From positions 384,813-448,812 of the forward strand of contig NZ_AOLI01000019.1 in assembly GCF_000336955.1 (NCBI RefSeq): a stretch of 64,000 nt of DNA. The letters are read 5' to 3'. A program made the position numbers and the translations under genes. This document shows, one piece after another, positions 1 through 64,000 of the stretch (the first letter of the stretch is position 1; the number at the start of each line of letters is the position of its first letter). The DNA is from Haloferax larsenii JCM 13917. GTDB taxonomy: Archaea > Halobacteriota > Halobacteria > Halobacteriales > Haloferacaceae. The notes below the pieces were generated by a model. That model searched no databases, had not been told where the DNA came from, and saw only the letters and a program-made list of their open reading frames with translations.

Positions 1-280
1 GGAAGTAATAGTAAAGTAACAACTGTGTGTTGGTTTCTAGCGTGATGTCGTCTGAATCGCTCGTGGAACCTCGCGTGATTCGGTCAAAATGAGTGTACGA
101 CCGATGGTTACGATGTCTTCTGCGTGGCTGCAGTCGAGTGACTGGTAGCAAGCATGGAGTCCAATACCCTTCTAGGGTACCCTGCGCCAAGACGTGCCTC
201 TCTTAGTACGCCTCTAGTAAGAGAAAGTGGCATTTGTGACTCAGTCGCTGTTTTCAGAGATTCAAACGAATCGTCAAGTT
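1..280. other. non-coding left edge
   Basis: No convincing gene is visible. The stretch holds two short inverted repeats: TACCCT-tct-AGGGTA at 165-179, and CTCTTA...TAAGAG near 200-223. It lies past the stop codon of the leftward gene that follows, so one of these may help end its transcript. The partner gene to the left is outside the window. Confidence 0.4.
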
Positions 281-1585
281 TCAGGTCCGAGGAGAGGTTA
301 CTGGGTAATCGTCTTTAGACGAGGTCTCGGAAGCACCGGTCGACAATAACTCATCAATATCGGCATCCGTGGGCAGGTGAGCGAGGACGACTGACGTATC
401 GTCGGTCGTGATGCGGACGGTCTGTGTGTCGTGAACCTCGTCAGTGTAGTGTGCGAGTGATGATACCTCTGTGACCTCGGTGATTTCGCTACGGTCGATT
501 CGCCATTGAACCTGTTCCAGAAGTCTGTCGTAGCCAACAATCTCGGTGTCTACGAGGCAGTACTCCATCCAGTGGTAATGGAAGACGTACTCTCCGAGTT
601 TGAGGGGAAGAAACAGCATCGCGACGATAGCGGTGGCAAAAAGCCAAACCGGGATGAACACCCGGACGAGTCGTTGTGCGCCGCCGGTGACTACGAGTGG
701 GAGCAAACAGAGTCCAGTGAATAACCAATATGGGAGTATCAGCCCACTCGTCAACGCGAACGGCCACGCTGCCGAGAGTGTCGCACGGGAATCTGTCGGC
801 ACACTCATTTCGGACTGTCTATCTATTGCATCGAGGTGGGTTGGGTGCGTCTCGGTCGGTGCGAGACCCAGTCTCTGTGTCACACTGTTGTTCCAGTGGT
901 CCAGTTGCCCGGGACGGTGCCGCAGGAGTTCGTACCCGGCTTTCATGCCGAACAGACTCCAAGCCAGCGTCTCGGTCGCCGGTATCTCAGCACGGGTTAA
1001 GAACACCAGCGGTGCGAGGACGATGCAGTACTCGATGGCGCGGTGATTCAGGGCGTAGCTCGTGTACGTCTTGTACTGTTCGTTTCTGATGTACACGTCA
1101 GTACTCTCGAATACGTGCCGAACACAGGCGACCGCCGAAAACGCGAGGAGCCAGACAAGCGCCGAATCAGTCGGTGGCTGCGTGTTCGCAACGAGTGCGA
1201 ACGGTGAGTCGATAACGAACAAGACGGCAAATAGGAGCCATCCAGCACCGAGGAAGAGGTACACGAATAGATTCGGGAGATTTCGAGGGTACACTGGTGG
1301 GGCCCCGCTTACGACGTGGATACCACCCTTCTTTTCGGTGAACCCAGTGAAACTAAACTGACCGTACCCGCGGAACTGGAAGTCCGAGACGGGATACGCA
1401 CACAGACTTTTTGCCGAGGACCACGCGAGGACCAGACCTCCCTCGGCCCAAAAGAACGTCCCGAGAGTGACGACTGACCAGTCTAATATGGTCAGGCCCG
1501 CTGCCGGAAGGAAGATGGCGACCAGAAATGTCAGGTTGGCACGCGTTAGACTGTTTTGGAGGGTTCGCCACTGGACCATCAACAT
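281..1585 (-). CDS. multi-pass membrane protein with soluble C-terminal domain, function unknown
   Basis: The protein has 434 residues. Hydrophobic segments lie near residues 18-55, 103-125, 143-160, 185-195, 270-298 and 303-330, so it should sit in the cell membrane. The last ~100 residues are soluble and strand-rich, a pattern that could be a PH-like domain (inference). I do not recognise the family; a DUF6498-type protein is possible. The ATG at 1585 is preferred over an upstream TTG at 1597 because a TATA-like sequence lies ~25 bases upstream, which would give a leaderless transcript as is usual in haloarchaea. It stands alone next to decayed DNA and tRNA-Val. Confidence 0.7.
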   Translation of the reverse strand: MLMVQWRTLQNSLTRANLTFLVAIFLPAAGLTILDWSVVTLGTFFWAEGGLVLAWSSAKSLCAYPVSDFQFRGYGQFSFTGFTEKKGGIHVVSGAPPVYPRNLPNLFVYLFLGAGWLLFAVLFVIDSPFALVANTQPPTDSALVWLLAFSAVACVRHVFESTDVYIRNEQYKTYTSYALNHRAIEYCIVLAPLVFLTRAEIPATETLAWSLFGMKAGYELLRHRPGQLDHWNNSVTQRLGLAPTETHPTHLDAIDRQSEMSVPTDSRATLSAAWPFALTSGLILPYWLFTGLCLLPLVVTGGAQRLVRVFIPVWLFATAIVAMLFLPLKLGEYVFHYHWMEYCLVDTEIVGYDRLLEQVQWRIDRSEITEVTEVSSLAHYTDEVHDTQTVRITTDDTSVVLAHLPTDADIDELLSTGASETSSKDDYPVTSPRT

Positions 1586-1605
1586 TGATCTAGTCAACTT
1601 ACTAT

Positions 1606-1618
1606 CTGGATAAAATAT
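1606..1618 (-). promoter_or_regulatory. TATA box of the membrane protein gene
   Basis: On the minus strand the sequence reads ATATTTTATCC, centred about 26 bases before the ATG at 1585. That spacing fits an archaeal TATA box serving a leaderless mRNA. Confidence 0.45.
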
Positions 1619-1685
1619 GCGGTCAAGCGGTCGTAAACGGACAATAGAACATCGAAACGTCGTTCGTAAGGTCGCCGTTGGGGTA

Positions 1686-1800
1686 TCAATTGGTGTACGT
1701 CTTGAACTCGTCTCCCCACGTCACGTTGTCCGACCCCTGTGGTCGTTCGGTACACGAACACCGCGTCGTTGTCATCGTTGACGACGGTGATTCCCGCGGA
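1686..1800 (-). pseudogene. possible frameshifted 3' end of a pilin-like or surface protein gene
   Basis: The minus strand encodes GITVVNDDNDAVFVYR in one frame, then SDNVTWGDEFKTYTN and a stop in the next frame. Joined by a one-base shift, the two pieces look like the end of one haloarchaeal exported protein. No start or upstream body is visible, and the adjoining DNA is palindromic debris. The protein type is a guess from composition; degeneration beside a tRNA is the safer statement. Confidence 0.25.
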
Positions 1801-1839
1801 CGAGCAGGCTGCAGTCGGTGAACGCCCTGAAACCGTTGT

Positions 1840-1864
1840 TCGACACGAGGCTTCGCCTCGGTGT
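1840..1864. repeat. perfect hairpin ACACGAGGC-ttc-GCCTCGGTGT
   Basis: A near-perfect inverted repeat with a three-base loop lies between the pseudogene remnant and the tRNA-Val-derived palindrome. Hairpins of this style (arms joined by TTC or TTT) recur in the non-coding patches of this window, for example at 1980-2000 and 63505-63554. It may be a terminator or debris of a palindromic element. Confidence 0.45.
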
Positions 1865-1889
1865 TCGTCGGGTTCTCGAAGAAGCGAAA

Positions 1890-2002
1890 TGGGTTGGGGC
1901 AGATTTGAACTTCGTGAGACGGCTGTCTCACGTACTCACGCTCGCTTTGCTCGCGTGAACCTCACTCGCACCGCTTCGCGGTGCTCGCTGGTTCAAATCT
2001 TT
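1890..2002 (-). repeat. palindromic element with arms copied from the tRNA-Val 3' end
   Basis: In tRNA direction (minus strand) the element starts with an inverted, slightly decayed tRNA 3' end (2002-1984, containing GATTTGAACC). It continues through a core AGCGAGC...GCGAGTGAGGTTCAC with several small hairpins. It ends with a copy of the real tRNA-Val T-loop, T-stem and acceptor strand plus discriminator (1910-1890). That copy matches the 3' end of the tRNA-Val genes at 2063 and 2182. Bases flanking the copy (tcgaag...gaaat) also resemble those after the functional tRNA. The same layout occurs after tRNA-Gly near 41.1 kb. Confidence 0.7.
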
Positions 2003-2062
2003 TGCAACCATACACTTCGACATACGCTCCTCGCTTCGCTCGTCGGTAGTGTCGAAGAGAAA

Positions 2063-2137
2063 TGGGTTGGGGCAGATTTGAACTGCCGGCCTCCTCCATG
2101 TCAAGGAGGTGTCATAACCAGACTAGACCACCAACCC
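2063..2137 (-). tRNA. tRNA-Val (GAC)
   Basis: A 75-nt cloverleaf is visible: a seven-pair acceptor GGGTTGG/CCAACCC, anticodon loop TTGACAT with anticodon GAC, T-arm GGCAG-TTCAAAT-CTGCC, and discriminator A. CCA is not encoded. It is the downstream copy of a tandem pair and is followed at its 3' side by the tRNA-derived palindrome. Confidence 0.95.
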
Positions 2138-2181
2138 TGGTGTTGCGAACATCGTCCAGAGACCAAAGCGCAGGAAGGTAG

Positions 2182-2256
2182 TGGGTTGGGGCAGATTTGA
2201 ACTGCCGGCCTCCTCCATGTCAAGGAGGTGTCATAACCAGACTAGACCACCAACCC
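2182..2256 (-). tRNA. tRNA-Val (GAC), first of tandem pair
   Basis: The sequence and fold are identical to the copy at 2063-2137, 44 bases downstream, so the pair is probably transcribed together from the promoter near 2311. The anticodon GAC reads GUC, the main valine codon in such GC-rich genomes. Confidence 0.95.
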
Positions 2257-2310
2257 GGTTACGGTGCTTCCTACGCCCGCTTGGACGCATCTCTCCGTTG
2301 TCCGGGGTTA

Positions 2311-2320
2311 CAATTTAAGC
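2311..2320 (-). promoter_or_regulatory. TATA box of the tRNA-Val pair
   Basis: The minus strand reads CTTAAATTG about 56 bases before the first tRNA-Val. The spacing resembles that of the tRNA-Gly promoter at 40775 and implies a short 5' leader removed by RNase P. Confidence 0.5.
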
Positions 2321-2457
2321 TTTCGAATCGAACCACGTAGGGCGATTCGCCCGGTGAGCCGGTCCACACCGTAGTATACTGCAGTCCCGGCGTGGCGAAA
2401 TGCACCCTTCGACCGCCGGTTGCGGCGAATCTCGCCAGCCCGACACGCTTAAGAGAG

Positions 2458-2493
2458 TGTACGAATTTGTACATCGTAACCCGAACACGTACA
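2458..2493 (+). promoter_or_regulatory. three TGTACA-like boxes upstream of trpD (candidate TRP boxes)
   Basis: Hexamers TGTACG (2458), TGTACA (2468) and CGTACA (2488) start exactly 10 and 20 bases apart, on one face of the helix, just before the trpD ATG at 2507. In Methanothermobacter the repressor TrpY binds TGTACA 'TRP boxes' before its trp operon. A similar control here is inferred from motif and position only. A TTAAG sequence at 2449 may be the TATA element. Confidence 0.5.
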
Positions 2494-2506
2494 CTGGTGA
2501 TTACAA

Positions 2507-3502
2507 ATGCAGGACTATATTCGGCGCGTTACAGAAGGGTCGGACCTCACGGTCGAGGAGGCACGCGAAGCCGCGAGCGCGGTCTTCGAGGATGCAACTG
2601 AGGCACAAATCGGCGCGCTGCTCTCCGCACTCCGGGCGAAAGGCGAGACAGAAGCCGAGATAGCCGGGTTCGCACAGGGCATGCGCGATGCGGCGCTGAC
2701 CATCGACCCCGACCGTGGACCGCTCGTGGACACGTGCGGGACCGGCGGCGACGACTACGACACCATCAACGTCTCGACGACCAGCGCGCTCGTCGCCGCG
2801 GGCGCGGGTGCCGCGGTCGCCAAGCACGGCAACTACTCCGTCTCTTCTTCTTCGGGGAGTGCCGACGTGCTGGAAGTCGCGGGCGTGAACGTCGAAGCCG
2901 AACCGTCGTCGGTCGAGAAGTGCATCGAAGACAACGGCGTCGGCTTCATGCTCGCACCCGTGTTCCACCCGGCGATGAAGGCCGTCATCGGTCCGCGGAA
3001 GGAACTCGGCATGCGGACTATCTTCAACGTCCTCGGCCCGCTGACGAACCCCGCTGGAGCCGACGCGCAGGTCCTCGGCGTCTACGACCCCGACCTCGTG
3101 CCGATGGTCGCCCGCGCACTCGCGCACATGCCCGTCGAACGTGCGCTCGTCGTCCACGGCTCTGGAATGGACGAAATCGCACTCCACGACGCGACGACCG
3201 TCGCCGAAGTCGATGGCGACGAAGTCACCGAGTACACGCTCACGCCGGGCGACCTCGGACTCGAACAGGCTCCTATCGAGGACGTTGCGGGCGGAACACC
3301 GCAGGAGAACGCCCGCGACCTCGAAGGCATTCTGACGGGCGACGTGACCGGCCCCAAGCGCGACCTCATCCTCGCCAACGCGGGCGCGGCCATCTACGTC
3401 GCCGACCTCGCGGACTCTCTCGAAGCAGGCGTCGAAACCGCCCGCGAAGCCATCGACACCGGCGCGGCGGAAGCCAAACTCGACGCCCTCCGGGAGGCGT
3501 AG
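2507..3502 (+). CDS. trpD: anthranilate phosphoribosyltransferase
   Basis: The enzyme joins anthranilate to phosphoribosyl pyrophosphate, the second committed step of tryptophan synthesis, in the cytoplasm. The 331 residues match the family length. The glycine-rich PRPP site CGTGGD lies at residues 77-82, KHGN at 106-109, and the conserved GPLTNP segment is also present. It is the first gene of trpDFEG and abuts trpF directly (stop at 3502, ATG at 3503). The start at 2507 lies just after the TGTACA boxes. The later trp genes (C, B, A) are not in this window, consistent with the split trp operons of haloarchaea. Confidence 0.95.
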   Translation: MQDYIRRVTEGSDLTVEEAREAASAVFEDATEAQIGALLSALRAKGETEAEIAGFAQGMRDAALTIDPDRGPLVDTCGTGGDDYDTINVSTTSALVAAGAGAAVAKHGNYSVSSSSGSADVLEVAGVNVEAEPSSVEKCIEDNGVGFMLAPVFHPAMKAVIGPRKELGMRTIFNVLGPLTNPAGADAQVLGVYDPDLVPMVARALAHMPVERALVVHGSGMDEIALHDATTVAEVDGDEVTEYTLTPGDLGLEQAPIEDVAGGTPQENARDLEGILTGDVTGPKRDLILANAGAAIYVADLADSLEAGVETAREAIDTGAAEAKLDALREA

Positions 3503-4150
3503 ATGGTCCGCGTGAAAGTCTGTGGCGTCACCCGCGACGCCGACCTCGAAGCAGTCGAATCGGCGGGCGCGGACGCGGTCGGTGTCATCGCCGACGTCTC
3601 CGTCGACACCCCTCGTGAGGTTAGCGTCGCCCGTGCACGCGACCTCGTCGCCTCGGCACCGCCGTTTCTCACCACGACACTCGTGACGATGCCCGAATCC
3701 GTCACTCGCGCACGCGACCTCGTCCGCGAGGTCCGTCCCGACGTGCTACAACTGCACGCGGATTTCTCCCCAGAAGAACTCGCATCCATCCGCGAGGAGG
3801 GCGTCCGCGTCGTTCCGGTGGTCGAAGCGACCGACCTCGAACGAGCGCAGACTGTCGCCCAAGCCGCGGACGCGATTCTCGTCGATACGCCGTCCGAATC
3901 TGGCGGTGGCGGAACCGGCGAAACACACGACTGGGACGCCTCGCGTACCCTCGTCGAAGCCGTGGACGCGCCGGTGATTCTCGCTGGGGGTCTGACCCCC
4001 GCGAACGTCGCCGAAGCCGTCCAGACGGTCCAGCCCGACGGCGTCGATGTCGCAAGCGGCGTCGAAGCCTCGGGCGGCGTGAAGGACCACGATGCAGTTC
4101 GCACGTTCGTCGCGGAAGCGACGCGGAATCGTCAGGAGGTTTCGGCGTGA
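3503..4150 (+). CDS. trpF: phosphoribosylanthranilate isomerase
   Basis: The enzyme catalyses the Amadori rearrangement of phosphoribosylanthranilate, the step after TrpD. The 215-residue TIM barrel shows the N-terminal KVCGVTRDADL motif with the likely catalytic cysteine, and the C-terminal phosphate-binding segment ILAGGLTPANV near residues 155-165. A lysine-poor, Asp/Glu-rich surface marks a salt-adapted protein. Its stop codon overlaps the GTG start of trpE (GTGA), suggesting coupled translation. Confidence 0.93.
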   Translation: MVRVKVCGVTRDADLEAVESAGADAVGVIADVSVDTPREVSVARARDLVASAPPFLTTTLVTMPESVTRARDLVREVRPDVLQLHADFSPEELASIREEGVRVVPVVEATDLERAQTVAQAADAILVDTPSESGGGGTGETHDWDASRTLVEAVDAPVILAGGLTPANVAEAVQTVQPDGVDVASGVEASGGVKDHDAVRTFVAEATRNRQEVSA

Positions 4151-5739
4151 GTCGTCCGCAGACCGACCGCGAGACGTTTGCCGACCGCCTCGCCGACCAC
4201 GACGAACCGGTCGTCACGCACCTCGTCACCGACCTCGACGTGGACGTAGACCCACTGGCCGCGTACACGGCGCTCGCGGAGCGAAGCGAGTACGGATTCC
4301 TCCTCGAAAGCGCCGAGAAGGTCGCATCGAGTAACCCGCAGGGCGCGTTTTCGTCGCCCGCGACGACCGCGGACTCCCACGCTCGCTACTCGTTCGTCGG
4401 CTACGACCCCGAAGCGGTCGTGACGGTCGGACCCGATGGCGTCGACGTGACCGACCTCGGCGGCCCCGCCGCGGCATTCGTCCGCGAGACCGACGGAGAC
4501 GTACTGGACTCGCTTCGCGGCGCGCTTCCGGACCTCCCGCGCGTCAACTTCCCCGACACCGAGCGCCAGACGCTCACTGGCGGACTGGTCGGCTTCCTCG
4601 CCTACGAGGCCGTTTACGACCTCTGGCTGGACGAAGTCGGTCGCGAGCGCCCCGAAACCGACGACCCCGACGCGGAGTTCGTGTTGACCACGCGGACGCT
4701 CGCGTTCGACCACGTCGAAGACACGGTGAAACTCGTCTGCACGCCGGTCGTGACGCCCGATGACGACCCCGAAGACGTGTACGAGTCGGTCGTCGCCGAG
4801 GCCGAGCGCGTCGCCGACAAACTCGCGTCGGCCACCGACCCGAACCCCGGTGGATTCGAACGCACGGGCGACGAGACCGAATCTCGCGAGTCCTACGAAG
4901 CGGCCGTCCGCGAGACGAAACAGCACGTCCGCGACGGCGACATCTATCAGGGCGTCATCTCGCGCACGCGGCGACTCTACGGGCAGGTCGACCCAGTCGG
5001 CTTGTACGCCTCGCTTCGAGACGTGAACCCGTCGCCGTACATGTACCTCCTCCGCCACGGTGAGCGGCGCGTCGTCGGCGCGAGTCCGGAGACACTCGTT
5101 TCGGTTCGCGGCGACCGCGTCGTCGTCAACCCCATCGCGGGGACGTGTCCGCGTGGCTCCGGTCCCGTCGAAGACCGCCGCCTCGCGGGCGAACTCCTCG
5201 CGGACGACAAGGAACGGGCAGAACACACGATGCTCGTCGACCTCGGTCGCAACGACGTGCGCCGGGTCTCCCAACCCGGGAGCGTCCGCGTCGAGGAGTT
5301 CATGAGCGTCGTCAAGTACAGCCACGTCCAGCACATCGAATCGACGGTCTCGGGGACGCTAGATGCCGAATCGGACGCGTTCGACGCGACGCGCGCGACC
5401 TTCCCCGCCGGGACGCTGACCGGTGCGCCGAAGGTTCGCGCGATGGAGATTATCGACGAGTTGGAGGCCGACCCACGCGGCGTCTACGGCGGCGGCGTCG
5501 GCTACTACTCGTGGACTGGCGACGCCGACATGGCAATCGTCATCCGCACTGCGACGGTCGAATCTGACGGCAGCGAAGACGTGGTGACAGTCCGCGCCGG
5601 TGCGGGTATCGTCGCCGACTCGGACCCCGCGTCGGAGTACGACGAGACCGAACAGAAGATGGGCGGCGTCCTCGACGCGCTTCGGAACATCGAGTACGAC
5701 ACCACCGAGAAGTACAACGCACCGGAGGTGTCACGATGA
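4147..5739 (+). CDS. trpE: anthranilate synthase component I
   Basis: The subunit makes anthranilate from chorismate using ammonia from TrpG. The 530 residues contain the chorismate-binding signatures PIAGTCPRG and GTLTGAPKVRAMEII, followed by the conserved C-terminal segment GAGIVADSDPASEYDE. The start is a GTG overlapping the trpF stop. The trpG ATG overlaps its own stop (ATGA at 5736-5739), as expected for two subunits made in equal amounts. The chain lacks a fused glutamine amidotransferase. Confidence 0.95.
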   Translation: MSRPQTDRETFADRLADHDEPVVTHLVTDLDVDVDPLAAYTALAERSEYGFLLESAEKVASSNPQGAFSSPATTADSHARYSFVGYDPEAVVTVGPDGVDVTDLGGPAAAFVRETDGDVLDSLRGALPDLPRVNFPDTERQTLTGGLVGFLAYEAVYDLWLDEVGRERPETDDPDAEFVLTTRTLAFDHVEDTVKLVCTPVVTPDDDPEDVYESVVAEAERVADKLASATDPNPGGFERTGDETESRESYEAAVRETKQHVRDGDIYQGVISRTRRLYGQVDPVGLYASLRDVNPSPYMYLLRHGERRVVGASPETLVSVRGDRVVVNPIAGTCPRGSGPVEDRRLAGELLADDKERAEHTMLVDLGRNDVRRVSQPGSVRVEEFMSVVKYSHVQHIESTVSGTLDAESDAFDATRATFPAGTLTGAPKVRAMEIIDELEADPRGVYGGGVGYYSWTGDADMAIVIRTATVESDGSEDVVTVRAGAGIVADSDPASEYDETEQKMGGVLDALRNIEYDTTEKYNAPEVSR

Positions 5740-6350
5740 GACGCGTCGTCATCGTGGACAACTTCGACTCGTTCACCTACAACCTCGTGGAGTACTTCTC
5801 CGAGCAGACGGTCGACGGCGAACCGCTCGATATCGAGGTGCGGAAGAACACTGCCTCATTGGACGAGATTCGGAACCTCGACCCCGACGCCCTCGTCATC
5901 TCGCCGGGACCGGGGCACCCGAAGAACGACCGCGACGTGGGCGTGACGACCGAGGTACTGCACGAGCTTTCGACCGAGATTCCGACACTCGGTGTCTGCC
6001 TCGGTCTCGAAGCCGCGGTCTACGCTTACGGTGGAACCATCGGCCACGCGCCCGAACCGATTCACGGGAAGGCCTATCCAATCGACCACGATGGCGCGGG
6101 CGTGTTCACCGCGCTGAACGACGGGTTCCCCGCAGGACGCTACCATTCTCTCGTCGCGACCGAAGTGCCGGACTGCTTCGATGTGTCGGCGACGACCGAC
6201 CACGACGGAGAGTCGCTGGTGATGGGCGTCAGGCACACCGAGTATCCAATCGAGTGCGTCCAGTTCCACCCGGAGAGTGTGCTCACGGGGTCTGGACACG
6301 GCGTCGTCAGGAACTTTCTCTCGGCGGTCGCTGGCTTCGAGGTCGCATAG
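5736..6350 (+). CDS. trpG: anthranilate synthase component II (glutamine amidotransferase)
   Basis: The subunit releases ammonia from glutamine for TrpE. The 204 residues follow the class I amidotransferase plan: DNFDSFTYN at the N-terminus, SPGPGHP near residues 56-62, the nucleophile region GVCLGLEA with Cys88, and the partner histidine in VQFHPESVLT. The nucleophile motif reads LGLE where most family members have LGHQ, a small departure. It ends the trp cluster. Confidence 0.93.
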   Translation: MRRVVIVDNFDSFTYNLVEYFSEQTVDGEPLDIEVRKNTASLDEIRNLDPDALVISPGPGHPKNDRDVGVTTEVLHELSTEIPTLGVCLGLEAAVYAYGGTIGHAPEPIHGKAYPIDHDGAGVFTALNDGFPAGRYHSLVATEVPDCFDVSATTDHDGESLVMGVRHTEYPIECVQFHPESVLTGSGHGVVRNFLSAVAGFEVA

Positions 6351-6419
6351 CGGCACGCGCTCTGTCCGGCACACAATCCCGGCCGCGTGCTTTGATTCCT
6401 CGTCCGCGACCTCGGATGG

Positions 6420-6632
6420 TTAGAAGGGAGAGAGGCCGAAGAACGACAGCAACAGCAGCGCGCCGATAATGACGGCCGCGATGGTGACGAGCCGCCACGC
6501 GATTTTCAGCACCAGTCGCCCCACGAGGATGACAACCGCGATAGCCACGAGCACGAGGAGCAGTTGTCCGAGCTGACTGCCGAGGAGACCACCAAGCTGG
6601 AGCGGCACCGCGGTAAGAGATTCGACTACCAT
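6420..6632 (-). CDS. small hydrophobic membrane protein, unknown
   Basis: This 70-residue protein is almost wholly hydrophobic after residue 15, with two probable membrane helices (about 22-44 and 48-66) separated by a KIAWR basic turn. I do not recognise the family. The ATG at 6632 is chosen over a start 15 bases upstream because it begins the conserved-looking hydrophobic stretch. It is convergent with trpG and isolated. Confidence 0.65.
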   Translation of the reverse strand: MVVESLTAVPLQLGGLLGSQLGQLLLVLVAIAVVILVGRLVLKIAWRLVTIAAVIIGALLLLSFFGLSPF

Positions 6633-7155
6633 ACCTGAACATGACACCCGAAGCGAGGATAAGCTTGTGGGGGGATACGGTGGGCCGATTCTGCGTGTGC
6701 CGCCACCGCGAAATCACCGCGTACACCGCCCGAATCACCCCGACTCGATTCAACATACAAAATCTGATACTTCTTGGACTGTCGTCTGTCGTCGGTTCCT
6801 TTATATCCACCTCGTTGATGCGGGACATCCCACCATGTTACATCTTCAGAGGCGGTCGCTCCCCCCTCGCATTCTACTGGATATCTCGGCTACGTCTGTC
6901 GATTTTTCGGTTCGATATTTCACTTCCACTCCGCTCTGGCTACCGTTATGTGGTCAGCCGCCCTCCAACTACAATGTGCACTTCGGACCGCATCGTTCCC
7001 CCGAGACACAATTGAACTAAATATGATAGTTCGGGGGAGAAAGTCCGAAGCCTTAACCGACCACATCACACAGACCAACATCGTTACCCATGCGCGGAAC
7101 TATTCCACACGTACGACGAAACACCCGGACACGCTTCGGGTGGGAGGGACAGTAG
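6633..7155. other. 520-base gap before nrdJ with promoter-like signals
   Basis: No convincing protein gene. CTTTATATCC at 6799-6808 is a good TATA box, 28 bases before an ATG at 6835. The 61-codon frame that follows is rich in S, P, R and L and nearly free of acidic residues, unlike its neighbours. A second AT-rich element (TAAATATG, 7018-7025) could start the nrdJ transcript, giving a leader of about 100 bases. The segment may hold a small RNA. Confidence 0.4.
7122..7148 (+). promoter_or_regulatory. hairpin abutting the Shine-Dalgarno sequence of nrdJ
   Basis: GGGAGGG at 7142-7148 stands seven bases before the nrdJ ATG and can pair with the 3' end of 16S rRNA. A hairpin CACCCG-N9-CGGGTG (7122-7142) ends on the first base of that motif. 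A leadered, Shine-Dalgarno-bearing mRNA is unusual here, where most genes look leaderless, so translational control is plausible. Confidence 0.5.
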
Positions 7156-10100
7156 ATGAGCAACGCCGAACTCTCTGCGGACGAACTCGTCTTGCCGGTC
7201 AAGCGGACCGAAGGTGACACGCTCGCCGAGCGGATGACGGGCAACGCCTACGACAATATTCTCCCCGCTCGCTATCTGCGAAAGAACGCCGACGGCGACC
7301 TCACCGAGACGCAGGAAGACCTCTTCCCACGCGTCGCGAAGAACATCGCCCTCGCCGAGGCCGTCTTTGAGGCCGAACAGCGCGACATCGAGATTACCGT
7401 CACGCCGGACCTGCTGAAGCCCGACCACCCGCGCCGCGACGAACTCGCCGCGGAAGTCTTCGGTAAAGGCGTCTCCGCCGACGACACGGACGCCGAGACG
7501 ACGCTTTCTGTCTACAACGTCAACAAGTTCTCCTACGACACCCTCGTCCCCGAACTTCCTGAGGAGATTCGCGAGGCCGTCGTGGACAAGCGCGAGACGT
7601 TCCAGGACATGATGGAACAGCTCTCCTTTATGCCGAACTCGCCGACGCTGATGAACGCTGGCGACGAACTCCAGCAGCTTTCGGCGTGTTTCGTTGACTC
7701 GCCCGGAGACGACATCACGGACATCCACCAGACCGCGAAGGAGGCCGCAGAGGTCTTCCAGTCCGGCGGTGGCATGGGCTACGCCTTCTGGAAGCTCCGC
7801 CCCTACGGTGACGCGGTCGGTTCGACCGGCGGTATCGCCTCCGGCCCCATCACCTTCATGCGGACGTTCGACCAGATGTGTGAGACCATCGCGCAGGGTG
7901 GTGCCCGCCGCGGTGCCCAGATGGGCGTCATGCGCGTCAGCCACCCCGACGTCATCCAGTTCCTCCACGCGAAGAACAAGGACGTCTCGCTCGCGCACAC
8001 GCTCCGCCTGAACGACCCCGACGACTTCACCCACACCAAGTTCGCCGACGCCCTCGAAGAGGCGCGCGAACTCATCGACGAGGACGGTCGCGTCCCCAAG
8101 CACCTCCGCAACGCCGTCGAAGGCCACCTCTCGAACTTCAACATCTCCGTCGGCGTCACCGACGACTTCATGGAGGCGCTGTACAACGACGAGGAGTTCG
8201 TCTTCACCAACCCGCGCACGGAGGAACCCCACGTCGCGACGCCGCAGACCAAGGAAATCTACGAGATGTTCGACCTCGGCCACCACGTCGAAGTCGGCGA
8301 GGTCCTCTCGATTCCGGCGGCCGAACTCTGGGAACAGATTATCGACGGTGCCTGGGAGAACGGCGAACCCGGCGTCGTCTACCTCGAACGCGCGAACAAG
8401 CAGCACTCGTTCGACGTCGAGAAGCACCCCGACCACCGCATCCTCGCGACGAACCCGTGCGGCGAACAGCCGCTCGAAGAGTACGAGGCGTGTAACCTCG
8501 GCCACATCAACCTCTCGACGCTCGTCGACATGGACGCGCCCGACTGGCGTGTCTGGTACGACGCCCACGGCGACGAGTTCGACGACGTCTCGGACGCAAT
8601 CGACGCCTTCCTCGAAGACGCCATCGACTGGGAGGAGTTCGACCACCGCATCGAGTACGGCACGCGCTTCCTCGAAAACGTCGTCACGATGTCGGACTTC
8701 CCGGTCGAGAAAATCGAACAGAAGGTCCGCGAACTCCGCAAGATTGGCCTCGGCATCATGGGCCTCGCGCAGCTCTACATCCAACTCGGCGTCCGCTACG
8801 GCTCCAACGAGGGCAACGAGATGGCGCGCCAGCTCATGACCCACATCAACCACCAGTCCAAGTGGGCCTCCCACGAACTCGCCGAAGAGCGCGGTCCGTT
8901 CGAGGCGTGGGACGACTCCAAGTACGCGAACCCGACCGAGTACCGCGAGTGGTTCGAACACCACACCGGCGAGTCCGCCGACGACTGGGAAGACGGCTTC
9001 CCCATCCGCAACCACAACACGACGACCATCGCGCCGACGGGCACCACCTCGATGGTGTCGAACACCACCGGCGGCTGTGAGCCGATTTACAACGTCGCCT
9101 ACTACAAGAACGTCTCCGACGACGTGCAGGGCGACGAGATGCTCGTCGAGTTCGACGACTACTTCCTCCGCGTGCTGGAGGCCAACGACGTCGACGTCGA
9201 GGAAGTCAAACTCGAAGCCCAAGAGCAGATGGCCGCAAACGAGTTCGACGGCGTCGAAGGTCTCTCGACGGTGCCGGACGCCATCGGCGAACTGTTCGTC
9301 GTCACGTCCGACCTCACCGGTCTCGAACACGCAGGCGTCCAGTGCGCCCTCCAGAAGGGCGTCGACTCCGCCATCTCCAAGACCTGTAACTTCCCGAACT
9401 CCGCCTCGAAGGAGGACATGGACGAGGTCTACCGCTACATCTACAACCACGGCGGCAAGGGCGTCACCGTCTACCGCGACGGCACGCGCTCGAAGCAGGT
9501 CCTCACCACGCGTGCGAAGAACACCGAGTTCTCCGACGACGAAGAGGCCGCAGAGGCCATCGTCTCGCAGATTCGCGACGTCTTCGGCGACGTGGACGCC
9601 TTCCTCGAATCCGAGGAAGTGTCCGACCTCGTGGGCGACGAACTCGAACTCGCCTTCGCCGACTCGCCCAGCGAAGTCGGCAAGAAGCGTCCGCGTCCGG
9701 ACGTGCTCTACGGCGTCACCCAGCGCATCGACACCGGCTACGGGAAGCTCTACGTCAACATCAACGAAGACGAAGACGGCAACCCGTTCGAACTGTTCGC
9801 CAACATCGGAAACTCCGGTGGCTTCACCGCCTCCTTCACGGAGGCGCTCGCAAAGACCGTCTCCACCGCGCTCCGTTCGGGCGTCGACCCCGAGGAGATT
9901 GCGAACGAACTGAAGGGCATCCGCAGCCCGAAGGTCGCCTGGGACAAAGGCGAGCAGATCAACTCCATCCCGGACGCCATCGGCACCGCGATGCGCCGCT
10001 ACCTCGACGGCGACATCGACAAGGGCTACCCACAGCAGAAGAACCTGACCGAAGTCGAAGCCGAGGCCGCCGAGTCGGGGAACACCGACGGCGGCGTCGC

Positions 10101-10263
10101 AATCGACGCGGGCGACGCAGACGGCGCGGACGTGCAGTCCGACGCCACCGCCGACCTGCTGGCAGCGGGCGAGAGCCCCGAGTGTCCCGAGTGTGGAGAG
10201 ATGAGTCTCTACTACTCCGAGGGCTGTAAGACCTGCCAGAACTGCGGCTGGTCCGAGTGCTAA
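7156..10263 (+). CDS. nrdJ: adenosylcobalamin-dependent (class II) ribonucleotide reductase
   Basis: The enzyme reduces ribonucleoside diphosphates to deoxy forms using a B12-derived thiyl radical, so it works with or without oxygen. The chain has 1035 residues. Cys178 in QQLSACFV and the active-site motif NPCGE (N433, C435, E437) are present. The C-terminus carries paired cysteines (CPECGEM...CKTCQNCGWSEC), a redox or zinc tail that passes electrons to the active site. An acidic insert with DGGVAIDAGDADG precedes the tail. The start is supported by a strong Shine-Dalgarno. A hairpin and T-run follow the stop. Confidence 0.93.
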   Translation: MSNAELSADELVLPVKRTEGDTLAERMTGNAYDNILPARYLRKNADGDLTETQEDLFPRVAKNIALAEAVFEAEQRDIEITVTPDLLKPDHPRRDELAAEVFGKGVSADDTDAETTLSVYNVNKFSYDTLVPELPEEIREAVVDKRETFQDMMEQLSFMPNSPTLMNAGDELQQLSACFVDSPGDDITDIHQTAKEAAEVFQSGGGMGYAFWKLRPYGDAVGSTGGIASGPITFMRTFDQMCETIAQGGARRGAQMGVMRVSHPDVIQFLHAKNKDVSLAHTLRLNDPDDFTHTKFADALEEARELIDEDGRVPKHLRNAVEGHLSNFNISVGVTDDFMEALYNDEEFVFTNPRTEEPHVATPQTKEIYEMFDLGHHVEVGEVLSIPAAELWEQIIDGAWENGEPGVVYLERANKQHSFDVEKHPDHRILATNPCGEQPLEEYEACNLGHINLSTLVDMDAPDWRVWYDAHGDEFDDVSDAIDAFLEDAIDWEEFDHRIEYGTRFLENVVTMSDFPVEKIEQKVRELRKIGLGIMGLAQLYIQLGVRYGSNEGNEMARQLMTHINHQSKWASHELAEERGPFEAWDDSKYANPTEYREWFEHHTGESADDWEDGFPIRNHNTTTIAPTGTTSMVSNTTGGCEPIYNVAYYKNVSDDVQGDEMLVEFDDYFLRVLEANDVDVEEVKLEAQEQMAANEFDGVEGLSTVPDAIGELFVVTSDLTGLEHAGVQCALQKGVDSAISKTCNFPNSASKEDMDEVYRYIYNHGGKGVTVYRDGTRSKQVLTTRAKNTEFSDDEEAAEAIVSQIRDVFGDVDAFLESEEVSDLVGDELELAFADSPSEVGKKRPRPDVLYGVTQRIDTGYGKLYVNINEDEDGNPFELFANIGNSGGFTASFTEALAKTVSTALRSGVDPEEIANELKGIRSPKVAWDKGEQINSIPDAIGTAMRRYLDGDIDKGYPQQKNLTEVEAEAAESGNTDGGVAIDAGDADGADVQSDATADLLAAGESPECPECGEMSLYYSEGCKTCQNCGWSEC

Positions 10264-10303
10264 GCGCGCCAAACAGTACGACGCACGAAAACTGAGTGAT
10301 TCG

Positions 10304-10340
10304 GTCGGCCCGACCGCCGGGCCGACGTGCCGTTCGTTTT
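10304..10340 (+). terminator. hairpin plus T-run after nrdJ
   Basis: GTCGGCCC (10304-10311) and GGGCCGAC (10319-10326) form a perfect eight-pair stem with a seven-base loop, followed by TTTTCTTTC at 10337. It lies 40 bases past the nrdJ stop and before the convergent spondin gene. Confidence 0.55.
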
Positions 10341-10376
10341 CTTTCGAGGTTGAACCGTGGAGGCGACGAGGCGTGC

Positions 10377-11165
10377 CTACGCGATTCGTTCGACCTGGAC
10401 GAGCGCCGCGGGGTCGTCCCAGCCGTAGATAGCCGGGTCGAGGTCGCCATCGCCGACGATGCCGCTGTGAGGCGTGATGACGCCGTCTTCCGCGAGGTCG
10501 GGGTTACTCATCCCGGTTCCATCGACTCCCCCGTCGATTCCGTAGAGGGCCTGCGCAGGGGGAACCATGTCTTCGTACATCTCGGTGTTCGTCTCCGTGC
10601 CGGCGTCGAAGCTCGATGCGAAGTACGACCGCGACTCGTTGACCCGGTCCGGGAGGGGCACGGTGTCGAGACCGGTGAAGCCGTCGTTCGTCCCGATGAG
10701 CATGCTGACAAAGGAGAGGAACGCGCCACTCGCGTCCGTCTCCAGTTCGAGCGTGGTCGAGTCGGGGAACATCTCACTGGCGGAGAGTTCGGTCGGAACG
10801 AGCGGTGTCGCACCGATGGCGACGCCGCGCACGTCGGTCGCGCTTTCGGCGAGTTCACCCAGTGGTTCGAGGTTTCCGTTCTCGGCGACTTCGCGGATTT
10901 CGTCGCTGGCGGGGTCGCCGACGGCGAACAGTTCGATGCTGGCCTTGTGTGCGACGACGGCTGGCGGAGTGAACGGTTGCCCGCGAGTGAGGTTCGCGAC
11001 GGTGACGCGGTAGGTGCGTGCGGATTGGCCGCCGTTGCCGTTGCCATTGCTGCTCTGTGCGGGAATCGCCGTCTCGCCGAGGCAGCCGGCGAGCGCGGTT
11101 GCGATGCCAGCGCCGGTCAGTCCTAGTACGGTTCGTCGTGTCGTCCGCGGTGTCGTATCGGTCAT
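10377..11165 (-). CDS. spondin-domain Tat lipoprotein
   Basis: This exported protein has 262 residues. The N-terminus has a twin-arginine signal (RRTVLGLTGAG) ending in the lipobox ALAGC, so it is probably folded inside the cell, exported by Tat and lipid-anchored outside. The mature part (about residues 50-250) resembles a spondin N domain: YRVTVANLTRGQPFTPPAV, then VAHKASIELFAVG and a late GWDDP. In animals such domains bind matrix; the archaeal role is unknown. The ATG at 11165 is chosen because it starts the signal peptide. Confidence 0.8.
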   Translation of the reverse strand: MTDTTPRTTRRTVLGLTGAGIATALAGCLGETAIPAQSSNGNGNGGQSARTYRVTVANLTRGQPFTPPAVVAHKASIELFAVGDPASDEIREVAENGNLEPLGELAESATDVRGVAIGATPLVPTELSASEMFPDSTTLELETDASGAFLSFVSMLIGTNDGFTGLDTVPLPDRVNESRSYFASSFDAGTETNTEMYEDMVPPAQALYGIDGGVDGTGMSNPDLAEDGVITPHSGIVGDGDLDPAIYGWDDPAALVQVERIA

Positions 11166-11267
11166 GGGCACTCCACTGTGGTCAGAAACCACAGGCTGAG
11201 AGACGACAGACGAGCTAAAGGCGATTTTTCGAGATTCGAACCGAGTCTGTGTCGAGTTGGGGTCGAA

Positions 11268-11282
11268 TCAGTACCAAATTCG
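11268..11282. repeat. 15-bp direct repeat TCAGTACCAAATTCG, copy 1
   Basis: An exact 15-base match occurs at 12011-12025, and similarity continues for about four bases. Copy 1 lies about 100 bases before the spondin gene start; copy 2 lies between the divergent HTH and zinc mini-protein genes. The pair brackets the HTH/membrane gene pair and could be a regulator site. Confidence 0.45.
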
Positions 11283-11303
11283 AGGGACTCTCACCCTGAC
11301 CTC

Positions 11304-11600
11304 CTAGCGCATCGTGACGTACGTCAGGAACGCGAGCGCGACGAGTTGGAGGCCGCGCAGAATCAACACCGCCTGTTGGACGTGCGGGTCGCCGGAGTAG
11401 AGACTCTGCATCGTAAAGAAGAAGTACAGCGCGAAGGCGTTCTCGACGAGCATCACGACGGCGAACGCGATGAGACCCAAGACGAGAGACGTCCGGAACG
11501 TCCGGTAGTTGCGAACCCACACGACTGTCAGCGCCGCGAGGAAGACGATGTTCACGCCCGAGAGGGCGCTCGCTGCAACGATTTGTGTGCCCATAGCCAT
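11304..11600 (-). CDS. small three-helix membrane protein paired with an HTH regulator
   Basis: The 98-residue protein has three predicted membrane helices (about 12-30, 36-63 and 78-96) with a short MQSLYSGDPH loop. It starts five bases after the stop of the upstream HTH gene, so the two are co-transcribed. Such HTH plus small membrane protein pairs are common in haloarchaea; the membrane partner may sense a signal or hold the regulator (inference). The family is not recognised by name. Confidence 0.75.
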   Translation of the reverse strand: MAMGTQIVAASALSGVNIVFLAALTVVWVRNYRTFRTSLVLGLIAFAVVMLVENAFALYFFFTMQSLYSGDPHVQQAVLILRGLQLVALAFLTYVTMR

Positions 11601-11604
11601 GATT

Positions 11605-11880
11605 TCAGTCCATATGCTCCGTGATTTGTTCGAACGTGTCGCGGTTGTGCTCGAACTGGTCAGTCAGGAAGTACAGTCGCCCGTACTTGTTGTCGCCGCC
11701 CTCGACGACGCCGTGTGATTCGAGCATGTCGAGGTGGTGTCTAATCGTCTTGTAGCCGACGTCGAGTTCGTCGGCGAGGCGGTTTGCGTTCATCGGCTGG
11801 TCGGACAGCGCGCGGATGATTCGGACGCGGTTCTCACCGCCACGCGTCGCCGTCAGTAGGTACCAAAGCGCCTTCTCCAT
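11605..11880 (-). CDS. winged-helix (ArsR-like) transcriptional regulator
   Basis: The protein has 91 residues. A winged helix covers residues ~15-75: NRVRIIRALSDQPMNANRLADEL leads into the recognition helix VGYKTIRHHLDMLESHGVVE and a wing GGDNKYGRLYFLT. No ligand or metal cysteines are seen. It heads a two-gene operon with the membrane protein that follows. A TATA-like AATATTAC lies about 35-40 bases upstream. The repeat at 12011 is a candidate self-binding site. Confidence 0.85.
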   Translation of the reverse strand: MEKALWYLLTATRGGENRVRIIRALSDQPMNANRLADELDVGYKTIRHHLDMLESHGVVEGGDNKYGRLYFLTDQFEHNRDTFEQITEHMD

Positions 11881-12010
11881 CGACTGTTCGCTTTACTGAT
11901 TCGTTGGGGGACGTAATATTCCCACGGGTACGGTCAGACACGGTACACGAGTGCGTTCGGCGCTTTACAGGAGAGGGTCCGGGTGGGAACTACATGAGGA
12001 TTGTTCCACA

Positions 12011-12025
12011 TCAGTACCAAATTCG
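12011..12025. repeat. 15-bp direct repeat TCAGTACCAAATTCG, copy 2
   Basis: Partner of the repeat at 11268, in the divergent region between the HTH gene and the zinc mini-protein. A small inverted repeat ATCCCG-ggtgtt-CGGGAT follows at 12035-12052. Confidence 0.45.
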
Positions 12026-12107
12026 GGGGGAGTTATCCCGGGTGTTCGGGATAGACCACCCAAATGACAGTAAACCATATGTCTGTACAGTCCTACGAAA
12101 ACTTCGT

Positions 12108-12260
12108 ATGAACGACGAGTCCGGTCGAGACGCGTGTACGCTCGACGCTCCGAAGGGTAGACCGTGTCCCTTCTGCGGGGCGTCGATGAGTCACCGCCAC
12201 TGCAAGTACGTCTGTCCGGAACACGGCGTCGTCTACGACTGCAGCGATACGTTCTGGTGA
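12108..12260 (+). CDS. zinc-finger mini-protein
   Basis: The protein has 50 residues and eight potential zinc ligands: C10, the CPFCG knuckle (20-24), H29/H31/C32 and CPEH(36-39), and C45. Haloarchaea encode many such one- or two-finger mini-proteins; several affect biofilm, motility or stress, but this one is unassigned. It lies just upstream of crtB on the same strand, 166 bases away, and is not clearly in its operon. The start is the first ATG before the cysteine-rich core. Confidence 0.75.
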   Translation: MNDESGRDACTLDAPKGRPCPFCGASMSHRHCKYVCPEHGVVYDCSDTFW

Positions 12261-12426
12261 CGTGAGCTGACAGGGAAGAAACACCGGATGATACCTTCCT
12301 CGTCGCTGACTTCGGCGGAGAACATCACTGCAGCACGAAGTGTTATGCTGGTACCACGCCAATAACCGAGCGAGACCACCCGCGACCACGACGTCCCGCT
12401 TACTCGGTCACGCGGTATACGAAACG

Positions 12427-13446
12427 ATGCTAAACGAATCACAGGTCGAAGCCGGAAAGGAAATCCAACAACGGACGGGGAAGACGTTCTACTTCGCGAC
12501 GCGACTCCTCCCGCAGCGAGTCCGCCACGCGACGTACGTCCTGTACGCGTTCTTCCGCGTTGCCGACGAAGTCGTCGATGCGGAAGTGACCGCCCCGCCC
12601 GCCCAACAACGCGAGCGTCTGGAACAACTCCGGGCGGAAGCACTCGGTGAACGCGAGACTGACGACCCAGTGTTGTCGGCGTTCGCGGAGCTCCGCAGCC
12701 GGTACGATATCGACCCTGAAGACGTGAACGTCTTCATCGACGCGATGGAGTCGGACATCGAAAAGGACCGCTACAGGACCTACGAGGAGTTAGAGACGTA
12801 CATGGACGGGTCGGCGTCCGCCGTCGGACGGATGATGACCGCCGTGATGCAGCCCGACGACCCGGCGGCGGCGCTTCCGCACGCGACGGCACTCGGGCAG
12901 GCGTTCCAGATGTCGAACTTCCTGCGCGACGTCGGCGAGGACGTCGTCGAACGCGACCGCGTCTATCTCCCCGAAGAGACGCTGGCTCGCCACGGCGTCG
13001 AGACCGAACAGATTCTGAACCGCGAGTTCGACGAGCACGTCGCTGCGGCGATGCAAGACGAACTTCGCCGGACGGAAGCGCTCTACCGCGACGGTGTCGC
13101 CGGTATCGAGTACCTCCCCGAGGACTGCCAGTTCCCCGTCCTCCTCTCGGCGGTTCTCTACGCCGACCACCACCGGTCGATTCGGAACCTCGACTACGAC
13201 ACGCTCTCGACGACGCCCGAGTTAGGGACCGCCCGCAAGGTCGCACTCTTGGTGAAGACGGCGGCGTACTGGGCCGTCTGGCGCGACCCGGTCGCGGTGT
13301 TCAAAGCCGTGAGCGTCGTCCCGTACCACGACGAGGACGAACTGGAGGCCGACTTCGGCCCCGGGTCGACTCCCACGACGAAGGCACAAACCCGGGGACG
13401 CCTCTCGGGATGGCTTCGGTCGCTTCCCCTCTGGGGCTCGGACTGA
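12427..13446 (+). CDS. crtB: phytoene synthase
   Basis: The enzyme condenses two geranylgeranyl diphosphates to C40 phytoene, the entry to carotenoids. The 339 residues contain the two Asp-rich substrate motifs, here AFFRVADEVVD near residues 40-50 and NFLRDVGEDVVERDRVYLP near 160-178, as in squalene/phytoene synthases. The ATG at 12427 begins MLNESQVEAGKEIQQRTGKT, the usual N-terminus. The gene converges on cruF, with 48 bases between stops, and supplies the pathway completed by crtI, lyeJ and cruF. Confidence 0.93.
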   Translation: MLNESQVEAGKEIQQRTGKTFYFATRLLPQRVRHATYVLYAFFRVADEVVDAEVTAPPAQQRERLEQLRAEALGERETDDPVLSAFAELRSRYDIDPEDVNVFIDAMESDIEKDRYRTYEELETYMDGSASAVGRMMTAVMQPDDPAAALPHATALGQAFQMSNFLRDVGEDVVERDRVYLPEETLARHGVETEQILNREFDEHVAAAMQDELRRTEALYRDGVAGIEYLPEDCQFPVLLSAVLYADHHRSIRNLDYDTLSTTPELGTARKVALLVKTAAYWAVWRDPVAVFKAVSVVPYHDEDELEADFGPGSTPTTKAQTRGRLSGWLRSLPLWGSD

Positions 13447-13494
13447 GCGGGGTCTGTTTTCTCTCGTTTGTCGTCGTATGCTCCGTCGCTCCGA

Positions 13495-14370
13495 CTACGA
13501 CTGCCACGGGAGCGACCGCGGAAGCTTGAACAACTGCGAGTCGAATCGCTCGGTCCGGAGTAAGCCGATACCGAAGAGTCCGGCGACGAGCACCGGGACG
13601 CCGTTTCCGAACCAGAGGTTGATACCACCCCAGAGGATGACGAAGCTCACCAGGTCGTCGAGCATGAACTCGGTGCGGTCGAGTCGGGCGAGGAGTGCGT
13701 CGCGGTCGAACCCCCAGTCGAGGAGGACCACGGCAATCGTGGCGCTGACGACCCACCCGGCGTAGTTCGACAGCGGGACGCCGTAAAACAGGAGCGCGTC
13801 GGGTCCGAGTCGGTAGTACTCCCAGAACCCGAGTGCGACAGCGCCCGGGTCGAGAACGACGTCCATCGCGAGGACGGTCGCGATAACGACGCCGAGACGG
13901 GTCGCCGTGTGTCTGGCTCGGTCGCCGAGGAGGAGCAGACACAGGAGATACGCGTTCATCACGAGCGGGATGAAGAACACGGGGAGACCGATGGGGACGC
14001 CCGCGACGGTCGGCCCCAACTCGACGCCGTATTCGAACCAGCCGTAGGGCCACCCGGTCGTGATGCCGGTGTACTCGATTGCGTAGGCGTAGGCGGTGAG
14101 CGCGCCGACACCCAGCGCGGCCCGGCGTGTCACGAGCGGGAGGACGCCGACGATGAGCGGCGAGCGCATCACGAGCGTTCCGAGGAGGATGAGAAATGCG
14201 TTGAACGCCAGCGGCTCGGGAAGCCAGCCCATCGCGCTGGCGACCAGCAGTACCGCGCCGTTCAGCGGGAAGAACACCGAGATAGTAAAGCGATTCTCCC
14301 GAACGAGACGGTCGAGCGCGTGTTCGACCTCGCGGCGCGTTCGGGGGAGTCGCGACCGATACTCACCCAT
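13495..14370 (-). CDS. cruF: bisanhydrobacterioruberin hydratase (CruF)
   Basis: This membrane enzyme adds water to the terminal isopentenyl groups of bisanhydrobacterioruberin, the last step to bacterioruberin in the Haloarcula pathway. The 291-residue protein has about seven hydrophobic helices and the family segments YTGITTGWPYGWFEY and VVLDPGAVALGFWEY, with acidic residues likely at the active site. It overlaps lyeJ by eight bases and ends the crtI-lyeJ-cruF operon. Confidence 0.88.
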   Translation of the reverse strand: MGEYRSRLPRTRREVEHALDRLVRENRFTISVFFPLNGAVLLVASAMGWLPEPLAFNAFLILLGTLVMRSPLIVGVLPLVTRRAALGVGALTAYAYAIEYTGITTGWPYGWFEYGVELGPTVAGVPIGLPVFFIPLVMNAYLLCLLLLGDRARHTATRLGVVIATVLAMDVVLDPGAVALGFWEYYRLGPDALLFYGVPLSNYAGWVVSATIAVVLLDWGFDRDALLARLDRTEFMLDDLVSFVILWGGINLWFGNGVPVLVAGLFGIGLLRTERFDSQLFKLPRSLPWQS

Positions 14371-15229
14371 AGATAGTACTCCAAAGTGCCCCGACGGTGA
14401 TGAGCATGCCGACGACGGTGTTGAGAATCGGGAACCACCAGTAGGCTCGCGCCACGTCCACGTTCGAGGCCGCGACGCCGATGACGAACACCGGATAGAT
14501 GGCGAGCAGACAGCCGAGTCGAACGTCGACAGTGGCGAACGAGACGGCTGCGAGTGCCCAGACGACCGCGCAGTACGCGTAGGTTCGTCCTTCGCCGAGG
14601 ACGGTCGCAGTCGTTCGAATCCCCGCCTCGCGGTCGGGGGCGATATCGGGAATCGCGGAGAACGTGTGCATCGCCATCGTCCAGAGCCACGCCCCCGCGA
14701 CTGCGAGCGCCGGTGGGTTCACACCGGCGACGGCGGCGTAGGCGGCGACACCGGGGAGGATGTACAGGCCGTTCGACACCGAGTCGAGAAACGGCGTCGT
14801 CTTGAACCGAAACGGTGGCGCACTGTACTCGACGGCGAGGAAGAAGTGTGCGGCAATCCACGGCCACGCCAGTGCGGGCACGAGTGTGATGACGACCGCA
14901 CCGAGGACGCCGCTACCGATGACGACGGCGGTGTTGACGGGGTCGTCGCGCCAGCGTGCCTCGCGGTCGTCTTTCTTCGGGTTCGTCTCGTCGATATCCG
15001 CGTCGAAGATGTCGTTGACGCCGTACAGGAAGACGTTCGCCGGGACGAGGAAGTACGCGAACAGGACGACGACGGCGGGGTCGTAGAGGTCGCTGAGTGT
15101 CGTCGCGGCGGCGGCCGCCCCGACGAGAACCGGCCCGGCGAGATAGAGCCAAAAACGGGGGCGCGAGAGGACAAGCAGGTAGGCGAGTCGGTCCCACACG
15201 TCGCCGCGTCCCGCGGTGCTTGTCGCCAT
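14363..15229 (-). CDS. lyeJ: lycopene elongase / C50 carotenoid prenyltransferase
   Basis: A UbiA-type membrane prenyltransferase that adds C5 units to lycopene ends and promotes hydration and desaturation on the way to C50 carotenoids. The 288 residues show the first Asp-rich motif NDIFDADIDETNPKKDDRE (about residues 72-90) and the second, DIAPDREAGI, near 194-203, with about eight membrane helices. The start at 15229 lies eight bases after the crtI stop. Its place between crtI and cruF matches the known haloarchaeal order. Confidence 0.9.
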   Translation of the reverse strand: MATSTAGRGDVWDRLAYLLVLSRPRFWLYLAGPVLVGAAAAATTLSDLYDPAVVVLFAYFLVPANVFLYGVNDIFDADIDETNPKKDDREARWRDDPVNTAVVIGSGVLGAVVITLVPALAWPWIAAHFFLAVEYSAPPFRFKTTPFLDSVSNGLYILPGVAAYAAVAGVNPPALAVAGAWLWTMAMHTFSAIPDIAPDREAGIRTTATVLGEGRTYAYCAVVWALAAVSFATVDVRLGCLLAIYPVFVIGVAASNVDVARAYWWFPILNTVVGMLITVGALWSTIYG

Positions 15230-15237
15230 GGCAGATT

Positions 15238-16740
15238 TCACGCGGCGTCGTCGGCCATCTCTTCTGCGGTGAGTTGCCCACTGATGAGACACATCGGCAC
15301 GCCGATACCGGGTGTGGTGAACGACCCGGTGAAGTACAGCCCATCGACCTTCTCCGAGGCGTGCGGCGGGCGCAGGAGCGCGGTCTGTGTGAGCGTGTGC
15401 GCGAGGCCGAGCGCAGTGCCTTCCGTGCTGTTGTAGCGTTCGGCGAAGTCGCTCACGCAGAAGGTCTCTTCGACGACGATGCGGTCGCGGAGGTCCACGC
15501 CGGTGTGTTCGGCGATGTCGTCGAGGACGAGGTCGCGGTACTGCCGTCGCTGTTCGGGCGTGTCGTCGAGTCCGGCCGCGATGGGGACGAGCGCGAAGAG
15601 GTTGCTGTGGCCCTCGGGGGCGACCGTGTCGTCGGTCTTCGAGGGAACACAGAGGTAGTACGCCGGGTCGTCGGGCCACGCGGGGTTCTCGAAGATGGTC
15701 TCGAAGTGGTCGTCCCACTCGGTCGGCAAGACCAGCGTGTGGTGGGCGAGTTCGTCCACGTCGCCTTCGACGCCGAGATACAGGAGGAACGCGGAGGGCG
15801 CGTACGTCCGCGACTCCCAGTAGTCGGCGTCGTACTGGCGCTTCTCGGGGGGCAGCAGTTCCTGCTCGGTGTGGGCGTAGTCGGCGTCGCTGACGACCTG
15901 GTCACAGAGGAACTCGCGTCCGTCTTCGGTTCGGACCGCGAAGCCGCCGCGGCGACCCGCGATTTCGGCGACTGGGGAGTCCGTGTGGAACTCCACGCCG
16001 AGTTCCTCGGCGAGTTCGACGATGCCGTCGACGACGCCCGCGAGGCCGCCGTCGGGGTAGTACACGCCCATGTTGAAATCGACGTGGCTCATGAGGTTGT
16101 AGAGCGCCGGCGTGTTGTTCGGCGCGCCGCCGAGGAACACCAGCGTGTACTGCATGATTTGCTGGAGTTTGGGGTGGTCGAAGTACTTCTCGACGTGGTC
16201 TTGCATCGACCCGACGAGCGACAGCCCCCACGCGTTCTTGAAGACGACGGGGTCGATGAAGTCGGTCAGTTTCGTCCGGTCGGTGTAGACGAAGTGTTCC
16301 ATCCCGATGCGGTAGTTGCGCTCGGACTTGCGGAGGTAGTCGTCGAGTTTGTCGCCCGCGCCGGGTTCGTACGACTCGAACACCTCCTTGTTCGCTTGGA
16401 GGTCCGGGACCATATCGACCCGGTCGCCGTCTTTGAAGAAGATGCGATAGTGCGGGTCGAGTCGAGTCAGGCCGTAGTACTCGTCGGGGCGCTTGCCGAA
16501 GTACGCGAAGAACTGCTCGAACACGTCGGGCATCAGGTACCACGAGGGCCCCATATCGAACCGGAACCCGTCGCGTTCGAGGGTGCTGGCTCGGCCTCCG
16601 AGTTGTTCGTTTTTCTCCAACAGAGTGACGTCGGCACCCGCGTCGGCGAGATAGCACGCCGTCGAGAGTCCGCCGAAGCCGCCGCCGATGACGACGATTG
16701 ACTCACCGGCCAGAGAGTCGAGGTCCGAGACAGAATTCAT
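15238..16740 (-). CDS. crtI: phytoene desaturase (CrtI family)
   Basis: An FAD enzyme that desaturates phytoene towards lycopene; haloarchaeal operons may use it again in C50 steps. The 500 residues open with the dinucleotide fold VVIGGGFGGLSTACYLADAG, then the EKNEQLGGRA segment. They end with the typical VDGLYFTGSFTTPGIGVPM signature. A TATA box 23-30 bases before the ATG suggests a leaderless mRNA. It heads the operon crtI-lyeJ-cruF and diverges from the SDR gene. Confidence 0.93.
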   Translation of the reverse strand: MNSVSDLDSLAGESIVVIGGGFGGLSTACYLADAGADVTLLEKNEQLGGRASTLERDGFRFDMGPSWYLMPDVFEQFFAYFGKRPDEYYGLTRLDPHYRIFFKDGDRVDMVPDLQANKEVFESYEPGAGDKLDDYLRKSERNYRIGMEHFVYTDRTKLTDFIDPVVFKNAWGLSLVGSMQDHVEKYFDHPKLQQIMQYTLVFLGGAPNNTPALYNLMSHVDFNMGVYYPDGGLAGVVDGIVELAEELGVEFHTDSPVAEIAGRRGGFAVRTEDGREFLCDQVVSDADYAHTEQELLPPEKRQYDADYWESRTYAPSAFLLYLGVEGDVDELAHHTLVLPTEWDDHFETIFENPAWPDDPAYYLCVPSKTDDTVAPEGHSNLFALVPIAAGLDDTPEQRRQYRDLVLDDIAEHTGVDLRDRIVVEETFCVSDFAERYNSTEGTALGLAHTLTQTALLRPPHASEKVDGLYFTGSFTTPGIGVPMCLISGQLTAEEMADDAA

Positions 16741-16762
16741 GCACGGACCTAGGAACGTTGAG

Positions 16763-16770
16763 ACCATAAA
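16763..16770 (-). promoter_or_regulatory. TATA box of the crtI-lyeJ-cruF operon
   Basis: The minus strand reads ATTTATGG 23-30 bases upstream of the crtI ATG at 16740, placing transcription start at or next to the ATG. Confidence 0.55.
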
Positions 16771-16834
16771 TCGACTGACCAAATCGGGCAAAACCGGCAG
16801 GTAGCTTTAGGGTGGCGCTCTCCTTACGGCACCC

Positions 16835-17527
16835 ATGGACGACACCACAGTGGTGGTCACTGGCGCGAGTACGGGTATCGGCGCGGCCGTCGCCCGCGCC
16901 TTCGGTGAGGCGGGTGCGACCGTGGTCGCCTGCGCACGCGACCAAGACACACTCGACGAGGTTGTCTCGGACATCGAAGCCGCCGGTGGAAACGCGACCG
17001 GCCTTCGAGCCGACGTGCGCGACGAGTTCGACATGGAGCGTCTGATGGAGACCGCCGCCCGAAACGGCGGGGAAATCGACGTTCTCGTCGCCAACGCCGC
17101 CATCTCCCACGGAACGCCGGGCGAGATGCCGATTACGGACGAGGCGTACAGCGCCTTCGACGACACGCTTCGGACGAACGTCCGCGGCGTCTTCACGGCC
17201 GTCAAAGAGGCGCTGCCGCACATGTCGGACGACGCTCGCGTGCTCGTTCCCTCCGGAAGCATCGCCCGCGACGCCAAGCCCGGAATGGGCGCGTACGCCG
17301 TCTCGAAAGCGGCCGCGGAGGGCCTCACCCGACAGTTCGCCGCCGACTGCCCGCAGACTGTCGGCGTAGTCGACCCCGGACTCGTCGATACCGACCTCAC
17401 GGGTGGCCAGGGTCGCGACCCGGCAGACGTCGCTCAGTTGTTCCTCTGGGCGGCCACCGAGGCCGACAGCGACTCACTCGACGGCGGCGTCGTCGAACTG
17501 AAGGCGTGGAAACAGGCGACTCGCTGA
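16835..17527 (+). CDS. short-chain dehydrogenase/reductase
   Basis: A cytoplasmic NAD(P)-dependent oxidoreductase of 230 residues. It has the cofactor motif TGASTGIG (residues 9-16), the NAA motif in VLVANAAIS, a catalytic serine in VPSGSIA, and YAVSK with the Tyr and Lys of the active site. The substrate cannot be read from the sequence. Its start lies ~95 bases from crtI on the opposite strand; a TTTAG sequence ~25 bases upstream may be its TATA box. A link to carotenoids is possible but unsupported. Confidence 0.88.
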   Translation: MDDTTVVVTGASTGIGAAVARAFGEAGATVVACARDQDTLDEVVSDIEAAGGNATGLRADVRDEFDMERLMETAARNGGEIDVLVANAAISHGTPGEMPITDEAYSAFDDTLRTNVRGVFTAVKEALPHMSDDARVLVPSGSIARDAKPGMGAYAVSKAAAEGLTRQFAADCPQTVGVVDPGLVDTDLTGGQGRDPADVAQLFLWAATEADSDSLDGGVVELKAWKQATR

Positions 17528-17579
17528 GCGTCGCCGTCTCTCATCACGGGAGGCCAACACGGTGGGTCAGCGCGGCGCA

Positions 17580-17657
17580 GTAGGTCAACGTAGCAGGTCA
17601 ACGCAGCAGGTCAGCGCAGTAGGTCAACGCAGCAGATCAACGCCGCAAGTCGGCGCG
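17580..17657. repeat. 13-bp tandem repeat, six copies
   Basis: Six head-to-tail units resembling GCAGGTCAACGCA run from 17580 to 17657; a looser unit precedes them. Copies differ at one to four bases. The array lies between the SDR stop and a perfect hairpin. It has no spacers, so it is not CRISPR. Confidence 0.8.
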
Positions 17658-17678
17658 GCACTGCCGCGCCCACACTTT
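17652..17678 (+). terminator. perfect palindrome plus T-run
   Basis: GGCGCGGCA-c-TGCCGCGCC (17652-17670) is an exact nine-base inverted repeat with one central base, followed by CACACTTTTC. It may end the SDR transcript. It directly joins the last 13-bp unit. Confidence 0.4.
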
Positions 17679-17721
17679 TCGAACCGGTCCCCTTATTAAC
17701 CGGAGAAATTTTGTTCACAAC

Positions 17722-18543
17722 ATGAATCGTTCCACAGCCATCGGCGTCGGGAGCGTCGTGGCGCTCGTTGTACTCTCGGGCTACGCCGTGACCGCGCAGG
17801 CGTGGAAACTCCTCGTCGTCTCGTGGGCGGCGTTCGGGTCGATGGCGCTGGCAGCACCGTTCGGTGCCCGCGCGCGCACCGAACACGCCGAGGGACTCGT
17901 CTGGGGATACGGACTCGCCAGCGGTGCGATGGTCACCAGCGCGGCGATGTTTCTCGTCCCACAGGCACTCAATCACCATCCGAAGTTCGGCGGCTTCGGC
18001 ATCGCGTTCGGTATCCTCGCAGGCTTTACGTCGCACACCGTCGGCCACCGCTTCGCCCATATGGACCTTCCCGTGGACCGGACCGTGACCGAACTCTCGG
18101 CACACGCCCTCTCGGCCGGTGCGATTATCGGCATCGTCTACGGGAACATCGACGTCGGTGTCGGTCTCGGACTGGCCATCGTCTCGCACAAGGGTCCCGC
18201 CGGATATGCGGCCGCTCGCCGCCTCTCGTCGCGAAACCAGTCTTCCGTCCCGCTGTTGCTCCCCGCAGCGGGGCTCGGAATCGCGGCTATCATCTCCAGC
18301 GCCGTCTCGCTGCCCGCCACCGGCGCGTTCCGCGGTATCGTCTTCGGATTCGCGTCGGGTGTCTTCCTCCACGTCGCGATGGACTTCCTGCCGCGCTGTG
18401 AAATCGGGAGCGAGATTCACGACCTGCTGTCGGTCGAAGACGAACACGCCCACGCGATTTTGGACCGCCTGCGTCTGCACGCCGCCGGGAGTACGATTGT
18501 CGGTGGCGGCGTCGTCTTCGCCGCGTGGCTGTTGCTCGGGTAG
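17722..18543 (+). CDS. ZIP-family metal transporter
   Basis: The 273-residue integral membrane protein has about eight helices. Helices 4 and 5 carry the metal-site patterns HALSAGAIIGI and SHKGPAGYA, replacing the HN..PEG typical of ZIP carriers, and a later GVFLHVAMDFLP adds more polar ligands. It probably moves Zn2+ or a similar ion across the cell membrane (family knowledge). The start gives a hydrophobic N-terminus right away. AT-rich sequence before the ATG may be the promoter. Confidence 0.8.
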   Translation: MNRSTAIGVGSVVALVVLSGYAVTAQAWKLLVVSWAAFGSMALAAPFGARARTEHAEGLVWGYGLASGAMVTSAAMFLVPQALNHHPKFGGFGIAFGILAGFTSHTVGHRFAHMDLPVDRTVTELSAHALSAGAIIGIVYGNIDVGVGLGLAIVSHKGPAGYAAARRLSSRNQSSVPLLLPAAGLGIAAIISSAVSLPATGAFRGIVFGFASGVFLHVAMDFLPRCEIGSEIHDLLSVEDEHAHAILDRLRLHAAGSTIVGGGVVFAAWLLLG

Positions 18544-18624
18544 TCAGCTTCGTTCTTGGGTGTGCCGTCGAACTGCTGGTATCCAAAATCGTCATTACGC
18601 GCCTCCGACAGTATCTGGACAAGA

Positions 18625-18858
18625 ATGGACGGTCAATCGGTGCTTTTCGGCGTGCTCTCGGTGAGTGGTGGACTCCTCTCGTACCGGTATGCCTACCGGC
18701 TAACGAAGCTCGGCGAACAGTTCGACTCCATCGGGAGTCAGACTCGCTGGCACGAGGTCGAGCCGACAGACTGGAACGTGTTGCTGACGAAATTGTTTGG
18801 ACTGTTCTTCGTCGCTCTGGGACTGTACTACGCTGTCGGTCCGTATCTCGCGTCGTGA
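18625..18858 (+). CDS. small two-helix membrane protein, unknown
   Basis: The 77-residue protein has hydrophobic segments near residues 5-20 and 52-73, with a charged middle GSQTRWHEVEPTDWN. The family is not recognised. The ATG at 18625 is the first that avoids a long non-hydrophobic extension into the ZIP gene. It converges with the operon ending at 18889. Confidence 0.6.
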   Translation: MDGQSVLFGVLSVSGGLLSYRYAYRLTKLGEQFDSIGSQTRWHEVEPTDWNVLLTKLFGLFFVALGLYYAVGPYLAS

Positions 18859-18888
18859 AACGAAAACGGAAACGGCGGAGGTCGGTCG

Positions 18889-19218
18889 TCAGTCCCGCGT
18901 CAGCCGCCGAAGCTGAACCGTAATCCCGAACGCCGCCCCGAGGAGCAACACGAGGTTGAACGCGGCTTGGAAGGGCGCACGGTATTCGGGGTTCACCCAC
19001 GTCGAAATCGCGCGCGTGGTGTTCAGGTAGAACTGCAGCGCCGCGATGAGCGCGAGGAGTAGCAGTCCGGCGAGCACGGCGTAGTCGAGGTAGCGTCGCA
19101 TCCGCTCTGCGAACTCCTCGTTTTCTTGGTCGGCCGAGTCGAGGTCGGCGTCCGGGTCGGGTGCAGGCTGCTCGTTGGCCTGCTTCGTCGCCGATGCCGA
19201 CGCCGTCTCGTCGCTCAT
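18889..19218 (-). CDS. membrane protein with acidic N-terminus, unknown
   Basis: The 109-residue protein has an N-terminus of ~38 residues that is polar and acidic (PDPDADLDSADQENEE) and probably cytoplasmic, then helices near 43-64 and 82-102. The ATG at 19218 overlaps the stop of the upstream PGF-CTERM gene (ATGA), so the two are translated together, suggesting a shared surface function. Confidence 0.7.
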   Translation of the reverse strand: MSDETASASATKQANEQPAPDPDADLDSADQENEEFAERMRRYLDYAVLAGLLLLALIAALQFYLNTTRAISTWVNPEYRAPFQAAFNLVLLLGAAFGITVQLRRLTRD

Positions 19219-20222
19219 TTCGTCCACCTCCGAGCGACGAGGGCACTCGCCACGAGTGCCACGAGCGCGGCGAGTGCACCGAAGCCGGGTTGGGACGTCT
19301 CAGTGTACGTCGCCTCGGGTTGGTTTGTCGGTCTCGCCCCGTCATCGTCGTCTTCGAAGTCCTCTACGCGCAGTTCGACGTCTTCTGTGGTCTGATTCAC
19401 GCTAATCGTCCTCGTTGGGTTCAGGTTCGCCGCGCCGCGGGCGGTGTCGATGACGACACCATCCCGGAGCAACACGGCGTCGATGTAGTAGTTGTAGTCG
19501 TTCGGTACCGTCGCCGAGGCCTCGACCGTCTCCGTTCGCCCGGCCTGAATCGCCCCGGCGTCGACCGTGGTTCGAGAGGCGACGATGTTCGACTCCGCCT
19601 GCCGAAGCACGAACGTCACTTCGAGGTTCTCCGCCGGGTCGTCACCGGTGTTCGTGAGCGTCGCCATCAGGTTCATCGTCGTCCGGTCTTCTCCGGCATC
19701 GGTGATGGAGAACGACACCGGCGGGAGCGCTTCGCTCTCGGTGAACGATGTCGTCGAGTGCAGGTACGGCGGTTTGATGGCCGAGACGCCGCGGACGCTC
19801 TTGCGCCGCTCGTCGACGCGCTCTGCGTCGCGGTAGAGGACGACTTCGACGTCGTAGCCGCCCTCACGCGGGACCGTAACGTTCGTCCCGGCGGTGACTT
19901 CGCCGTCACGCGAGACGTTGCCGACCGGGATACGCTCCGTCGTCGTGAGGAGTCCCGACTCGGCGTCCACGGCGCGAACGAGCACGCTCACGTTGTTCGT
20001 CGGGTTCCCTCGGTGGTCGATGCGTGTTTCGACTGCCAGCGTGACCGTCTCACCTGTCGCGGGCCCGGCCGCGATGGAGACGTCGGCCACGTCGACGGGA
20101 CCGGGTCGGACCGGCCCCTCGTCCGTCGGGTCGGCGAGGACCCCAGGGACGAGGAGTGCCGTGGCGACGGCCGCGACGACCACGACCACGGCCCCGCCTG
20201 CGAGGAGGGCGTTCTTTTCCAT
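19215..20222 (-). CDS. surface protein with PGF-CTERM sorting signal
   Basis: The protein has 335 residues. A hydrophobic signal anchor (residues 8-29) leads to an extracellular body with two repeated CARDB-like beta domains (about 45-155 and 165-275), then an acidic linker and the C-terminal tripartite signal QPGFGALAALVALVASALVARR. In Haloferax such PGF-CTERM tails are cut and lipidated by archaeosortase A. The ATG at 20222 starts the signal. It overlaps the next gene by four bases. Confidence 0.82.
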   Translation of the reverse strand: MEKNALLAGGAVVVVVAAVATALLVPGVLADPTDEGPVRPGPVDVADVSIAAGPATGETVTLAVETRIDHRGNPTNNVSVLVRAVDAESGLLTTTERIPVGNVSRDGEVTAGTNVTVPREGGYDVEVVLYRDAERVDERRKSVRGVSAIKPPYLHSTTSFTESEALPPVSFSITDAGEDRTTMNLMATLTNTGDDPAENLEVTFVLRQAESNIVASRTTVDAGAIQAGRTETVEASATVPNDYNYYIDAVLLRDGVVIDTARGAANLNPTRTISVNQTTEDVELRVEDFEDDDDGARPTNQPEATYTETSQPGFGALAALVALVASALVARRWTK

Positions 20223-20337
20223 GGTTGTTTGACAACTAGCTGCCGGTAAATGTTTTGTCCCAGATGGTTCGAGACCAAAGAGTGTCCGGCCGACCGTGAA
20301 TACGTCTTTTGCGCTCAGCGCGCCTACTAGGAGCGCT

Positions 20338-20496
20338 ATGTCGAGCGAGATGAAGCAAGCGACGTGTTCGTGTGGATTCAGCGTGGTCTCGGACGACGAA
20401 ACCGAAATCGTCGAAATCATTCAGAATCACGCCGACGGGAAACACGGCAAGGCAATGACAGTGAAAGACGTACGCGGCATGCTGAAAGAGGCCTGA
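20338..20496 (+). CDS. DUF1059-family small protein
   Basis: The 52-residue protein has a TCSCGFSV knuckle at residues 9-16 followed by ETEIVEIIQNHADGKHGKAM, the usual pattern of DUF1059 proteins. The function is unknown; the Cys/His set could bind a metal. It diverges from the PGF-CTERM gene and is followed by the uspA-like gene. Confidence 0.8.
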   Translation: MSSEMKQATCSCGFSVVSDDETEIVEIIQNHADGKHGKAMTVKDVRGMLKEA

Positions 20497-20517
20497 CCGA
20501 CACTGGTGGGGCGTGGA

Positions 20518-20525
20518 TTTTTATA
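20518..20525 (+). promoter_or_regulatory. TATA box of the UspA-like gene
   Basis: TTTTTATA lies 23-30 bases before the ATG at 20548, the classic spacing for a leaderless haloarchaeal mRNA. Confidence 0.6.
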
Positions 20526-20547
20526 CGCCCGCGTAGCGATATGTGCC

Positions 20548-20952
20548 ATGGCAACGTACGTAATGGGGACGAACTCAGTACACACTAGTGCTGCACTCTG
20601 TGACTACCTCTCGAAGCGGGTCGACACCGGCGACGTCGTCCACGTCGTGAACTCCCATCCCGGCGGTGAACGAACAGACAGCGACGACGCACGGGACGGA
20701 AACGACGCGATGAACGTGGTCGAGTCGCGACTCGGTGACCACGTCGCCGTCGAGACACACCAGTACATCCGGGGCAACGAGGCTGCCGAGGACATCATCA
20801 AGTGTGCCGAAGAACAGAACGCCGACGAAATCGTCATCGGCGTCAGAAAGCGGAACCCTACCTCGAAAATCGTCTTCGGGAGCACGGCACAGGACGTGCT
20901 GTTGACGTCGAACATCCCGATGGCGGTCGTTCCGTTAGAGAAGATTCCCTGA
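20548..20952 (+). CDS. universal stress protein family
   Basis: A cytoplasmic Rossmann-like protein of 134 residues. The ATP-binding pattern near the C-terminus, GVRKRNPTSKIVFGSTAQDV, is the family's G-2X-G-9X-G(S/T) motif in modified form, preceded by ADEIVIG. UspA proteins dimerise and act in stress or small-molecule binding; the exact role here is unknown. The start fits the TATA spacing. Confidence 0.85.
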   Translation: MATYVMGTNSVHTSAALCDYLSKRVDTGDVVHVVNSHPGGERTDSDDARDGNDAMNVVESRLGDHVAVETHQYIRGNEAAEDIIKCAEEQNADEIVIGVRKRNPTSKIVFGSTAQDVLLTSNIPMAVVPLEKIP

Positions 20953-20965
20953 GCGAGCCTGTCGG

Positions 20966-21709
20966 TTAGGCTCCGGGTCTGTACTCCACGAGGGTCATCT
21001 CGAACGCAGGTTCTTCGTCACCCTCGTCTTCGTAGAAGGCCATGTATCCCGGAAGCGGACTGTCAGGAGCGACGCAACTCTCCCAGAAGACGCTCCCGTT
21101 CGTCCGAACCACGAAGTCTGCACACTGAAGCCCGGCGTACGTGGACGTGCTCTCGACCTTGAAGCTCACGTTCCCGTTCGTCCCGGACGTCTCCCAGCCG
21201 TCTCCGACTTCGAGCGACTTCTCGTCGAGGCCGCTGTAGTACGGGGAGTTGAAGCCGAGCGTGGCGACAGACCCGGTGGGACTCCCGGAGAGTTCACCGT
21301 ACAGTTCGTCGGCCGGTGCGGTCACTGTTTGCTCTGTCGTCGTCTCGGCCGAGACGAGTTTCGCCCGAATCGTGACGTTCTGTCCTGTCGCAGAGACGAC
21401 TTCCCACTCGTAGGTCGCCGTGCCGTCGAGGTTCGGCGACTCGACCTCGTAGCGGTAGTACTGTCCCGGTCGGTACTGCTGGTCCCACGAGCCGTTGAAC
21501 TCGAACTCAGTCGTCAGCTTCGCACTCTCGTCGCCAGTCGTGGGCGTTCCCGAGGCGTCAGTCGCGGGCGTGGCCGAGGTGTCGCGCTCGCTGTCGGTGG
21601 TGTCTGTCGTCGTTTCGGTCGCCGTCGCACCGTCACCGCCGAGGCCGCCTGAACACCCTGCCAAGAGGACGAGAAGCGCGACTACGAGGACGTGCGTGTA
21701 CTGTCTCAT
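20966..21709 (-). CDS. secreted lipoprotein, unknown
   Basis: The 247-residue protein has a Sec-type signal peptide ending in the lipobox LLAGC (Cys19), then a Thr/Ser/Asp-rich linker (about 25-65), a common haloarchaeal cell-surface stalk. The following ~180 residues form a beta-rich domain (FNGSWDQQYRPGQYYRYEV...). Two cysteines (QCADF and ESCVAP) may form a disulfide outside the cell. The family is not recognised. Confidence 0.75.
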   Translation of the reverse strand: MRQYTHVLVVALLVLLAGCSGGLGGDGATATETTTDTTDSERDTSATPATDASGTPTTGDESAKLTTEFEFNGSWDQQYRPGQYYRYEVESPNLDGTATYEWEVVSATGQNVTIRAKLVSAETTTEQTVTAPADELYGELSGSPTGSVATLGFNSPYYSGLDEKSLEVGDGWETSGTNGNVSFKVESTSTYAGLQCADFVVRTNGSVFWESCVAPDSPLPGYMAFYEDEGDEEPAFEMTLVEYRPGA

Positions 21710-21793
21710 ATGCGGTCGAACGACTGCGACCGGAATAACTTCGTTGTCACACTGAGTGTCACGTCATTCAGAACAAATTGTTGGAGTGAAACG

Positions 21794-23029
21794 CTATTCG
21801 TCGGGTTCGTCGAGTACCTTCTCGGCGAGCGTCGGCACGAACGTGCCGATGTCAGTCACCATCCCGATGGCCTGCGACGAACCGCGGTCGAGTAGTTGCG
21901 TGACGGTCGCCGGGTTGATATCGACACAGACGGTCTTCGTGGTCGACGACAGGCAGTTCCCGACGGCGACAGAGTGCAGGAGCGTCGAGAGCATGAGCAC
22001 CATGTCGGCTCGATGCGCCTGCTCGCGGATGGCGTTCTGGGCTTCGATGGCGTCGGTGATGGTGTCGGGAAGCGGGCCGTCGTCCCGAATCGACCCCGCG
22101 AGGACGTACGACGCGTCGTTTTTGACACACTCGTACATGATTCCCTCCGTGATGAGGCCCTCTTCGACGGCCTCCTCGATACCACCGGCGCGGATGACTT
22201 CGCTGATGGTGTAGATGTGGTGTTTGTGTCCCTTTCGCGGGTGTTCCATCGTCTCCATGTCCATCCCGAGCGACGTGCCGTAGAGGCCGCGTTCGATGTC
22301 GTGGGTCGCAAACCCGTTCCCGGCGGAAATCATGTCGACGTAGCCCTCGCGAACGAGACGGGCGAGGGCGTCGCCACCGCCGGAGTGAATGAGCGCGGGA
22401 CCGGCGACGACGAGGACGTTTCCGCCTTCCTTTTTGGTCTCTTTGAGGGCGTCGGCGATGTCGCCGATGAGCGACTCGGACGGGCGCTCAGAGGAGATAC
22501 CGCCCTGCATGAAGCCGAAGGGACCGGAAGCGTCCCGCGGGCGTTCCGGCGGCTTGACACGGATTCCCGTGTCGTCGGTGACGACGAGGTCGCCCTCGTC
22601 GATTGAGTTGAGGACCTTCGTGTAGGCGCGCGCACCGTCGTCGGTCTCTTCGACGACGATTGCGCAGTCCATCTCGATATCCTCAACGGGAATCCACTCG
22701 CCGTCGTATCGAACGTCTGTTGGGTGGTTCGTCGTCGAGTAGAATCCGACCGGAACGACCTGGTCTGCGGGCGCGCGTTCGACGTGCGCGTCGGCAGTCG
22801 ACGTGAGGTTCGCACCGATTTGGTTGAGTTCGTGGAGAATCTCTTGGATATCGTCGTCGTCGGCCGAGACTGTCATCCGACAGTACGACGTGTCGTGTTT
22901 CTGTCGCCCGACGTCGAACTCTTCGATATCGAAATCACCACCGAGGTCCATCACGATGCCCATCGCCTGCTGCATCATGCCCGAGTCGATGATGTGCCCT
23001 TCGAGTTCAACGGTCCGCGTGCTCGTCAT
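21794..23029 (-). CDS. archaeal-type ornithine cyclodeaminase (LOR/SDH domain, TIGR00300-like)
   Basis: The 411-residue protein has an N-terminal ~100-residue LOR/SDH domain (ELEGHIIDSGMMQQAMGIVMDL) and a C-terminal NAD-binding part with VAGPALIHSGGGDALARLV and DMISAGNGFATHDIERGLYG. This architecture matches the archaeal family reported to convert ornithine to proline with loss of ammonia, unrelated to bacterial ornithine cyclodeaminase. The ATG at 23029 begins MTSTRTVELEGHI. The assignment is by architecture. Confidence 0.8.
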   Translation of the reverse strand: MTSTRTVELEGHIIDSGMMQQAMGIVMDLGGDFDIEEFDVGRQKHDTSYCRMTVSADDDDIQEILHELNQIGANLTSTADAHVERAPADQVVPVGFYSTTNHPTDVRYDGEWIPVEDIEMDCAIVVEETDDGARAYTKVLNSIDEGDLVVTDDTGIRVKPPERPRDASGPFGFMQGGISSERPSESLIGDIADALKETKKEGGNVLVVAGPALIHSGGGDALARLVREGYVDMISAGNGFATHDIERGLYGTSLGMDMETMEHPRKGHKHHIYTISEVIRAGGIEEAVEEGLITEGIMYECVKNDASYVLAGSIRDDGPLPDTITDAIEAQNAIREQAHRADMVLMLSTLLHSVAVGNCLSSTTKTVCVDINPATVTQLLDRGSSQAIGMVTDIGTFVPTLAEKVLDEPDE

Positions 23030-23119
23030 TGAGGGAGAATTGGCCGAGGGGGTAAAATGGGTTACGGGGAGACACATTTTTACGAGTTTCAGGCGGCGGC
23101 CGAACCCCCCGTCGTCAGC

Positions 23120-23608
23120 TCAGAGGACGAACTCCTTAAACAGGTTTGCGACGGTCCAGACCGCCTGGTCGACGGGATGGCCCTTCTCGCCATCGACCCT
23201 GATGCGGCCGTCACGGAGCGCTTGGCGAACTTCTCCGAGCGGGTCGGGCGAGTCGGCAATCTCTTCGAGAACTGCGCGTTCTGTCGTGATTCGGGTCGAA
23301 GCGTCGGGGTTCGGCCCGAGTGCGACCTCCTCGATTCGCATGTCGTCGGCGACGACAGCCGAGTAGACGTGCGTCTCGGACTCGTCTTCGACGTAGACGT
23401 TCACCGTCTTCCCACCGATGAGGTCGCGAGCGAACATCACGTCGAACTGGTCGACGTTCTGGTTGTAGAGGTCGACACCGTTTTCGAGGAGCCTGAGAAC
23501 TTCCTCGTCGCTCGGCGTCTCGGATTCCTGTGCGACGACGCTCCCGGTTGGGATGGTGAGCGCGACGACGAGAATCACGGCGAGGAAGCGTCTGAAGGAT
23601 AGTGACAT
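23120..23608 (-). CDS. exported protein, unknown
   Basis: The 162-residue protein begins with a Sec signal peptide (SFRRFLAVILVVALTIPTGSVVAQ), giving a mature acidic alpha/beta domain that starts near residue 28. The ATG at 23608 begins the signal. No lipobox or catalytic motif is visible. The mature part (VDLYNQNVDQFDVMFARDLI, ASTRITTERAVLEEIADSPD) resembles small sterol-carrier-like folds, a guess only. It stands alone between the hydrolase and cyclodeaminase genes. Confidence 0.7.
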   Translation of the reverse strand: MSLSFRRFLAVILVVALTIPTGSVVAQESETPSDEEVLRLLENGVDLYNQNVDQFDVMFARDLIGGKTVNVYVEDESETHVYSAVVADDMRIEEVALGPNPDASTRITTERAVLEEIADSPDPLGEVRQALRDGRIRVDGEKGHPVDQAVWTVANLFKEFVL

Positions 23609-23675
23609 GATGAACGAGATACGTTGGCAGACAACATAACGGTTCCCGCGAGAGTTCACTTTGCCGACGCGGTGA

Positions 23676-24626
23676 TTACTCGACTGGACGGACGGCCTGC
23701 AGGAACGACCGCAGGTGGCCGAACGTCTGTTCGAACGTCCGGTCGTAGTGGTCGAAGTGGTCCGCGGGGAGTTCGACGAGCGTCGCGTTCGGAATCTCGT
23801 CTGCGAGTGCAGCGACGGACTCCGCCGGTGCGACGTCGTCGCGCGTCCCGGAGACGAGCAGTGCCGGACATCTGAGTGATTCGGGGTCCGAAAGGGCAGT
23901 GTACCGGAACAGTGAGAGGAAGAGTCGTGCCGGAGTCTCGTCGCGCCACGCGCTCCCTGGCGGGAGGAGGTCCCGATAGGCGGTTCGAACCGCCGGGTCG
24001 TCGAAGACAGAACGGGTGCTCCCATCACCGAGTACGGGCACGCGATACGGGCCGAGAAGGCGCGACTGGAGTTTGTCTCGAACGCCCGCCGCGAGTGCCG
24101 AGAACGTTCCAGTCACCCCTCGCCCACCAGTCACGGCCGACCCATCGAGCATCGGGTTCTGTGCAACGACGGCCGCGACACGACCGTCTTCGGCGGCCGC
24201 TCGGAGTGCATACCCGCCGGAGAGGCCGGTCCCCCAGAGGACGATTCCGCCGGTGTCAACTTCGGGTCGCTCTCGAAGCCCGGCGATAGCGGCGTGCCAG
24301 TCTGCGACCTGTCTCTCGGGGTCGACGAGGTTCCGCGGTTCGCCGTCGGAGTCACCCGTGTTTCGATAGTCGAAGAGGAAGGCGGCGTATCCCGCTTCCG
24401 CCAGTCGCTCGGCGTAGCGCCGCAGTCCGAATCGACGCTCTGCGGCGAGTTCTCCGGCCATGACGACGACCGATGGGGAGTCGACGTCGTCCGGCCGGTA
24501 GAGCCATCCTGCACACGTCGTCCCTTCGCTCTCGAACGACAACGAGACGCGCGAGTAGTCGTAGTGTGAGGGTCGCCGTGGACCACGCGGCTTCGGTGGG
24601 TCGCCGCGGTGACGCCACGTGCTCAT
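23676..24626 (-). CDS. alpha/beta hydrolase
   Basis: A serine hydrolase of 316 residues. An oxyanion segment precedes AAERRFGLRRYAERLAEAGY; the nucleophile elbow is GTGLSGGY (Gly-X-Ser-X-Gly); an acid follows in VSGTRDDVAP and the histidine in PADHFDHY near the C-terminus, completing the triad. Such proteins cleave esters or peptides; the substrate is unknown. Its ATG overlaps the stop of the upstream 118-residue gene (ATGA), so the pair is coupled. Confidence 0.82.
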   Translation of the reverse strand: MSTWRHRGDPPKPRGPRRPSHYDYSRVSLSFESEGTTCAGWLYRPDDVDSPSVVVMAGELAAERRFGLRRYAERLAEAGYAAFLFDYRNTGDSDGEPRNLVDPERQVADWHAAIAGLRERPEVDTGGIVLWGTGLSGGYALRAAAEDGRVAAVVAQNPMLDGSAVTGGRGVTGTFSALAAGVRDKLQSRLLGPYRVPVLGDGSTRSVFDDPAVRTAYRDLLPPGSAWRDETPARLFLSLFRYTALSDPESLRCPALLVSGTRDDVAPAESVAALADEIPNATLVELPADHFDHYDRTFEQTFGHLRSFLQAVRPVE

Positions 24627-24979
24627 GGCTCTTCCTCCCTGTCGAGATTGTCGAGGACACGCTCCGACAACTCGACGTCGTCCAGTTCGTACCGGTTGTA
24701 CGCTCGAACCCAGTCGGCTTCGAGTCGCCACGTCGCCTGTACGTCGTCGTCGCTTCGGAGTATCGTCGCGTCCACGCTCGTCGGTTCCCACTCGCCGTCC
24801 CGTGCGAGTTCGAGGAACGCGGTGACGGCACGACCTACCTCGCCGCGGTTCGGCTCGACGCCCGGAAACGCCGTGAGATACGTCAGCGATAGCGGCGGGC
24901 CGGACGAAATCGACTCGACGCTGATACCGTTGCCACGGAGGGCTTCCTCGACTGTGGCCACCGGTTCGAGGTCGTTCAT
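24623..24979 (-). CDS. conserved-looking protein of unknown function
   Basis: The 118-residue acidic alpha/beta protein has no membrane segment or cysteine cluster. It has a central PPLSLTYLTAFPGVEP stretch and a C-terminal helix ELDDVELSERVLDNLDREEE. It is translated just before the alpha/beta hydrolase with a four-base overlap. I cannot assign a family. Confidence 0.65.
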   Translation of the reverse strand: MNDLEPVATVEEALRGNGISVESISSGPPLSLTYLTAFPGVEPNRGEVGRAVTAFLELARDGEWEPTSVDATILRSDDDVQATWRLEADWVRAYNRYELDDVELSERVLDNLDREEEP

Positions 24980-25047
24980 GGCATGCGATACGCCACCCGC
25001 CAGCCTAAACGTTTGCCGCGAGACACGTCCGTGAAGCGATTCGCAGG

Positions 25048-25101
25048 TTCGGAGAGCCAGCCTGCTCTCAGGTGTTCGAGAGCGAATCTGCTCTCAGGCT
25101 T
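25048..25101. repeat. two tandem ~27-bp hairpin units
   Basis: Each unit has the form TTCG-GAGAGC-N5-7-GCTCTCAGG and can fold on itself. The second unit overlaps the stop codon of the RNase H-like gene (25094-25096). A terminator or messenger-stabilising role is possible. Confidence 0.5.
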
Positions 25102-25804
25102 CGGCGAGCACTCGACGGAGCGAATCGTGTAGGGAAAACAGTGGTTCGATGTCACCGGCGGCGTAGTCGACGAGGAGACGTTCGAGTTCCGCGTGCGTCC
25201 GTGTCTCGTCGAGCCCGGCGGCGACCCCTTCGACGTAGGCAGCGCCGAGGCCCTCGCCGACGTGCATTCCCGTTACGTGTGGGTCGTCGATTCCGAGACC
25301 GTCCAGATACGCACGCGAGAGACCATAGTCGTCGTACCAGACGCTCGGCTGGTCGACGTCCGCCTCCTCGCAGGCCTTCCAGAGCGCTGGAATCTCTCGA
25401 TTCTGCCGAACGGCGTGCGGGAACGCCTCTGCGGCGAGTAGGGCGAGGTCCACGTGGTTCGAAAAGAGAGACTCGATTCGCTCCGGAGCGTCGGCCCACA
25501 TGCCTGCGTCGGCGACCTGCTCGGCCCACACCCGGAGATGGTGTTCGTCGAAGTTCCGCCCGTTGTACGTGAGGACTGTTCCACCGCGCGTCTCGCACCA
25601 CTCGACGACGTCTCGGAGGAGGGCCGCGGTGTGTTCGACACTCCAGTCACCCTCTCGAAGGGCCACGGTCACTTCCGTCTCGTCGTTCTGGGACGCGCCG
25701 AGTCCGACGGCGACCAACTCGAACTCGTCTGTGTTTCGGAAGTCACTCGGCGGCCCGTCGGGACACGCCGTCTCGATATCGAGTGCGAGTCGGGCGTCGT
25801 TCAT
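25094..25804 (-). CDS. RNase H-like 3'-5' exonuclease domain protein
   Basis: The 236-residue protein shows the order of acidic motifs of DEDD exonucleases: LALDIETACPDG near the N-terminus (D, E), TYNGRNFDEHHL in the middle (D), and a C-terminal LLVDYAAGDIEPLF (D). This suggests a cytoplasmic nuclease acting on single-stranded DNA or RNA. The start at 25804 places the first motif eight residues in. It is monocistronic. Confidence 0.75.
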   Translation of the reverse strand: MNDARLALDIETACPDGPPSDFRNTDEFELVAVGLGASQNDETEVTVALREGDWSVEHTAALLRDVVEWCETRGGTVLTYNGRNFDEHHLRVWAEQVADAGMWADAPERIESLFSNHVDLALLAAEAFPHAVRQNREIPALWKACEEADVDQPSVWYDDYGLSRAYLDGLGIDDPHVTGMHVGEGLGAAYVEGVAAGLDETRTHAELERLLVDYAAGDIEPLFSLHDSLRRVLAEA

Positions 25805-26316
25805 ACTTCGGTGGTCGCCGCGGGCTGTGAAAAATGACCGGAAACGAGCGCCCTGCACCCTCGGCCACGCCGAGTGACTCACACAGTGGACGGGTCGCCC
25901 TCTCTCCAAAGGTGTGAGTACACCGATGAGCGGTGAGATAATTCCTCACAGAATACTTCAACCAGTCTCGGTGACGTCAGAGAATATCACAACTTTCCCC
26001 CGAGACAATTGTTTCCGATTTAATCATCCTATTGGTGATTGTGTGCATGTAACGGTGTGAGGCCTCACTCGATGGCGGTGCCTGCCATGGCAATACCGTC
26101 ACGAAACCCACTGGCACTCCCACCACACCACCACTTTTTGCCGGTTACACGTCGCTCCCACCAGGCCTCAGGTGCGACAGCCCTCCGTTTTGAGACTGAC
26201 TGGTAGCGAATACAGTACAGTGTCCGCGAGAACAGTGCTGCCGCTTTCTGGTTGTGTGAGCGTTTCGAAAAAGACGACGTTCGGCCGGGCCTCAGGCGCG
26301 AAGCCTCAGGTGTCCG
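25805..26316. other. gene-free 510-base gap downstream of secY
   Basis: No credible coding frame. The middle part (about 25940-26045) is markedly AT-rich for this genome. It contains inverted repeats: GTGAG-N7-CTCAC near 25931, AATCA...TGATT near 26021-26040, and the perfect palindrome GTGAGGCCTCAC at 26057-26068. The left side presumably holds the promoter of the RNase H-like gene; the right side holds the secY terminator. A small RNA cannot be excluded. Confidence 0.4.
26268..26272 (-). terminator. T5 terminator after secY
   Basis: The minus strand reads TCTTTTTCG 45 bases past the secY stop. Oligo-T stretches are the usual archaeal termination signal, so this is the probable end of the S10/spc operon. 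Confidence 0.45.
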
Positions 26317-27786
26317 CTATTCCGAACCGAACATCTGGCGCATCATCGGGTGCATCTCCATGAGCTGCTCTTCTGCGATCTCCTCGTACAGCTTGTACGT
26401 GATGGAGACCGTAAGCAGCAGCCCCGTCCCGGAGACGGCACCGATGGTGCCCAGCATGTTCGCCATGACGGCGAGCAGACCCACGAGTGCGCCACCGATG
26501 ACGGTCACCTGCGGGATGTACCGTTCCATGACCTTCTCGATGACCTGTGGGTTCCGGCGGAAACCGGGAATCTGCATCCCGGAGTTCTGAATCTGTTGCG
26601 CGGTGGATTCCGGGCCCATGCCCGTCGTCTCGACCCAGAAGATAGCGAACACCGCGCCACCGACAATCATGAACGTGAGGTCGATGAGGACGCGAATCGC
26701 GATATCGAGTGGGTCGGCCGACGTGAGGCCGAGGAACCACATCCAGTCGGAGCGCGACTGGACCGGTGCGAGATAGTAGAACAGGCCACCGGTGACCTGC
26801 CCGCTCGTGTACTGGCCGAGCCACGCGGGCATACTCGCCCACTGGCTGTCCAGGATGCGCCCCAGGAACTGGATGTTCGCCTGCAGGGCGCGGACGAGGA
26901 TCATCGGCAGAACGCTCGCGTAGATGAGCTTCACCGGGAAGCGACCGCGGGCACCCTTCACACGGGCGTGCGAGAGGGGAATCTCGACGCGGACGCTCTC
27001 GGCGTACACGACGATGCCGAAGATGAGCAGCGTCGTGACGAGCGCGAGCAGTTGCCCCTGACCCAGGAAGATGGTCGAGAGCAAGTCAGTCGGCGACGTC
27101 GGTAGGTCGACCGCACCAGTGAGAATCCCGAACCACGTCGGGAAGAAGCCCGACGTGCCACCGAGACCCTGCCAGCTGAACAGCCCACCGACGAGCTGCT
27201 GGCTGACACCGGCGATAATGAACAGGCCGACACCGGAGCCGACGCCCCACTTGCTCACGATTTCGTCCATGAACAGGATGAGGACACCACCGACGGCGAT
27301 CTGCGCGAAGATGAGCGCCTTCACGCCACCCGTACCGATGCCCAGCGACTGAGCAACGGCAGGGTCGGCAGGCAGGAAGCCGCCTGCGAACACCATCGGA
27401 AGGCCCGTCAGGACGATCATGACACCGACGAGCAACTTCTGCAGACCCTGATAGAGAATCTGGTCGCGTGGGTTGTTGTTGGTGTCGAGCCCGAGCAGGT
27501 CAGCACCGCCAAGCAGTTGCAAGACGATGCTCGCCGTGACGATTGGACCGATACCCAGTTGGAGCACCGAGCCCTGCTGGCCGGCCAAGATGGACCGGAA
27601 CTGACCGAAGAGGTCGTTCGCGGCCCCAGCGTCGACGCCGAACAGCGTCACGTTCGTCAGGAAGAAGTACAAGACGAGGATGCCGCCCGTCCACCCGAGC
27701 TTCCGGCGGAACGGTACGTGTCCCTCCGGTCGGGCGACTGCGGGCATCCGCGCCAGCACTGGTTCGGCGGTGTCCTTCCATCCCAT
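26317..27786 (-). CDS. secY: preprotein translocase subunit SecY
   Basis: The central channel of the Sec translocon in the cell membrane. The 489 residues have about ten membrane helices, the cytoplasmic loop ESVRVEIPLSHARVKGARGR that docks the ribosome, and the late segment TGMGPESTAQQIQNSGMQIPGFRRNP typical of archaeal/eukaryotic Sec61alpha. It is the last gene of the ribosomal operon, three bases after L15. Confidence 0.95.
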   Translation of the reverse strand: MGWKDTAEPVLARMPAVARPEGHVPFRRKLGWTGGILVLYFFLTNVTLFGVDAGAANDLFGQFRSILAGQQGSVLQLGIGPIVTASIVLQLLGGADLLGLDTNNNPRDQILYQGLQKLLVGVMIVLTGLPMVFAGGFLPADPAVAQSLGIGTGGVKALIFAQIAVGGVLILFMDEIVSKWGVGSGVGLFIIAGVSQQLVGGLFSWQGLGGTSGFFPTWFGILTGAVDLPTSPTDLLSTIFLGQGQLLALVTTLLIFGIVVYAESVRVEIPLSHARVKGARGRFPVKLIYASVLPMILVRALQANIQFLGRILDSQWASMPAWLGQYTSGQVTGGLFYYLAPVQSRSDWMWFLGLTSADPLDIAIRVLIDLTFMIVGGAVFAIFWVETTGMGPESTAQQIQNSGMQIPGFRRNPQVIEKVMERYIPQVTVIGGALVGLLAVMANMLGTIGAVSGTGLLLTVSITYKLYEEIAEEQLMEMHPMMRQMFGSE

Positions 27787-27789
27787 GAT

Positions 27790-28287
27790 TTATTCCTCGT
27801 CGTCTTCGTCGTCGGCAGCAGCCTCGGCTTCCTCGGCTGCTTCCTCTGCGCGCTCGGAGAGTTCGGTGCTGCCACCGCTCTCTTCGATGAGTTCGACGGC
27901 ACCGGCGGTGAACGCGTCGGCGACGACGTGCAGTTCGTTGCGGACCTGCCCGCCACCAAGCACCTTCACGACGTCCGCGTCCCAGCCATCCTCGGCTACG
28001 TCGCGGGCGTCGATGGTGTACGCGTCACCGTCTTTCTCGGCGAGTCCGTCGGCGGCGAGGAGCGCGGCGTCCTCGTCGAGCTTCTGGACCTTGACTTCGG
28101 CGACGTCGTCCTGCAGGACGTCCGGTCGCTTGAAGCCGTGCTTGCCGAGCGGTTCGTAGTTGTGATACTCGTGTTTGTCGCGCCCGGCACGGCCGCGGCC
28201 GCCACGGTGACCGGCACCACGCCGGTTCTTGTGGGTACCGCCGCTGTGTGTCCGGGAACCACGTTGGCGTCGCTTCTTGGACGTCAT
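27790..28287 (-). CDS. rpl15: 50S ribosomal protein L15 (uL15)
   Basis: The 165-residue large-subunit protein has a glycine/arginine-rich N-terminus (KKRRQRGSRTHSGGTHKNRR, then RGAGHRGGRGRAGRDKHEY) that threads into 23S rRNA, and an acidic halophilic tail (ERAEEAAEEAEAAADDEDDEE). It overlaps L30 by four bases (ATGA). Confidence 0.95.
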   Translation of the reverse strand: MTSKKRRQRGSRTHSGGTHKNRRGAGHRGGRGRAGRDKHEYHNYEPLGKHGFKRPDVLQDDVAEVKVQKLDEDAALLAADGLAEKDGDAYTIDARDVAEDGWDADVVKVLGGGQVRNELHVVADAFTAGAVELIEESGGSTELSERAEEAAEEAEAAADDEDDEE

Positions 28288-28748
28288 CGCATTGCCTCCA
28301 GAAGCTCGTCAATCTCCTCGGTGGTATGCTTTCCGAGTTGGCCACCCTCCTTGGTGACGTGCTTCTGACCGCGGTGTCCGCCACGCGGCGGGTGCAGTCG
28401 GAGCACGGGAGACAGACCCTGCTCGCGCAGCGTCGTCTCCTCGTCGACGACGGCCGACGCGAGGTCGGCGACGTCGTCGTAGTCGGTGTTCTCGGAAACC
28501 CACTCGTCGGTAATCTCGTCGCTGCCCTCTTCGGGCTCGGCGCGCGTGCGGACGAGCGTCTCGACGACGTCGGCGCTCGGCGTGCCGTGCGCGACGTAGT
28601 CGTTGACCTTCGTGATCATGCCACGGTAGGTGTCCGACTCGGGGACGAACGTCGCGTGGTTCACGCTGCCGATGTTGAGCATCGTAAGCGTGTCACGGAC
28701 GTCCTGTGCCATGTTGACTTCACCGCGAAGCTGAACGATGGCTTGCAT
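28284..28748 (-). CDS. rpl30: 50S ribosomal protein L30 (uL30)
   Basis: The 154-residue archaeal form has the N-terminal VQLRGEVNMAQDVRDTLTML ferredoxin-like fold and a C-terminal extension with LSPVLRLHPPRGGHRGQKH absent from bacterial L30. Its ATG shares one base with the S5 stop. Confidence 0.95.
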   Translation of the reverse strand: MQAIVQLRGEVNMAQDVRDTLTMLNIGSVNHATFVPESDTYRGMITKVNDYVAHGTPSADVVETLVRTRAEPEEGSDEITDEWVSENTDYDDVADLASAVVDEETTLREQGLSPVLRLHPPRGGHRGQKHVTKEGGQLGKHTTEEIDELLEAMR

Positions 28749-29392
28749 TATTCGCGTACCTCCTGTCGAATCTCGCGAGCACGACGGGGCGTGCGGGACT
28801 GCGAGGCGTTCATCAGCGCGTTGTACGTTGCCTTGGCGAGGTTGACGGTCGTCCGCGTGTTCCCGTCACTCTTGGTCCAAGCGTCCTGGACGCCTGCGAG
28901 TTCGAGGATGTTGCGGACGGTCTCAGCAGCCGCGAGGCCGAGGCCCTGCGGTGCCGGGATGACCTTGACCGTCACGGAACCGGCCTTGCCCTCTGCCTTG
29001 CGGGAGAGGGAGTTCAGACCGCCTGCGCGGTCTTCCCACGAACCGGAGCCGCGGTCAACCTTGATAATGTTCAGTTTCGCCACCTCGATGGCTTTCTGGA
29101 TTGCGCCGCCGACCTGGTCGTCGCGGGCTTCAGCGTAGCCGAGGTAGCCGTCACGGTTCCCGACTGCGACGACACACCGGAACTTCACCCGGCGGCCGGA
29201 GTCGGTCATGCGCTGGACCATGTTGATGTCGAGCACTTCGTCGTCCAGTCCGGGAAGGAGTTGGTCGACGATCTGGGGCTCCTTGAGCGGAAGCCCGGTC
29301 TCGAGCGCGTGGTCCATCGACGTGACGTCGCCGTTCTGCACCATGCGGCCGAGCCGCGTTCGCGGCTCCCAGCCGTTGTTATCTCTGCTCAT
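28748..29392 (-). CDS. rps5: 30S ribosomal protein S5 (uS5)
   Basis: The 214-residue protein acts in decoding accuracy and the mRNA entry region. The double-stranded RNA-binding part runs through [20 protein letters not shown], and [20 protein letters not shown] leads to the C-terminal fold. Overlap with L18 is four bases. Confidence 0.95.
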
Positions 29393-29943
29393 TCGTCCTC
29401 CTGAAGGTTCCCGAGCACTTCGTCGAAGTGGTCGGGGAGGTTCGTGGCGTCGAAGTCTCCACTGTAGAGCGGCTCGTCGAGCTGCTCTGCGTACTCGGCG
29501 ATGTGGACACCGCGGTTGCGGTCCCAGTCAGCGAGTACGTCGTCGTTGTGGGGGATTTCGAGGCCAGCGTCTATCGCACCCTCTTGCACTGCGAAGACCT
29601 TGTTGCCGGGCGTGGCCGTGTTGAGGCCGATGTCGAGGACCGCTTCCTCGAGACCGGCGGCCAGCGCTCGCTTTCCTGCGAGGTACCCCGTGAGGTACGC
29701 GCTCGGGAGGTTGCCCGTGGGGGCTTCCCAGCCGTACTCGGCGAGGTCCGCAGAGGCCGCTGCAGCGTGGGTGTTGTCACCGTTCGGGCCCGGAGTGACC
29801 AGCTGCGCCCTGACGTGCTTGTTGCTCACGCGAGCAACGAGGCGGGGCTTACCCGATTTCAGCAGGCGCAACCTTTGATGGTAGTCCGTCCGGACTTCAC
29901 GGCGACGTCGCATCGGAACCTTGTATCGTGGTCCGGTCGCCAT
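29389..29943 (-). CDS. rpl18: 50S ribosomal protein L18 (uL18)
   Basis: A 5S rRNA-binding protein of 184 residues. The N-terminus [20 protein letters not shown] is basic; [20 protein letters not shown] and [13 protein letters not shown] follow the archaeal L18 pattern with its long C-terminal arm. It shares a base with the L19e stop. Confidence 0.95.
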
Positions 29944-30398
29944 TATTGAATCTCCACCTGGTAGTTGTTCTGGATGTATGCTTCGAGCCGGTCGACGCTA
30001 TCGAATTCACCGCCGGACGCCTTGTTGTAGACTTCGCGGTACTGGGAACTGTCGAGCGTTCCCTCGTCGCGAAGCTCCTTGAGGCGACGGCGCTGAGCGC
30101 GGATTCGGCTGACCCATGCGTCTTTCGTGTTCTGACGAGCACCGGAGCGGCCCTTGCGGGACCCGGCACCCTTGCGGTGGCCGTAGGAACGCTTGTCGGC
30201 GCGCTCGCGTGCGCGACCCTTGGAGTTACCCTTGGCGTCCTTGGCGCGAATCGTGCCCTCGTCGACGAGTTCACGGATGTCTTCGCGCGTGATGGCCTCC
30301 GCGATGTCGGCCTGTGCGTCAGGGTCGAACCAAACGCGACCCTTGCCAACGTCGAGGACGTCGGCAGCCATTCGCTTCTGTGCTTTCAGGTCCGTCAT
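29943..30398 (-). CDS. rpl19e: 50S ribosomal protein L19e (eL19)
   Basis: This archaeal/eukaryotic large-subunit protein has 151 residues. The helical N-terminus LKAQKRMAADVLDVGKGRVW and the basic middle HRKGAGSRKGRSGARQNTKD are diagnostic. It has no bacterial counterpart. It joins L32e and L18 by one-base stop/start overlaps. Confidence 0.95.
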   Translation of the reverse strand: MTDLKAQKRMAADVLDVGKGRVWFDPDAQADIAEAITREDIRELVDEGTIRAKDAKGNSKGRARERADKRSYGHRKGAGSRKGRSGARQNTKDAWVSRIRAQRRRLKELRDEGTLDSSQYREVYNKASGGEFDSVDRLEAYIQNNYQVEIQ

Positions 30399-31102
30399 CA
30401 GTTATCCACCTCGACTTCGATGTAGGTGGGGTTGAGGACGCGAATCTCGCGGTCCTCACACACTTCCTCGATGCGCTCGCGCTTGCGCGCGCCGACCGAG
30501 GAGGCGATTCGTACGGCCTGCGTGTCGCCGTCGATGCCTTCGAGGTCGTCCACGTTGTGGACGCGAACTTCCTCGAAGCCGGACGGGTGCAGTCCGCGGG
30601 CGGCCTTCGGCGTGCGGTAACCCGCTTCCACCTTCGGGCCCTTGCCCTTGATGCCGATACGCTGCTTGGACAGGGTACCACGGGGGCGACGCCACGATTT
30701 GGGCGTGCGCTTCTTCTTGTGGTAGTCCTGTCGGTTGAACTGCGGCTTGCCTTCGCGGCGCTTCTGCGCCAGCGCGCGAGCCGTCTCGTCGTCGAGCTGG
30801 GGCTTCTTGTCCGCGTGACCGCGGGGCTGAAGCTCCGTCTCGACGTCTTCTTCTGGCTCTTCCTCTTCGGCTTCGGACTCGTCTTCGACTTCGGCCTCGG
30901 CCTCTTCGGAGACTTCGAGACCACCGACGTCGGCTTTGATACGCGCGGCGAGCGCGTTGCCGATGCCGTCGACTTCGGCCAGCTCAGACTGGCTTGCGGC
31001 CTGTACGTCGTCGACAGATTCGAAGCCAGCTTCGCGGAGCGCGTCGGCCTTCGACGGGCCGACACCGCTGATGTCTTCGAGTGCTGTGATTTCTTCCGAC
31101 AT
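30398..31102 (-). CDS. rpl32e: 50S ribosomal protein L32e (eL32) with helix-hairpin-helix extension
   Basis: The 234-residue protein is longer than the ~130-residue core. Residues 1-60 form a helix-hairpin-helix domain ([37 protein letters not shown]), then an acidic linker ([20 protein letters not shown]), then the L32e core from about residue 105 ([20 protein letters not shown]). Such extended L32e proteins are typical of haloarchaea. Confidence 0.94.
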
Positions 31103-31638
31103 TAGGCATCACCAGTCTTCGGTTTCTGCGTGATGTACACGCCGTCGGAGAACACGCGAGTGTCCTTGTCCTTGACGCGAGTGAGCTGTTCGATGTCGGC
31201 GGCAGTCTGCCCGACGTCCTCCTTGGAGGGACCCGTCAGGGTGACTTCTTCGCCGTCGACCTGTACGTTGGTGTCGCCGCGGACCGTCGTCCGTCGGGGA
31301 GATTTCTCACCAAGGAAGTTCTTGATGACGACGTCGTCACCTTCGACGTTCACTTGCATCGGGAAGTGAGCGTAGTGGACTTCCATCTTGTACTCCCAGC
31401 CGTCGGTGACGCCGTGAATCATGTTGTTCACGTGGCTCTCGAAGGTACCGACCGTCGCGTTCGTCTTCGCGTTCGTGACGTCGGTCTCGATGACCACGGC
31501 ACCGTCTTCGACGGTGACCGAGACGTTCGGGTACCAAAGGCGTCGCGTGACGCTCCCTTCGGGACCCTCGACGGTGAGTTCGAGGTTGTCGACCTCGGCG
31601 GACACGTCGTCTGGAATTTGGATTTCTACTCGACTCAT
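31102..31638 (-). CDS. rpl6: 50S ribosomal protein L6 (uL6)
   Basis: The 178-residue protein lies near the factor-binding region of the large subunit. Two similar alpha/beta domains start at [20 protein letters not shown] and near [15 protein letters not shown]. It is placed between S8 and L32e as in other archaea. Confidence 0.95.
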
Positions 31639-31642
31639 GATT

Positions 31643-32035
31643 CTAGTAGACGTAGGCGATTATCTGGCCACCGATACCCTGTTCGCGGGCCTCGTAGTGG
31701 CTCATGACGCCGTGGCTCGTCGTGACGATGAGCGCGCCGTAGTCACGAGCGGGGAGGAATCGCTTCTCCCACTTCTCGAAGTCGTCGGCGCCCGCGGAGT
31801 ATCGCGGCTTGACGACGCCACACTTGTTGATGGCGCCTTTCAGTTCAACCTCGAACTTACCGGCCTTGCCGTCGTCGACGAACTCGAAGCCGTCGACGTA
31901 CCCGCGGTCGTAGAAGACCTCGAGGACGGAGCCGATGATGTTGGAGGCGGGCTGGATCTCGTGGGACAGGTGTCCGACACTTTCGGCGTTGTTCACACCG
32001 GAGAGTGCGCTACTGAGTGGATCGTTGTCAGCCAT
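31643..32035 (-). CDS. rps8: 30S ribosomal protein S8 (uS8)
   Basis: The 130-residue primary 16S rRNA binder has [20 protein letters not shown] at the N-terminus and the conserved C-terminal RNA site [20 protein letters not shown]. It follows the small S14 gene after three bases. Confidence 0.95.
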
Positions 32036-32038
32036 GGC

Positions 32039-32215
32039 TTATCGGTACTTCTTGAATCCCATCTCGCGGGCGATCTCTCGGAAGCACTGGCGGCACAGGT
32101 TGATGTCGTACTTGCCGACAAGTCCCTGCTTACGACCGCAGCGCCGGCACTCGTTCTCCTGGCCGGTGCGGCGGCTTGCGTGCTCGCCCGTCTGTTCTGT
32201 TTCGCTGTCGCTCAT
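32039..32215 (-). CDS. rps14: 30S ribosomal protein S14 (uS14), zinc-binding form
   Basis: The 58-residue protein is too short for many gene finders but has a clear product: [20 protein letters not shown], then [19 protein letters not shown] and [15 protein letters not shown]. The four cysteines CxxC...CxxC bind zinc. The ATG overlaps the L5 stop (ATGA), and the TAA stop at 32039 is three bases before S8, the expected archaeal position. Confidence 0.95.
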
Positions 32216-32730
32216 TCTTCAACCTCCACGTCGAACGTGGATTCGATGAACGCGACAGCGTCGTCGATGGTCATCCGGTGGGACGACGGAATCTGACGAG
32301 AACGCTTGTCGCGCTTCTTCACACGGTAGCCGGGGCGGACGAGGTTGACCGTCACGTCCAGTCCGTAGATACCGATCTGCGGGTCGTACTCCTGGCTCGG
32401 GAACTCGGTGTGCTCTTCGACGCCGAAGCCGAAGTTCCCCGTCTCGTCGAACGACGAGCGGGCGAGGTCCGAAATCGGGAGTGCGGTTTCGAGGAACTCG
32501 ACGGCGTTGTCACCGCGGAGGGTGACCTTCGCGCCGACGGGCTCACCGCGGCGGACGCCGAAGTCCTGCGAGGCACGGCCCGAGAGCGTCTGGACGCTCT
32601 CTTGGCCCGTAATCTCCTCGAGGATGTCCTCGGCGTTTGCGAGTTCGCGACCACCTTCGCCGACGCCCATGTGGACGACGACCTTCTCGATGCGCGGCTC
32701 GCGCATCTCGTGGAATTCTGCCTCGCTCAT
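32212..32730 (-). CDS. rpl5: 50S ribosomal protein L5 (uL5)
   Basis: The 172-residue protein binds 5S rRNA and contacts the P-site tRNA. The segment [20 protein letters not shown] and the family stretch [20 protein letters not shown] are clear. It is coupled to S14 by a four-base overlap and to S4e by the same arrangement. Confidence 0.95.
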
Positions 32731-33428
32731 TCGTCATCACCCGTGAAGTTCTCGTCGATGACGACGACGTACTGTTCGATGGTCTCGAACCCGCCGTCTT
32801 CGTTCTCGACGATAACGGAGTTGTTTCCGCTGCCCGGCGTGACGATAATCTCGTCGATCTCGCCGATGTCGCCAGCGTGGGAACCGGCGACGGCAGTCAC
32901 GAGCGCACCTTCCTCGTAGGGGAAGTGTGCGACGATTTCCTTCGACTCGTTGTCGACGACGATGGAGTCCTTGTTGGTGTACTCCGAGGCGTCTTCGACG
33001 ACGATGTTGGAACCGTCGTGCAGGGTCAGCTGGAAGTCGCCGCCAGTGACCTGCGACTTGCGGACAATCTTCCCGAGACGGCTCGACGCCGAGTCGGCGT
33101 CGATGAGAGTGAGCGACAGACGGCCACCCTCGTCGGGGAAGACGCGGTAGTACTCCTCACGCTCGGTGAACGCCAGGATGTCGAACATCCCGATGGGGCG
33201 TCGAACGTCGGAGACGGCGTCGCCGTTGACCAGCACACTCTGCTGGTTGAGGGCGTACTGCGCCTCCTTCTTCGAGTCCACGTAGCCGAGCACGTCGCGC
33301 AGGACGATGAGCAGGGGAACCCCCGCTTCGCCGTGCGGACCTGCACCGGCCTTGACCGTGAACGTGCCTTCCTTGCGCTCGACCGGCCAGGACTTCGGTA
33401 CGGACAGTCGCTTCTGGTGTCGAGTCAT
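32727..33428 (-). CDS. rps4e: 30S ribosomal protein S4e (eS4)
   Basis: This archaeal/eukaryotic small-subunit protein has 233 residues. The N-terminal [20 protein letters not shown], an S4-like RNA-binding part, and a KOW-type region ([18 protein letters not shown]) appear in order. It overlaps L24 and L5 by four bases each. Confidence 0.95.
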
Positions 33429-33781
33429 TCGTTATCCTCCTTGAGTCGGGCCTCGCGGACGTCGTCTTCGAGGTCCAGCTCGGTCACACGGACGTTGCTG
33501 GCCTGAAGCGGACGCGGAACCTCTTCACCGTCGGCCTTGGCCACGGTGACGCCGTCGACGTAGATGACGGCGTCGGTGAGGTCGACCTCGGTGACTTCGC
33601 CTTCTTCGCCGGCGAAGTCGCCGCGGAGAACCTCGACGGTGTCGCCCGCGTTGACGCGGACGTTTCGCTGACCGTACTCCTCGCGGAGGTCGGTCGTCAG
33701 GGTTGCGCGGACCTGCTTTTGCCGCTCGTGGAGCGGGGCGTCGCGAGACTGAATTCGCTGTTTGCGCGGTTGTCGAGTCAT
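33425..33781 (-). CDS. rpl24: 50S ribosomal protein L24 (uL24)
   Basis: A 118-residue assembly initiator protein. The ATG at 33781 gives [20 protein letters not shown]; a TTG further upstream is less likely as it would run into L14. A KOW motif follows ([20 protein letters not shown]). It starts one base after the L14 stop. Confidence 0.94.
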
Positions 33782-33782
33782 A

Positions 33783-34181
33783 CTATACAATCATCGTAGC
33801 CGTCGATGCGATACTCCCGAAGCGCTCGGCCACTTCACGCGCGATGGGACCCTTGATTTCGGTCCCGCGAGGCTCTTCCATCTCGTCGATGATGACGGCG
33901 GCGTTGTCCTCGAACTTCACGCGCGTTCCGTCCGGCCGGCGGATAGATTTCCGCTGGCGGACGACAACGGCTTCGAGCACCTGGCGGCGCATCTCGGGGG
34001 TACCCTTGGTGACCGAGACGGTCACCTTGTCCCCGATGCCTGCCTTGGGGTGGCGGTTCTTCGTGCCGGAGTAACCCGCGACGCTGATAATCTTGAGTTC
34101 ACGTGCGCCAGTGTTGTCGGCACATGTGACCAGCGAACCGCGAGCGATTCCCTTGGTGATGTCTGCTTTGAGCGCTTCCAT
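33783..34181 (-). CDS. rpl14: 50S ribosomal protein L14 (uL14)
   Basis: The 132-residue protein sits at the subunit interface. [20 protein letters not shown] is the family signature. The ATG at 34181, whose A is also the last base of the S17 stop, is preferred to a GTG three bases upstream. Confidence 0.95.
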
Positions 34182-34525
34182 CACTCGTCACCTCCCATAA
34201 TCTCGACGACGACGTGGGATTTCGTCTTCGAGAGAGGTCGGGTCTCCGCAATTGTTACTTCGTCACCGACAGCGACGTCGTCGAGCACGCCCGGCACGTG
34301 TGCCGGGATGCGGGAACGTCGCTTCATGTAGCGGTCGTACTTCGGAACGAATACGTCGTACTCCCGCTCGACGATGACGGTCTTTTCCATGTCCGTCGAG
34401 ACGACCGTCCCCTCCAGGGTCTGACCCCGGACGGAGAGCGAGCCGTAGAACGGACACTTCTCATAGTCGTACGCCTCGGAGTCTTCTGGCTCCGGAGGCA
34501 TTGGAACGTCTAGTCCTATCGCCAT
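34181..34525 (-). CDS. rps17: 30S ribosomal protein S17 (uS17)
   Basis: A primary 16S rRNA-binding protein of 114 residues. An archaeal N-terminal extension ([20 protein letters not shown]) precedes the OB fold [20 protein letters not shown]. It overlaps rnp1 by ten bases. Confidence 0.95.
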
Positions 34526-34953
34526 TTCGAGTCACCTGTAGTTTCGGTGCGCAGGGCGGGTCGTGAGAGCAGTCGTGCGCCATCCACCGTAACGTAGGCC
34601 ACGCCCTCGCAATTCTCGGAGGAACTCCGAGAAGCGTCCGAGTGTGTCTCGGAACGCCGGTAAGACTGACTGGTTTCAAATCTACCAGCAGTTTCCGACC
34701 GAAGTTTGGACGTGGTCCCCGACACCTTCGCGGCGTCGGCGGCTTCATCTGTACGCGGAATTTCGAACTGGAATGTTGCGCCTTGCTTTGGCACCTGCCG
34801 CACCCGAGACCCGTCGTCGACCATGATGGTTTGCATGGTCTCGACGACGACACGCCCAGCTATCCCGACCAAGTCGGGGTTCGCTGCGTCGACGACCTCG
34901 ACGTCGAGGCCGTTGAGTTCGTGTCGTGTGAGTGTCTCGGGTGTGAGTGGCAT
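34516..34953 (-). CDS. rnp1: ribonuclease P protein component 1 (Rpp29/Pop4 homologue)
   Basis: This subunit of archaeal RNase P, which trims tRNA 5' leaders, has 145 residues. The Sm-like core is visible as [20 protein letters not shown] and [19 protein letters not shown] serine-rich low-complexity insert (about 80-118: [19 protein letters not shown]...) splits the core from the last strands ([17 protein letters not shown]); the insert seems longer than needed for the fold. The gene sits between L29 and S17 as in many archaea. Confidence 0.92.
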
Positions 34954-34955
34954 CG

Positions 34956-35168
34956 TTATTCTTCGTCGAAGTCGCCTTCTTCGCGCTGGATCGTCTTGAT
35001 CCGCGCGACAGTGCGCTTCAGTTCGGCAACGCGACCGGGGTTGTCCGGTGCGCCACCCGCGGCCTGCACGGCCTTGGTGTTGAGCAGCTCGGTCTCGAGC
35101 TCTTCGAGCTCGGCTTCGCGCTCTGCAGCCGTCATGTCGCGGATTTCGTCAGTGTAGAGGATCGCCAT
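34956..35168 (-). CDS. rpl29: 50S ribosomal protein L29 (uL29)
   Basis: A 70-residue helical hairpin near the exit tunnel. [20 protein letters not shown] and the conserved [18 protein letters not shown] helix identify it. It starts one base after the S3 stop and ends three bases before rnp1. Confidence 0.95.
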
Positions 35169-36065
35169 TTATTCCTCCTCCGTTTCGTCTTCGTCTTCCA
35201 TCTCGGCGACGAGGTCGGCCGCCTCTTCGGCGACGTCTTCGTCGAGTTCTTCCTCGACGGCTTCCTCGTCGTCGGCGTCGGCGTCGTCTTCGACGACTTC
35301 CTCGTCGTCGTCAACAACTTCCTCGACGGCTTCCTCGACGACTTCTTCGTCGACGGCGTCCGTCTCGGGTTCGGCTTCCTCGGAGACGTCCGGAACTTCT
35401 TCCGGCTCCTCTTCGAGGAGGTCCTCGACGCTCTCGGGCTCTTCGAACTGCTCGACCGCTTCGGGGTCTGCGTCTTCCTCGACTTCGAAGTCGTCGGGGA
35501 GGCGCGCTCCCGGCGGGATGATCTTGACGGTGACGCCAATGGTGCCGAGCTTCATGACTGCGACACCCTGGCCTTCGTCGACGATCTCCTGAGCAGGTTC
35601 GCCGTTGTGCTTGATGTAGCCGCGGTTGAACTTCTCCACGCGCGAGCGAGCACCAGTGACCTTTCCGGACAGGACGATTTCGGCACCGAGGGCGCCGGCG
35701 TCCATGATGCGGTCGATGGTCGTGTGACCCGCTTTGCGGAAGTACCAGCCACGCTCGAGTGCGTTGGCGAGGCGGTCGGCGACGATTCGGGCGTTGAGGT
35801 CCGGCTCGTCGACTTCCTGCACGTCGATCTGGGGGTCGTCGAGGTTGAATCGCTCTTCGAGTTCGCGGGTTACCTTACGGATGTTCTTCCCGCCTTTCCC
35901 GATGACCATCCCGGGCTTTTCGGCCTTGAGCACGATCTGAGTGCCCATCGGCGTCTTGGCGACGTCCATGCCGCCGTAGCCGGCGCGGCCGAGTTCCTCT
36001 GCGAAGAACTCGTCGATTTGGGACTTCTGCAGTCCGTCTTCGATGAATTGGTGTTCGTCAGCCAT
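35169..36065 (-). CDS. rps3: 30S ribosomal protein S3 (uS3) with long acidic tail
   Basis: A 298-residue protein at the mRNA entry site. The KH domain includes [20 protein letters not shown], followed by the S3 C-terminal domain ending near [20 protein letters not shown]. From about residue 212 the last ~86 residues are almost only Glu, Asp, Ala and Val, a halophile-specific tail with strongly biased base composition (repeated GAGGAA/GACGAC). Confidence 0.95.
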
Positions 36066-36526
36066 TATTCCTCGACCTCCTCGATGATGAGTTCGACGTC
36101 ACAGATTGGGGTGTTCCACGGGTCTGCCCGGCCGAATGCGCGGGGCTTCCGACCCGGACGTTCGCCGACCTTGTGGGCGGCGACGTGCTTGATCTCCATC
36201 GCAGGTCCGTCGAAGCCCTGTTCGGTCGCGTTGTTGCGAACGTTCTCCAGGAGCTCGAGGAACGCCTTGGACGCCTTCTCAGGGTATCGTCCTGCGTCCC
36301 AGCCCTCGATGTCGCTCCGGTGACCCACACCGGAGTTGTGCTGCTTGAACGGAACCGACCGCTCGCCGTCGATGACGGCTTCGAGGTACTCCTCTGCGTC
36401 GGCGACGGTCATCCCCTTGATGGCGCGGGAGATGGCCTTACTGTGCTTGATGCTGATGGGCCGGTCCCGGAGCATACCTTTGGCCGTGGTTTCCGGGTCG
36501 GCCTCGACGCTGTAGTTGATTCCCAT
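36065..36526 (-). CDS. rpl22: 50S ribosomal protein L22 (uL22)
   Basis: A 153-residue protein lining the exit tunnel. The sequence [40 protein letters not shown] and the loop [19 protein letters not shown] fit archaeal L22. It shares one base with S3. Confidence 0.95.
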
Positions 36527-36529
36527 GGT

Positions 36530-36952
36530 TTATTTGAGCGGCACGAACTTCGAAGACCGGGTCGCGCCGATACCGGCCTGACCGTGCTCGACCGACGTGC
36601 GGGTGAGCTGGAACTCGCCAAGGTAGTGTCCGATCATCTCGGGCTGAATCTTGACGCGCTCGAACTCTTTCCCGTCGTAGACGGCGAAGGTGAGCTCGAC
36701 GAAGGAAGGAAGAATCGGCATGTCACGCAGGTGCGTGCGGATAGGCGCGTTTGCCGTCTCCTCTTCCGTCTTGTCTCGGACCTTCTCGAGCAGCTTCTGC
36801 TGTTCGGTCGAGAGGCCACGGGTGATGGTTCGCCGCTGACGAGCGGGGAGCAGTTCCGCAACTTCTTCGAGCTCCATATCCTGCAGCTCTTCGAGCGTGT
36901 AGCCACGGTAGGTGAACTCACCTTCGCGGCCGGTACGGTATTGCGTGCTCAT
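36530..36952 (-). CDS. rps19: 30S ribosomal protein S19 (uS19)
   Basis: A 140-residue small-subunit head protein. The archaeal N-terminal part [20 protein letters not shown] precedes the core [20 protein letters not shown] and [18 protein letters not shown]. The gene order L2-S19-L22-S3 is standard. Confidence 0.95.
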
Positions 36953-36954
36953 GT

Positions 36955-37680
36955 TCAGTTACCTCCCTTTCCACCGCGACCGGTGCGCTTGGAGGCGATG
37001 TCACCGACCTTCCGGCCCGGCGGAGCGTTCCGCGAGACGGACTTCGGCTGACCTGGGTGCTGTCGGCCACCGCCACCGAACGGGTGGTCGACGGCGTTCA
37101 TGGCAACACCACGGACACGCGGCCACTTGATACCGCGCGCTTTCATCTTGTGGTACTTCTTCCCTGCCTTGACGAACGGCTTCTCCGTGCGGCCGCCACC
37201 GGCGACGACGCCGATGGTGGCTCGGCAGGTGGGGTTGAGGCGCTTGACCTCACCCGACGGCAGCTTCACGACAGCGACCTCGCGGTCGTGCGAGAGAAGC
37301 TGCGCGCTGACACCGGATGCGCGGGCGAACTTCCCACCGTCGCCGGGCTGACGCTCGACGTTACAGACGGGAACACCCTCGGGAATCTCGGCGAGTGGCA
37401 GCGTGTTGCCGGGCTTGATCTCGGCGGAGATGCCGATCTGAAGCTCTTCGCCGACGGCGACGCCCTCGGGGACGAGAATCATGCGCTGTTCGTCCTCGAA
37501 CTCGACGAGGGCGATAGGCGCACTGCGGGCGGGGTCGTGCTCGATGCTGACGACCGTGCCCGAGATGGTGCCGTCGTCCTCGGACTTCTTGTGCGAGAGT
37601 TCGGCCTTGTAGCGGTGCGACGGCGCCCGGAAAGTGGACGTACCGCGACCACGACGCTGGCCCTGAATGCGGCGTCCCAT
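36955..37680 (-). CDS. rpl2: 50S ribosomal protein L2 (uL2)
   Basis: A 241-residue protein near the peptidyl-transferase centre. [20 protein letters not shown] and the late motif [20 protein letters not shown], holding the conserved histidine, are unmistakable. Confidence 0.96.
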
Positions 37681-37682
37681 GG

Positions 37683-37934
37683 TTAGAACACCCCAATTCG
37701 CGACGCGACTTCCTGCGCGTCGTCGTCTTCGGTGAGACGAACGGTTGCTTTCTTCTTTCCTTTCATCGTAACCTGCGTGTTGACTTTGTCGATGGTCACG
37801 TCGTAACGCGACTCGATTTCGTCTTTGATGTCAGACTTGGTCGCATCGACGTGAACGATGAACTGGAGCTTGTTGTCGAAGTCCATCGCGTTCATCGCCT
37901 TCTCTGTGACCAGCGGGTGTTCGATGATGCTCAT
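37683..37934 (-). CDS. rpl23: 50S ribosomal protein L23 (uL23)
   Basis: An 83-residue protein at the tunnel exit, a docking point for SRP and SecY. IEHPLVTEKAMNAMDFDNKL and VDKVNTQVTMKGKKKATVRL match the family (the first residue of the latter, V, is read as I in the sequence). It overlaps L4 by four bases. Confidence 0.95.
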   Translation of the reverse strand: MSIIEHPLVTEKAMNAMDFDNKLQFIVHVDATKSDIKDEIESRYDVTIDKVNTQVTMKGKKKATVRLTEDDDAQEVASRIGVF

Positions 37935-38677
37935 CGTTCTGCGACCTCCTCGAGTGCACTCTCGGTGAAGATGGTGAGGCGACCGGCGTGCGTACCGGGC
38001 GCGAGGTCCTCGGCGGAGACGTTCGCCGCGGTGGCGACGTCGACACCGGCGAGGTTGCGAGCAGCCTTCGAGGGCTCCTCGGCCGTCACGAAGAGAATGG
38101 ACTTCGGACGCGTGTACTTGCGGCCACGGAGCTTACCCTGGCCACTCTTCACCTTCTTGTTCTCTTCGGAGCGCTCGATGTCGCCGTAGACGCCAAGCGA
38201 CTGCAGGAGGTCGACGACCTCCTTCGTCTTGACGAGGTCATCGAAGTCGTCGGAGACGACGAGCGGGAGTTCGAGGTCGTCCTCGAACTCGTGCCCGCGC
38301 TCACGAACGAGTTCGGGGTTCGTCGTGGCGGCGAGTGCCGAGCGAACGGCGAGCTTACGCTCCTTTGTGTTGATTTCCTTGCCCTGGTCCTTCTCGGCCT
38401 TCGGCGGGTGTGCGCGGCGACCGGAGACGGCGTGCGGGACACGTCGGGCCACACCGTTCTGGCGTGGGTCGTGGGACATGCCGCGACCGCTGCCCATGGA
38501 CTCTGCCGGCGTTCGCATGCCGGCGTAAGGGTCGGAACCGTACGGCTGTTTTCGGTTAGCCTGCGCGGCGACGACAGCACGCTTGATGAGGTCCGGACGG
38601 TAGTCCGTCTCGAAGACCTCCGGCAGCTCGACGCTGCCTGCGTCCTCGCCGTTCAGGTTTCGGATAGTTGCCTGCAT
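37931..38677 (-). CDS. rpl4: 50S ribosomal protein L4 (uL4)
   Basis: A 248-residue archaeal L4 with the tunnel loop around GSGRGMSHDPRQNGVARRVP and a C-terminal part LFVTAEEPSKAARNLAGVDV (first residue I). L4 represses its own operon in bacteria; whether that holds here is unknown. Confidence 0.95.
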   Translation of the reverse strand: MQATIRNLNGEDAGSVELPEVFETDYRPDLIKRAVVAAQANRKQPYGSDPYAGMRTPAESMGSGRGMSHDPRQNGVARRVPHAVSGRRAHPPKAEKDQGKEINTKERKLAVRSALAATTNPELVRERGHEFEDDLELPLVVSDDFDDLVKTKEVVDLLQSLGVYGDIERSEENKKVKSGQGKLRGRKYTRPKSILFVTAEEPSKAARNLAGVDVATAANVSAEDLAPGTHAGRLTIFTESALEEVAER

Positions 38678-38680
38678 GGT

Positions 38681-39697
38681 TTATCCCTGGTTCGATGCGG
38701 TAGAGACGTAGCGCACCTCGGGGTCGAGGCGCGGCTGGTCGTTCGGCCGGACGGCCGGGCGGAACCGCAGAAGACGCTTGTTGGGGCCCGGAAGCGAGCC
38801 CTTGACGAGCGCGTAGTGCCCGTCGACCTCACCGTAGTTGACGAAGCCGCCGTCGACGGTCGGCTCGTCACCCTCACCGAGGTCGATGAGGCGCTTGTTG
38901 AGTTCGGTGCGCTGGTGGTAGCCGGTCTGACCGAGCTGCGGAACCGTCGAGCGAACGCGCGATGGGTTCCACGGGCCGAGGTTGCCAATACGGCGACGCC
39001 AGCCCTGGCGGGCGTGCTTGCCCTTCCGCTTCTGGACGCCCCATCGCTTGACGGGACCTTGCGTACCTTTCCCTTTCGTGACGCCGGCTGCGTCGAGGTA
39101 CTCACCAGCACGGAACACGTCGGACATCTCGTGTTCGCCACCCTCGCCAACGAGTTCGAGGGCGAAATCGGCGCGCTCCACGAGGGAGCCGCCACCGACG
39201 CGCGTCTCCATCACGTCGGGCTTCTTCTTCGGCACGTTCTTGAGTCCAGCCGGGACCGTGTGCGTGATGACGCGAAGGTCGTCGACTTCGCCGGCCTCGA
39301 CGGCCTCGCGAAGGGCTTCGGCGTCCTCCTCGAACGTGTCTTCTGCCGGAAGGTCGAGGACGCGGTCGAGTTCGTCGTGGAACTCACTCGCCCAGACCTC
39401 GGTCTTCGGCTTCATACCGTACGACGTCTGTTCGTAGGCTCGAACGGCGACAGCGCGCATCGGTGGCGTCTCGACGACGGTCACCGGAACGGCTTCCTCC
39501 ATCCCTTCTCGGGGGGAGTCGGCCTCGTCGTTGACCATCATGACGTGCGTCATGCCGGCCTTGTAGCCAGCGAAGCCCTGCAGTGCAGGGGACCCATCGT
39601 CACTTGGCCACGACTTGATGCGTGGGACCTCTTTGGTCGCACGCTTGCGCGGGCTGAAGCCCATCGAGCCTTTTCGTGGTCTGCTTGGTTGTGGCAT
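38681..39697 (-). CDS. rpl3: 50S ribosomal protein L3 (uL3)
   Basis: A 338-residue assembly protein. PRKGSMGFSPRKRATKEVPR, the central KGKGTQGPVKRWGVQKRKGK and WRRRIGNLGPWNPSRVRSTV are archaeal/eukaryotic L3 signatures. It starts four bases after the stop of the methyltransferase gene, the operon's first gene. Confidence 0.95.
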   Translation of the reverse strand: MPQPSRPRKGSMGFSPRKRATKEVPRIKSWPSDDGSPALQGFAGYKAGMTHVMMVNDEADSPREGMEEAVPVTVVETPPMRAVAVRAYEQTSYGMKPKTEVWASEFHDELDRVLDLPAEDTFEEDAEALREAVEAGEVDDLRVITHTVPAGLKNVPKKKPDVMETRVGGGSLVERADFALELVGEGGEHEMSDVFRAGEYLDAAGVTKGKGTQGPVKRWGVQKRKGKHARQGWRRRIGNLGPWNPSRVRSTVPQLGQTGYHQRTELNKRLIDLGEGDEPTVDGGFVNYGEVDGHYALVKGSLPGPNKRLLRFRPAVRPNDQPRLDPEVRYVSTASNQG

Positions 39698-39701
39698 ATG
39701 T

Positions 39702-40544
39702 TCACTCCGTGAGTGTCAGGGAGGCGAGTGAGGCGAACATCGCTTCTTCAGTTCGCACCACGTCGCTCCCCTGTCGCGGAATCGTATTGAGCCAGAGGTC
39801 GAACCCCGGACCAACGGAGGGTTCGACGTCTGCGACATCCTCGGGAGTCATCCCCAGCATGTCCGGAAGCCCACGGCCCGGCGAACCGAACACGACGGTC
39901 ATACCGTCGGCGTCGGCGATACGGGCTGTCAGTTCCCCCAGTCGGGGGACCGAAAGCGGCTCACCATAGCGAGACGTGGCGATTCGCACGCCCGCATCCG
40001 GTCTGCCGAGAGCTTCCGTGAGGTCCATGCGGGATACGTCGAACCCCGGAAGGGGCTCGTCGACGATCCTCGCACGGACCGGTTCTCGCGAAGAGATCCT
40101 GACAGCGACGCGCTCTCCCTCTGTGGCGTCCATCCCGGGAGGGACGAACAGGGAGATCGGGTGTTGCATTCCGCAATTGACCCGAACGCGGTCGTCAGGT
40201 CCGACCTCGGTCACGATTCCTTCTCGCAACGCGGGCAACTCGTCAGAGTCGTCCGCGGTCGTAGACGAGACGAGAACGGGCGGCAGGATACCAGCGTACC
40301 GGAGTTCGTCACGCTTGCCCCAGACCTCTTTGCGAAGGTATGGGGGCGTCGCAGCGTACCGAAGTACGGTTTCGACGAACTCGCCGCCCCACTTGTTCTC
40401 GCCATCTTCGTCGGGGAAGATGACGAGTTCGTCCGCCCGGAAGACCGCCGCCGCGCGGGCGACGTAGCCGAGTTTGCGAGTTGCCTCGCGTTGATCTTCG
40501 GCTTCCCGGACGAGTGAGGACGGCACGAGTACGCTGAGTGTCAT
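39702..40544 (-). CDS. SPOUT-superfamily RNA methyltransferase (COG2106-like)
   Basis: The 280-residue putative S-adenosylmethionine-dependent RNA methyltransferase is related to enzymes proposed to methylate rRNA uridine N3. The SPOUT knot is visible in TVVFGSPGRGLPDMLG and the C-terminal DLWLNTIPRQGSDVVRTEEA. An OB-fold insert sits at about 110-165. The ATG at 40544 is chosen because upstream sequence lacks coding character. It leads the S10-type operon, as known in several archaea, so it may act on the ribosome made by its neighbours. Confidence 0.82.
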   Translation of the reverse strand: MTLSVLVPSSLVREAEDQREATRKLGYVARAAAVFRADELVIFPDEDGENKWGGEFVETVLRYAATPPYLRKEVWGKRDELRYAGILPPVLVSSTTADDSDELPALREGIVTEVGPDDRVRVNCGMQHPISLFVPPGMDATEGERVAVRISSREPVRARIVDEPLPGFDVSRMDLTEALGRPDAGVRIATSRYGEPLSVPRLGELTARIADADGMTVVFGSPGRGLPDMLGMTPEDVADVEPSVGPGFDLWLNTIPRQGSDVVRTEEAMFASLASLTLTE

Positions 40545-40774
40545 GCCGGATTCATCCTCGTCTCGTCTAGACTGTGGCGTTTCTACCGGGGGGTTACCTA
40601 AAAGAGTAGCGAATCCATTCTCGGGTGATATGGCGTCCCACGCCTTCGTTTGTGGCGGATTGGCGAATGACTCGTGGTACTGAATCACGCGGTGTCAGAT
40701 AGGTCCGTTTCACTGAATCTCACGTGGTAGCAGGTACCGCGCTGTCGCCCGATTTCTCCCCCGTTTCGCAAGTC

Positions 40775-40783
40775 TTATTTATG
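40775..40783 (+). promoter_or_regulatory. TATA box of the tRNA-Gly pair
   Basis: TTATTTATG lies about 50-58 bases before the first tRNA-Gly; both tRNAs follow with a 12-base spacer and are probably cut from one precursor. Confidence 0.55.
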
Positions 40784-40833
40784 AACCCGGCATTATCCAG
40801 AAACGCAGCAGAACGCAACGATACCCGCGGAAT

Positions 40834-40904
40834 GCGCTGGTAGTGTAGTGGTATCACGTGACCTTGCCATGGTCACAACCTGGGTTCAAATCCCAGCCAG
40901 CGCA
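40834..40904 (+). tRNA. tRNA-Gly (GCC), first copy
   Basis: A 71-nt cloverleaf: acceptor GCGCTGG/CCAGCGC, anticodon loop TTGCCAT with anticodon GCC, T-arm CTGGG-TTCAAAT-CCCAG, and discriminator A. It differs from the second copy only in paired acceptor positions. Confidence 0.96.
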
Positions 40905-40916
40905 CTTCCACCACAT

Positions 40917-40987
40917 GCGTCGGTAGTGTAGTGGTATCACGTGACCTTGCCATGGTCACAACCTGGGTTCAAATCCCAGCCGACGCA
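40917..40987 (+). tRNA. tRNA-Gly (GCC), second copy
   Basis: Same body as the first copy, but acceptor GCGTCGG/CCGACGC. The change at two positions is compensated on the other strand, so both fold. The 3' end of this copy is the one duplicated in the two downstream palindromes. Confidence 0.96.
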
Positions 40988-41055
40988 CTTCTTCGGAACA
41001 CAAACCTCCGAGAGACCTCCGTGTCTCTTGGTTCTGTGAGGATAAATGTGAGACA

Positions 41056-41125
41056 CTGGGATTCTGAACTAGCGAGCGAACGCTAGTGAGCGAGTGAAGT
41101 TCACAATCCCAGCCGACGCACTTCT
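41056..41125 (+). repeat. tRNA-Gly-end palindromic element, copy 1
   Basis: The left arm CTGGGATTcTGAAC (41056-41069) is the reverse complement of the tRNA-Gly T-loop and T-stem. The core CTAGCGagcgaaCGCTAG then GTGAGCGAGTGAA follows. The right arm GTTCAcaATCCCAG runs on into CCGACGCACTTCT, so bases 41105-41125 repeat the tRNA 3' end and its flank (40972-40992) exactly. The layout equals that at tRNA-Val. Confidence 0.75.
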
Positions 41126-41192
41126 ACAACGAGCCTACCTTCCGAGCGACCGCTGTGCGTGTCGCTCGGACTGTGAGTCGCGAATGCGAGAA

Positions 41193-41266
41193 CTGGGATT
41201 TGAATCAGGGAGCGACGCGAACGAAGTGAGCAGAGCGACTGAGGTTCACAATCCCAGCCGACGAGT
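41193..41266 (+). repeat. tRNA-Gly-end palindromic element, copy 2
   Basis: The left arm CTGGGATTTGAA is the exact reverse complement of the functional T-arm segment. The core GGGAGCGACGCG...GTGAGC...GCGACTGAG ends in GTTCAcaATCCCAGCCGACG (to 41263), where homology to the tRNA 3' end stops. It lies four bases before the end of the DUF3179 gene. Confidence 0.75.
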
Positions 41267-41269
41267 ACG

Positions 41270-42451
41270 TCAGTTCGCATCTTCCCCATACACACTCGTT
41301 TCAGGATAGAACCCGGACCAGCCGAGCCAGAACATCGGTGGGTGGTCGTTCGCCCGGGTCAAGTCACGGGTCGCCTGCGGACCAGAGACTCCCGCACCGG
41401 TCGACCGCTGCCACCTCGTTGCACCCGCCGAGAATCGACTCGGTCCGTCTGCAGAGAAGTGCAACGTCTGCCTCTCACCCCGGCGCTCGTAGGCGACGAG
41501 CGTATTCCCCGGTGCCACGGTGACGACGACCGGAAGCCCGCCCACGTCGTCGTTGACGACACCCTCACGCCGAACAGTTTCGAACGGATAGGCGCGAGCA
41601 GCGTCGCCGTGAGCGACTCCGAGTACCAGCGACCGAGGATGTAGGCCATCCGAACCCGTGCCGAATCCGATGACTGACGGTGAGTCTCGACGATACTTCG
41701 GGATGAAGTAGTCGAACGTCGCCTCACGTCCGCGGATGGTGTTCGACTGCGGTGGTGGCAAGAGAACGTCCGTTTCTGGATGTTCAGCACTCCACGCTCC
41801 CCACGTCGTGAGCGACGAGGGTCGAATCGTGAGTTCGGTGCCAGTTAGCGGGCCGTTGATTGCTGTCGCGAGCAACTGCGACCACAGGCTCTCTGTTGCC
41901 CGGTCGTAGAGAACGAGGTCCGAGCGCCAGAGATAGCCCGAGACGCCGAAAGTGGTCGTAGACCCACCGACGACCCGGTCGACGACGACACTGCTCCCAC
42001 AGAGTACACAGTAGGTGACGGCGATTGGACCACCGAATGTGTCGTTGACAATCTCGTGCCAATCGAGTATTCGAAGTGGGTACGCCCGCGCTCTGTCCCC
42101 GTCTGTGAGGCCGATAACGGGTGCGTCGCCCGGGAGCGTGGTCGATTCTGCACGCGAGTCATCTGGGAGGGAAAGGCCGTCCCAGTCGTCCCCGAATACT
42201 GGGTCGACAATCGCCGGGATATGGTCGCGCGTTAGGGGAGAACGCATCTCGCGCCGGGAGACTGGAAGCGTGACCTCGCCACGCCGTGGAAGGCGACCAT
42301 CGGGTCGCGGGGACGACGTGTTGGAAGTCGTCGCGTTTCTCACGGAGGGCAGGTCGTCGCCGGTGACGCGACTCCCCGGAAGGGTGACGCACCCAGCGAG
42401 TCCAACGCCCGCAACTCCGGCGAGTCTGGCGAGGTAGTCCCGGCGGTCCAT
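41270..42451 (-). CDS. DUF3179 Tat lipoprotein
   Basis: The 393-residue exported protein begins MDRRDYLARLAGVAGVGLAG with a twin-arginine signal and lipobox LAGC. The body carries the DUF3179 hallmark AYPLRILDWHEIVNDTFGG followed by TYCVLCGSSVVVDR (two cysteines), and a second, weaker copy of the first element near AYPFETVRREGVVNDDVGG. The function is unknown; the CxxC and histidine suggest a metal or redox site outside the cell. Its 3' end abuts the tRNA-Gly palindromes. Confidence 0.85.
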   Translation of the reverse strand: MDRRDYLARLAGVAGVGLAGCVTLPGSRVTGDDLPSVRNATTSNTSSPRPDGRLPRRGEVTLPVSRREMRSPLTRDHIPAIVDPVFGDDWDGLSLPDDSRAESTTLPGDAPVIGLTDGDRARAYPLRILDWHEIVNDTFGGPIAVTYCVLCGSSVVVDRVVGGSTTTFGVSGYLWRSDLVLYDRATESLWSQLLATAINGPLTGTELTIRPSSLTTWGAWSAEHPETDVLLPPPQSNTIRGREATFDYFIPKYRRDSPSVIGFGTGSDGLHPRSLVLGVAHGDAARAYPFETVRREGVVNDDVGGLPVVVTVAPGNTLVAYERRGERQTLHFSADGPSRFSAGATRWQRSTGAGVSGPQATRDLTRANDHPPMFWLGWSGFYPETSVYGEDAN

Positions 42452-42532
42452 TCTTCATACTTGGACCGCACCCGACCAAAAGCCGACTCTGCTGGGAGAC
42501 AGTAGCGCACAAGCGCAGGAGGGGGCGCACGG

Positions 42533-42847
42533 TTACTCTCCCGAGAGTGCCACACCCGAGTCGCGACCGTCTTTTCCGTGACGCCAGTACCAGTACAGTC
42601 CGTACAGGCCGCCGGCGAGTAACACCAGTGCGAACCCTTCGAGCGCGTAGTGTAGCGGAGCCCCGTTCACAACGAGTCTGTCCTCGGTGACCTGAAGCAG
42701 TTCGTACGAGAGCCACGTGAGACACATCGACACGAGAAGCACGGTCCGTTCGAAGGCCATCTCGTCGCGGAAGTACTGGACGAGCGTAAATACGAGAAGC
42801 GTCGCGTACGCGACGAGCAACCACTCATCGACGATTTCGGGAATCAT
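42533..42847 (-). CDS. small membrane protein, three helices
   Basis: The 104-residue protein has helices near 9-26, 32-50 and 66-87 with an aromatic GLYGLYWYWRHGKDG end. Its ATG overlaps the stop of the upstream 75-residue membrane gene (ATGA), so the two may form a complex. The family is not recognised. Confidence 0.7.
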   Translation of the reverse strand: MIPEIVDEWLLVAYATLLVFTLVQYFRDEMAFERTVLLVSMCLTWLSYELLQVTEDRLVVNGAPLHYALEGFALVLLAGGLYGLYWYWRHGKDGRDSGVALSGE

Positions 42848-43071
42848 GACCAGTCCCACGGACCGACTGCGACGACGAGTCCCGCGACGGTTGCGACGAT
42901 GGCGACGAAGACGAGTGGCGACGTGGACGCCACCGACGTGAGAAAGTCGATTGGCCCGGCGCTCTGAGAGACACCGATATCGAACTGTCCGGTAGAGAGG
43001 GCGACAGAGAGGCCGATAATGGCGGCAACGACACCGGCGAGTCGCCCACCGAGGGAGGAATCGGAGACCAT
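42844..43071 (-). CDS. small membrane protein, two helices
   Basis: The 75-residue protein has hydrophobic segments at about 9-27 and 45-70 and ends GPWDWS. The minus-strand TTACTTAGTA ~25-30 bases upstream could be a TATA box, giving a leaderless mRNA shared with the next gene. Confidence 0.7.
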   Translation of the reverse strand: MVSDSSLGGRLAGVVAAIIGLSVALSTGQFDIGVSQSAGPIDFLTSVASTSPLVFVAIVATVAGLVVAVGPWDWS

Positions 43072-43201
43072 ACTCCACGTCTGAACGTCCGATACTAAGT
43101 AATTGACATCTCAGCCGTCGGGTGCACCACATCTCTGCCCGCGTGCGCCGCACACTCTCGCGTGCGCAAGCGAAGAAGAGATAATTGTATTCGACCGAGA
43201 G

Positions 43202-43456
43202 TTAATACCCGAGCGTGTCCACCGTCTCGATTCGCTCGATACCGTCGAGTTCGCAGAGGGACGCGACGTCAGGTTCCGGAATCGAGACGACCACACCACC
43301 GAACTGGAGTTCCCGTTCGACCGTCCCACCGAGGTCCGAGACGCGTTCGTCGAGTTTGGTGCGGGCCTCGTCGTCCGTGGGTTCGATTCGGAGTTCGGCC
43401 AGTTCGTCGTCGAAGGGGTCGTCACGCATCCGCCGAACGGGGTGAGAGAGATACAT
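43202..43456 (-). CDS. small acidic protein, unknown (propeptide-inhibitor-like pattern)
   Basis: The 84-residue protein has a ferredoxin-like beta-alpha-beta order (GGTVERELQFGGVVVSIPEP, VASLCELDGIERIETVDTLG) that recalls subtilisin propeptide/inhibitor I9 domains, but without clear diagnostic residues. An internal ATG at 43429 is an alternative start. No protease gene is adjacent, so the role is open. Confidence 0.55.
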   Translation of the reverse strand: MYLSHPVRRMRDDPFDDELAELRIEPTDDEARTKLDERVSDLGGTVERELQFGGVVVSIPEPDVASLCELDGIERIETVDTLGY

Positions 43457-43541
43457 GGCTACTGCTCCGTAGTGCCGAGAAAAAACAGTCGCGGTCGACC
43501 GCGGCGGCCCCGTCTGGGCAGTTGGCCCGGGCGTTGAAGCC

Positions 43542-43826
43542 TCAATCTTCGGTGTAGTAGTACAGCGCTTCGCGCGCGGCATTGCAGTCTGGGCACACCG
43601 AGGGGAACGCTGTGAGCGACCCTACTGCGCCACAGTCGTCACACTGCCAGACGAGGTGCGCTTCGCCGAAGTTCTTGTGTGCGAGCGACCGGTTTTCGAC
43701 GACGGACGGCGGGTTCACGGCCCGAGACTCGGTCGTCGAACGTCGTTCAATCGTCTCCCACATCGCGGGGTCGCCCTCGAACGGCCGCGCCGGTTGTGCA
43801 GGTGTCTTGGTTGATTTGGTTGCCAT
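43542..43826 (-). CDS. rubredoxin-like zinc-ribbon protein
   Basis: The 94-residue protein has a polar N-terminal half, then WQCDDCGAVGSLTAFPSVCP with CxxC...CxxC (CPDC), a zinc ribbon or rubredoxin-like knuckle, ending ALYYYTED. Another in-frame ATG lies six bases upstream. The function is unknown; such proteins may bind nucleic acid or protein partners. Confidence 0.75.
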   Translation of the reverse strand: MATKSTKTPAQPARPFEGDPAMWETIERRSTTESRAVNPPSVVENRSLAHKNFGEAHLVWQCDDCGAVGSLTAFPSVCPDCNAAREALYYYTED

Positions 43827-43864
43827 ACGCATACGTTGGTTCGCGGACACCATAATGCTCGTCG

Positions 43865-44920
43865 TCAGTCGTCGAGAGTGTCCGGCCACGACGACCATCT
43901 GAGTTCGAACCGGACCGGCCCCTCAGGGAGGAACCGACTGGTGTCGGTATCCAGAACCACTTTCTCTGGACGGGGAATCACGACGCGCTCGTCGCCGATG
44001 CGGACCTCGACGTCGTCGGGGGCGTTCGAAAACAGGTGGTCGAACTGCTCGAGCGCAGCGACGACTTCACGCCGGTTCGTCCCACCGGACTGTGAATCGA
44101 GCGGGACGCCGCCGAAGAGCGGTCGGACGTTCACGTCGCGAGAGCGGTTCGAGAGGACGGCGTTCACCGCAGCACCGAGCAGAATCACGAGGCCGCTGAA
44201 GTATAGCCACGTCAAGAGAACCAAAATCCCGGCGACGACGCTGGAATCGGGAGAGCGACTGCTGAACTGGACGTAGAGCCGAAAGAGCGATTCGAACGTC
44301 GTCAGTCCGACCGCCGCGACGAGCGTCCCGGGGACGACTTCGAGGGCGACGAGGTCCTCGTCCGGGAAGATGTAGTACATCGGGAAGAACGTCGCGAACA
44401 GGACGACGACGAGGAGGACGCGGTAGATGACCCACCCGAGCGTCCCGTCGAGTGGCGGGAGCACAGTCTCGATGAGCGCCCCGACGACCACGGCGAGCGC
44501 CACGGTAGCGAAGACGACGATACCGTCCGAGAGCTGGTCGGCGAACGTGTTGGCGGCCTCCGACTCGTAGATGTCCGAGAAGGCTGTGTCGAGACTGCGG
44601 AAGATTCGGAGTGTCCCCCAAACGAGGACGAGCACCCCAATGAGTGACAGGCTGGCAAGTTGGCTCGACGCCTCTAATTCGGCGACGATGACGCCGCTCG
44701 CGCCCGGAGTGAGTACGGATTCGATGACTGCGAAGACGCTCTCGCGGAGGTTCTGGTTCCCAGTCGCGGAGACCGCAGCGAGGACGAGCAGAAACAGCGG
44801 AAGGAGCGAGACGAACGCTCCGTACGCGATGCTTCCGGCCATGAACGTGAGGCGTTCTGTGCGCACCTCGTAGACGATTGCTCGCCCGAGCGTGAGCGCC
44901 CGCTCGACGCGTGAATTCAT
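43865..44920 (-). CDS. YihY/BrkB-family membrane protein
   Basis: The 351-residue protein has six membrane helices of the YihY/BrkB type: the early TFMAGSIAYGAFVSLLPLFL segment, LVWGTLRIFRSLDTAFSDIY in the middle and LTWLYFSGLVILLGAAVNAV near the end, then a soluble tail of ~80 residues. The physiological role is uncertain (once misread as RNase BN). It is monocistronic. Confidence 0.85.
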   Translation of the reverse strand: MNSRVERALTLGRAIVYEVRTERLTFMAGSIAYGAFVSLLPLFLLVLAAVSATGNQNLRESVFAVIESVLTPGASGVIVAELEASSQLASLSLIGVLVLVWGTLRIFRSLDTAFSDIYESEAANTFADQLSDGIVVFATVALAVVVGALIETVLPPLDGTLGWVIYRVLLVVVLFATFFPMYYIFPDEDLVALEVVPGTLVAAVGLTTFESLFRLYVQFSSRSPDSSVVAGILVLLTWLYFSGLVILLGAAVNAVLSNRSRDVNVRPLFGGVPLDSQSGGTNRREVVAALEQFDHLFSNAPDDVEVRIGDERVVIPRPEKVVLDTDTSRFLPEGPVRFELRWSSWPDTLDD

Positions 44921-44945
44921 GCCATCCGATACGTCGGCAGAGGAG

Positions 44946-44950
44946 AAAAA
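44946..44950 (-). terminator. T5 run after the 61-residue membrane gene
   Basis: The minus strand reads GCTTTTTCTCC 19 bases past the stop at 44969, a simple archaeal-type terminator. Confidence 0.35.
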
Positions 44951-44968
44951 GCACGCCGCAGCCGAGTG

Positions 44969-45154
44969 TCAGTGCTGGTCAGAAAACAGCGAAAGCGCGA
45001 TGCCGAAGATGGCGCCCGTTGCGGTCCATTCGGTCGCATAGCCCACGACGGAACCGATAGCGGCACCGAGGGCGACGCAGACGACGACGCTCACAGCGAA
45101 AACCGCAAGCCGACGAGTGTGCCCGGAGCGAACCATATCGAAGTCGGAGGCCAT
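44969..45154 (-). CDS. small membrane protein, unknown
   Basis: The 61-residue protein has a basic start (MVRSGHTRR) and helices at about 15-35 and 43-57. An alternative ATG is at codon 7. It diverges from the thiamine-binding protein gene with ~85 bases between the starts. Confidence 0.6.
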   Translation of the reverse strand: MASDFDMVRSGHTRRLAVFAVSVVVCVALGAAIGSVVGYATEWTATGAIFGIALSLFSDQH

Positions 45155-45241
45155 TCTGCAGCATAGCCTCGTCGGTTCGAAATCGTCGTGCAGTGGCGTA
45201 GCACACCCGTTTTTACAGTTCAGTACGACGAGACATCCGAT

Positions 45242-45556
45242 ATGACAGTCATCGCAATGCTGAGCGTCGCACCGGTAATCGAAGAGAGCATGTCCGGAGA
45301 GGTCGCGAAGGCGGTCGCCGCCCTCGACGACTTCGACGTCTCCTACGAGACGAATCCGATGGGCACCGTCATCGAGGCCGACGACATCGACGAACTGCTC
45401 GCGGCGGTCGGCGCGGCCCACAAAGCGGTCGACGGCGACCGAATCAGTACGTTCCTCAAGATAGACGACAAACGCACCTCCGACCAGCGCGCCGCGGACA
45501 AAGTCGCCGCCGTCGAAGACCACCTCGGGAGGGAAGCGAAGAAAGAACGCGAGTGA
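45242..45556 (+). CDS. MTH1187-family thiamine-binding protein
   Basis: The 104-residue ferredoxin-like protein shows MTVIAMLSVAPVIEESMSGE, then FDVSYETNPMGTVIEADDID, patterns of the MTH1187/YkoF thiamine-binding family. It is probably cytoplasmic and oligomeric. GTTTTTACAG some 25-32 bases before the ATG serves as a TATA box for a leaderless mRNA. Confidence 0.85.
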   Translation: MTVIAMLSVAPVIEESMSGEVAKAVAALDDFDVSYETNPMGTVIEADDIDELLAAVGAAHKAVDGDRISTFLKIDDKRTSDQRAADKVAAVEDHLGREAKKERE

Positions 45557-45643
45557 GTTTTCGCGTCGGTCGAGGCCTGCCCGCGGCCCGAATTCGGTAT
45601 TCGACTGACAAACCCTTTAGCGGAAGGCGCACAATCGGCGTCC

Positions 45644-46576
45644 ATGGATAGCATCAACCGAATGGCCATCGAACTGGTGGACGAGGCGCTCGACTTCGCC
45701 GGTGAACTCGGCATCGAGGGCTACGAACTCGACTCCGGGACGACGGTCATCGACTTCGGCGTCGACGCCGACGGTGGGGTCGAGGCGGGAATGCTTCTCA
45801 CCGAGATACAGACCGCCGGCCTCGCCACCGTGCAGACGCGCATGGGTGAGGTCGCCGGTACCCCGCGCCAGTACGTCGAACTCTCGACGGACCGCCCCGC
45901 ACTCGCCCTTCTCTGCTCGCAGAAAGGTGGCTGGGAACTCGTCTTCGACGACTTCGACGGACTCGGCTCGGGTCCCGCCCGCGCCCTCGTCGGCGAGGAA
46001 GAGGAGTTCCACCACCTCGGCTACTACGACGAGTTCGACCTGACGGTCCTCGCCGTCGAGAGCATCGAACTGCCGACAGACGAGGTGGCCGAACACGTCG
46101 CCGACATGACCGACCTCGAACCAAGCGCCGTGTTCCTGCCGACCTACGCCACCGGCTCGGTCGTCGGGAGCGTCACGAGCTCGGCTCGCGCACCCGAACT
46201 GGCGATGTTCAACCTCTTCGAAGCCGGATACGACCCGAACAACGTCATTTCCGTCTCCGGGAGCGCACCCCTCGCGCCCGTCAGCTACGACGAGAGCGTC
46301 GCGATGGGCCGAACCAACGACGCCGTCGCCTACGGTGGGCGCGTCCACATGACCGTCCACGAGGACTTCGACGACTTCGACAGCGTCATCTCGACCGCCG
46401 GCGAGGAGTACGGCGTGCCGTTCGAGCAGGTGTTCGAAGACGCCGGCTGGGACTTCAACGAGGTCGACCCGGGCATCTTCGGCCCCGCACAGGTCACTAT
46501 CGACGTGGTCGACGGCCCGACGTACACGCTGGGTGAGACGGACGAAGACGTGCTCGCCGAGTCGTTCGGGCTGTGA
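45644..46576 (+). CDS. mch: methenyltetrahydromethanopterin cyclohydrolase
   Basis: The 310-residue enzyme interconverts the methenyl and formyl forms of a C1 carrier; in haloarchaea the carrier is likely a folate. The N-terminal SINRMAIELVDEALDFAGEL, the VQTRMGEVAGTPRQYVELST stretch and RTNDAVAYGGRVHMTVHEDF near the C-terminus are typical. It is followed with a GTGA overlap by an unknown gene, suggesting linked expression. Confidence 0.92.
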   Translation: MDSINRMAIELVDEALDFAGELGIEGYELDSGTTVIDFGVDADGGVEAGMLLTEIQTAGLATVQTRMGEVAGTPRQYVELSTDRPALALLCSQKGGWELVFDDFDGLGSGPARALVGEEEEFHHLGYYDEFDLTVLAVESIELPTDEVAEHVADMTDLEPSAVFLPTYATGSVVGSVTSSARAPELAMFNLFEAGYDPNNVISVSGSAPLAPVSYDESVAMGRTNDAVAYGGRVHMTVHEDFDDFDSVISTAGEEYGVPFEQVFEDAGWDFNEVDPGIFGPAQVTIDVVDGPTYTLGETDEDVLAESFGL

Positions 46577-47058
46577 GGCGAAAGCCGGTCCCGCCCGCCC
46601 CGGACTCGCTCGACCGACTGTGGGAGGCCCACCGCGCCGTCCCGCTGATTCCGGGGTCGGAAGACGACTGCTGCGGTCGCCTTGCGAAGCGGCTGGACGT
46701 GACACCCGACGAGGGACGCGACTGGCTGGTGTTCTGTCAGTCGCTCGGCCTCGCCCGCGAGACGAGTCGCGGCTTCGAGCGCATCCGCGGTGACTGGACC
46801 ACAGGCGAACTCAGAGACGAATTCGTCGACCACGTCTTCGGCGCGCGAGAAGTGCTCGACGCCCTCGGCGACGACCCGCAGTCTCCAACAGCCGTCTTCG
46901 ACGCCTTCGAACCGACCGTTCCGAACTGGGAGCGCCACCGCGACCCCGAAGGGTGGGAGTCGCGCTGGCAGACTCGCGTCGAGCGCCTGCTCGACTGGGC
47001 GGTGCTGTTCGGAGCAGCAGCGCGGGAAGAAGACAGGTACGTCGCGGTCGAGACCTGA
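46573..47058 (+). CDS. haloarchaeal protein of unknown function, coupled to mch
   Basis: The 161-residue soluble, helical protein has a GTG start overlapping the mch stop. A CCGRLAKRLDVTPDEGRDWL segment near residues 33-52 resembles a small winged-helix or wedge fold, and TVPNWERHRDPEGWESRWQ follows later. No family name is recognised. Its stop directly abuts the stop of the convergent GTPase gene (47058/47059). Confidence 0.7.
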   Translation: MRRKPVPPAPDSLDRLWEAHRAVPLIPGSEDDCCGRLAKRLDVTPDEGRDWLVFCQSLGLARETSRGFERIRGDWTTGELRDEFVDHVFGAREVLDALGDDPQSPTAVFDAFEPTVPNWERHRDPEGWESRWQTRVERLLDWAVLFGAAAREEDRYVAVET

Positions 47059-48663
47059 TTATCCGACCTTGGTCACGGTCCCGACGCCTTTCGACCGCCC
47101 TTCGCGGAAGACGAACCGCTGGCCCTCCTCGACGAAGTACGGCCGGAATTTGAACTCGACGCGAGTCGTCCCCGTGTCGCCCGGCAGAAGACGGCCCCCT
47201 TCGGGGTGGAAGATAGCCGCTTCGGAGGCGGTTTCGAGGTGGACGACGGGTTCGTAGCCGTCTTGGATTCGCGTCGGGTGATTGAGGACCATCACCTCGG
47301 CTTCGAACTCGCGGACAGCGGTGGGGTCCGAATGGATGGGCAGGAGGACCATCCCGCGCTTGATTTCGGATTCGTCGACGCCTTTGAGCGCGATGCCGAC
47401 GATTCGGCCGGCGTTCGCCCTGTCGACGCGGTGGTAGTGCATCTCGATAGACCGGACTTCGACCTCGCGGAACGACCCGTCCGACATCGGCCCGAGGAGG
47501 AGTTCGTCGCCAGCCTCGACCGCGCCGGAGTTGACAGTCCCCGACGCGACTGCTCCGACGCCCGTCACCGAGTAGGTGCGGTCGATGTACATCCGGAAGT
47601 CACCTTCGGCGGCGCTTCGCTTCGGCAACGACTCGAAGAGGTGGTCGAGTTTGTCGAGTCCGTCCATCGTCACTGCACTCGTCATCACGATGGGGACGAC
47701 AGACTCGCTGATTTCGTCGACGGCGGCGTCGACACCGTGGCGCTCGACCCGGAGTGGGGTTCGACCGACGTCCCGAAGCAGCCGTTCGACCTCGCGTTCG
47801 ACTTCTGCGCTTCGGGCGTCTGAGACCGCGTCGACCTTGGTGATGGCGACGACGGTCGGCAGTTCCATCGCGAGGAGGATGCCGAGGTGTTCGCGAGTCG
47901 TTCGGGTCGGGCCGTCGTCGGCGGCGACGACGAGCAGGCCGTAGTCGAGTCGCTGGCCGACGAGACCGCGAATCGTCGTTCGAAGCCACGGCTCGTGACC
48001 GACGGTGTCGACGAAAGAGACGAGTCTGTCGGCCTCTTGGACGACCTGCGCGCGGTCGGACTTCCGGTGGGGGTTTCGCATGTGGACCGGGCCGTCGTCG
48101 GAGAAGCCGTAGACGGCGTACGAGAGGTCCGCCGAGAGGCCGCGTTCGACCTCGTGCGGTTGCACGTCGAGGAACGAACGCGTCCCGCCGTCGCCGTCGT
48201 CCGACTGGCCGGTGACGAGCGAGCCGACGAGCGTCGACTTCCCGTGGTCGACGTGGCCGGCGGTGCCGACGACGATGTGGTCGTCGTCCACGTCGAGCAT
48301 CGCGCCTTCGCGGATGGTGGCGACGCCGACGAGGCCGCGCTCGGCGTTCTCGCCGACGCCCCACGTCTCCACGTCTTCGATGTGCGCACCCGCCTCTTCG
48401 GCGAGAAGGGAGAGTACGTCCATTGTTTCGGAGAAGTCGTCCGGCGAGATGCCGGCGATACCGCCGTCGTCGGTGACTCCAACGACGTAGGTGGCGACGC
48501 CATCGCCGGAGAGCACTCTGTGACGGAGCTGGGCAGCAAGCGACTCCATCCGACCATCAGACAGGTGAACGGCGCGAGTGAGGCGTTCTTTGAATTCGAC
48601 GTTTCCGCCTTCTTCCTCACCGCGTTCGAGGGCCGCTTCGAGGGGGGCCCGATCCGCGCTCAT
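47059..48663 (-). CDS. GTPBP1-like translational GTPase
   Basis: The 534-residue protein has an N-terminal ~125-residue domain, then an elongation-factor-type G domain: GHVDHGKST (P-loop), SFVDTVGHEPW (G3), AITKVD (G4) and MTSAVT (G5), followed by two beta-barrel domains (about 350-430 and 440-534). Archaeal/eukaryotic GTPBP1/2-type proteins help stalled ribosomes or mRNA decay; the role here is inferred. The ATG at 48663 is chosen over upstream codons that lack coding character. Confidence 0.85.
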   Translation of the reverse strand: MSADRAPLEAALERGEEEGGNVEFKERLTRAVHLSDGRMESLAAQLRHRVLSGDGVATYVVGVTDDGGIAGISPDDFSETMDVLSLLAEEAGAHIEDVETWGVGENAERGLVGVATIREGAMLDVDDDHIVVGTAGHVDHGKSTLVGSLVTGQSDDGDGGTRSFLDVQPHEVERGLSADLSYAVYGFSDDGPVHMRNPHRKSDRAQVVQEADRLVSFVDTVGHEPWLRTTIRGLVGQRLDYGLLVVAADDGPTRTTREHLGILLAMELPTVVAITKVDAVSDARSAEVEREVERLLRDVGRTPLRVERHGVDAAVDEISESVVPIVMTSAVTMDGLDKLDHLFESLPKRSAAEGDFRMYIDRTYSVTGVGAVASGTVNSGAVEAGDELLLGPMSDGSFREVEVRSIEMHYHRVDRANAGRIVGIALKGVDESEIKRGMVLLPIHSDPTAVREFEAEVMVLNHPTRIQDGYEPVVHLETASEAAIFHPEGGRLLPGDTGTTRVEFKFRPYFVEEGQRFVFREGRSKGVGTVTKVG

Positions 48664-48790
48664 GGAGAGCCGTAGGAAACCGACCGTGAAAACCCTTTCC
48701 GCGGTATCACTTACCGTGAGACAATTTAGCAACCAAGTGGTCTATTGATTTTCGAAGCTCCGGCCAGCGGTTTGACATCGACCAGTGACA

Positions 48791-49336
48791 TCACTCGGAG
48801 AGTCGTTCGTATGCTCGTGTGACGCGCTTGAACGCCTTCTCGTCTCCCGATTTTGCGTCTGGATGTGTCTCCTTTACGCGCTCTCGATACGCCTCCTTGA
48901 CCTCGGCCTGTGAGGCGTCTTCGTCGAGACCGAGCGTTCGAAGTGCCTCGCTTCGGCTCAGTCCCGACCGAGGTGGCCGAACGCGCGGGCCTCCCTGTCT
49001 CCCGTTTCGTCTCCCGTCAGCCCCACTGAATCGACCTGCTCGGGGGCCCTCCTGCGGGTCGCCACGGGGTCCAGCGCCGAACCCTCCCGTCGCTCGCTGC
49101 TGTCGTCCGCTCGCGGAGCGGAACCCGAACCCGGCGGCGTCGGCGCGGACGCGCTTCCCGCGGTAGCGCTCTTTGAGGCGGCCGCTTGCGTGTGAGTACA
49201 TGAAGTACGTCGTCGCGCCGAACGGGAGGGCGACGAGGAGCAAGACCGGTTGGTAGACGAAGGCCAACACCACGAGCAGCATCGTGAGGCCCGCGAACAC
49301 CGCCGCGAGGCCCAAGACGAGTCGTTCCCGGTCCAC
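48791..49336 (-). CDS. membrane-anchored J-domain protein
   Basis: The protein has 181 residues. Two membrane helices (8-28, 30-46) are followed by a Gly/Arg-rich linker (about 70-125) and a C-terminal J domain with LGLDEDASQAEVKEAYRERV and the HPD motif in THPDAKSGDE, needed to stimulate Hsp70/DnaK ATPase. It probably recruits DnaK to the membrane. No zinc fingers are present, so it is not a canonical DnaJ. Confidence 0.85.
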   Translation of the reverse strand: MDRERLVLGLAAVFAGLTMLLVVLAFVYQPVLLLVALPFGATTYFMYSHASGRLKERYRGKRVRADAAGFGFRSASGRQQRATGGFGAGPRGDPQEGPRAGRFSGADGRRNGRQGGPRVRPPRSGLSRSEALRTLGLDEDASQAEVKEAYRERVKETHPDAKSGDEKAFKRVTRAYERLSE

Positions 49337-49427
49337 GACCGCAGTTGGTGGCGCACGCTGGTAAACGTCTCGCCGGGATGGGATGAGTTCGGGGTACAGT
49401 CATAGGGCTCGCCCTCGTGTGTGAACT

Positions 49428-49544
49428 ATGAGCAAGGTCGAATCCGACACAGACGACGAATTCGTCTGTGACGTGTGCGGGCGGGCGTTCGAGACGGCCG
49501 CAGAACGAGAGGCGCACCTCCGGTCGGAGGGACTGGTCGACTGA
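49428..49544 (+). CDS. 38-residue zinc-finger mini-protein
   Basis: A complete small gene: MSKVESDTDDEFVCDVCGRA, then FETAAEREAHLRSEGLVD. It has CxxC and a single His where a classic C2H2 finger would have two; the ending HLRSEGLVD is a recurrent haloarchaeal variant. It may bind DNA, RNA or protein. It sits between the J-domain gene and pyrF. Confidence 0.7.
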   Translation: MSKVESDTDDEFVCDVCGRAFETAAEREAHLRSEGLVD

Positions 49545-49616
49545 CGAGGTCAGTGTCGGCAGCGGTTCGGCGACAGCCACGCGACCAACGACGTCGGCGT
49601 CGGCCGAGACGTCAGT

Positions 49617-50414
49617 TTATCGGTACTGGTTCAGTCGGTCCTTGAGACGCTTCGCCGCCTGTCCGGCGGCTTTGTCGAAGTCCTCGCCCTGGTCTTCACC
49701 GGCGAAGATGATACCGCGCGAGGAGTTGACCAGACCGACGCCGTCGGCCAGACCGAATTCGACGGCTGCCTCGGCGTCGCCGCCCTGTGCACCCACGCCG
49801 GGGACGAGGAACGGGAGGTCGGGAACCTGCTCGCGGATGTGTTCGAGTTCGTCGGGGCCGGTCGCACCGACGACGAGGCCGACGTTTCCGTTCTCGTTCC
49901 AGAGGTCACAGAGCGCGGCGACGCGCTCGTAGAGGGGTTCGCCGGATTCGAGTTCGAGCGATTGGAGGTCCGCGCCGCCGGGGTTCGAGGTGCGACAGAG
50001 GACGAACACGCCCTTGTCCTCGCGGGCGAGGAACGGCTGAATCGAGTCGCGGCCCATGTAGGGGTTGACGGTGATGGCGTCCGCCTCGTCCAGCAGGTTC
50101 GCGTACTTGCGCGTGGTATTGCCGATGTCGGCGCGCTTGGCGTCGAGGAGGACGGGCACGCCCTTGCCGTGTGCGTAGGCAATCGTCTCTCGGAGGGCGC
50201 GCCAGCCGTCGGCGTCCTCGTAGAACGCCGCGTTCGGCTTGTACGCCGCCGCGTGTTCGTGCGTCGCGTCGATGATGCGGCGGTTGAACGCCCACCGCGG
50301 GAGGTCCTTGTCCAGGAGGTGTTCGGGGATGCGGTCGATGTCGGCGTCGAGGCCGACGGAGACGACGCTGTCTACCTGCTCGATTCGGGACCGAAGGTCG
50401 TCGAAGAAGCCCAT
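49617..50414 (-). CDS. pyrF: orotidine 5'-phosphate decarboxylase
   Basis: The last step of UMP synthesis. The 265-residue protein is the long (type 2) form. SVGLDADIDRIPEHLLD at the N-terminus and the catalytic LLDAKRADIGNTTRKYA (Lys/Asp network) are clear, and the phosphate loop is VPGVGAQGGD. It is monocistronic, 66 bases from the MFS gene stop. Confidence 0.93.
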   Translation of the reverse strand: MGFFDDLRSRIEQVDSVVSVGLDADIDRIPEHLLDKDLPRWAFNRRIIDATHEHAAAYKPNAAFYEDADGWRALRETIAYAHGKGVPVLLDAKRADIGNTTRKYANLLDEADAITVNPYMGRDSIQPFLAREDKGVFVLCRTSNPGGADLQSLELESGEPLYERVAALCDLWNENGNVGLVVGATGPDELEHIREQVPDLPFLVPGVGAQGGDAEAAVEFGLADGVGLVNSSRGIIFAGEDQGEDFDKAAGQAAKRLKDRLNQYR

Positions 50415-50480
50415 TGAAACCGAGTGCGACGACGGGGAGTAAGGGGTTTTCCCTTCGAGGTCGGCAATGGGGCGGGTCGC

Positions 50481-51674
50481 TCAGACTGGCCGGTCCACGA
50501 CCCACAGAATCCCCGCACCGACGACCAGCACCCCGCCGAAGGCTGCGAGCGCGCCGGTCGGCGAGACGATGTCGGCGACGACGCCGCCCGCGAGTTCGAA
50601 GGGAACGACCGCGAGCGAGTAGAGCATCCCGGCCGCCGAGAGGACGGTCGCCCGGCCGACCGAATCGACGCGGTCGTTCACGTATTGATTCCCGAGGACA
50701 CCGGAGACGTTGGTCACGCCGCGAGCGAGTGCGAACGCGGGGAACGCGAGCGGGCCGAAAACCGGCAATGCGGCGTACGAGACAGCCACGACGACCGGTG
50801 CAAGGAGGAACCACCGACGGACGCCGAGTCGGTCGCCAATCCAACCAGCGCGGTAGGTCGCCGCGGCCGCGACGAGCGCGAAGACGGCGTAGGAGGCGCT
50901 GACGGCGGTGTTCGTCGCCGAGGACGGGACACCAAGGTCGAGCGCCACGTCGCGGAGAATCGGCTGGTCGAAGATGTAGACCATGTTGACGACGCCGAAC
51001 AGGAGTGCGAAGTAGACCACGAAGCCCCGAAGTGGCGGGCGGGTCAGTTTCTCTCGGATGACGCGGAGCGCCGTCCGGGGGGTGAACCCATCGTCGCTGT
51101 CGCCCGATTCCGGGACCGAGAGGAGAATCGGAATCCCGAGTGCCGTCACCGCCGCGGTGGCGAAGAACGGAACCGAGTAGTTCGTCGCGTCGGCGACGAC
51201 GCCTCCCGCGAGGGTCGTCACGGCCCCGATTGCGAGGCCGATACCGGTCGCACGGCCACGCACGTTTGCGAACTCGTGCGTTTCCTGCGTCTCGTCGAGC
51301 AGGTCGTAGAGCCAGGCGTCGCCACTCCCGGAGCGAAACGTCTGGCCGACCGCCCACGCGGCGTAGACGGTGGCGAACTGGAAGAACGTCTCCGAGAGAC
51401 CCATCGCGACCGTCGAAACGGCGATAATCCCCGTGCCGAGTGCCATCGCGTTCCGGCGGCCGAGCCTATCGCCGAGATACCCCGTCGGAATCTCGCCGCC
51501 GACGAGGGCGAGCCACCAGATACTGTTGAGCGCGCCGACTTCGGCGAACGAGAGTCCGTTCGAGCGAACGAACAGAATCCAGATAGCGGCGGTAAAGGAA
51601 ACGTACTCGGTCGATTTGTAGGCGTAGTATTTCGCGATTGGTGTCGCAAGCCGTCCTCGCCGGAGCACGTCCAT
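50481..51674 (-). CDS. major facilitator superfamily permease
   Basis: The 397-residue protein has about twelve helices and the family loop GYLGDRLGRRNAMALG between helices 2 and 3, repeated as GWIGDRLGVRRWF in the second half. The substrate is unknown. The ATG at 51674 (MDVLRRGRLATPIAKYYAYK) is preferred to an upstream one that would add a non-hydrophobic 37-residue leader. Confidence 0.82.
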   Translation of the reverse strand: MDVLRRGRLATPIAKYYAYKSTEYVSFTAAIWILFVRSNGLSFAEVGALNSIWWLALVGGEIPTGYLGDRLGRRNAMALGTGIIAVSTVAMGLSETFFQFATVYAAWAVGQTFRSGSGDAWLYDLLDETQETHEFANVRGRATGIGLAIGAVTTLAGGVVADATNYSVPFFATAAVTALGIPILLSVPESGDSDDGFTPRTALRVIREKLTRPPLRGFVVYFALLFGVVNMVYIFDQPILRDVALDLGVPSSATNTAVSASYAVFALVAAAATYRAGWIGDRLGVRRWFLLAPVVVAVSYAALPVFGPLAFPAFALARGVTNVSGVLGNQYVNDRVDSVGRATVLSAAGMLYSLAVVPFELAGGVVADIVSPTGALAAFGGVLVVGAGILWVVDRPV

Positions 51675-51801
51675 TGCCTTCACCGCGCCCGCCGAAGGAA
51701 TGAAACTGCCGGACTGCGGCGGGTGAGCGACAGCGTGTGACCGCGGCGGGCAATCGGGGGCCGTTTCCGCGCGTGCCTCGCTCACCCAGTCGGTCTACTG
51801 C

Positions 51802-52608
51802 TCACCCTGTCCGGAAGGAGAAGTCCAGACTCGGCGCGCTGTGCGTCAGCCATCCCATCGAGACCACATCGACGCCGGTCGCGGCGTAGTCGGGAAGCGT
51901 TTCGAGCGTGATGCCGCCGCTGGCTTCCGAGAGGGTTCCTTCGGGGAGGAGTTCGACGCCTTCGGCCACACGCTCCGGCGGAAGGTTGTCGAACATGACG
52001 ATGTCGGCACCGGCCTCGGCAGCGCGTGCGCCCATCTCGGGCGACTCGGCTTCGACTTCTATCTTCGTCGCGAACGAGGCGCGTTCCCTGAAGCGGGAGA
52101 CTGCGTCCTCGATTCCGAGTTCGGCGATGTGGTTGTCCTTGACCATCACCATCCCCGAGAGGGTGAGTCGGTGGGTATCGCCGCCGCCAGCGACGACTGC
52201 GCGCTTTTCGACCCCCCGAAGCCCAGGTGTGGTCTTTCGCGTCGCTGCAACTCGAACCGAGTCGTCGACGGCGCGGGCGCGGTCGACCGCATCGCGCGTC
52301 ACGGTGGCAATTCCCGAAGCGTGGCCGGCCACGTTCACCGCGACGCGCTCGCCGCGAAGCACGTCCTGTGCGGGTCCCTCGACGCGGAGCACCACGTCGT
52401 CAGGCTCGACCCGAGCGCCCTCTTCGACCGTCGCCTCCGCCGCCACGTCGAGGTAGTCGAAGACGGCGACAGCGGCGTCGAGACCGGCAGCGACGCCAGA
52501 CTCGCGGGCGACGAGTCGCCCGGTCGTCTCGCCGGGAACGTGGTTCGTCACGTCGTGGTGCCCCACGTCCTCTTCGAGCCAGCGTTCTATCGTCTCAGTC
52601 GTCAGCAT
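51802..52608 (-). CDS. nadC: nicotinate-nucleotide pyrophosphorylase (QPRTase)
   Basis: The enzyme converts quinolinate and PRPP to nicotinate mononucleotide with CO2 release. The 268 residues include VAATRKTTPGLRGVEKRAVV with the substrate-binding Arg/Lys residues and the late EASGGITLETLPDYAATGVD motif. It overlaps nadB by 14 bases and ends the nadABC operon. Confidence 0.94.
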   Translation of the reverse strand: MLTTETIERWLEEDVGHHDVTNHVPGETTGRLVARESGVAAGLDAAVAVFDYLDVAAEATVEEGARVEPDDVVLRVEGPAQDVLRGERVAVNVAGHASGIATVTRDAVDRARAVDDSVRVAATRKTTPGLRGVEKRAVVAGGGDTHRLTLSGMVMVKDNHIAELGIEDAVSRFRERASFATKIEVEAESPEMGARAAEAGADIVMFDNLPPERVAEGVELLPEGTLSEASGGITLETLPDYAATGVDVVSMGWLTHSAPSLDFSFRTG

Positions 52609-54145
52609 GGATGGCCTCTTCAGACTGGGTCAGGCGGTGGCATCCGGCGGACGGCGACTCGGCGGCGGCACGGGCGACGAGGAGCGAGCAGATGCACGCG
52701 TTTCGGAGTTCGAACAGCGACCGCGACACCCGCGTTCGGGCGTAGGCGTCGGCTTCGCCCTTCAGTCGGCGGATGCGCGCTCGGGCGGAACGCAGGCCGT
52801 CCGGGGTTCGTTCGACGCCCACGTACTGGTCCATCGTCTCGCCGAGGCGGTCGAACTTCTTTTCGGTGAACGCCTTCGGAAGCGCGGGGTCGCGGTCGTC
52901 GGGCGCGACGTATTCGATTTCCTGCGCTGCATTCCGGCCCTGTTCGGCGGCCGTCTCGCCAGCGCGAGTCCCCCAAACCAGTCCTTCGAGGAGGCTCGTC
53001 GAGGCGAGGCGGTTGGCTCCGTGGACGCCGGTTCGGGCGCACTCGCCGACCGCGAAGAGACGGTCCAGTGTGGTTCGTCCGCGGTCGTCTACGTCGACGC
53101 CGCCGCAGAGGAAGTGCTCGCTGGGTGCGACAGGAATCCCCTCGTCGGGGTCTACACCCCGGTCGTCGCAGAGTTCGGCGAGGTCGGGGAACTCGTCGCG
53201 GAAGTCGACTGGCGACACGTCGAGCACGACGCGCCCCGTTTCCGCCCGCTCGCGGGCGACAGCGCGGGCGACCACGTCGCGGGGTGCGAGTTCGGCGTCC
53301 TCGTGGACGTCGGGCATGAATCGCTCGCCGTCGGCGTTTCTGAGGACAGCACCCTCGCCGCGGACCGCCTCGCTCACGAGGAAGGGTTCGGGCGCGTCGT
53401 CAGCGTCGGCGTCGGCGACGTTCGGGTCCGAGCGCGGGTCGTAGGCAGTCGGGTGGAACTGCACGTACTGCATGTCCGAGACGTCTGCTCCGGCGAGCGC
53501 GGCCATCGCGATGCCGTCGCCGGTCGCACCCGGCGGGTTGGTCGATGTCTCGTAACAGGCACCGATGCCGCCCGTCGCGAGAATCGTCGTTCCGGCGAAG
53601 ACCGGTTCGACCTCGCCGTCGCGGAGCGTGACCGCCCCGCGGACGACGCCCTCCTCGGTCAAGAGCGAGAGCGCGGCGGTGTCGTCGCGGATGGTGACGC
53701 CCTCGTGGTCCGAGAGGTACGCGAGGAACGGCCGGAGGATGTGTTCGCCCGTGCTGGCGTCCACGTGGAGGATTCGGCGTTCGGAGTGACCCGCCTCGCG
53801 GGCGAGTGCGAAGTCGTCGCCCTCGGAACTCGATGTGCCTGCTCTGTCGAAGTCTACTTCGAGGGTGTCCACGAGGATGTCGTCCACAACGTCCGCGGCC
53901 TCGGAGACGAGTACGTCGACCGCGTCGGGGTCGGCGGTGTCGTCGCTGGCGCGGCGCACGTCGGCCGCGAACGACTCGGGGTCGGACTGCGTGACGGCGA
54001 TGCCGCCCTGCGCCCAGTCGGTGTTCGCGTCCTCGGGTTCGCTCGCTTTCGTCACCACGAGCACGTCGGCACCCTCGCGTGCAGCGGTGAGCGCGGCGGC
54101 GCACCCGGCGATTCCTGACCCGACGACGAGTACGTCCGTCTTCAT
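52595..54145 (-). CDS. nadB: L-aspartate oxidase
   Basis: An FAD enzyme oxidising aspartate to iminoaspartate, the first step of NAD synthesis. The 516 residues start MKTDVLVVGSGIAGCAAALT and contain ANTDWAQGGIAVT and RLASTSLLEGLVWGTRAG, the flavin-binding ends of the succinate dehydrogenase/fumarate reductase family. The ATG overlaps the nadA stop (ATGA). Confidence 0.94.
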   Translation of the reverse strand: MKTDVLVVGSGIAGCAAALTAAREGADVLVVTKASEPEDANTDWAQGGIAVTQSDPESFAADVRRASDDTADPDAVDVLVSEAADVVDDILVDTLEVDFDRAGTSSSEGDDFALAREAGHSERRILHVDASTGEHILRPFLAYLSDHEGVTIRDDTAALSLLTEEGVVRGAVTLRDGEVEPVFAGTTILATGGIGACYETSTNPPGATGDGIAMAALAGADVSDMQYVQFHPTAYDPRSDPNVADADADDAPEPFLVSEAVRGEGAVLRNADGERFMPDVHEDAELAPRDVVARAVARERAETGRVVLDVSPVDFRDEFPDLAELCDDRGVDPDEGIPVAPSEHFLCGGVDVDDRGRTTLDRLFAVGECARTGVHGANRLASTSLLEGLVWGTRAGETAAEQGRNAAQEIEYVAPDDRDPALPKAFTEKKFDRLGETMDQYVGVERTPDGLRSARARIRRLKGEADAYARTRVSRSLFELRNACICSLLVARAAAESPSAGCHRLTQSEEAIHADD

Positions 54146-55275
54146 AGCTCTAACATGCGTTCGAGGGCGACTTCGGCCAGTTCCTTCTCCTCGGGCGCGA
54201 CGGAGACGATATTCGGTTCGCGCCCGTCGGCCAGTTCTTCGAGGACCCACGTCAGGTAGTTCGGGTCGATTTGCCGCATGGCGTTGCAGTCCATACAGGC
54301 GTCACCGCAGAGTGGGTCGACGTTGACCTCGGGATGCCAGCGCGCGAGGTGGCGCGCGAGGTGGACTTCGGTTCCGATGGCCCAGTGTTCGCCCGGCTCC
54401 GCGTTCTCGATAACGTCGCAGATGTGGCTCGTCGAGCCGACTTCGTCGGCGGCCGCGACGACTTCCGGGCGGCACTCGGGGTGGACGACGACCTGCGCGC
54501 CGTCTTCCTGTGCTTCCTCGACGTGGCTGACGCGGAACCGCTCGTGAACCTGGCAGTAGCCGTCCCAGAGGACGACTTCTGCGTCTTCGAGTTCCGAGGT
54601 GTCTTCTCCCTCGGCGACGCCGCCGGCCCACGGGTCCCACTCGACCACGTCGTCGATGCCGAGGTCGTTCGCCGTGTTGCGGCCGAGGTGCTTGTCGGGG
54701 AGGAAAAGCACCACGTCGCCGCGCTCGAAGGCCCACTCGAAGGCGTCGGCGGCGTTCGAGGAGGTACAGATGAGGCCGCCGTGAGAGGCACAGAAGGCCT
54801 TCAGGTCGGCGTAGGAGTTCATGTACGTCACGGGAATCACGTCTTTCCCGCCGGTTCCGGCGACGAGGTCCTCCCACGCGGAATCGACCTGCACCGCCTC
54901 GGCCATCCCGGCCATCGGACACGACGCCTCCATCGACGGGAGGATGACCGTCTGGTCGTCGTCGGTGATGATGTCGGCGCTCTCGGCCATGAACGTCACG
55001 CCGGCGAAGACCACGTACTCCGCGTCAGACTCGGCCGCGCGCTTCGAGAGCTCGTACGAGTCGCCGATGAAGTCGGCGTGCTCGACGATTTCTCGGCGCT
55101 GGTAGTTGTGGCCCAGGACGATGACGTCGTCGCCGAGGGCCTCGCGAGCAGCCTCGATGCGTCGGGACCGCTCTTCTTCGTCGAGTTCGCGGTGGCTCTC
55201 GGGGAGCTGCTCGAACGTGTCGTACTTGAACAGGCTCAGGTCGGACTCGAAGCCGACCGATTCCAAAGTGACCAT
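54142..55275 (-). CDS. nadA: quinolinate synthase A
   Basis: A 4Fe-4S enzyme that condenses iminoaspartate with dihydroxyacetone phosphate to quinolinate. In its 377 residues the cluster cysteines are probably in PSMEASCPMAGM, CRPEVV and GDACMDCNAMR; YMNSYADLKAFC and GHNYQRREIVEHADFIGDSY are family motifs. It is the first gene of nadABC. The upstream palindrome over the TATA box may control it. Confidence 0.95.
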   Translation of the reverse strand: MVTLESVGFESDLSLFKYDTFEQLPESHRELDEEERSRRIEAAREALGDDVIVLGHNYQRREIVEHADFIGDSYELSKRAAESDAEYVVFAGVTFMAESADIITDDDQTVILPSMEASCPMAGMAEAVQVDSAWEDLVAGTGGKDVIPVTYMNSYADLKAFCASHGGLICTSSNAADAFEWAFERGDVVLFLPDKHLGRNTANDLGIDDVVEWDPWAGGVAEGEDTSELEDAEVVLWDGYCQVHERFRVSHVEEAQEDGAQVVVHPECRPEVVAAADEVGSTSHICDVIENAEPGEHWAIGTEVHLARHLARWHPEVNVDPLCGDACMDCNAMRQIDPNYLTWVLEELADGREPNIVSVAPEEKELAEVALERMLEL

Positions 55276-55310
55276 GATTATAGTTCGATACGATACACGT
55301 CAGAGCGCAT

Positions 55311-55335
55311 CATTGAAAAATATATTTCTTCAATG
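55311..55335 (-). promoter_or_regulatory. palindrome enclosing the nadA TATA box
   Basis: CATTGAA (55311-55317) and TTCAATG (55329-55335) form a perfect seven-base inverted repeat around an AT-rich centre that reads GAAATATATTT on the minus strand, the likely TATA box 43-53 bases before the nadA ATG. A protein bound here would block TBP, so a repressor of NAD synthesis is inferred. Confidence 0.5.
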
Positions 55336-55592
55336 TCGCCTGTGATGGTGTGATTACTCTATCTCGCGGGATACAACCAGAGAATAGTTGCCACTAATTG
55401 CGCTCATTTCGACGAAAAATTCTGTTATGGGGGTTCAATACTGCAAAATTGCTACTGACTACAGACGCATGGACAATCGGTGATGCTTCTGCCTTACCTG
55501 TTGACGAAATACTCGCTATCGGCGAACGCTCGGGGAATCGTTCCTCTGACCGCGTTCGGGTTGATTTTTGTTCGAAGAAGGCGCAGTACGGC

Positions 55593-55660
55593 GGTTCTGT
55601 CGTTCCGAGAGTACGTCGGTGCTGTCGTTCGGAGAGTACGTCGGTGCTGTCGTTCGGAGC
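55593..55660. repeat. 25-bp tandem repeat, ~2.7 copies
   Basis: Units beginning at 55593, 55618 and 55643 share the pattern GGTGCTGTCGTTCGGAGAGT plus ACGTC. The first copy has two substitutions and the third is cut at 18 bases. The array ends four bases before the amidohydrolase stop and may act at its 3' end. Confidence 0.75.
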
Positions 55661-55664
55661 GGTC

Positions 55665-57206
55665 TCAGGCGTCGCGCTCGAAGACGACTTGACCGGCGAC
55701 GATGGTCATCGCTACGTCGATGTCGCGAATCGATTTTGCCTCCCACGGTGACTCGTCGAGAACGACCACGTCGGCTTCTTTCCACGGTGTAATCGTCCCC
55801 AGTCGGTTCTCGTCGAACCCGGCGTAGGCACTCCCGGACGTGTAGGCCCGGAGCGCCTCGGTGATGGTGAGCGACTGTTCGGGGTTGGGGTGGTTCGTCG
55901 CGAGGTCGACGCCGAGAAGCGGGTCCAGTGGCATGCAGTCGCTTCCGAACGCGAGGTCGACACCGGCGTCGAGGAGGTCGCGGTAGCGGTTGGTCTTGAG
56001 GCGGCGCTCGCCCAATCGGTCGGCGTAGAGGCCGTCTTCGTCGGCCCACTTCAGGAAGTTCGGTTGCACCGAGGCGACGACACCGAGGTCGGCGAATCGC
56101 TCGATTGCCTCGTCGGATGCGAGTTCGACGTGCTCGACACGATGGCGAGCTGCCCGCGGGTCGTCGGTCGCCTCGTAGGCGTCGAGGACGGTGTCGATTG
56201 CGACGTCGCCGATTGCGTGGGCAGAGAGTTGATACCCTGCCGCGGCCGCGTCGGCGACGAGGTCGTGTATCTCGTCGGGTTCGACGACCCACTGTCCCGT
56301 CTCCTCGGGGGCGTCAGTGTACGGAGTCGAGAGCTTCGCGGTCCGCCCGCCGAAACTCCCGTCGGTGAACGTCTTGATTGCACCCGTGGTGACGAGACCC
56401 CCACCGTGATTCGACCGCAGGCCGACCTCGCGGAGGGCGTCGAGGTGGTCCGACCAGTAGTTGATGCGGACGCGCAGGTCCAACCCGCCCGCGAGGTCGA
56501 GGTCGCGGTAGACCTCCGGCGCGCGCGACCCGCGAACCATGTCGTGAACGCCGGTGACGCCGTGGGCAGTCGCGTAGTCCTGTGCGGCACGGACGAGTTT
56601 GGCCATCTCCTCGCGGTCGGGTTCGGTCACGTCCCAGAGCACGTCGATGGCCTCCTCGACGATGACGCCGGTTGGCCTGTCGTCGGTCCCCGGCGTCTGG
56701 ATGCAGTCGTCGGGCATCTCGTCGCCGAAGCGGTCGAGCACGACCGAGTTGACGCCGGCGGTGTGCATGTCTTCGCGGAAGGCGACGACAGGGGCGGCGT
56801 CGGAGACGGCGTCGAGGTCGTCGCGGGTGAGATAGCGAACCTCGTCCCACGTGCTCTCGTCGTAGCCGAAGCCGAGAACCCAGTCGCCGTCGTCTACGTC
56901 GGCCGCCCGCTCGCGGAGCGCGTCGAGTGCGTCAGCGACTGAATCGGCCTCCGAGAGGTCGGCGTGGACGAGTGACCGTCCGACCATCGGGAGGTGCGTG
57001 TGAGCGTCGATAAACCCAGGGAGGACGACCTTCCCGCCGCAGTCGACGACACGTGTCTCGACGCCAGCGAGGAGTTCGATATCGTACGCGCGACCCACGC
57101 GGACGATTCGGCCGTCTCGGATAGCCACCGCCTCGTGGGTCTCGTCGGGCGATTCGAGGGTGTGTACCTCGGCGTTCGTGAGGACGAGGTCCGCTGCCGC
57201 AGTCAT
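55665..57206 (-). CDS. YtcJ-type amidohydrolase
   Basis: The 513-residue metal-dependent hydrolase of amidohydrolase family 3 has the strand-1 metal motif GFIDAHTHLPMVGRS, SAHAIGDVAIDTVLDAYE and RVEHVELA with histidines, and FGSDCMPLDPLLG with the catalytic Asp. The substrate is unknown; relatives act on N-acyl or formamide bonds. The ATG at 57206 begins MTAAADLVLTNAEVHTLESP. It diverges from hmgA. Confidence 0.88.
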   Translation of the reverse strand: MTAAADLVLTNAEVHTLESPDETHEAVAIRDGRIVRVGRAYDIELLAGVETRVVDCGGKVVLPGFIDAHTHLPMVGRSLVHADLSEADSVADALDALRERAADVDDGDWVLGFGYDESTWDEVRYLTRDDLDAVSDAAPVVAFREDMHTAGVNSVVLDRFGDEMPDDCIQTPGTDDRPTGVIVEEAIDVLWDVTEPDREEMAKLVRAAQDYATAHGVTGVHDMVRGSRAPEVYRDLDLAGGLDLRVRINYWSDHLDALREVGLRSNHGGGLVTTGAIKTFTDGSFGGRTAKLSTPYTDAPEETGQWVVEPDEIHDLVADAAAAGYQLSAHAIGDVAIDTVLDAYEATDDPRAARHRVEHVELASDEAIERFADLGVVASVQPNFLKWADEDGLYADRLGERRLKTNRYRDLLDAGVDLAFGSDCMPLDPLLGVDLATNHPNPEQSLTITEALRAYTSGSAYAGFDENRLGTITPWKEADVVVLDESPWEAKSIRDIDVAMTIVAGQVVFERDA

Positions 57207-57311
57207 ACGTGTGACCCCGAGGCGGGAAGGCAAAGTCGTTCGGGCGTTCGCGCCCCCACCGAGAGTGGGAAAACCGGAACCCGTTTGGGCCGGGACCGAA
57301 AACGTCGGAGC

Positions 57312-58523
57312 ATGACAGACGCCGCGTCCCTCGCCGACCGCGTTCGGGAGGGTGAACTTCGCCTCCACGAACTCGAAGCACACGCCGACGCCGACACCGC
57401 CGCCGAGGCACGTCGCCTCCTCGTCGAATCCCAGTCGGGCGCGTCGCTCGATTCGGTCGGTAACTACGGCTTCCCCGCCGAAGCCGCCGAGACGGCAATC
57501 GAGAACATGGTCGGTGCCATCCAGGTGCCGATGGGCGTCGCCGGTCCCGTCGAAATCGACGGTGGCTCCGTCGACAGCGAGACGTACCTCCCGCTTGCGA
57601 CCACCGAAGGCGCACTCCTCGCGTCGGTCAACCGCGGGTGTTCGGTCATCAACAGCGCAGGCGGTGCGACTGCTCGCGTCCTCAAGTCGGGGATGACCCG
57701 CGCCCCCGTGTTCCGCGTCGCCGACGTCGCCGAGGCCGAGGCGCTCGTCTCGTGGACCCGCGACAACTTCGAGACGCTCAAAGACGCCGCCGAGGAGACG
57801 ACCAACCACGGCGAACTGCTGGACGTGACTCCCTACGTCGTCGGCAACTCGGTCTTCCTGCGCTTCCGCTACGACACCAAAGACGCGATGGGGATGAACA
57901 TGGTTACCATCGCAACCGAAGCGGCCTGTGACGTCGTCGAGGAGGAGACGACGGCTTCCCTCGTCGCCCTCTCGGGCAACCTCTGTACCGACAAGAAGCC
58001 CGCCGCCATCAACGCCGTCGAAGGCCGCGGCCGGAGCGTCACGGCCGACGTGCGCATCCCGCGAGATGTCGTCGAAGAGCGTCTTCACACGACGCCGGAG
58101 GCCATCGCTGAACTCAACACTCGAAAGAACCTCATCGGGTCGGCGAAAGCTGCCAGCTTCGGGTTCAACGCCCACGTCGCGAACGTCGTCGCCGCGATGT
58201 TCCTCGCGACCGGGCAGGACGAAGCGCAGGTCGTCGAGGGCTCGAACGCCATCACCACCGCCGAAGTGCAGGATGGGGACCTCTACGTCTCCGTCTCGAT
58301 TGCCTCACTGGAAGTCGGCACTGTCGGCGGCGGCACCAAGCTTCCGACGCAGGCCGAAGGCCTCGACATCCTCGGCGTCCGCGGCGGTGGCGACCCCGCA
58401 GGCTCGAACGCTGACGCTCTCGCGGAGGCAATCGCCGTCGGCTCGCTCGCGGGCGAACTCTCGCTCCTGTCGGCGCTCGCCTCTCGGAATCTCTCTAGCG
58501 CGCACGCCGACCTCGGCCGATAG
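57312..58523 (+). CDS. hmgA: 3-hydroxy-3-methylglutaryl-CoA reductase
   Basis: The enzyme reduces HMG-CoA to mevalonate with NADPH, the committed step to archaeal lipids and carotenoids; statins inhibit it. The 403 residues match the Haloferax enzyme in length. They contain ENMVGAIQVPMGVAGP, TTEGALLASVNRGC (catalytic Glu), DAMGMNMVTIATE (Asp), SGNLCTDKKPAAINAVEGRG (Lys), NAHVANVVAAM (His) and the NADPH segment VGTVGGGTKLPTQ. Start ATG at 57312. No strong TATA was found before it. Confidence 0.96.
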   Translation: MTDAASLADRVREGELRLHELEAHADADTAAEARRLLVESQSGASLDSVGNYGFPAEAAETAIENMVGAIQVPMGVAGPVEIDGGSVDSETYLPLATTEGALLASVNRGCSVINSAGGATARVLKSGMTRAPVFRVADVAEAEALVSWTRDNFETLKDAAEETTNHGELLDVTPYVVGNSVFLRFRYDTKDAMGMNMVTIATEAACDVVEEETTASLVALSGNLCTDKKPAAINAVEGRGRSVTADVRIPRDVVEERLHTTPEAIAELNTRKNLIGSAKAASFGFNAHVANVVAAMFLATGQDEAQVVEGSNAITTAEVQDGDLYVSVSIASLEVGTVGGGTKLPTQAEGLDILGVRGGGDPAGSNADALAEAIAVGSLAGELSLLSALASRNLSSAHADLGR

Positions 58524-58553
58524 ACACCCAATACACCCGTTTTCTCGATTTCG

Positions 58554-59210
58554 TTACTCGCCGAAGAGCGACGAGACGATTCGCAACTCCGCCCGTCGCA
58601 AGTGTTCCGAGGCCGTCGCAGTCGAACATCCGAGTTCGTCGGCGACGTCGGCTGTGGTCACGGCGCGGGGAACGTCGTAATACCCGAGTCTGAACGCCGT
58701 CTGTACGGTCTCTCGCTGTCGCGGCGAGAGTGACCTGCCGGGGTCGTCCGCGGCGACCGGTCCCGACCCAACCGCGTCGACAGTCACCGTCACGTCCTCT
58801 GGAACCCCATCGACTGCGGCTTGAATCGCGCTGTCTGTCCCGACGAGCGTGAACGTGCTGCTGCCGTCGTCGTGACACTCGATTGGCGGGACGGTGAGGA
58901 TGTCTTCTCGGGTGAAGTTCTCGAACAACACGCGCCCAGCCGTGACGCCCGCAGCGGCGAGAAAGCAGTACGCTTCCCCATCGCCATTTGGGAAGAGTTC
59001 GAAGTCGCGGACGTTCTCGGCCGTCTCCAGCGCACCGGCGAGGCGGTGGTAGTCTCCGCGGACCAGAAGGAGGAACCCAACCGGCGGCTCCGTGACGTTC
59101 CAGTTGACGATAGCGACCTCCGAGAGGTAGGTCGCCTCTTGGGTGAGAAGGCGGTAAACCGGGGGGAGATACGCCTCGGGCGGAGAGAGCGTGATTCTGA
59201 CCCGCTTCAT
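58554..59210 (-). CDS. Bat-type HTH regulator
   Basis: The 218-residue protein is of the haloarchaeal bacterioopsin-activator (HTH_10) class. An N-terminal sensing part of about 150 residues is followed by LSPRQRETVQTAFRLGYYDV and VTTADVADELGCSTATASEH, the diagnostic C-terminal HTH. The ATG at 59210 (MKRVRITLSPPEAYLPP) fits the usual N-terminus. Targets are unknown; proximity to hmgA is suggestive only. Confidence 0.85.
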   Translation of the reverse strand: MKRVRITLSPPEAYLPPVYRLLTQEATYLSEVAIVNWNVTEPPVGFLLLVRGDYHRLAGALETAENVRDFELFPNGDGEAYCFLAAAGVTAGRVLFENFTREDILTVPPIECHDDGSSTFTLVGTDSAIQAAVDGVPEDVTVTVDAVGSGPVAADDPGRSLSPRQRETVQTAFRLGYYDVPRAVTTADVADELGCSTATASEHLRRAELRIVSSLFGE

Positions 59211-59335
59211 ACGAACACCACTCGACACGTGGACACAAAACGGCTCGGGAGACACGGGTGGCGACCGGCGTTGGGTTAAATCCCTCGTACAGATTCGGCC
59301 GAATCGACTTCTCCACAGAGCACCGGTGACGATGT

Positions 59336-59563
59336 ATGAAACAGAACGTTGGACAATCTGACCGAATTCTCCGAGGTGTGCTCGGAATCTGGCTGGTCGT
59401 CGCTGCCGTCTCCGCCCTCCGAGATGGGCGACGAACGACGGCGGCGACGGCCGGAATCGCGGGCCTCGGACTGCTTCAAAACACCGTCAGTGGGTTCTGC
59501 GGTTGCAATTGGTTGCTCGGCATCGACACGACGTGCGAAGGCGAAGACGGGTGTCGGCTGTGA
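59336..59563 (+). CDS. YgaP-like (DUF2892) membrane protein
   Basis: The 75-residue protein begins MKQNVGQSDRILRGVLGIWL and continues with two helices and a GLGLLQNTVSGFCGCNWLLG stretch with cysteines, matching DUF2892 proteins, often found with rhodanese domains (absent here). Its stop overlaps the GTG start of the next gene. Confidence 0.8.
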   Translation: MKQNVGQSDRILRGVLGIWLVVAAVSALRDGRRTTAATAGIAGLGLLQNTVSGFCGCNWLLGIDTTCEGEDGCRL

Positions 59564-59811
59564 GTGGACTTGTCGCATTCACCCGGCGACTACTCGCGGG
59601 GTTTTCAGAGATGGCCCACATCGTCGTCTTCGACCTCCTCCTCGGAGGCGACCTGCTCACCGCGTTCTCGGCAGTCGTCGGAACCGTGTTCTTCGCCGTC
59701 GCGTTCGGGACCGGTGGGTGTCTCGTATTGGCGACACTGGTCGCGGGAGCCAGGCGGACGCGAATTTTGTCGGTTCTCACGTCACCCGAGCGTCCCCCTA
59801 AGACCGGATAG
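59560..59811 (+). CDS. small membrane protein, coupled to the DUF2892 gene
   Basis: The 83-residue protein starts with a GTG that overlaps the upstream stop (GTGA). One or two helices lie around residues 20-63 (HIVVFDLLLGGDLLTAFSAV, VGTVFFAVAFGTGGCLVLAT), with an Arg-rich end. The overlap supports coding; the function is unknown. Confidence 0.55.
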   Translation: MSGLVAFTRRLLAGFSEMAHIVVFDLLLGGDLLTAFSAVVGTVFFAVAFGTGGCLVLATLVAGARRTRILSVLTSPERPPKTG

Positions 59812-60062
59812 TCGGCAGCAGAGCGCTGAACGCGGCGTTCACAGTGAGACAGAAATTCGGTTTCACTTTCACTTCATTCGAATATCCTATTTTGTCGCCA
59901 TTCCGCCGTCAGACACCACTAACGAACCAACAGGCAAATTGGCATCGTCCTTCACTTTCACTCCGCTTCCGTGGCTCGATTTTATTCTCTGCTCGCCGGT
60001 AGGATTCAAACGCGCCCGCCCGGCGAGCACCGGCGGGCGTATCCACACTCCCATCGCTTCCC

Positions 60063-60212
60063 ATGTTCGACCCTCCAGCCAGTTTCGACCCCGAATCGAA
60101 CGACGACCACGACGAGGTCCGGCGCGTCGCGGTGGCGTTGCGACTCCTGAAGTTGGCACTCGGTGTCGTCGCATCCGCACTCACTATCACGAAGCTCTTA
60201 GGCTTCCTCTGA
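60063..60212 (+). CDS. 49-residue single-helix membrane protein
   Basis: A complete small frame: an acidic N-terminus (FDPESNDDHDEVRR), then a hydrophobic helix from about residue 22 to the end (LALGVVASALTITKLLGFL). CGATTTTATTC about 85-95 bases upstream may contain a TATA box. Acidic composition supports coding. It converges with the DUF5817-like gene. Confidence 0.5.
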   Translation: MFDPPASFDPESNDDHDEVRRVAVALRLLKLALGVVASALTITKLLGFL

Positions 60213-60238
60213 GTCGCGGGCGACTCTCCGACTGCGAG

Positions 60239-60778
60239 TTAGAGAAGTCGGTATCGACCGCCGGACTCCGAAACCTCGCCTCGCCGGCGAAGTTTTTCGA
60301 GGAGGTTGCGGGCCTTGTCCGCCGGGACACCGTGCTCGGTCGCGGCCGCGACGATTTCGTCTTCTGTCGGCCGGTCTCCCGCTCGGATGGCGTTCTTAAT
60401 CGCGGTCACTCGGTCGGGAGAACCGGACGACGACGCACGCCCCCGTTCGGCACGCTCCCCCGCGTCGAACACCTCGTCGGCGTCGAGACCGGACCCTTCG
60501 AGGTATTCCCGGTCCTCGACACCCGACTCTTCGACCTGCCTGTCGAGTTCGGAGACGTGTGCGACCTGCGAGAACGCCTCGCTGTCGCCGTGTTTCTTCG
60601 CCAAGAGCGCCGCCCGCGCTTGTCTCGCGGCGTCGCGGTCTTCGGACTCGAAGAACCGCCGCAACTTCTTCGTCTGATGACGCCGACCGCACCGCGAACA
60701 CGTCGCCGTCTTCGACCTGTCGGGGTCCGAAAGCAACCACATGTTCGCACAGTCCGTACAGCCCACGACCGCGTACAT
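60239..60778 (-). CDS. DUF5817-like zinc-ribbon protein
   Basis: The 179-residue haloarchaeal protein has N-terminal MYAVVGCTDCANMWLLSDPD and ATCSRCGRRHQTKKLRRFFE forming a zinc ribbon (C7, C10, C27, C30); an acidic helical middle; and a C-terminal winged-helix-like AIRAGDRPTEDEIVAAATEH...NLLEKLRRRGEV. A nucleic-acid role is likely from the domains. It diverges from the cupin gene. Confidence 0.75.
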   Translation of the reverse strand: MYAVVGCTDCANMWLLSDPDRSKTATCSRCGRRHQTKKLRRFFESEDRDAARQARAALLAKKHGDSEAFSQVAHVSELDRQVEESGVEDREYLEGSGLDADEVFDAGERAERGRASSSGSPDRVTAIKNAIRAGDRPTEDEIVAAATEHGVPADKARNLLEKLRRRGEVSESGGRYRLL

Positions 60779-60856
60779 AGTCGTCACTTCCTCGTATTCC
60801 GATTTGAACCTTCGGACGGACGGCGGGTTTATTCCCTTTGGACGAGGCATGGTATC

Positions 60857-61198
60857 ATGGACCGAGTTTCCATCGACGACGTGTCCCCGACCGAAGCGGT
60901 CGAAGACGTTCACCTGGCTGTCCTCGCCGGGGGAGAGGAGATGAACGTACAGCACTTCCGCATCGAACCCGGCGCGACGGTGCCGGTTCACGAGCACCCG
61001 CACGAACAGGTCGGCTACATCGTGGCCGGCGAACTGACGTTCGTTCTCGGCGACGGCGACGAGGTCGTGGTCGGACCCGGCGACTCCTACTCGCTCGCCG
61101 GCGGTGAAGCACACGGCGCGGAGAATCGCGGTGACGACCCCGTCGTCGGCATCGACGTGTTCTCACCGCCCCGGGACGACGCCCCCTGGCGAGACTAA
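60857..61198 (+). CDS. cupin-domain protein
   Basis: A 113-residue single cupin barrel. The metal-binding motif EHPHEQVGYIVAGELTFVLG supplies two His and one Glu; a later EAHGAENRGD gives the third His. Such proteins bind metals and small acids; no substrate can be named. The ATG at 60857 is preferred as the first Met of the acidic N-terminus. Confidence 0.85.
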   Translation: MDRVSIDDVSPTEAVEDVHLAVLAGGEEMNVQHFRIEPGATVPVHEHPHEQVGYIVAGELTFVLGDGDEVVVGPGDSYSLAGGEAHGAENRGDDPVVGIDVFSPPRDDAPWRD

Positions 61199-61328
61199 TC
61201 CACTCGCGTTCGGTCTGGCCGTTTTTGTCTCGTTAATCAGCACGCCGCGACAGGGGAGAAAGCATTTATCAATCGAGTATCACGATACAGTTGTCCCTAA
61301 CTATGCCCTCCCCTCGCGTACTTCCACC

Positions 61329-61943
61329 ATGGAAAGCGCACCGCCCGCATCGAACACCACACCCACAGACGGGTCAGAGTCAGTAATGCGACGAGTCGCT
61401 CTCGCCCGCCAGCCGTGGCTTTGGGTGTTCGTCGGCGTGTGGGCGGTGTTCGTCAGCGCGCTCCACTTCGGTGGGCTCGCGTACAACATCTACACGAAAA
61501 TCTGGTGGTGGGACCTGCTCACCCACTCGCTTTCGGGATTCGGCGTCGCAGGCGTGTTGTTCCTCGTCTTTCCGAAGACGTTCGTCCGCCAGCGCGCGCC
61601 CGTGGTCGTCGCTGGCATCGTCCTCGCTATCGGTGCCGGATTCGAAGTGTACGAGTACCTGTTCAAGGACTTCTGGTACGGGTGGTCGACGGCCTACTAC
61701 GTCGAAGACACAATCGTCGACCTCGTCGTCGACGCGGTCGGTGCGCTCGGGTTCGTCGCCCTCGTGAACGTGCTGAGTCGGCGTGGACCGCCTTCCACGA
61801 CGTCCTCCTCGGAAACTGACCACCGGCAGCACCCTGCGACCCTCCGCTCTGACGGTGGCGACCGGACGTCCGCCGATGACAACCGCAGACCGGCCGACGC
61901 CGGACAGTCCTCCGGTTCATCTCGTGACGAAACGTCACAGTAA
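61329..61943 (+). CDS. DUF2238/YjdF-like membrane protein
   Basis: The 204-residue protein has a polar start, then helices near 30-48, 58-80, 88-108 and 130-150. The shared signature KIWWWDLLTHSLSGFG (about residues 56-71) is followed by GAGFEVYEYLF and EDTIVDLVVDAVGALGF, acidic and His residues like those of YjdF-type proteins. The C-terminal ~40 residues are low-complexity. Either the ATG at 61329 or one at 61386 may be used. A paralogue begins at 63820, beyond the tnpB element. Confidence 0.75.
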   Translation: MESAPPASNTTPTDGSESVMRRVALARQPWLWVFVGVWAVFVSALHFGGLAYNIYTKIWWWDLLTHSLSGFGVAGVLFLVFPKTFVRQRAPVVVAGIVLAIGAGFEVYEYLFKDFWYGWSTAYYVEDTIVDLVVDAVGALGFVALVNVLSRRGPPSTTSSSETDHRQHPATLRSDGGDRTSADDNRRPADAGQSSGSSRDETSQ

Positions 61944-61971
61944 CCCCCATCTCACACCCAGTAAGCAGCCA

Positions 61972-62080
61972 GTGAACTACCCCACCCTACTCGCTCACCG
62001 CTGACGCGGTTCGCTCCTTGAGGGTGGGGCTTCCTGTTTCCACGACGCGCTTTGCAGACACAACGGTGTCCACAGGGAGC
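61972..62080 (-). ncRNA. omegaRNA-like 3' end of tnpB (scaffold)
   Basis: Around the tnpB stop the minus strand forms CCCCACCCT...AGGGTGGGG (62029-62021 with 61988-61980), ending GTAGTTCAC at 61972. TnpB proteins use an RNA overlapping their gene's 3' end, and such sense overlapping transcripts are known in haloarchaea. The guide would start right after GTTCAC, as TGGCTGCTTACTGGGTGTGA (61971-61952). The 5' limit is a guess. Confidence 0.55.
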
Positions 62081-63273
62081 GCAGTCTCCACAGGCGTTAA
62101 CGAGAGCAAATCTCTCGTTCGCACATCAGAATCGCAGAGCGATTCTGAGGACGTTGATTCGGAGTATCCCACTCCTACATCTTCGAGACCGCGAGAAAGA
62201 ATGTTCCACGCCGAGTTCGCGTCCCTGTCCGCCTCGAACCCACACGAGGGACAGGAATGTTCGCGCACCCACAGCGGCTTATCCGTTTTGGCTCCACAGG
62301 CCGCGCACTCTTTCGTCGTATCTTTCGGGTCAACCGCGACGAAGTGCGTGCCTTCGCGTTCGCACTTGTATTCGAGCATCCGCAGGAACGTCCCCCACGC
62401 CGCTCCCGCTCGATTACGAGAGTTGCCCGGGAGTTCGACCAATCCCTTCGCGTCCAAATCCTCAACGGCCACCAAGTCGTACTCGGTCGCGTAGTAGTTC
62501 GACAACTTGTGCAAGAAGTCTCGCCGCTTGCGCTTCAGGTCGGCGTGGTATTCGGCAACAACCCGACGTTGTTTTTCCCAATTCGCAGAGCCGTGTTCCT
62601 TCCGCGAAAGGTCGCGTTGTGCGCGTTCGAGTCGCCCACGTTCCTCGCTGAAGTCGGGGCTTTCGATGGCGTACCCGTCAGTATCGTGGGCGTACTTGAG
62701 AATCCCCACGTCGATACCAACGACTTGCTCTGGCTTCTCAGGTTTTTCCGGCGTGGCTTCGTCCACGTCGATACCGAACGTGGCGTACCACTCGCCCGTG
62801 GGTTCTTGTTTGACCGTGACCTGTTTGATGGTCGCGTTCTCGGGAATGTCTCGGTGAAGGTGAATGGAAATCTCACCGATTTTACTCAACCACAAGACAG
62901 GCCGACCACTCGTATTCTTGAGTTTGAAGCCGGACTGGTTGTAGGTGAGCGACCGATACTCCCGGGGCGGTTTCCACTTGAGCATTCCCACGGCGTGCCC
63001 ATTCTCCTTCTGCGCTTTGAGCGTGGAGAGATTGTCGTAGACGCGCTTGACGACCATTTGGAGAACTTTCGAGTGAACGTCTCCGAGGTCGTCCCACCAC
63101 GTTTTGAGGTCGGGAAGTTTCCCCTGAACCTCGTAGCGAGCAGGAATGCCGTCTTCCTCGTTGAGTTTGTAGAGGACGTGATTGTACAGTTGCCTACAAG
63201 TATCGACGTGGTGCAGAAGCGTCTCTGTGAGGGCTTCTGTCGGGTTGAGTCGATACTTGTAGTTGTAGTGCAT
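61987..63273 (-). CDS. tnpB: IS1341-type TnpB, RNA-guided nuclease
   Basis: A 428-residue IS605 OrfB-family protein. The RuvC residues are intact: D188 in VVGIDVGILKYAH, E271 in VAVEDLDAKGL, and D351 in ADRDANSAWN. The zinc finger C323/C326/C341/C344 (CAACG...CPSCG) is complete. The C-terminus is longer than the catalytic core, ending SPTLKERTASAVSE within the RNA hairpin. No TnpA transposase is present, so it belongs to the tnpA-less IS1341 type. TnpB of this kind cuts DNA next to a short motif using the adjoining RNA (family knowledge). Confidence 0.9.
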   Translation of the reverse strand: MHYNYKYRLNPTEALTETLLHHVDTCRQLYNHVLYKLNEEDGIPARYEVQGKLPDLKTWWDDLGDVHSKVLQMVVKRVYDNLSTLKAQKENGHAVGMLKWKPPREYRSLTYNQSGFKLKNTSGRPVLWLSKIGEISIHLHRDIPENATIKQVTVKQEPTGEWYATFGIDVDEATPEKPEKPEQVVGIDVGILKYAHDTDGYAIESPDFSEERGRLERAQRDLSRKEHGSANWEKQRRVVAEYHADLKRKRRDFLHKLSNYYATEYDLVAVEDLDAKGLVELPGNSRNRAGAAWGTFLRMLEYKCEREGTHFVAVDPKDTTKECAACGAKTDKPLWVREHSCPSCGFEADRDANSAWNILSRGLEDVGVGYSESTSSESLCDSDVRTRDLLSLTPVETALPVDTVVSAKRVVETGSPTLKERTASAVSE

Positions 63274-63420
63274 CTATTCGTCTGAGTCGGGTTCGGAGAC
63301 ACGAACGACTTTCACGTCGGCTCCACGCCAGCGTTTGGGAACGATGACGTGGGCACTGTTCCCCGACGGCTTTGCCGTTCCGTCAAGGACTTCTTCACCT
63401 TCGATTTCAAACCTATCCAT
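63274..63420 (-). CDS. DUF2080 transposon-encoded small protein
   Basis: The 48-residue protein begins MDRFEIEGEEVLDGTAKPSG and contains NSAHVIVPKRWRGADVKVV, the AbrB-like strand pattern of DUF2080 proteins that sit upstream of haloarchaeal tnpB. Its stop directly abuts the tnpB ATG. It may regulate the element or assist TnpB (inference). A TATA-like run TATACTATGTATAGATATAA lies just before the start. Confidence 0.85.
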   Translation of the reverse strand: MDRFEIEGEEVLDGTAKPSGNSAHVIVPKRWRGADVKVVRVSEPDSDE

Positions 63421-63504
63421 CACCGATGTATATACTATGTATAGATATAAAGGTGGCAGTGGGCCTGTGGGCCGGGTGGTGAACGTGTTTGAGAATCGTG
63501 CGGC

Positions 63505-63554
63505 GTTGACGAGACGCCTCGCGTCTCGTTTGCGCACGAGAGCTTTGCTCTCGT
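63505..63554. repeat. two adjacent perfect hairpins left of the orphan scaffold
   Basis: ACGAGACGC-ctc-GCGTCTCGT (about 63507-63527) and CACGAGAGC-ttt-GCTCTCGTG (63534-63554) stand between the DUF2080 gene and the second omegaRNA-like scaffold. They could be a subterminal end of the IS element or separate palindromic debris. Confidence 0.55.
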
Positions 63555-63630
63555 GAACGCTGTATCCCCTCCCTACTGCGCTACTCGGTCGCTCCGCTCC
63601 CTGCGTTGCTCCTTGAGGAAGGGGACATAG
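63553..63630 (-). ncRNA. orphan omegaRNA-like scaffold without its own tnpB
   Basis: The minus strand repeats the tnpB 3' layout: CCCCTTCCT-CAAGGAGC (63624-63608), then CCGAGTAG...AGTAGGGAGGGG to 63566, and GTTCAC at 63558-63553. The outer stem differs from the tnpB-linked one by paired changes (A-T to T-A, C-G to T-G), so folding is kept. The same strand encodes VPFLKEQ, like SPTLKER at the TnpB end, hinting at a lost tnpB. There is no tnpB body before it. Confidence 0.45.
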
Positions 63631-63819
63631 CGCCTAAATCCAGTTAAATTAACTCGGGAGGTGTCACGCCGTCGGGAAAACGTACATATCGCCGATTCCC
63701 ATTGTATCCCCCATGCGACCACGGGGACCCCCGCTTTTCGAACAGCCGAGAGACACACCCATCGACGCACCACGTCAGCCGTCCGAATCCTTCGACGTAG
63801 CGCGTCACTCCCGATACGA

Positions 63820-64000
63820 ATGCTGAAACGAGCGTGGGAGCAGTTGTTGCTCCCCCGATGGCAGGAACGCCCGGGCGAGATGGCGGCCGTCGGAGTCTGG
63901 GGAGCAGCCGTCACCGTGACTCACTTCACCAGTATGGCGCTGTTTCTCTACTCGCGCATCTGGTGGTGGGACATCTTCGTCCACGCAGCCTCCGGATTCG
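63820..64000 (+). CDS. DUF2238-like membrane protein, cut by window end
   Basis: The first 60 codons are visible: MLKRAWEQLLLPRWQERPGE, then a helix and YSRIWWWDIFVHAASGF. The signature matches KIWWWDLLTHSLSGFG of the protein at 61329, so the two are paralogues now separated by the tnpB element. No earlier start was found in frame. The rest lies outside the window. Confidence 0.7.
   Translation, partial: MLKRAWEQLLLPRWQERPGEMAAVGVWGAAVTVTHFTSMALFLYSRIWWWDIFVHAASGF

Follow-up and report, generated by a model that had tools for sequence, protein, structure and literature searches.

Tandem repeats that hold part of a tRNA gene lie behind the tRNA at one E. coli locus, tyrT, where each 178-bp repeat carries 19 bp of the tRNA-Tyr end. 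Polarised insertion at tRNA 3' ends, with a 14-15 bp duplication, is a property of casposons, which are large gene-bearing elements that depend on Cas1. In integron attC sites and in the foldback attP of CTX phage, a single-strand foldback makes the recombination site, and integron cassettes enter next to a fixed site and change their order. By insertion site, the described systems closest to the locus studied here are the tRNA-targeted integrative elements with archaeal tyrosine recombinases, for which the T stem-loop is among the known sub-sites (PMC8371274). As short haloarchaeal palindromes, the PATEs and SMRs of Haloquadratum come closest. In the available parts of their description (PMC3119063), PATEs, MITEs and SMRs are short, transposase-free and palindromic, and are lost by repeat-mediated deletion. 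PATEs have IS605-like ends and no target duplication, MITEs and SMRs have terminal inverted repeats, and in those parts none is described as tRNA-linked or as having arms copied from its target.

We analysed a window of 64,000 nucleotides (the whole stretch of DNA under study) from Haloferax larsenii JCM 13917. It contains two identical tRNA-Val(GAC) genes on the minus strand. The upstream copy (2182..2256) has no unit of its own behind it. The proximal gene (2063..2137, ARAGORN and Rfam RF00005) ends with its T-loop-to-discriminator segment at 2083-2063, referred to as A0, and is followed on the same strand by a palindromic unit. The unit begins with a hairpin, h (2015..2062), recognized from sequence and fold as a T-rich trailer, TTTCTCTTCGACA.../...TGTCGAAG, whose stem starts adjoining the tRNA. 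A linker (2001..2014) is a degenerate inverted copy of the acceptor end, in which GGTTG pairs with CAACC. Next comes A' (1990..2000), an inverted T-loop/T-stem arm that was identified by repeat finding and is tRNA-specific across loci; it reads AGATTTGAACC on the minus strand and GGTTCAAATCT on the plus strand, with a degenerate acceptor part reaching to about 2009. The core, K (1911..1989), consists of GCGAGC-type hairpins (AGCGAGCACCGCGAAGCGGTGCGAGTGA, CACGCGAGCAAAGCGAGCGTG and GTGAGACAGCCGTCTCAC) and is 87% identical to a segment behind tRNA-Val(CAC) in the same genome. The distal direct copy, A1 (1890..1910, GTTCAAATCTGCCCCAACCCA), is an identical 21-nt copy from G53 to the discriminator. 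The element belongs with the proximal tRNA end, and its layout is therefore A-h-A'-K-A.

All parts named in the original prediction, an inverted tRNA 3' end, a GCGAGC hairpin core and a direct copy behind tRNA-Val, were therefore present between 2062 and 1890 on the minus strand, and the direct copy matched perfectly over the 20 bases plus discriminator that had been claimed. The prediction had also held that the flank of the copied end was duplicated. The flanks beside the two tRNA-Val end copies are indeed alike (tcgaagaagcgaaat / tcgaagagaaat), but this likeness need not reflect co-duplication, because what lies past the distal copy is the beginning of an older unit. A remnant of that unit (1843..1889, minus strand) corresponds, in a 47-nt alignment, to the trailer/hairpin directly behind tRNA-Val in another Haloferax genome, G005. 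The tRNA-Val end match was equalled by none of the 51 other tRNA downstream regions of the genome, and the 193-nt stretch at this locus had a folding z of -4.7; the copy is not a matter of chance.

A second array in the window follows a tRNA-Gly(GCC) pair on the plus strand (40834..40988, ARAGORN and Rfam). Its first unit (40989..41121) consists of h from 40989, A' at 41056-41069, K, and A at 41099-41121, and contains a covariance-model match (G000:C19:425865-425927, G000 being the H. larsenii genome). The second unit (41122..41263), also with h and K, has A' at 41193-41204 and A at 41243-41263 (match G000:C19:426001-426073). The only matches in the window at the Rfam 15 gathering score were the tRNAs and an archaeal ribosomal protein L4 leader (RF03135, 40099-40198, minus strand, 69.8 bits); the units matched no described RNA family.

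Across the H. larsenii genome, a copy of the tRNA's own 3' end was scored downstream at 35 of 53 distinct tRNA loci. Most of these copies belong to units of fixed layout, and a few are tandem tRNA genes or fragments of repeats. The score was usually unmatched by the downstream region of any other tRNA, and upstream of the tRNAs of this genome no comparable copies were found except neighbouring tRNA genes. A BLAST search of the genome with the Val stretch gave matches behind tRNA-Val(CAC), Ser(CGA), His, Pro(CGG), Lys(TTT) and Pro(TGG). Arrays of two or more units were present at Ser-CGA, Gly-GCC, Ala-GGC, Gly-TCC, Tyr and Phe.

The units were then sought with a pattern made without reference to any tRNA (inverted T-loop, GAGC, T-loop), scanned over 84,980 prokaryote genomes. 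At least 118 stretches matched, and among the 80 listed all titles were haloarchaeal except one that read only "Euryarchaeota". Among the matches listed, 78 of 85 followed a same-strand tRNA at a distance of less than 400 nt, and matches near a tRNA mostly ran on into the T-stem and acceptor of that very tRNA. The exceptions examined had been moved behind tRNA fragments by other insertions, lay in a gapped scaffold, faced the opposite way or followed another unit. A covariance model found matches in 21 of the 25 genomes of the order and in none of 122 other genomes in the phylum; a tRNA lay beside the match in 30 of 30 loci examined, 16 scored automatically as downstream and 14, with opposite-strand matches, judged by eye from coordinates. 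The recurrence behind any tRNA that had been proposed as a check was thus found in haloarchaeal genomes, behind more than 20 kinds of tRNA and with arms matching each local tRNA. No relative of the units was found in plasmid, phage or viral-contig collections.

Two covariance-model matches in the H. larsenii genome lie kilobases from a tRNA gene, each following a displaced tRNA 3' fragment; where units were found far from a tRNA gene, in this genome and at the loci L155, L190 and L203, other insertions had separated them from their tRNAs. At C17:17500-20500 of the same genome, a 335-aa tyrosine integrase is encoded beside a displaced tRNA-Thr(GGT) fragment, and the integrase-linked insertion separated a palindromic unit from tRNA-Thr(GGT), about 7.7 kb away. 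The unit at C17:19131 seemed to follow an SRP RNA; Rfam gave no match, and the sequence is the displaced tRNA-Thr(GGT) fragment. At C19:695700-700700, about 3.5 kb is inserted at tRNA-Glu(TTC) and encodes a 576-aa protein resembling a coiled-coil ATPase; palindromic units with one common core lie on both sides of the insert.

The units could also be scars of ordinary integrated viruses or plasmids whose attachment sites are tRNA ends. Such elements are indeed found at these tRNAs, where they leave 3' fragments behind, as the tRNA-Thr(GGT) fragment 7.7 kb downstream beside the integrase illustrates. They leave one long fragment plus genes, however, and they displace palindromic units and do not create them; the common h-A'-K layout and its covarying structure (see below) would stay unexplained, so that we regard this origin as highly improbable. 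Plain duplication of an attachment site by one larger element was ruled out by the recurrence and by the displaced far units. The statement in the original prediction that this is not a simple attachment-site duplication was borne out by the inverted, tRNA-specific arm and by the recurrence behind the many tRNA kinds; neither an ordinary element with its far end elsewhere nor chance matching, the two outcomes named in advance as refuting it, was found.

The units measure about 80-180 bp, carry no genes and are too short for an integrase gene. In 201 distinct units the direct copy started sharply, identity at position 52 being near control (0.76 vs 0.67), and it faded past the discriminator. 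Identity at G53-C56 was 96-98%, at bases that are invariant in tRNAs, and the variable R57 was copied as well (0.97 vs 0.66 in the control). The inverted arm A' tracked the local tRNA at R57 and at positions 61-64. An ungapped positional test gave no signal past position 64 for A' as a pure inverted copy of the acceptor stem, and this description was abandoned; the linker complemented the acceptor weakly but significantly (z about 8, 201 units). As the gapped test gave an acceptor signal where the ungapped one did not, A' is best described as a degenerate full inverted copy. Only the arms are derived from the tRNA; K and h are common to different tRNAs. An extra C in the T-loop (GTTCACAATC) was seen in many copies behind unrelated tRNAs (L051, L066, L123 and L298), in some cases with a corresponding C in the inverted arm.

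Arms of this kind could arise by fold-back DNA synthesis, that is, serial template switching in which the nascent strand folds, copies A' backwards, refolds at K and copies A forwards, with the arrays changing afterwards by repeat recombination and with no mobile element or dedicated enzyme involved. Such synthesis accounts directly for both arms matching the local tRNA and for A' as an imprecise inverted copy from T-loop to discriminator. It does not supply a K and an h that are common to more than 20 tRNA kinds and several families, and it sits poorly with the lack of covariance-model matches in the 122 other genomes of the phylum. We consider it an unlikely origin of the units, and return to it below.

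The K stem covaries, both sides having changed in 88 cells compared with 27 in shuffles. In loci retrieved by the pattern, conservation of the arms and of GAGC is inflated by ascertainment, which leaves the Haloferax survey unaffected; the tandem GA.GA never varied, even on the side that the search pattern left free (65 of 65 sequences). Correction of the palindrome during fold-back synthesis should erase this GA.GA mismatch, yet it is kept. A kink-turn was considered for the motif and rejected on inspection, the 3-nt bulge being absent. The hairpin h begins adjoining the tRNA and is usually T-rich.

The left edges of the copies were bimodal, at 52/53 and at T60/C61, which are the two ends of the T-loop. 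In class I, which starts at G53, the GA strand of K lay in the tRNA sense (141 GA vs 4 TC); in class II, which starts at T60, K was reversed (3 GA vs 30 TC). The coupling of class and orientation gave a Fisher p of 2.5e-26, a value that overstates the case because orthologous loci of related species are not independent. The split was perfect among Haloferax loci, whose selection did not involve the pattern (32:0 vs 0:21), and in the H. larsenii genome alone (15:0 vs 0:8). In class II, the orientation of h was mixed (8 GA, 10 TC), which speaks against simple inversion of the whole unit, since inversion predicts TC. The two classes are consistent with a single element that joins one or the other end of the T-loop, depending on its orientation. 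In fold-back synthesis they could correspond to the two ends of the T-arm hairpin loop, but the sharp coupling of orientation and junction would be left unaccounted for.

These observations also bear on a role of the units as a selected structured RNA, or as a terminator or decoy downstream of tRNAs. A read-through transcript would fold into h and a T-arm-like hairpin and would aid termination or 3' processing, or bind a tRNA enzyme. The covariation, with GA.GA on the tRNA strand in class I, is what such a role would produce, as is a usually T-rich h that starts adjoining the tRNA. In class II, however, the structured strand is antisense to the tRNA, which is not expected if the units act within the tRNA transcript; many tRNAs have no units, and several units may be stacked in a row, far from the gene. 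Although h, K and A are strongly conserved in Halorubrum and the linker is not, units are lost repeatedly without replacement (see below). We therefore give this role a low probability.

Insertion at a staggered cut, of the type made by Cas1 or a casposase, would treat the 21-bp tRNA 3' end as a target-site duplication and h-A'-K as the inserted unit. Copies of nearly uniform length, about 21 nt up to the discriminator, and insertion adjoining the tRNA are in line with this, and casposons are known to target tRNA 3' ends. An A' that matches each tRNA and the class of T60 starts are left unexplained, and we judge this route quite improbable.

Units were gained, lost and reordered between related genomes. 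Several Haloferax tRNAs had a unit present or absent with exact edges, between the tRNA and its old trailer. Three states were found at Val-GAC, in G001/G003, in G005 and in G000, and the Ala-CGC, Gly-CCC, Lys-CTT, Lys-TTT, Gln and Phe loci also differed in units between Haloferax genomes. Insertion and deletion cannot always be distinguished in these comparisons. At Gly-GCC, the order of the two units in G000 is the reverse of that in the Haloferax genome G001, which requires more than one deletion.

The tRNA-Leu(CAA) locus was searched in 52 Halorubrum genomes, yielding 49 rows in a tree, 23 of them filled and 25 empty or shortened. On this tree, built from one upstream flank and including two long branches and two genomes entered twice, the filled state changed 14 times, near the 16.7 of shuffled labels, and at least 12 of the 14 changes were forced by well-supported branches. 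In the filled loci, h, K and A were 0.97-0.99 identical, nearly as conserved as the tRNA, with the linker at 0.69 and the sequence past the older unit at 0.28-0.42. Spread by homologous exchange between strains may be an alternative source of this pattern. In the shortened state E2, the h of the inner unit is joined to the A' of the outer unit, so this state must be a deletion. Short-repeat deletion, which is documented in Haloquadratum (PMC3119063) and is seen here as state E2, is in line with fold-back synthesis followed by repeat recombination. Some genomes have duplicated 3' regions of this Halorubrum tRNA (L335, L337, L342 and L343), in places with a filled and an empty copy in tandem.

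Our preferred reading, to which we assign a probability of roughly 45%, is that the units form a family of palindromic cassettes without genes that, in Halobacteria, insert downstream of tRNA genes by means of a trans-acting recombinase at the T-loop. A cassette would bring a substitute tRNA 3' end, from G53 or T60 to the discriminator, with a usually T-rich h behind it, so that insertion would rebuild an intact tRNA with its own trailer and push the old 3' end and older cassettes outward. We infer that a cassette may be one turn of a foldback circle, with an A/A' duplex stem made of T-arm and acceptor and with h and K at its ends; through such a foldback, a single strand could present the tRNA end in duplex form. 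A site-specific recombinase encoded by the host or by an element, most likely of the tyrosine class, would join the folded strand to the T-loop, so that either cassette strand could be used and the junction could fall at either end of the loop. Recombination between the A and A' repeats would later remove or rearrange copies. The edges 53|54 and 59|60 enclose six bases, the spacer length of dif sites (PMC8371274), which makes a Xer-like recombinase a candidate. It counts against this reading that the element's left half-site does not resemble the tRNA T-stem, a resemblance that a classical double-strand tyrosine recombinase would call for.

Against the cassette reading we also count that neither a recombinase nor a free or circular form of the cassettes came to light, that some absences, such as state E2, are deletions between repeats, and that conservation of h, K and A but not of the linker at Halorubrum Leu-CAA also fits cis-acting selection. 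The original prediction of a mobile palindrome that takes its arms from the tRNA was right in part: gain, loss and reordering fit mobility, and the tRNA supplies the arms, but the arms only, K and h being common to many tRNAs.

The cassette reading can be set beside the described systems. Like tRNA-integrated elements (PMC8371274), the units use the tRNA 3' end as their site, rebuild the tRNA, leave the displaced end outside and stack in tandem; as with ordinary elements of this type, an intact tRNA lies at one end and a displaced 3' fragment at the other. Unlike them, the units are 80-180 bp without genes, contain an inverted arm and nested hairpins, fall into two junction classes and occupy many tRNAs of one genome; ordinary elements are defined by an identical attachment core and no inverted copy, and the units have a tRNA-specific A'. 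With PATEs, the units share near-terminal palindromes (h and K) and a length too short for a transposase; they differ in that every class I unit is flanked by about 21 nt copied from the tRNA end, PATEs having no target duplication.

Like the tyrT repeats, the haloarchaeal units lie in tandem behind a tRNA and each holds a tRNA 3' end; we know of no inverted arm, core common to different tRNAs or two classes in the tyrT repeats, and no paper naming rtT RNA was found in the open-access literature. Casposons likewise insert in a polarised way at tRNA 3' ends with a duplication, but are not known to have an inverted arm matching the tRNA. The units are also not CRISPR arrays: in place of unrelated spacers they have hairpins that all belong to one family, and direct and inverted repeats take turns.

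In working principle the units may be closest to integron cassettes and CTX attP. New units likewise appear next to a fixed site and change their order, with the differences that they have no gene and that the fixed site is a tRNA gene. The attC core boxes GTTRRRY / RYYYAAC were not found, the unit arms reading GTTCRAATC; the A'/A stem with its mismatched acceptor part and the variable K bear no more than a resemblance to the attC foldback, which has paired arms, an unpaired middle and a variable terminal structure. The CTX-like and attC groups are kept as an analogy only. Tentatively, Halobacteria may possess an integron-like cassette system in which tRNA genes are the fixed sites and folded single-strand dumbbells, with the tRNA 3' end as their stem, enter the T-loop either way by single-strand exchange and stack behind the tRNA; in this specific form we consider the proposal possible but doubtful.

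None of the known kinds compared shows all of its own defining features in the units. No description of such units was found in the open-access literature, so that their standing as a new kind of DNA is provisional.

The units look like undescribed mobile DNA that is gained, lost and reshuffled between species. If this is true, a whole archaeal class carries densely distributed mobile or self-copying DNA whose fit to the host site is exact, since it takes the place of the tRNA end at which it inserts and supplies a trailer, usually T-rich, of its own. That junction and orientation are coupled points to chemistry at both ends of the T-loop, which is directly testable in the genetically tractable Haloferax. 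For annotation, unit copies can be mistaken for tRNA fragments. Even if fold-back synthesis is the cause, the arrays document that process in nature on a large scale. The finding bears on tRNA genes as integration hot spots and on the persistence of palindromes.

What the first reader, a model, noticed from the sequence alone, without database searches (positions are those of the whole stretch)
40988..41266. Two serial tRNA-Gly-derived palindromes with the same design as the tRNA-Val one
Behind the second tRNA-Gly two elements occur in series, each with a left arm that is the reverse complement of this tRNA's T-arm (CTGGGATTTGAA) and a right arm continuing into its acceptor end and flank. Arms match Gly, not Val, so the element adopts the local tRNA sequence. 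Copy 1 keeps 21 exact bases of tRNA end plus flank; copy 2 keeps 14.
Basis: seen in the sequence. Interest (0 to 1): 0.72.

Follow-up and report, generated by a model that had tools for sequence, protein, structure and literature searches.

The report
tRNA-tail mosaic hairpin arrays in haloarchaea
Behind about half of the tRNA genes of salt-loving archaea lie short arrays that alternate forward and inverted copies of that tRNA's own 3' end with interchangeable hairpin pieces; the pieces are shared between tRNA genes while the tRNA-matching arms stay local, a repeat design for which I found no earlier description.

Summary
Behind tRNA-Gly(GCC) #2 of this Haloferax genome lie two units built as tRNA tail T - hairpin A - inverted tail T' - hairpin B - T copy - A - T' - B - T copy. 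The same design follows about half of the tRNA genes in the genomes examined; arms match the local tRNA far above permuted controls (45-54% of flanks against 0.3-1.1%). A covariance model of hairpin B hits 48 of 53 haloarchaeal and 0 of 242 other genomes of the phylum. In four genomes 71 of 80 hits lie within 600 nt 3' of a tRNA, all on its strand; most others follow partial tRNAs. A and B modules are shared between different tRNAs (an identical 28-nt core behind Ser-CGA, Ser-TGA and Met) and combine freely at one locus across 15 Haloferax genomes, while arms stay local. Where a right arm departs from the tRNA, the left arm still follows the tRNA (15:1), so arms derive from the tRNA, not from mutual pairing. 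Best explanation: BIME-like mosaic arrays whose modules move by recombination or template switching with breakpoints in the shared T-loop sequence. Anatomy is firm; mechanism and function are inferred.

The parts
40917..40988 (+). tRNA-Gly(GCC) #2, source of the tail T
   Evidence: ARAGORN and Rfam RF00005
40834..40905 (+). tRNA-Gly(GCC) #1; no unit between it and #2
40989..41055 (+). Module A1: trailer plus hairpin CCGAGAGACCTCCGTGTCTCTTGG; related modules behind Glu-TTC and Arg-GCG
41056..41069 (+). Inverted arm T' of unit 1 (CTGGGATTCTGAAC)
41070..41098 (+). Module B of unit 1 (type I core, tandem G.A hairpin)
   Evidence: R1 hit G000:C19:425869-425924, E 8e-11
41099..41125 (+). Right arm of unit 1: GTTCAC plus direct tail copy AATCCCAGCCGACGCACTTCT (21 exact bases at 41105-41125)
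41126..41192 (+). Module A2: hairpin CGAGCGACCGCTGTGCGTGTCGCTCG plus GAATGCG (41182-41188), complementary to the tRNA end and trailer CGCA(C)TTC
   Evidence: related modules behind Glu-CTC and Glu-TTC
41193..41205 (+). Inverted arm T' of unit 2 (CTGGGATTTGAAT)
   Evidence: I2, exact 12 nt
41206..41243 (+). Module B of unit 2 (type I core CAGGGAGC...GCGACTGAG)
   Evidence: R1 hit G000:C19:426005-426069, E 4e-13
41244..41263 (+). Right arm of unit 2: GTTCAC plus AATCCCAGCCGACG (14 exact bases at 41250-41263); ends 7 nt before the stop of the convergent ORF 42451-41270
1886..2062 (-). tRNA-Val counterpart: module A, T' (AGATTTGAAC 2000-1991), type I B core, additional hairpins, then T copy GTTCAAATCTGCCCCAACCCATTTC (1910-1886)
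   Evidence: R1 hit G000:C19:386767-386808

Best explanation
The segment is a mosaic repeat array, BIME-like in layout: T - A - T' - B - T - A - T' - B - T. T is the tRNA 3' half from the T-loop through the acceptor strand into the trailer, T' is its inverted copy, and A and B are exchangeable hairpin modules. Shown here: the anatomy, its spread, the sharing of modules between tRNA loci, the tRNA-derived arms, and the strand bias. Inferred: units are copied and swapped between tRNA loci by recombination or replication template switching whose breakpoints fall in the sequence nearly all tRNAs share (GGTTC/GAACC of the T-loop). The T-stem and acceptor sequence on the outer side of each breakpoint therefore stays that of the resident tRNA, which is why each copy seems to adopt the local tRNA. 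Once T copies exist, unequal exchange between them can give tandem runs. The conserved tandem-G.A hairpins on the tRNA strand suggest that a single-stranded form (DNA during replication, or RNA) is used or recognised.
For: Local arms. Module sharing with local arms: an identical 28-nt B core behind Ser-CGA, Met and Ser-TGA, each with its own tRNA's arms; 53 B pairs and 11 A pairs >=20 nt between tRNAs with different T-stems, up to 45 nt at 98%. Free combination at one orthologous locus in 15 Haloferax genomes: A1 with Ba, Bc, Bd; A2 with Ba, Bb, Bc; A3 with Bd, another B, or none, junctions at T' and T. A unit with a Lys-like left arm and an Arg-type right arm after four identical 111-bp units. 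Where the right arm differs from the tRNA, the left arm sides with the tRNA 15:1, so the arms derive from the tRNA. Type I cores keep paired positions across loci (C-G vs G-C 7:21; 0/500 shuffles reach the observed covariation). Sense-strand bias 71:0 near intact tRNAs and 18:2 for G.A hairpins. No Y1 transposase found in unit-rich G013 and G262, no integron integrase above cut-off, so no known dedicated enzyme is required.
Against: No event was caught in the act between near-identical strains. How the first T' arises at a tRNA without units is not explained by module swapping alone; fold-back copying is invoked without direct evidence. Breakpoints at 5-10 nt of shared sequence are short for ordinary homologous recombination. 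The strict strand bias and conserved G.A core suggest recognition by some factor, which a passive model does not need. The 15:1 count is biased, because units were selected for some left-arm match to the tRNA.
Confidence: 0.5

Rival explanations
1. Cassettes of an unrecognised site-specific recombination or transposition system that uses the tRNA T-loop (7-bp loop flanked by an inverted-repeat stem, the layout of a tyrosine-recombinase core site) or a single-stranded hairpin as its site; each insertion rebuilds the tRNA tail downstream, and serial insertion makes the array.
For: Serial tail copies of constant phase; junctions at the T-loop; strand bias 71:0; conserved hairpin with mismatched G.A pairs, as is common for hairpins read as single strands; units also follow partial tRNAs left by integrated elements.
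Against: No integron integrase above cut-off in 12 genomes; two unit-rich genomes have no detectable Y1 transposase; no match in viral contigs, phage or plasmid collections; units of about 110-150 bp are very short for double-stranded circles; no candidate recombinase tracked.
Confidence: 0.22
2. Functional structured RNA or DNA elements at the 3' end of tRNA transcription units (back-up terminator, roadblock or processing signal), kept by selection; the tRNA-like arms are by-products of local duplication.
For: Sense-strand hairpins fold better than their complement in 28 of 28 (RNA) and 27 of 28 (DNA) cases; core covariation; units sit after the last tRNA of a cluster (1 of 16 internal gaps vs 78 of 147, partly a length effect) and are absent where a gene follows at once.
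Against: Rapid gain, loss and replacement between species of one genus; about half of tRNAs lack a T copy; within loci arm changes are not compensated; Haloferax terminates at T-stretches (PMC7237163), and the TTCTTC/TTTTC right after the tRNA could do this alone.
Confidence: 0.17
3. Scars of serial integration and deletion of tRNA-targeted plasmids or viruses: each tail copy is an attR.
For: Classic islands with a partial tRNA copy occur (Glu-TTC, 3.6 kb) and bear units on both sides; tail duplications are the hallmark of such elements (PMC3119063, PMC8371274).
Against: Does not predict an inverted tail T' inside every unit, a conserved G.A hairpin core, modules shared between different tRNAs, or the near-constant unit length across families.
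Confidence: 0.08

Closest known systems
BIME/REP mosaic palindromes of bacteria (with RAYT transposases)
   Same: Regularly spaced palindromic units in alternating orientation with exchangeable linkers, extragenic, strain-variable array length, imperfect hairpins (PMC2817692).
   Different: The alternating repeat is the resident tRNA's own 3' end and differs from locus to locus; found behind tRNAs; type I units number about 20-32 per genome, not >100; no Y1 transposase detected in at least two unit-rich genomes.
attL/attR tail duplications of tRNA-integrating elements
   Same: Direct copy of the tRNA 3' end downstream of the intact tRNA.
   Different: Here an inverted copy and conserved hairpins lie between direct copies only about 110-145 bp apart, without integrase genes; the same hairpins occur behind other tRNAs.
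Integron cassette arrays / attC sites
   Same: Serial short units behind one fixed site, with hairpin-forming repeats at unit ends and an AAC...GTT palindrome.
   Different: No genes in the units, no IntI above cut-off, arms follow the tRNA, units about 110-150 bp.
MITE, PATE and SMR elements of Haloquadratum walsbyi
   Same: Short non-coding haloarchaeal repeats with palindromic or inverted ends (PMC3119063).
   Different: The hits here lie almost only behind tRNAs, with locus-specific arms; the genome whose largest contig has the published length of H. walsbyi C23 (G019) has none.
Casposon / Cas1-type insertion at tRNA 3' ends
   Same: Target duplication of a tRNA 3' end (recalled; casposon papers listed, not tested).
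   Different: No coding sequence, and an inverted tail copy inside the unit.

Membership tests
BIME/REP | Palindromic repeats in alternating orientation with mosaic linkers | tested here: met
   T - A - T' - B - T order; A and B combine freely
BIME/REP | One genome-wide REP consensus in high copy (>100 copies) | tested here: not met
   The repeat is the local tRNA tail and differs by locus; 20-32 R1 hits per genome at E<=0.01
BIME/REP | Cognate RAYT (Y1/HUH) transposase in the genome | tested here: not met
   PF01797 not found in unit-rich G013 and G262
tRNA-integrated element (att scar) | Direct duplication of the tRNA 3' end | tested here: met
tRNA-integrated element (att scar) | Element DNA with integrase between the copies | tested here: not met
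   Copies about 110-145 bp apart and filled by hairpins; exception: Glu-TTC island
Integron cassette array | Integron integrase (TIGR02249) in the genome | tested here: not met
   0 of 12 genomes above cut-off
Integron cassette array | Recombination of folded single-stranded attC | not testable with these tools
   Needs biochemistry
Rfam RNA families | Match to a curated family | tested here: not met
   Only tRNA above gathering score; no family matches the units
Transcription terminator / RNA element | Transcript ends at or passes through the hairpins | not testable with these tools
   No RNA data available

The most novel reading that the evidence does not exclude
A haloarchaea-wide class of non-coding cassettes that uses the T-loop of tRNA genes as its attachment site through a still unknown single-strand (hairpin) recombinase: in effect an integron-like cassette system built on tRNA genes, in which each cassette must end in the resident tRNA's 3' half so that the tRNA survives.
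Probability: 0.2. Interest if true: 0.88.

Novelty: new variant of a known kind. Interest (0 to 1): 0.7.

Why it matters
It reveals a repeat family present in most sampled haloarchaea and behind about half of their tRNA genes, with the unusual property that each copy carries the sequence of the tRNA it sits behind. It makes two questions testable: how repeats spread without losing local identity, and why tRNA 3' flanks are recombination hot spots. It also bears on the annotation of tRNA fragments and att sites in archaea and on what terminates or insulates tRNA transcription.

Tried and rejected
Quasi-palindrome correction or pairing selection between the two arms as the cause of local identity: rejected as the main cause, since the left arm follows the tRNA rather than the right arm 15:1 and mismatched G.A pairs persist. 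Known Rfam family: none. Presence on viral contigs, phages or plasmids: none found (exact patterns and blastn only, so divergent copies would be missed). Y1/RAYT and IntI as partners: not supported. K-turn reading of the G.A pairs: considered and dropped because the loop lacks the 3-nt bulge geometry. Reverse transcription of mature tRNA: rejected, since copies continue into the genomic trailer and carry no CCA. My hairpin-finding heuristic gave many chance hits at low thresholds and was replaced by anchored extraction and a covariance model. Literature searches found no earlier description; the library is open-access only, so one may exist elsewhere.

Full report
What is in the window. Two tRNA-Gly(GCC) genes lie at 40834-40905 and 40917-40988. 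Behind the second, 41056-41069 and 41193-41204 hold the reverse complement of its T-arm 3' half, and 41105-41125 and 41250-41263 hold direct copies of its tail of 21 and 14 exact bases. The array fills the gap to a convergent ORF whose stop is at 41270.

A general rule, not two oddities. The window lies in a Haloferax genome: among relatives found with the neighbouring gene, Hfx. elongans is nearest. Printing the 3' flanks of its tRNA genes showed the same layout behind many of them. A 16-nt tRNA tail, tested on its own flank, matched at 13 or more positions in 28 of 53 cases, against 0.9% of tails tested on flanks of tRNAs with other T-stems. With local alignment, 54%, 45% and 51% of flanks in three genomes (own, another Haloferax G013, and G033 of another family) carry a direct copy, against 0.6%, 0.3% and 1.1% in permutations; inverted copies are also above the permuted level (p 4e-6, 1e-5 and 2e-3). 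In 88 anchored units the left-arm T-stem matches the local tRNA (p 3e-15), and sequence further upstream matches the complement of the local acceptor end and trailer (p 5e-8). The left arm is thus an inverted copy T' of the tRNA tail, well kept near the T-loop and decayed towards the acceptor (identical to tRNA and right arm in 70 of 72 cases at the loop end, 33 of 63 eight bases on).

Hairpins. Between the tail and T' lies hairpin A, between T' and the next tail hairpin B. B comes in at least two types. Type I (CAGGGAGC...GCGACCGTGG or CAGCGAGC...GCGAGTGAGG) has tandem G.A mismatches flanked by pairs that change together across loci (17 pairs, 11 with changes on both sides, 0 of 500 shuffles as high). 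The covariation in the outer arms is largely a consequence of both arms being tRNA copies and should not be read as selection for pairing; the change from C-G to G-C in the core (7 against 21 units) is the better sign of structural constraint. Sense strands fold better than antisense strands in 28 of 28 (RNA) and 27 of 28 (DNA) cases. Hairpins with tandem G.A occur 18 times on the tRNA strand and twice on the other in 16.7 kb of tRNA 3' flank, against 0.084 per kb and strand elsewhere.

Location and range. A covariance model of type I B (R1), searched in four whole genomes, gave 80 hits that I compared with tRNA positions: 71 within 600 nt 3' of a tRNA, all on its strand, none opposite. Of the nine others, seven visibly follow a partial tRNA or a tRNA-like 3' end; one weak hit (L257) has no tRNA nearby; one (G020 C11:1520815) was not inspected. 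In 295 genomes of the phylum the model hits 48 of 53 haloarchaeal genomes and none of the other 242. A more sensitive run on the five haloarchaea without hits gave nothing or weak hits only. G019, whose largest contig has the published length of Haloquadratum walsbyi C23 (PMC3119063), has none.

Dynamics. At the orthologous Gly locus of 15 Haloferax genomes, three A modules and about five B modules occur in many combinations, in one or two units, and one genome has an A module only. Behind other tRNAs, own genome and G013 often differ in module or presence while the arms stay local. Modules are shared between tRNAs with different T-stems: an identical 28-nt B core behind Ser-CGA, Ser-TGA and Met, each with its own tRNA's arms; 53 B pairs and 11 A pairs of at least 20 nt, up to 45 nt at 98%. 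G257 has four identical 111-bp units behind tRNA-Lys, then a fifth with a Lys-like left arm and an Arg-type right arm. Where the right arm has departed from the tRNA, the left arm agrees with the tRNA 15 times and with the right arm once. This count is biased by the way units were selected, but the bases outside the selected stretch agree.

Mechanism. These facts fit exchange of modules with breakpoints in the sequence common to nearly all tRNAs, GGTTC on one strand and GAACC on the other: everything outside the breakpoint remains that of the resident tRNA. Whether the exchange is recombination, replication template switching or a dedicated enzyme is not shown. No integron integrase passes the cut-off in 12 genomes, and two unit-rich genomes have no detectable Y1 transposase, so the known enzymes of the two most similar systems do not explain it. 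No copies were found in viral, phage or plasmid collections with the methods used. Units are rare inside tRNA clusters (1 of 16 gaps, against 78 of 147 other flanks, partly because such gaps are short) and absent behind tRNAs that run straight into rRNA or ribosomal-protein genes, which suggests selection against them inside transcription units, or a role at their ends. Haloferax terminates mostly at T-stretches ending in C (PMC7237163); the TTCTTC or TTTTC right after the tRNAs may therefore end transcription before the units, but this needs RNA data.

Known kinds. The layout is closest to bacterial BIMEs: alternating inverted repeats, mosaic linkers, strain-variable (PMC2817692). Two defining features of REP/BIME fail here (one genome-wide repeat consensus, cognate RAYT), so I do not file it as a BIME but say it is laid out like one. 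Tail duplication alone is known from integrated elements (PMC8371274, PMC3119063); the inverted tail and shared hairpins are not part of that picture. Rfam has no family, and my literature searches found no earlier report.

Noticed in passing
L097 8900-12720 (G000:C19:695899-699720): A 3.6-kb island at tRNA-Glu(TTC) with a partial 3' tRNA copy and a nearly identical hairpin unit on both sides; it encodes a 578-aa protein that looks like an SMC/Rad50-type ATPase by eye. The mobile element seems to carry a unit next to its tRNA fragment.
   Followed up: partly
L213, L209, L220 (G033), L081 and L188 (Haloferax), downstream of Ser, Ala and Arg tRNAs: A second kind of insert between tail copies with G.A hairpins on the opposite strand (TCACTTC...) and junction GGGACTCCC at the T-stem; not counted by model R1.
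   Followed up: no
window 1911-1960 (-); L052: Additional hairpin modules (CACGCGAGCAAAGCGAGCGTG and GTGAGAC...GTCTCAC) inserted between B and the tail copy in Val and His units and in Hfx. marinum Gly.
   Followed up: no
window 40099-40198 (-): Rfam match to the L4-Archaeoglobi ribosomal protein leader (RF03135, E 2.5e-12) inside the 40688-39702 reading frame upstream of the L3-like ORF.
   Followed up: no
units with GTTCACAATC and GATTCTGAAC (Gly, Phe, Arg, Thr): A recurrent extra C in the T-loop-derived part of one or both arms, behind different tRNAs, at the same position; cause unknown.
   Followed up: no
L246 650-1420 (G257): Four identical 111-bp units behind tRNA-Lys(TTT), then a unit whose right arm is of Arg-tRNA type.
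   Followed up: partly
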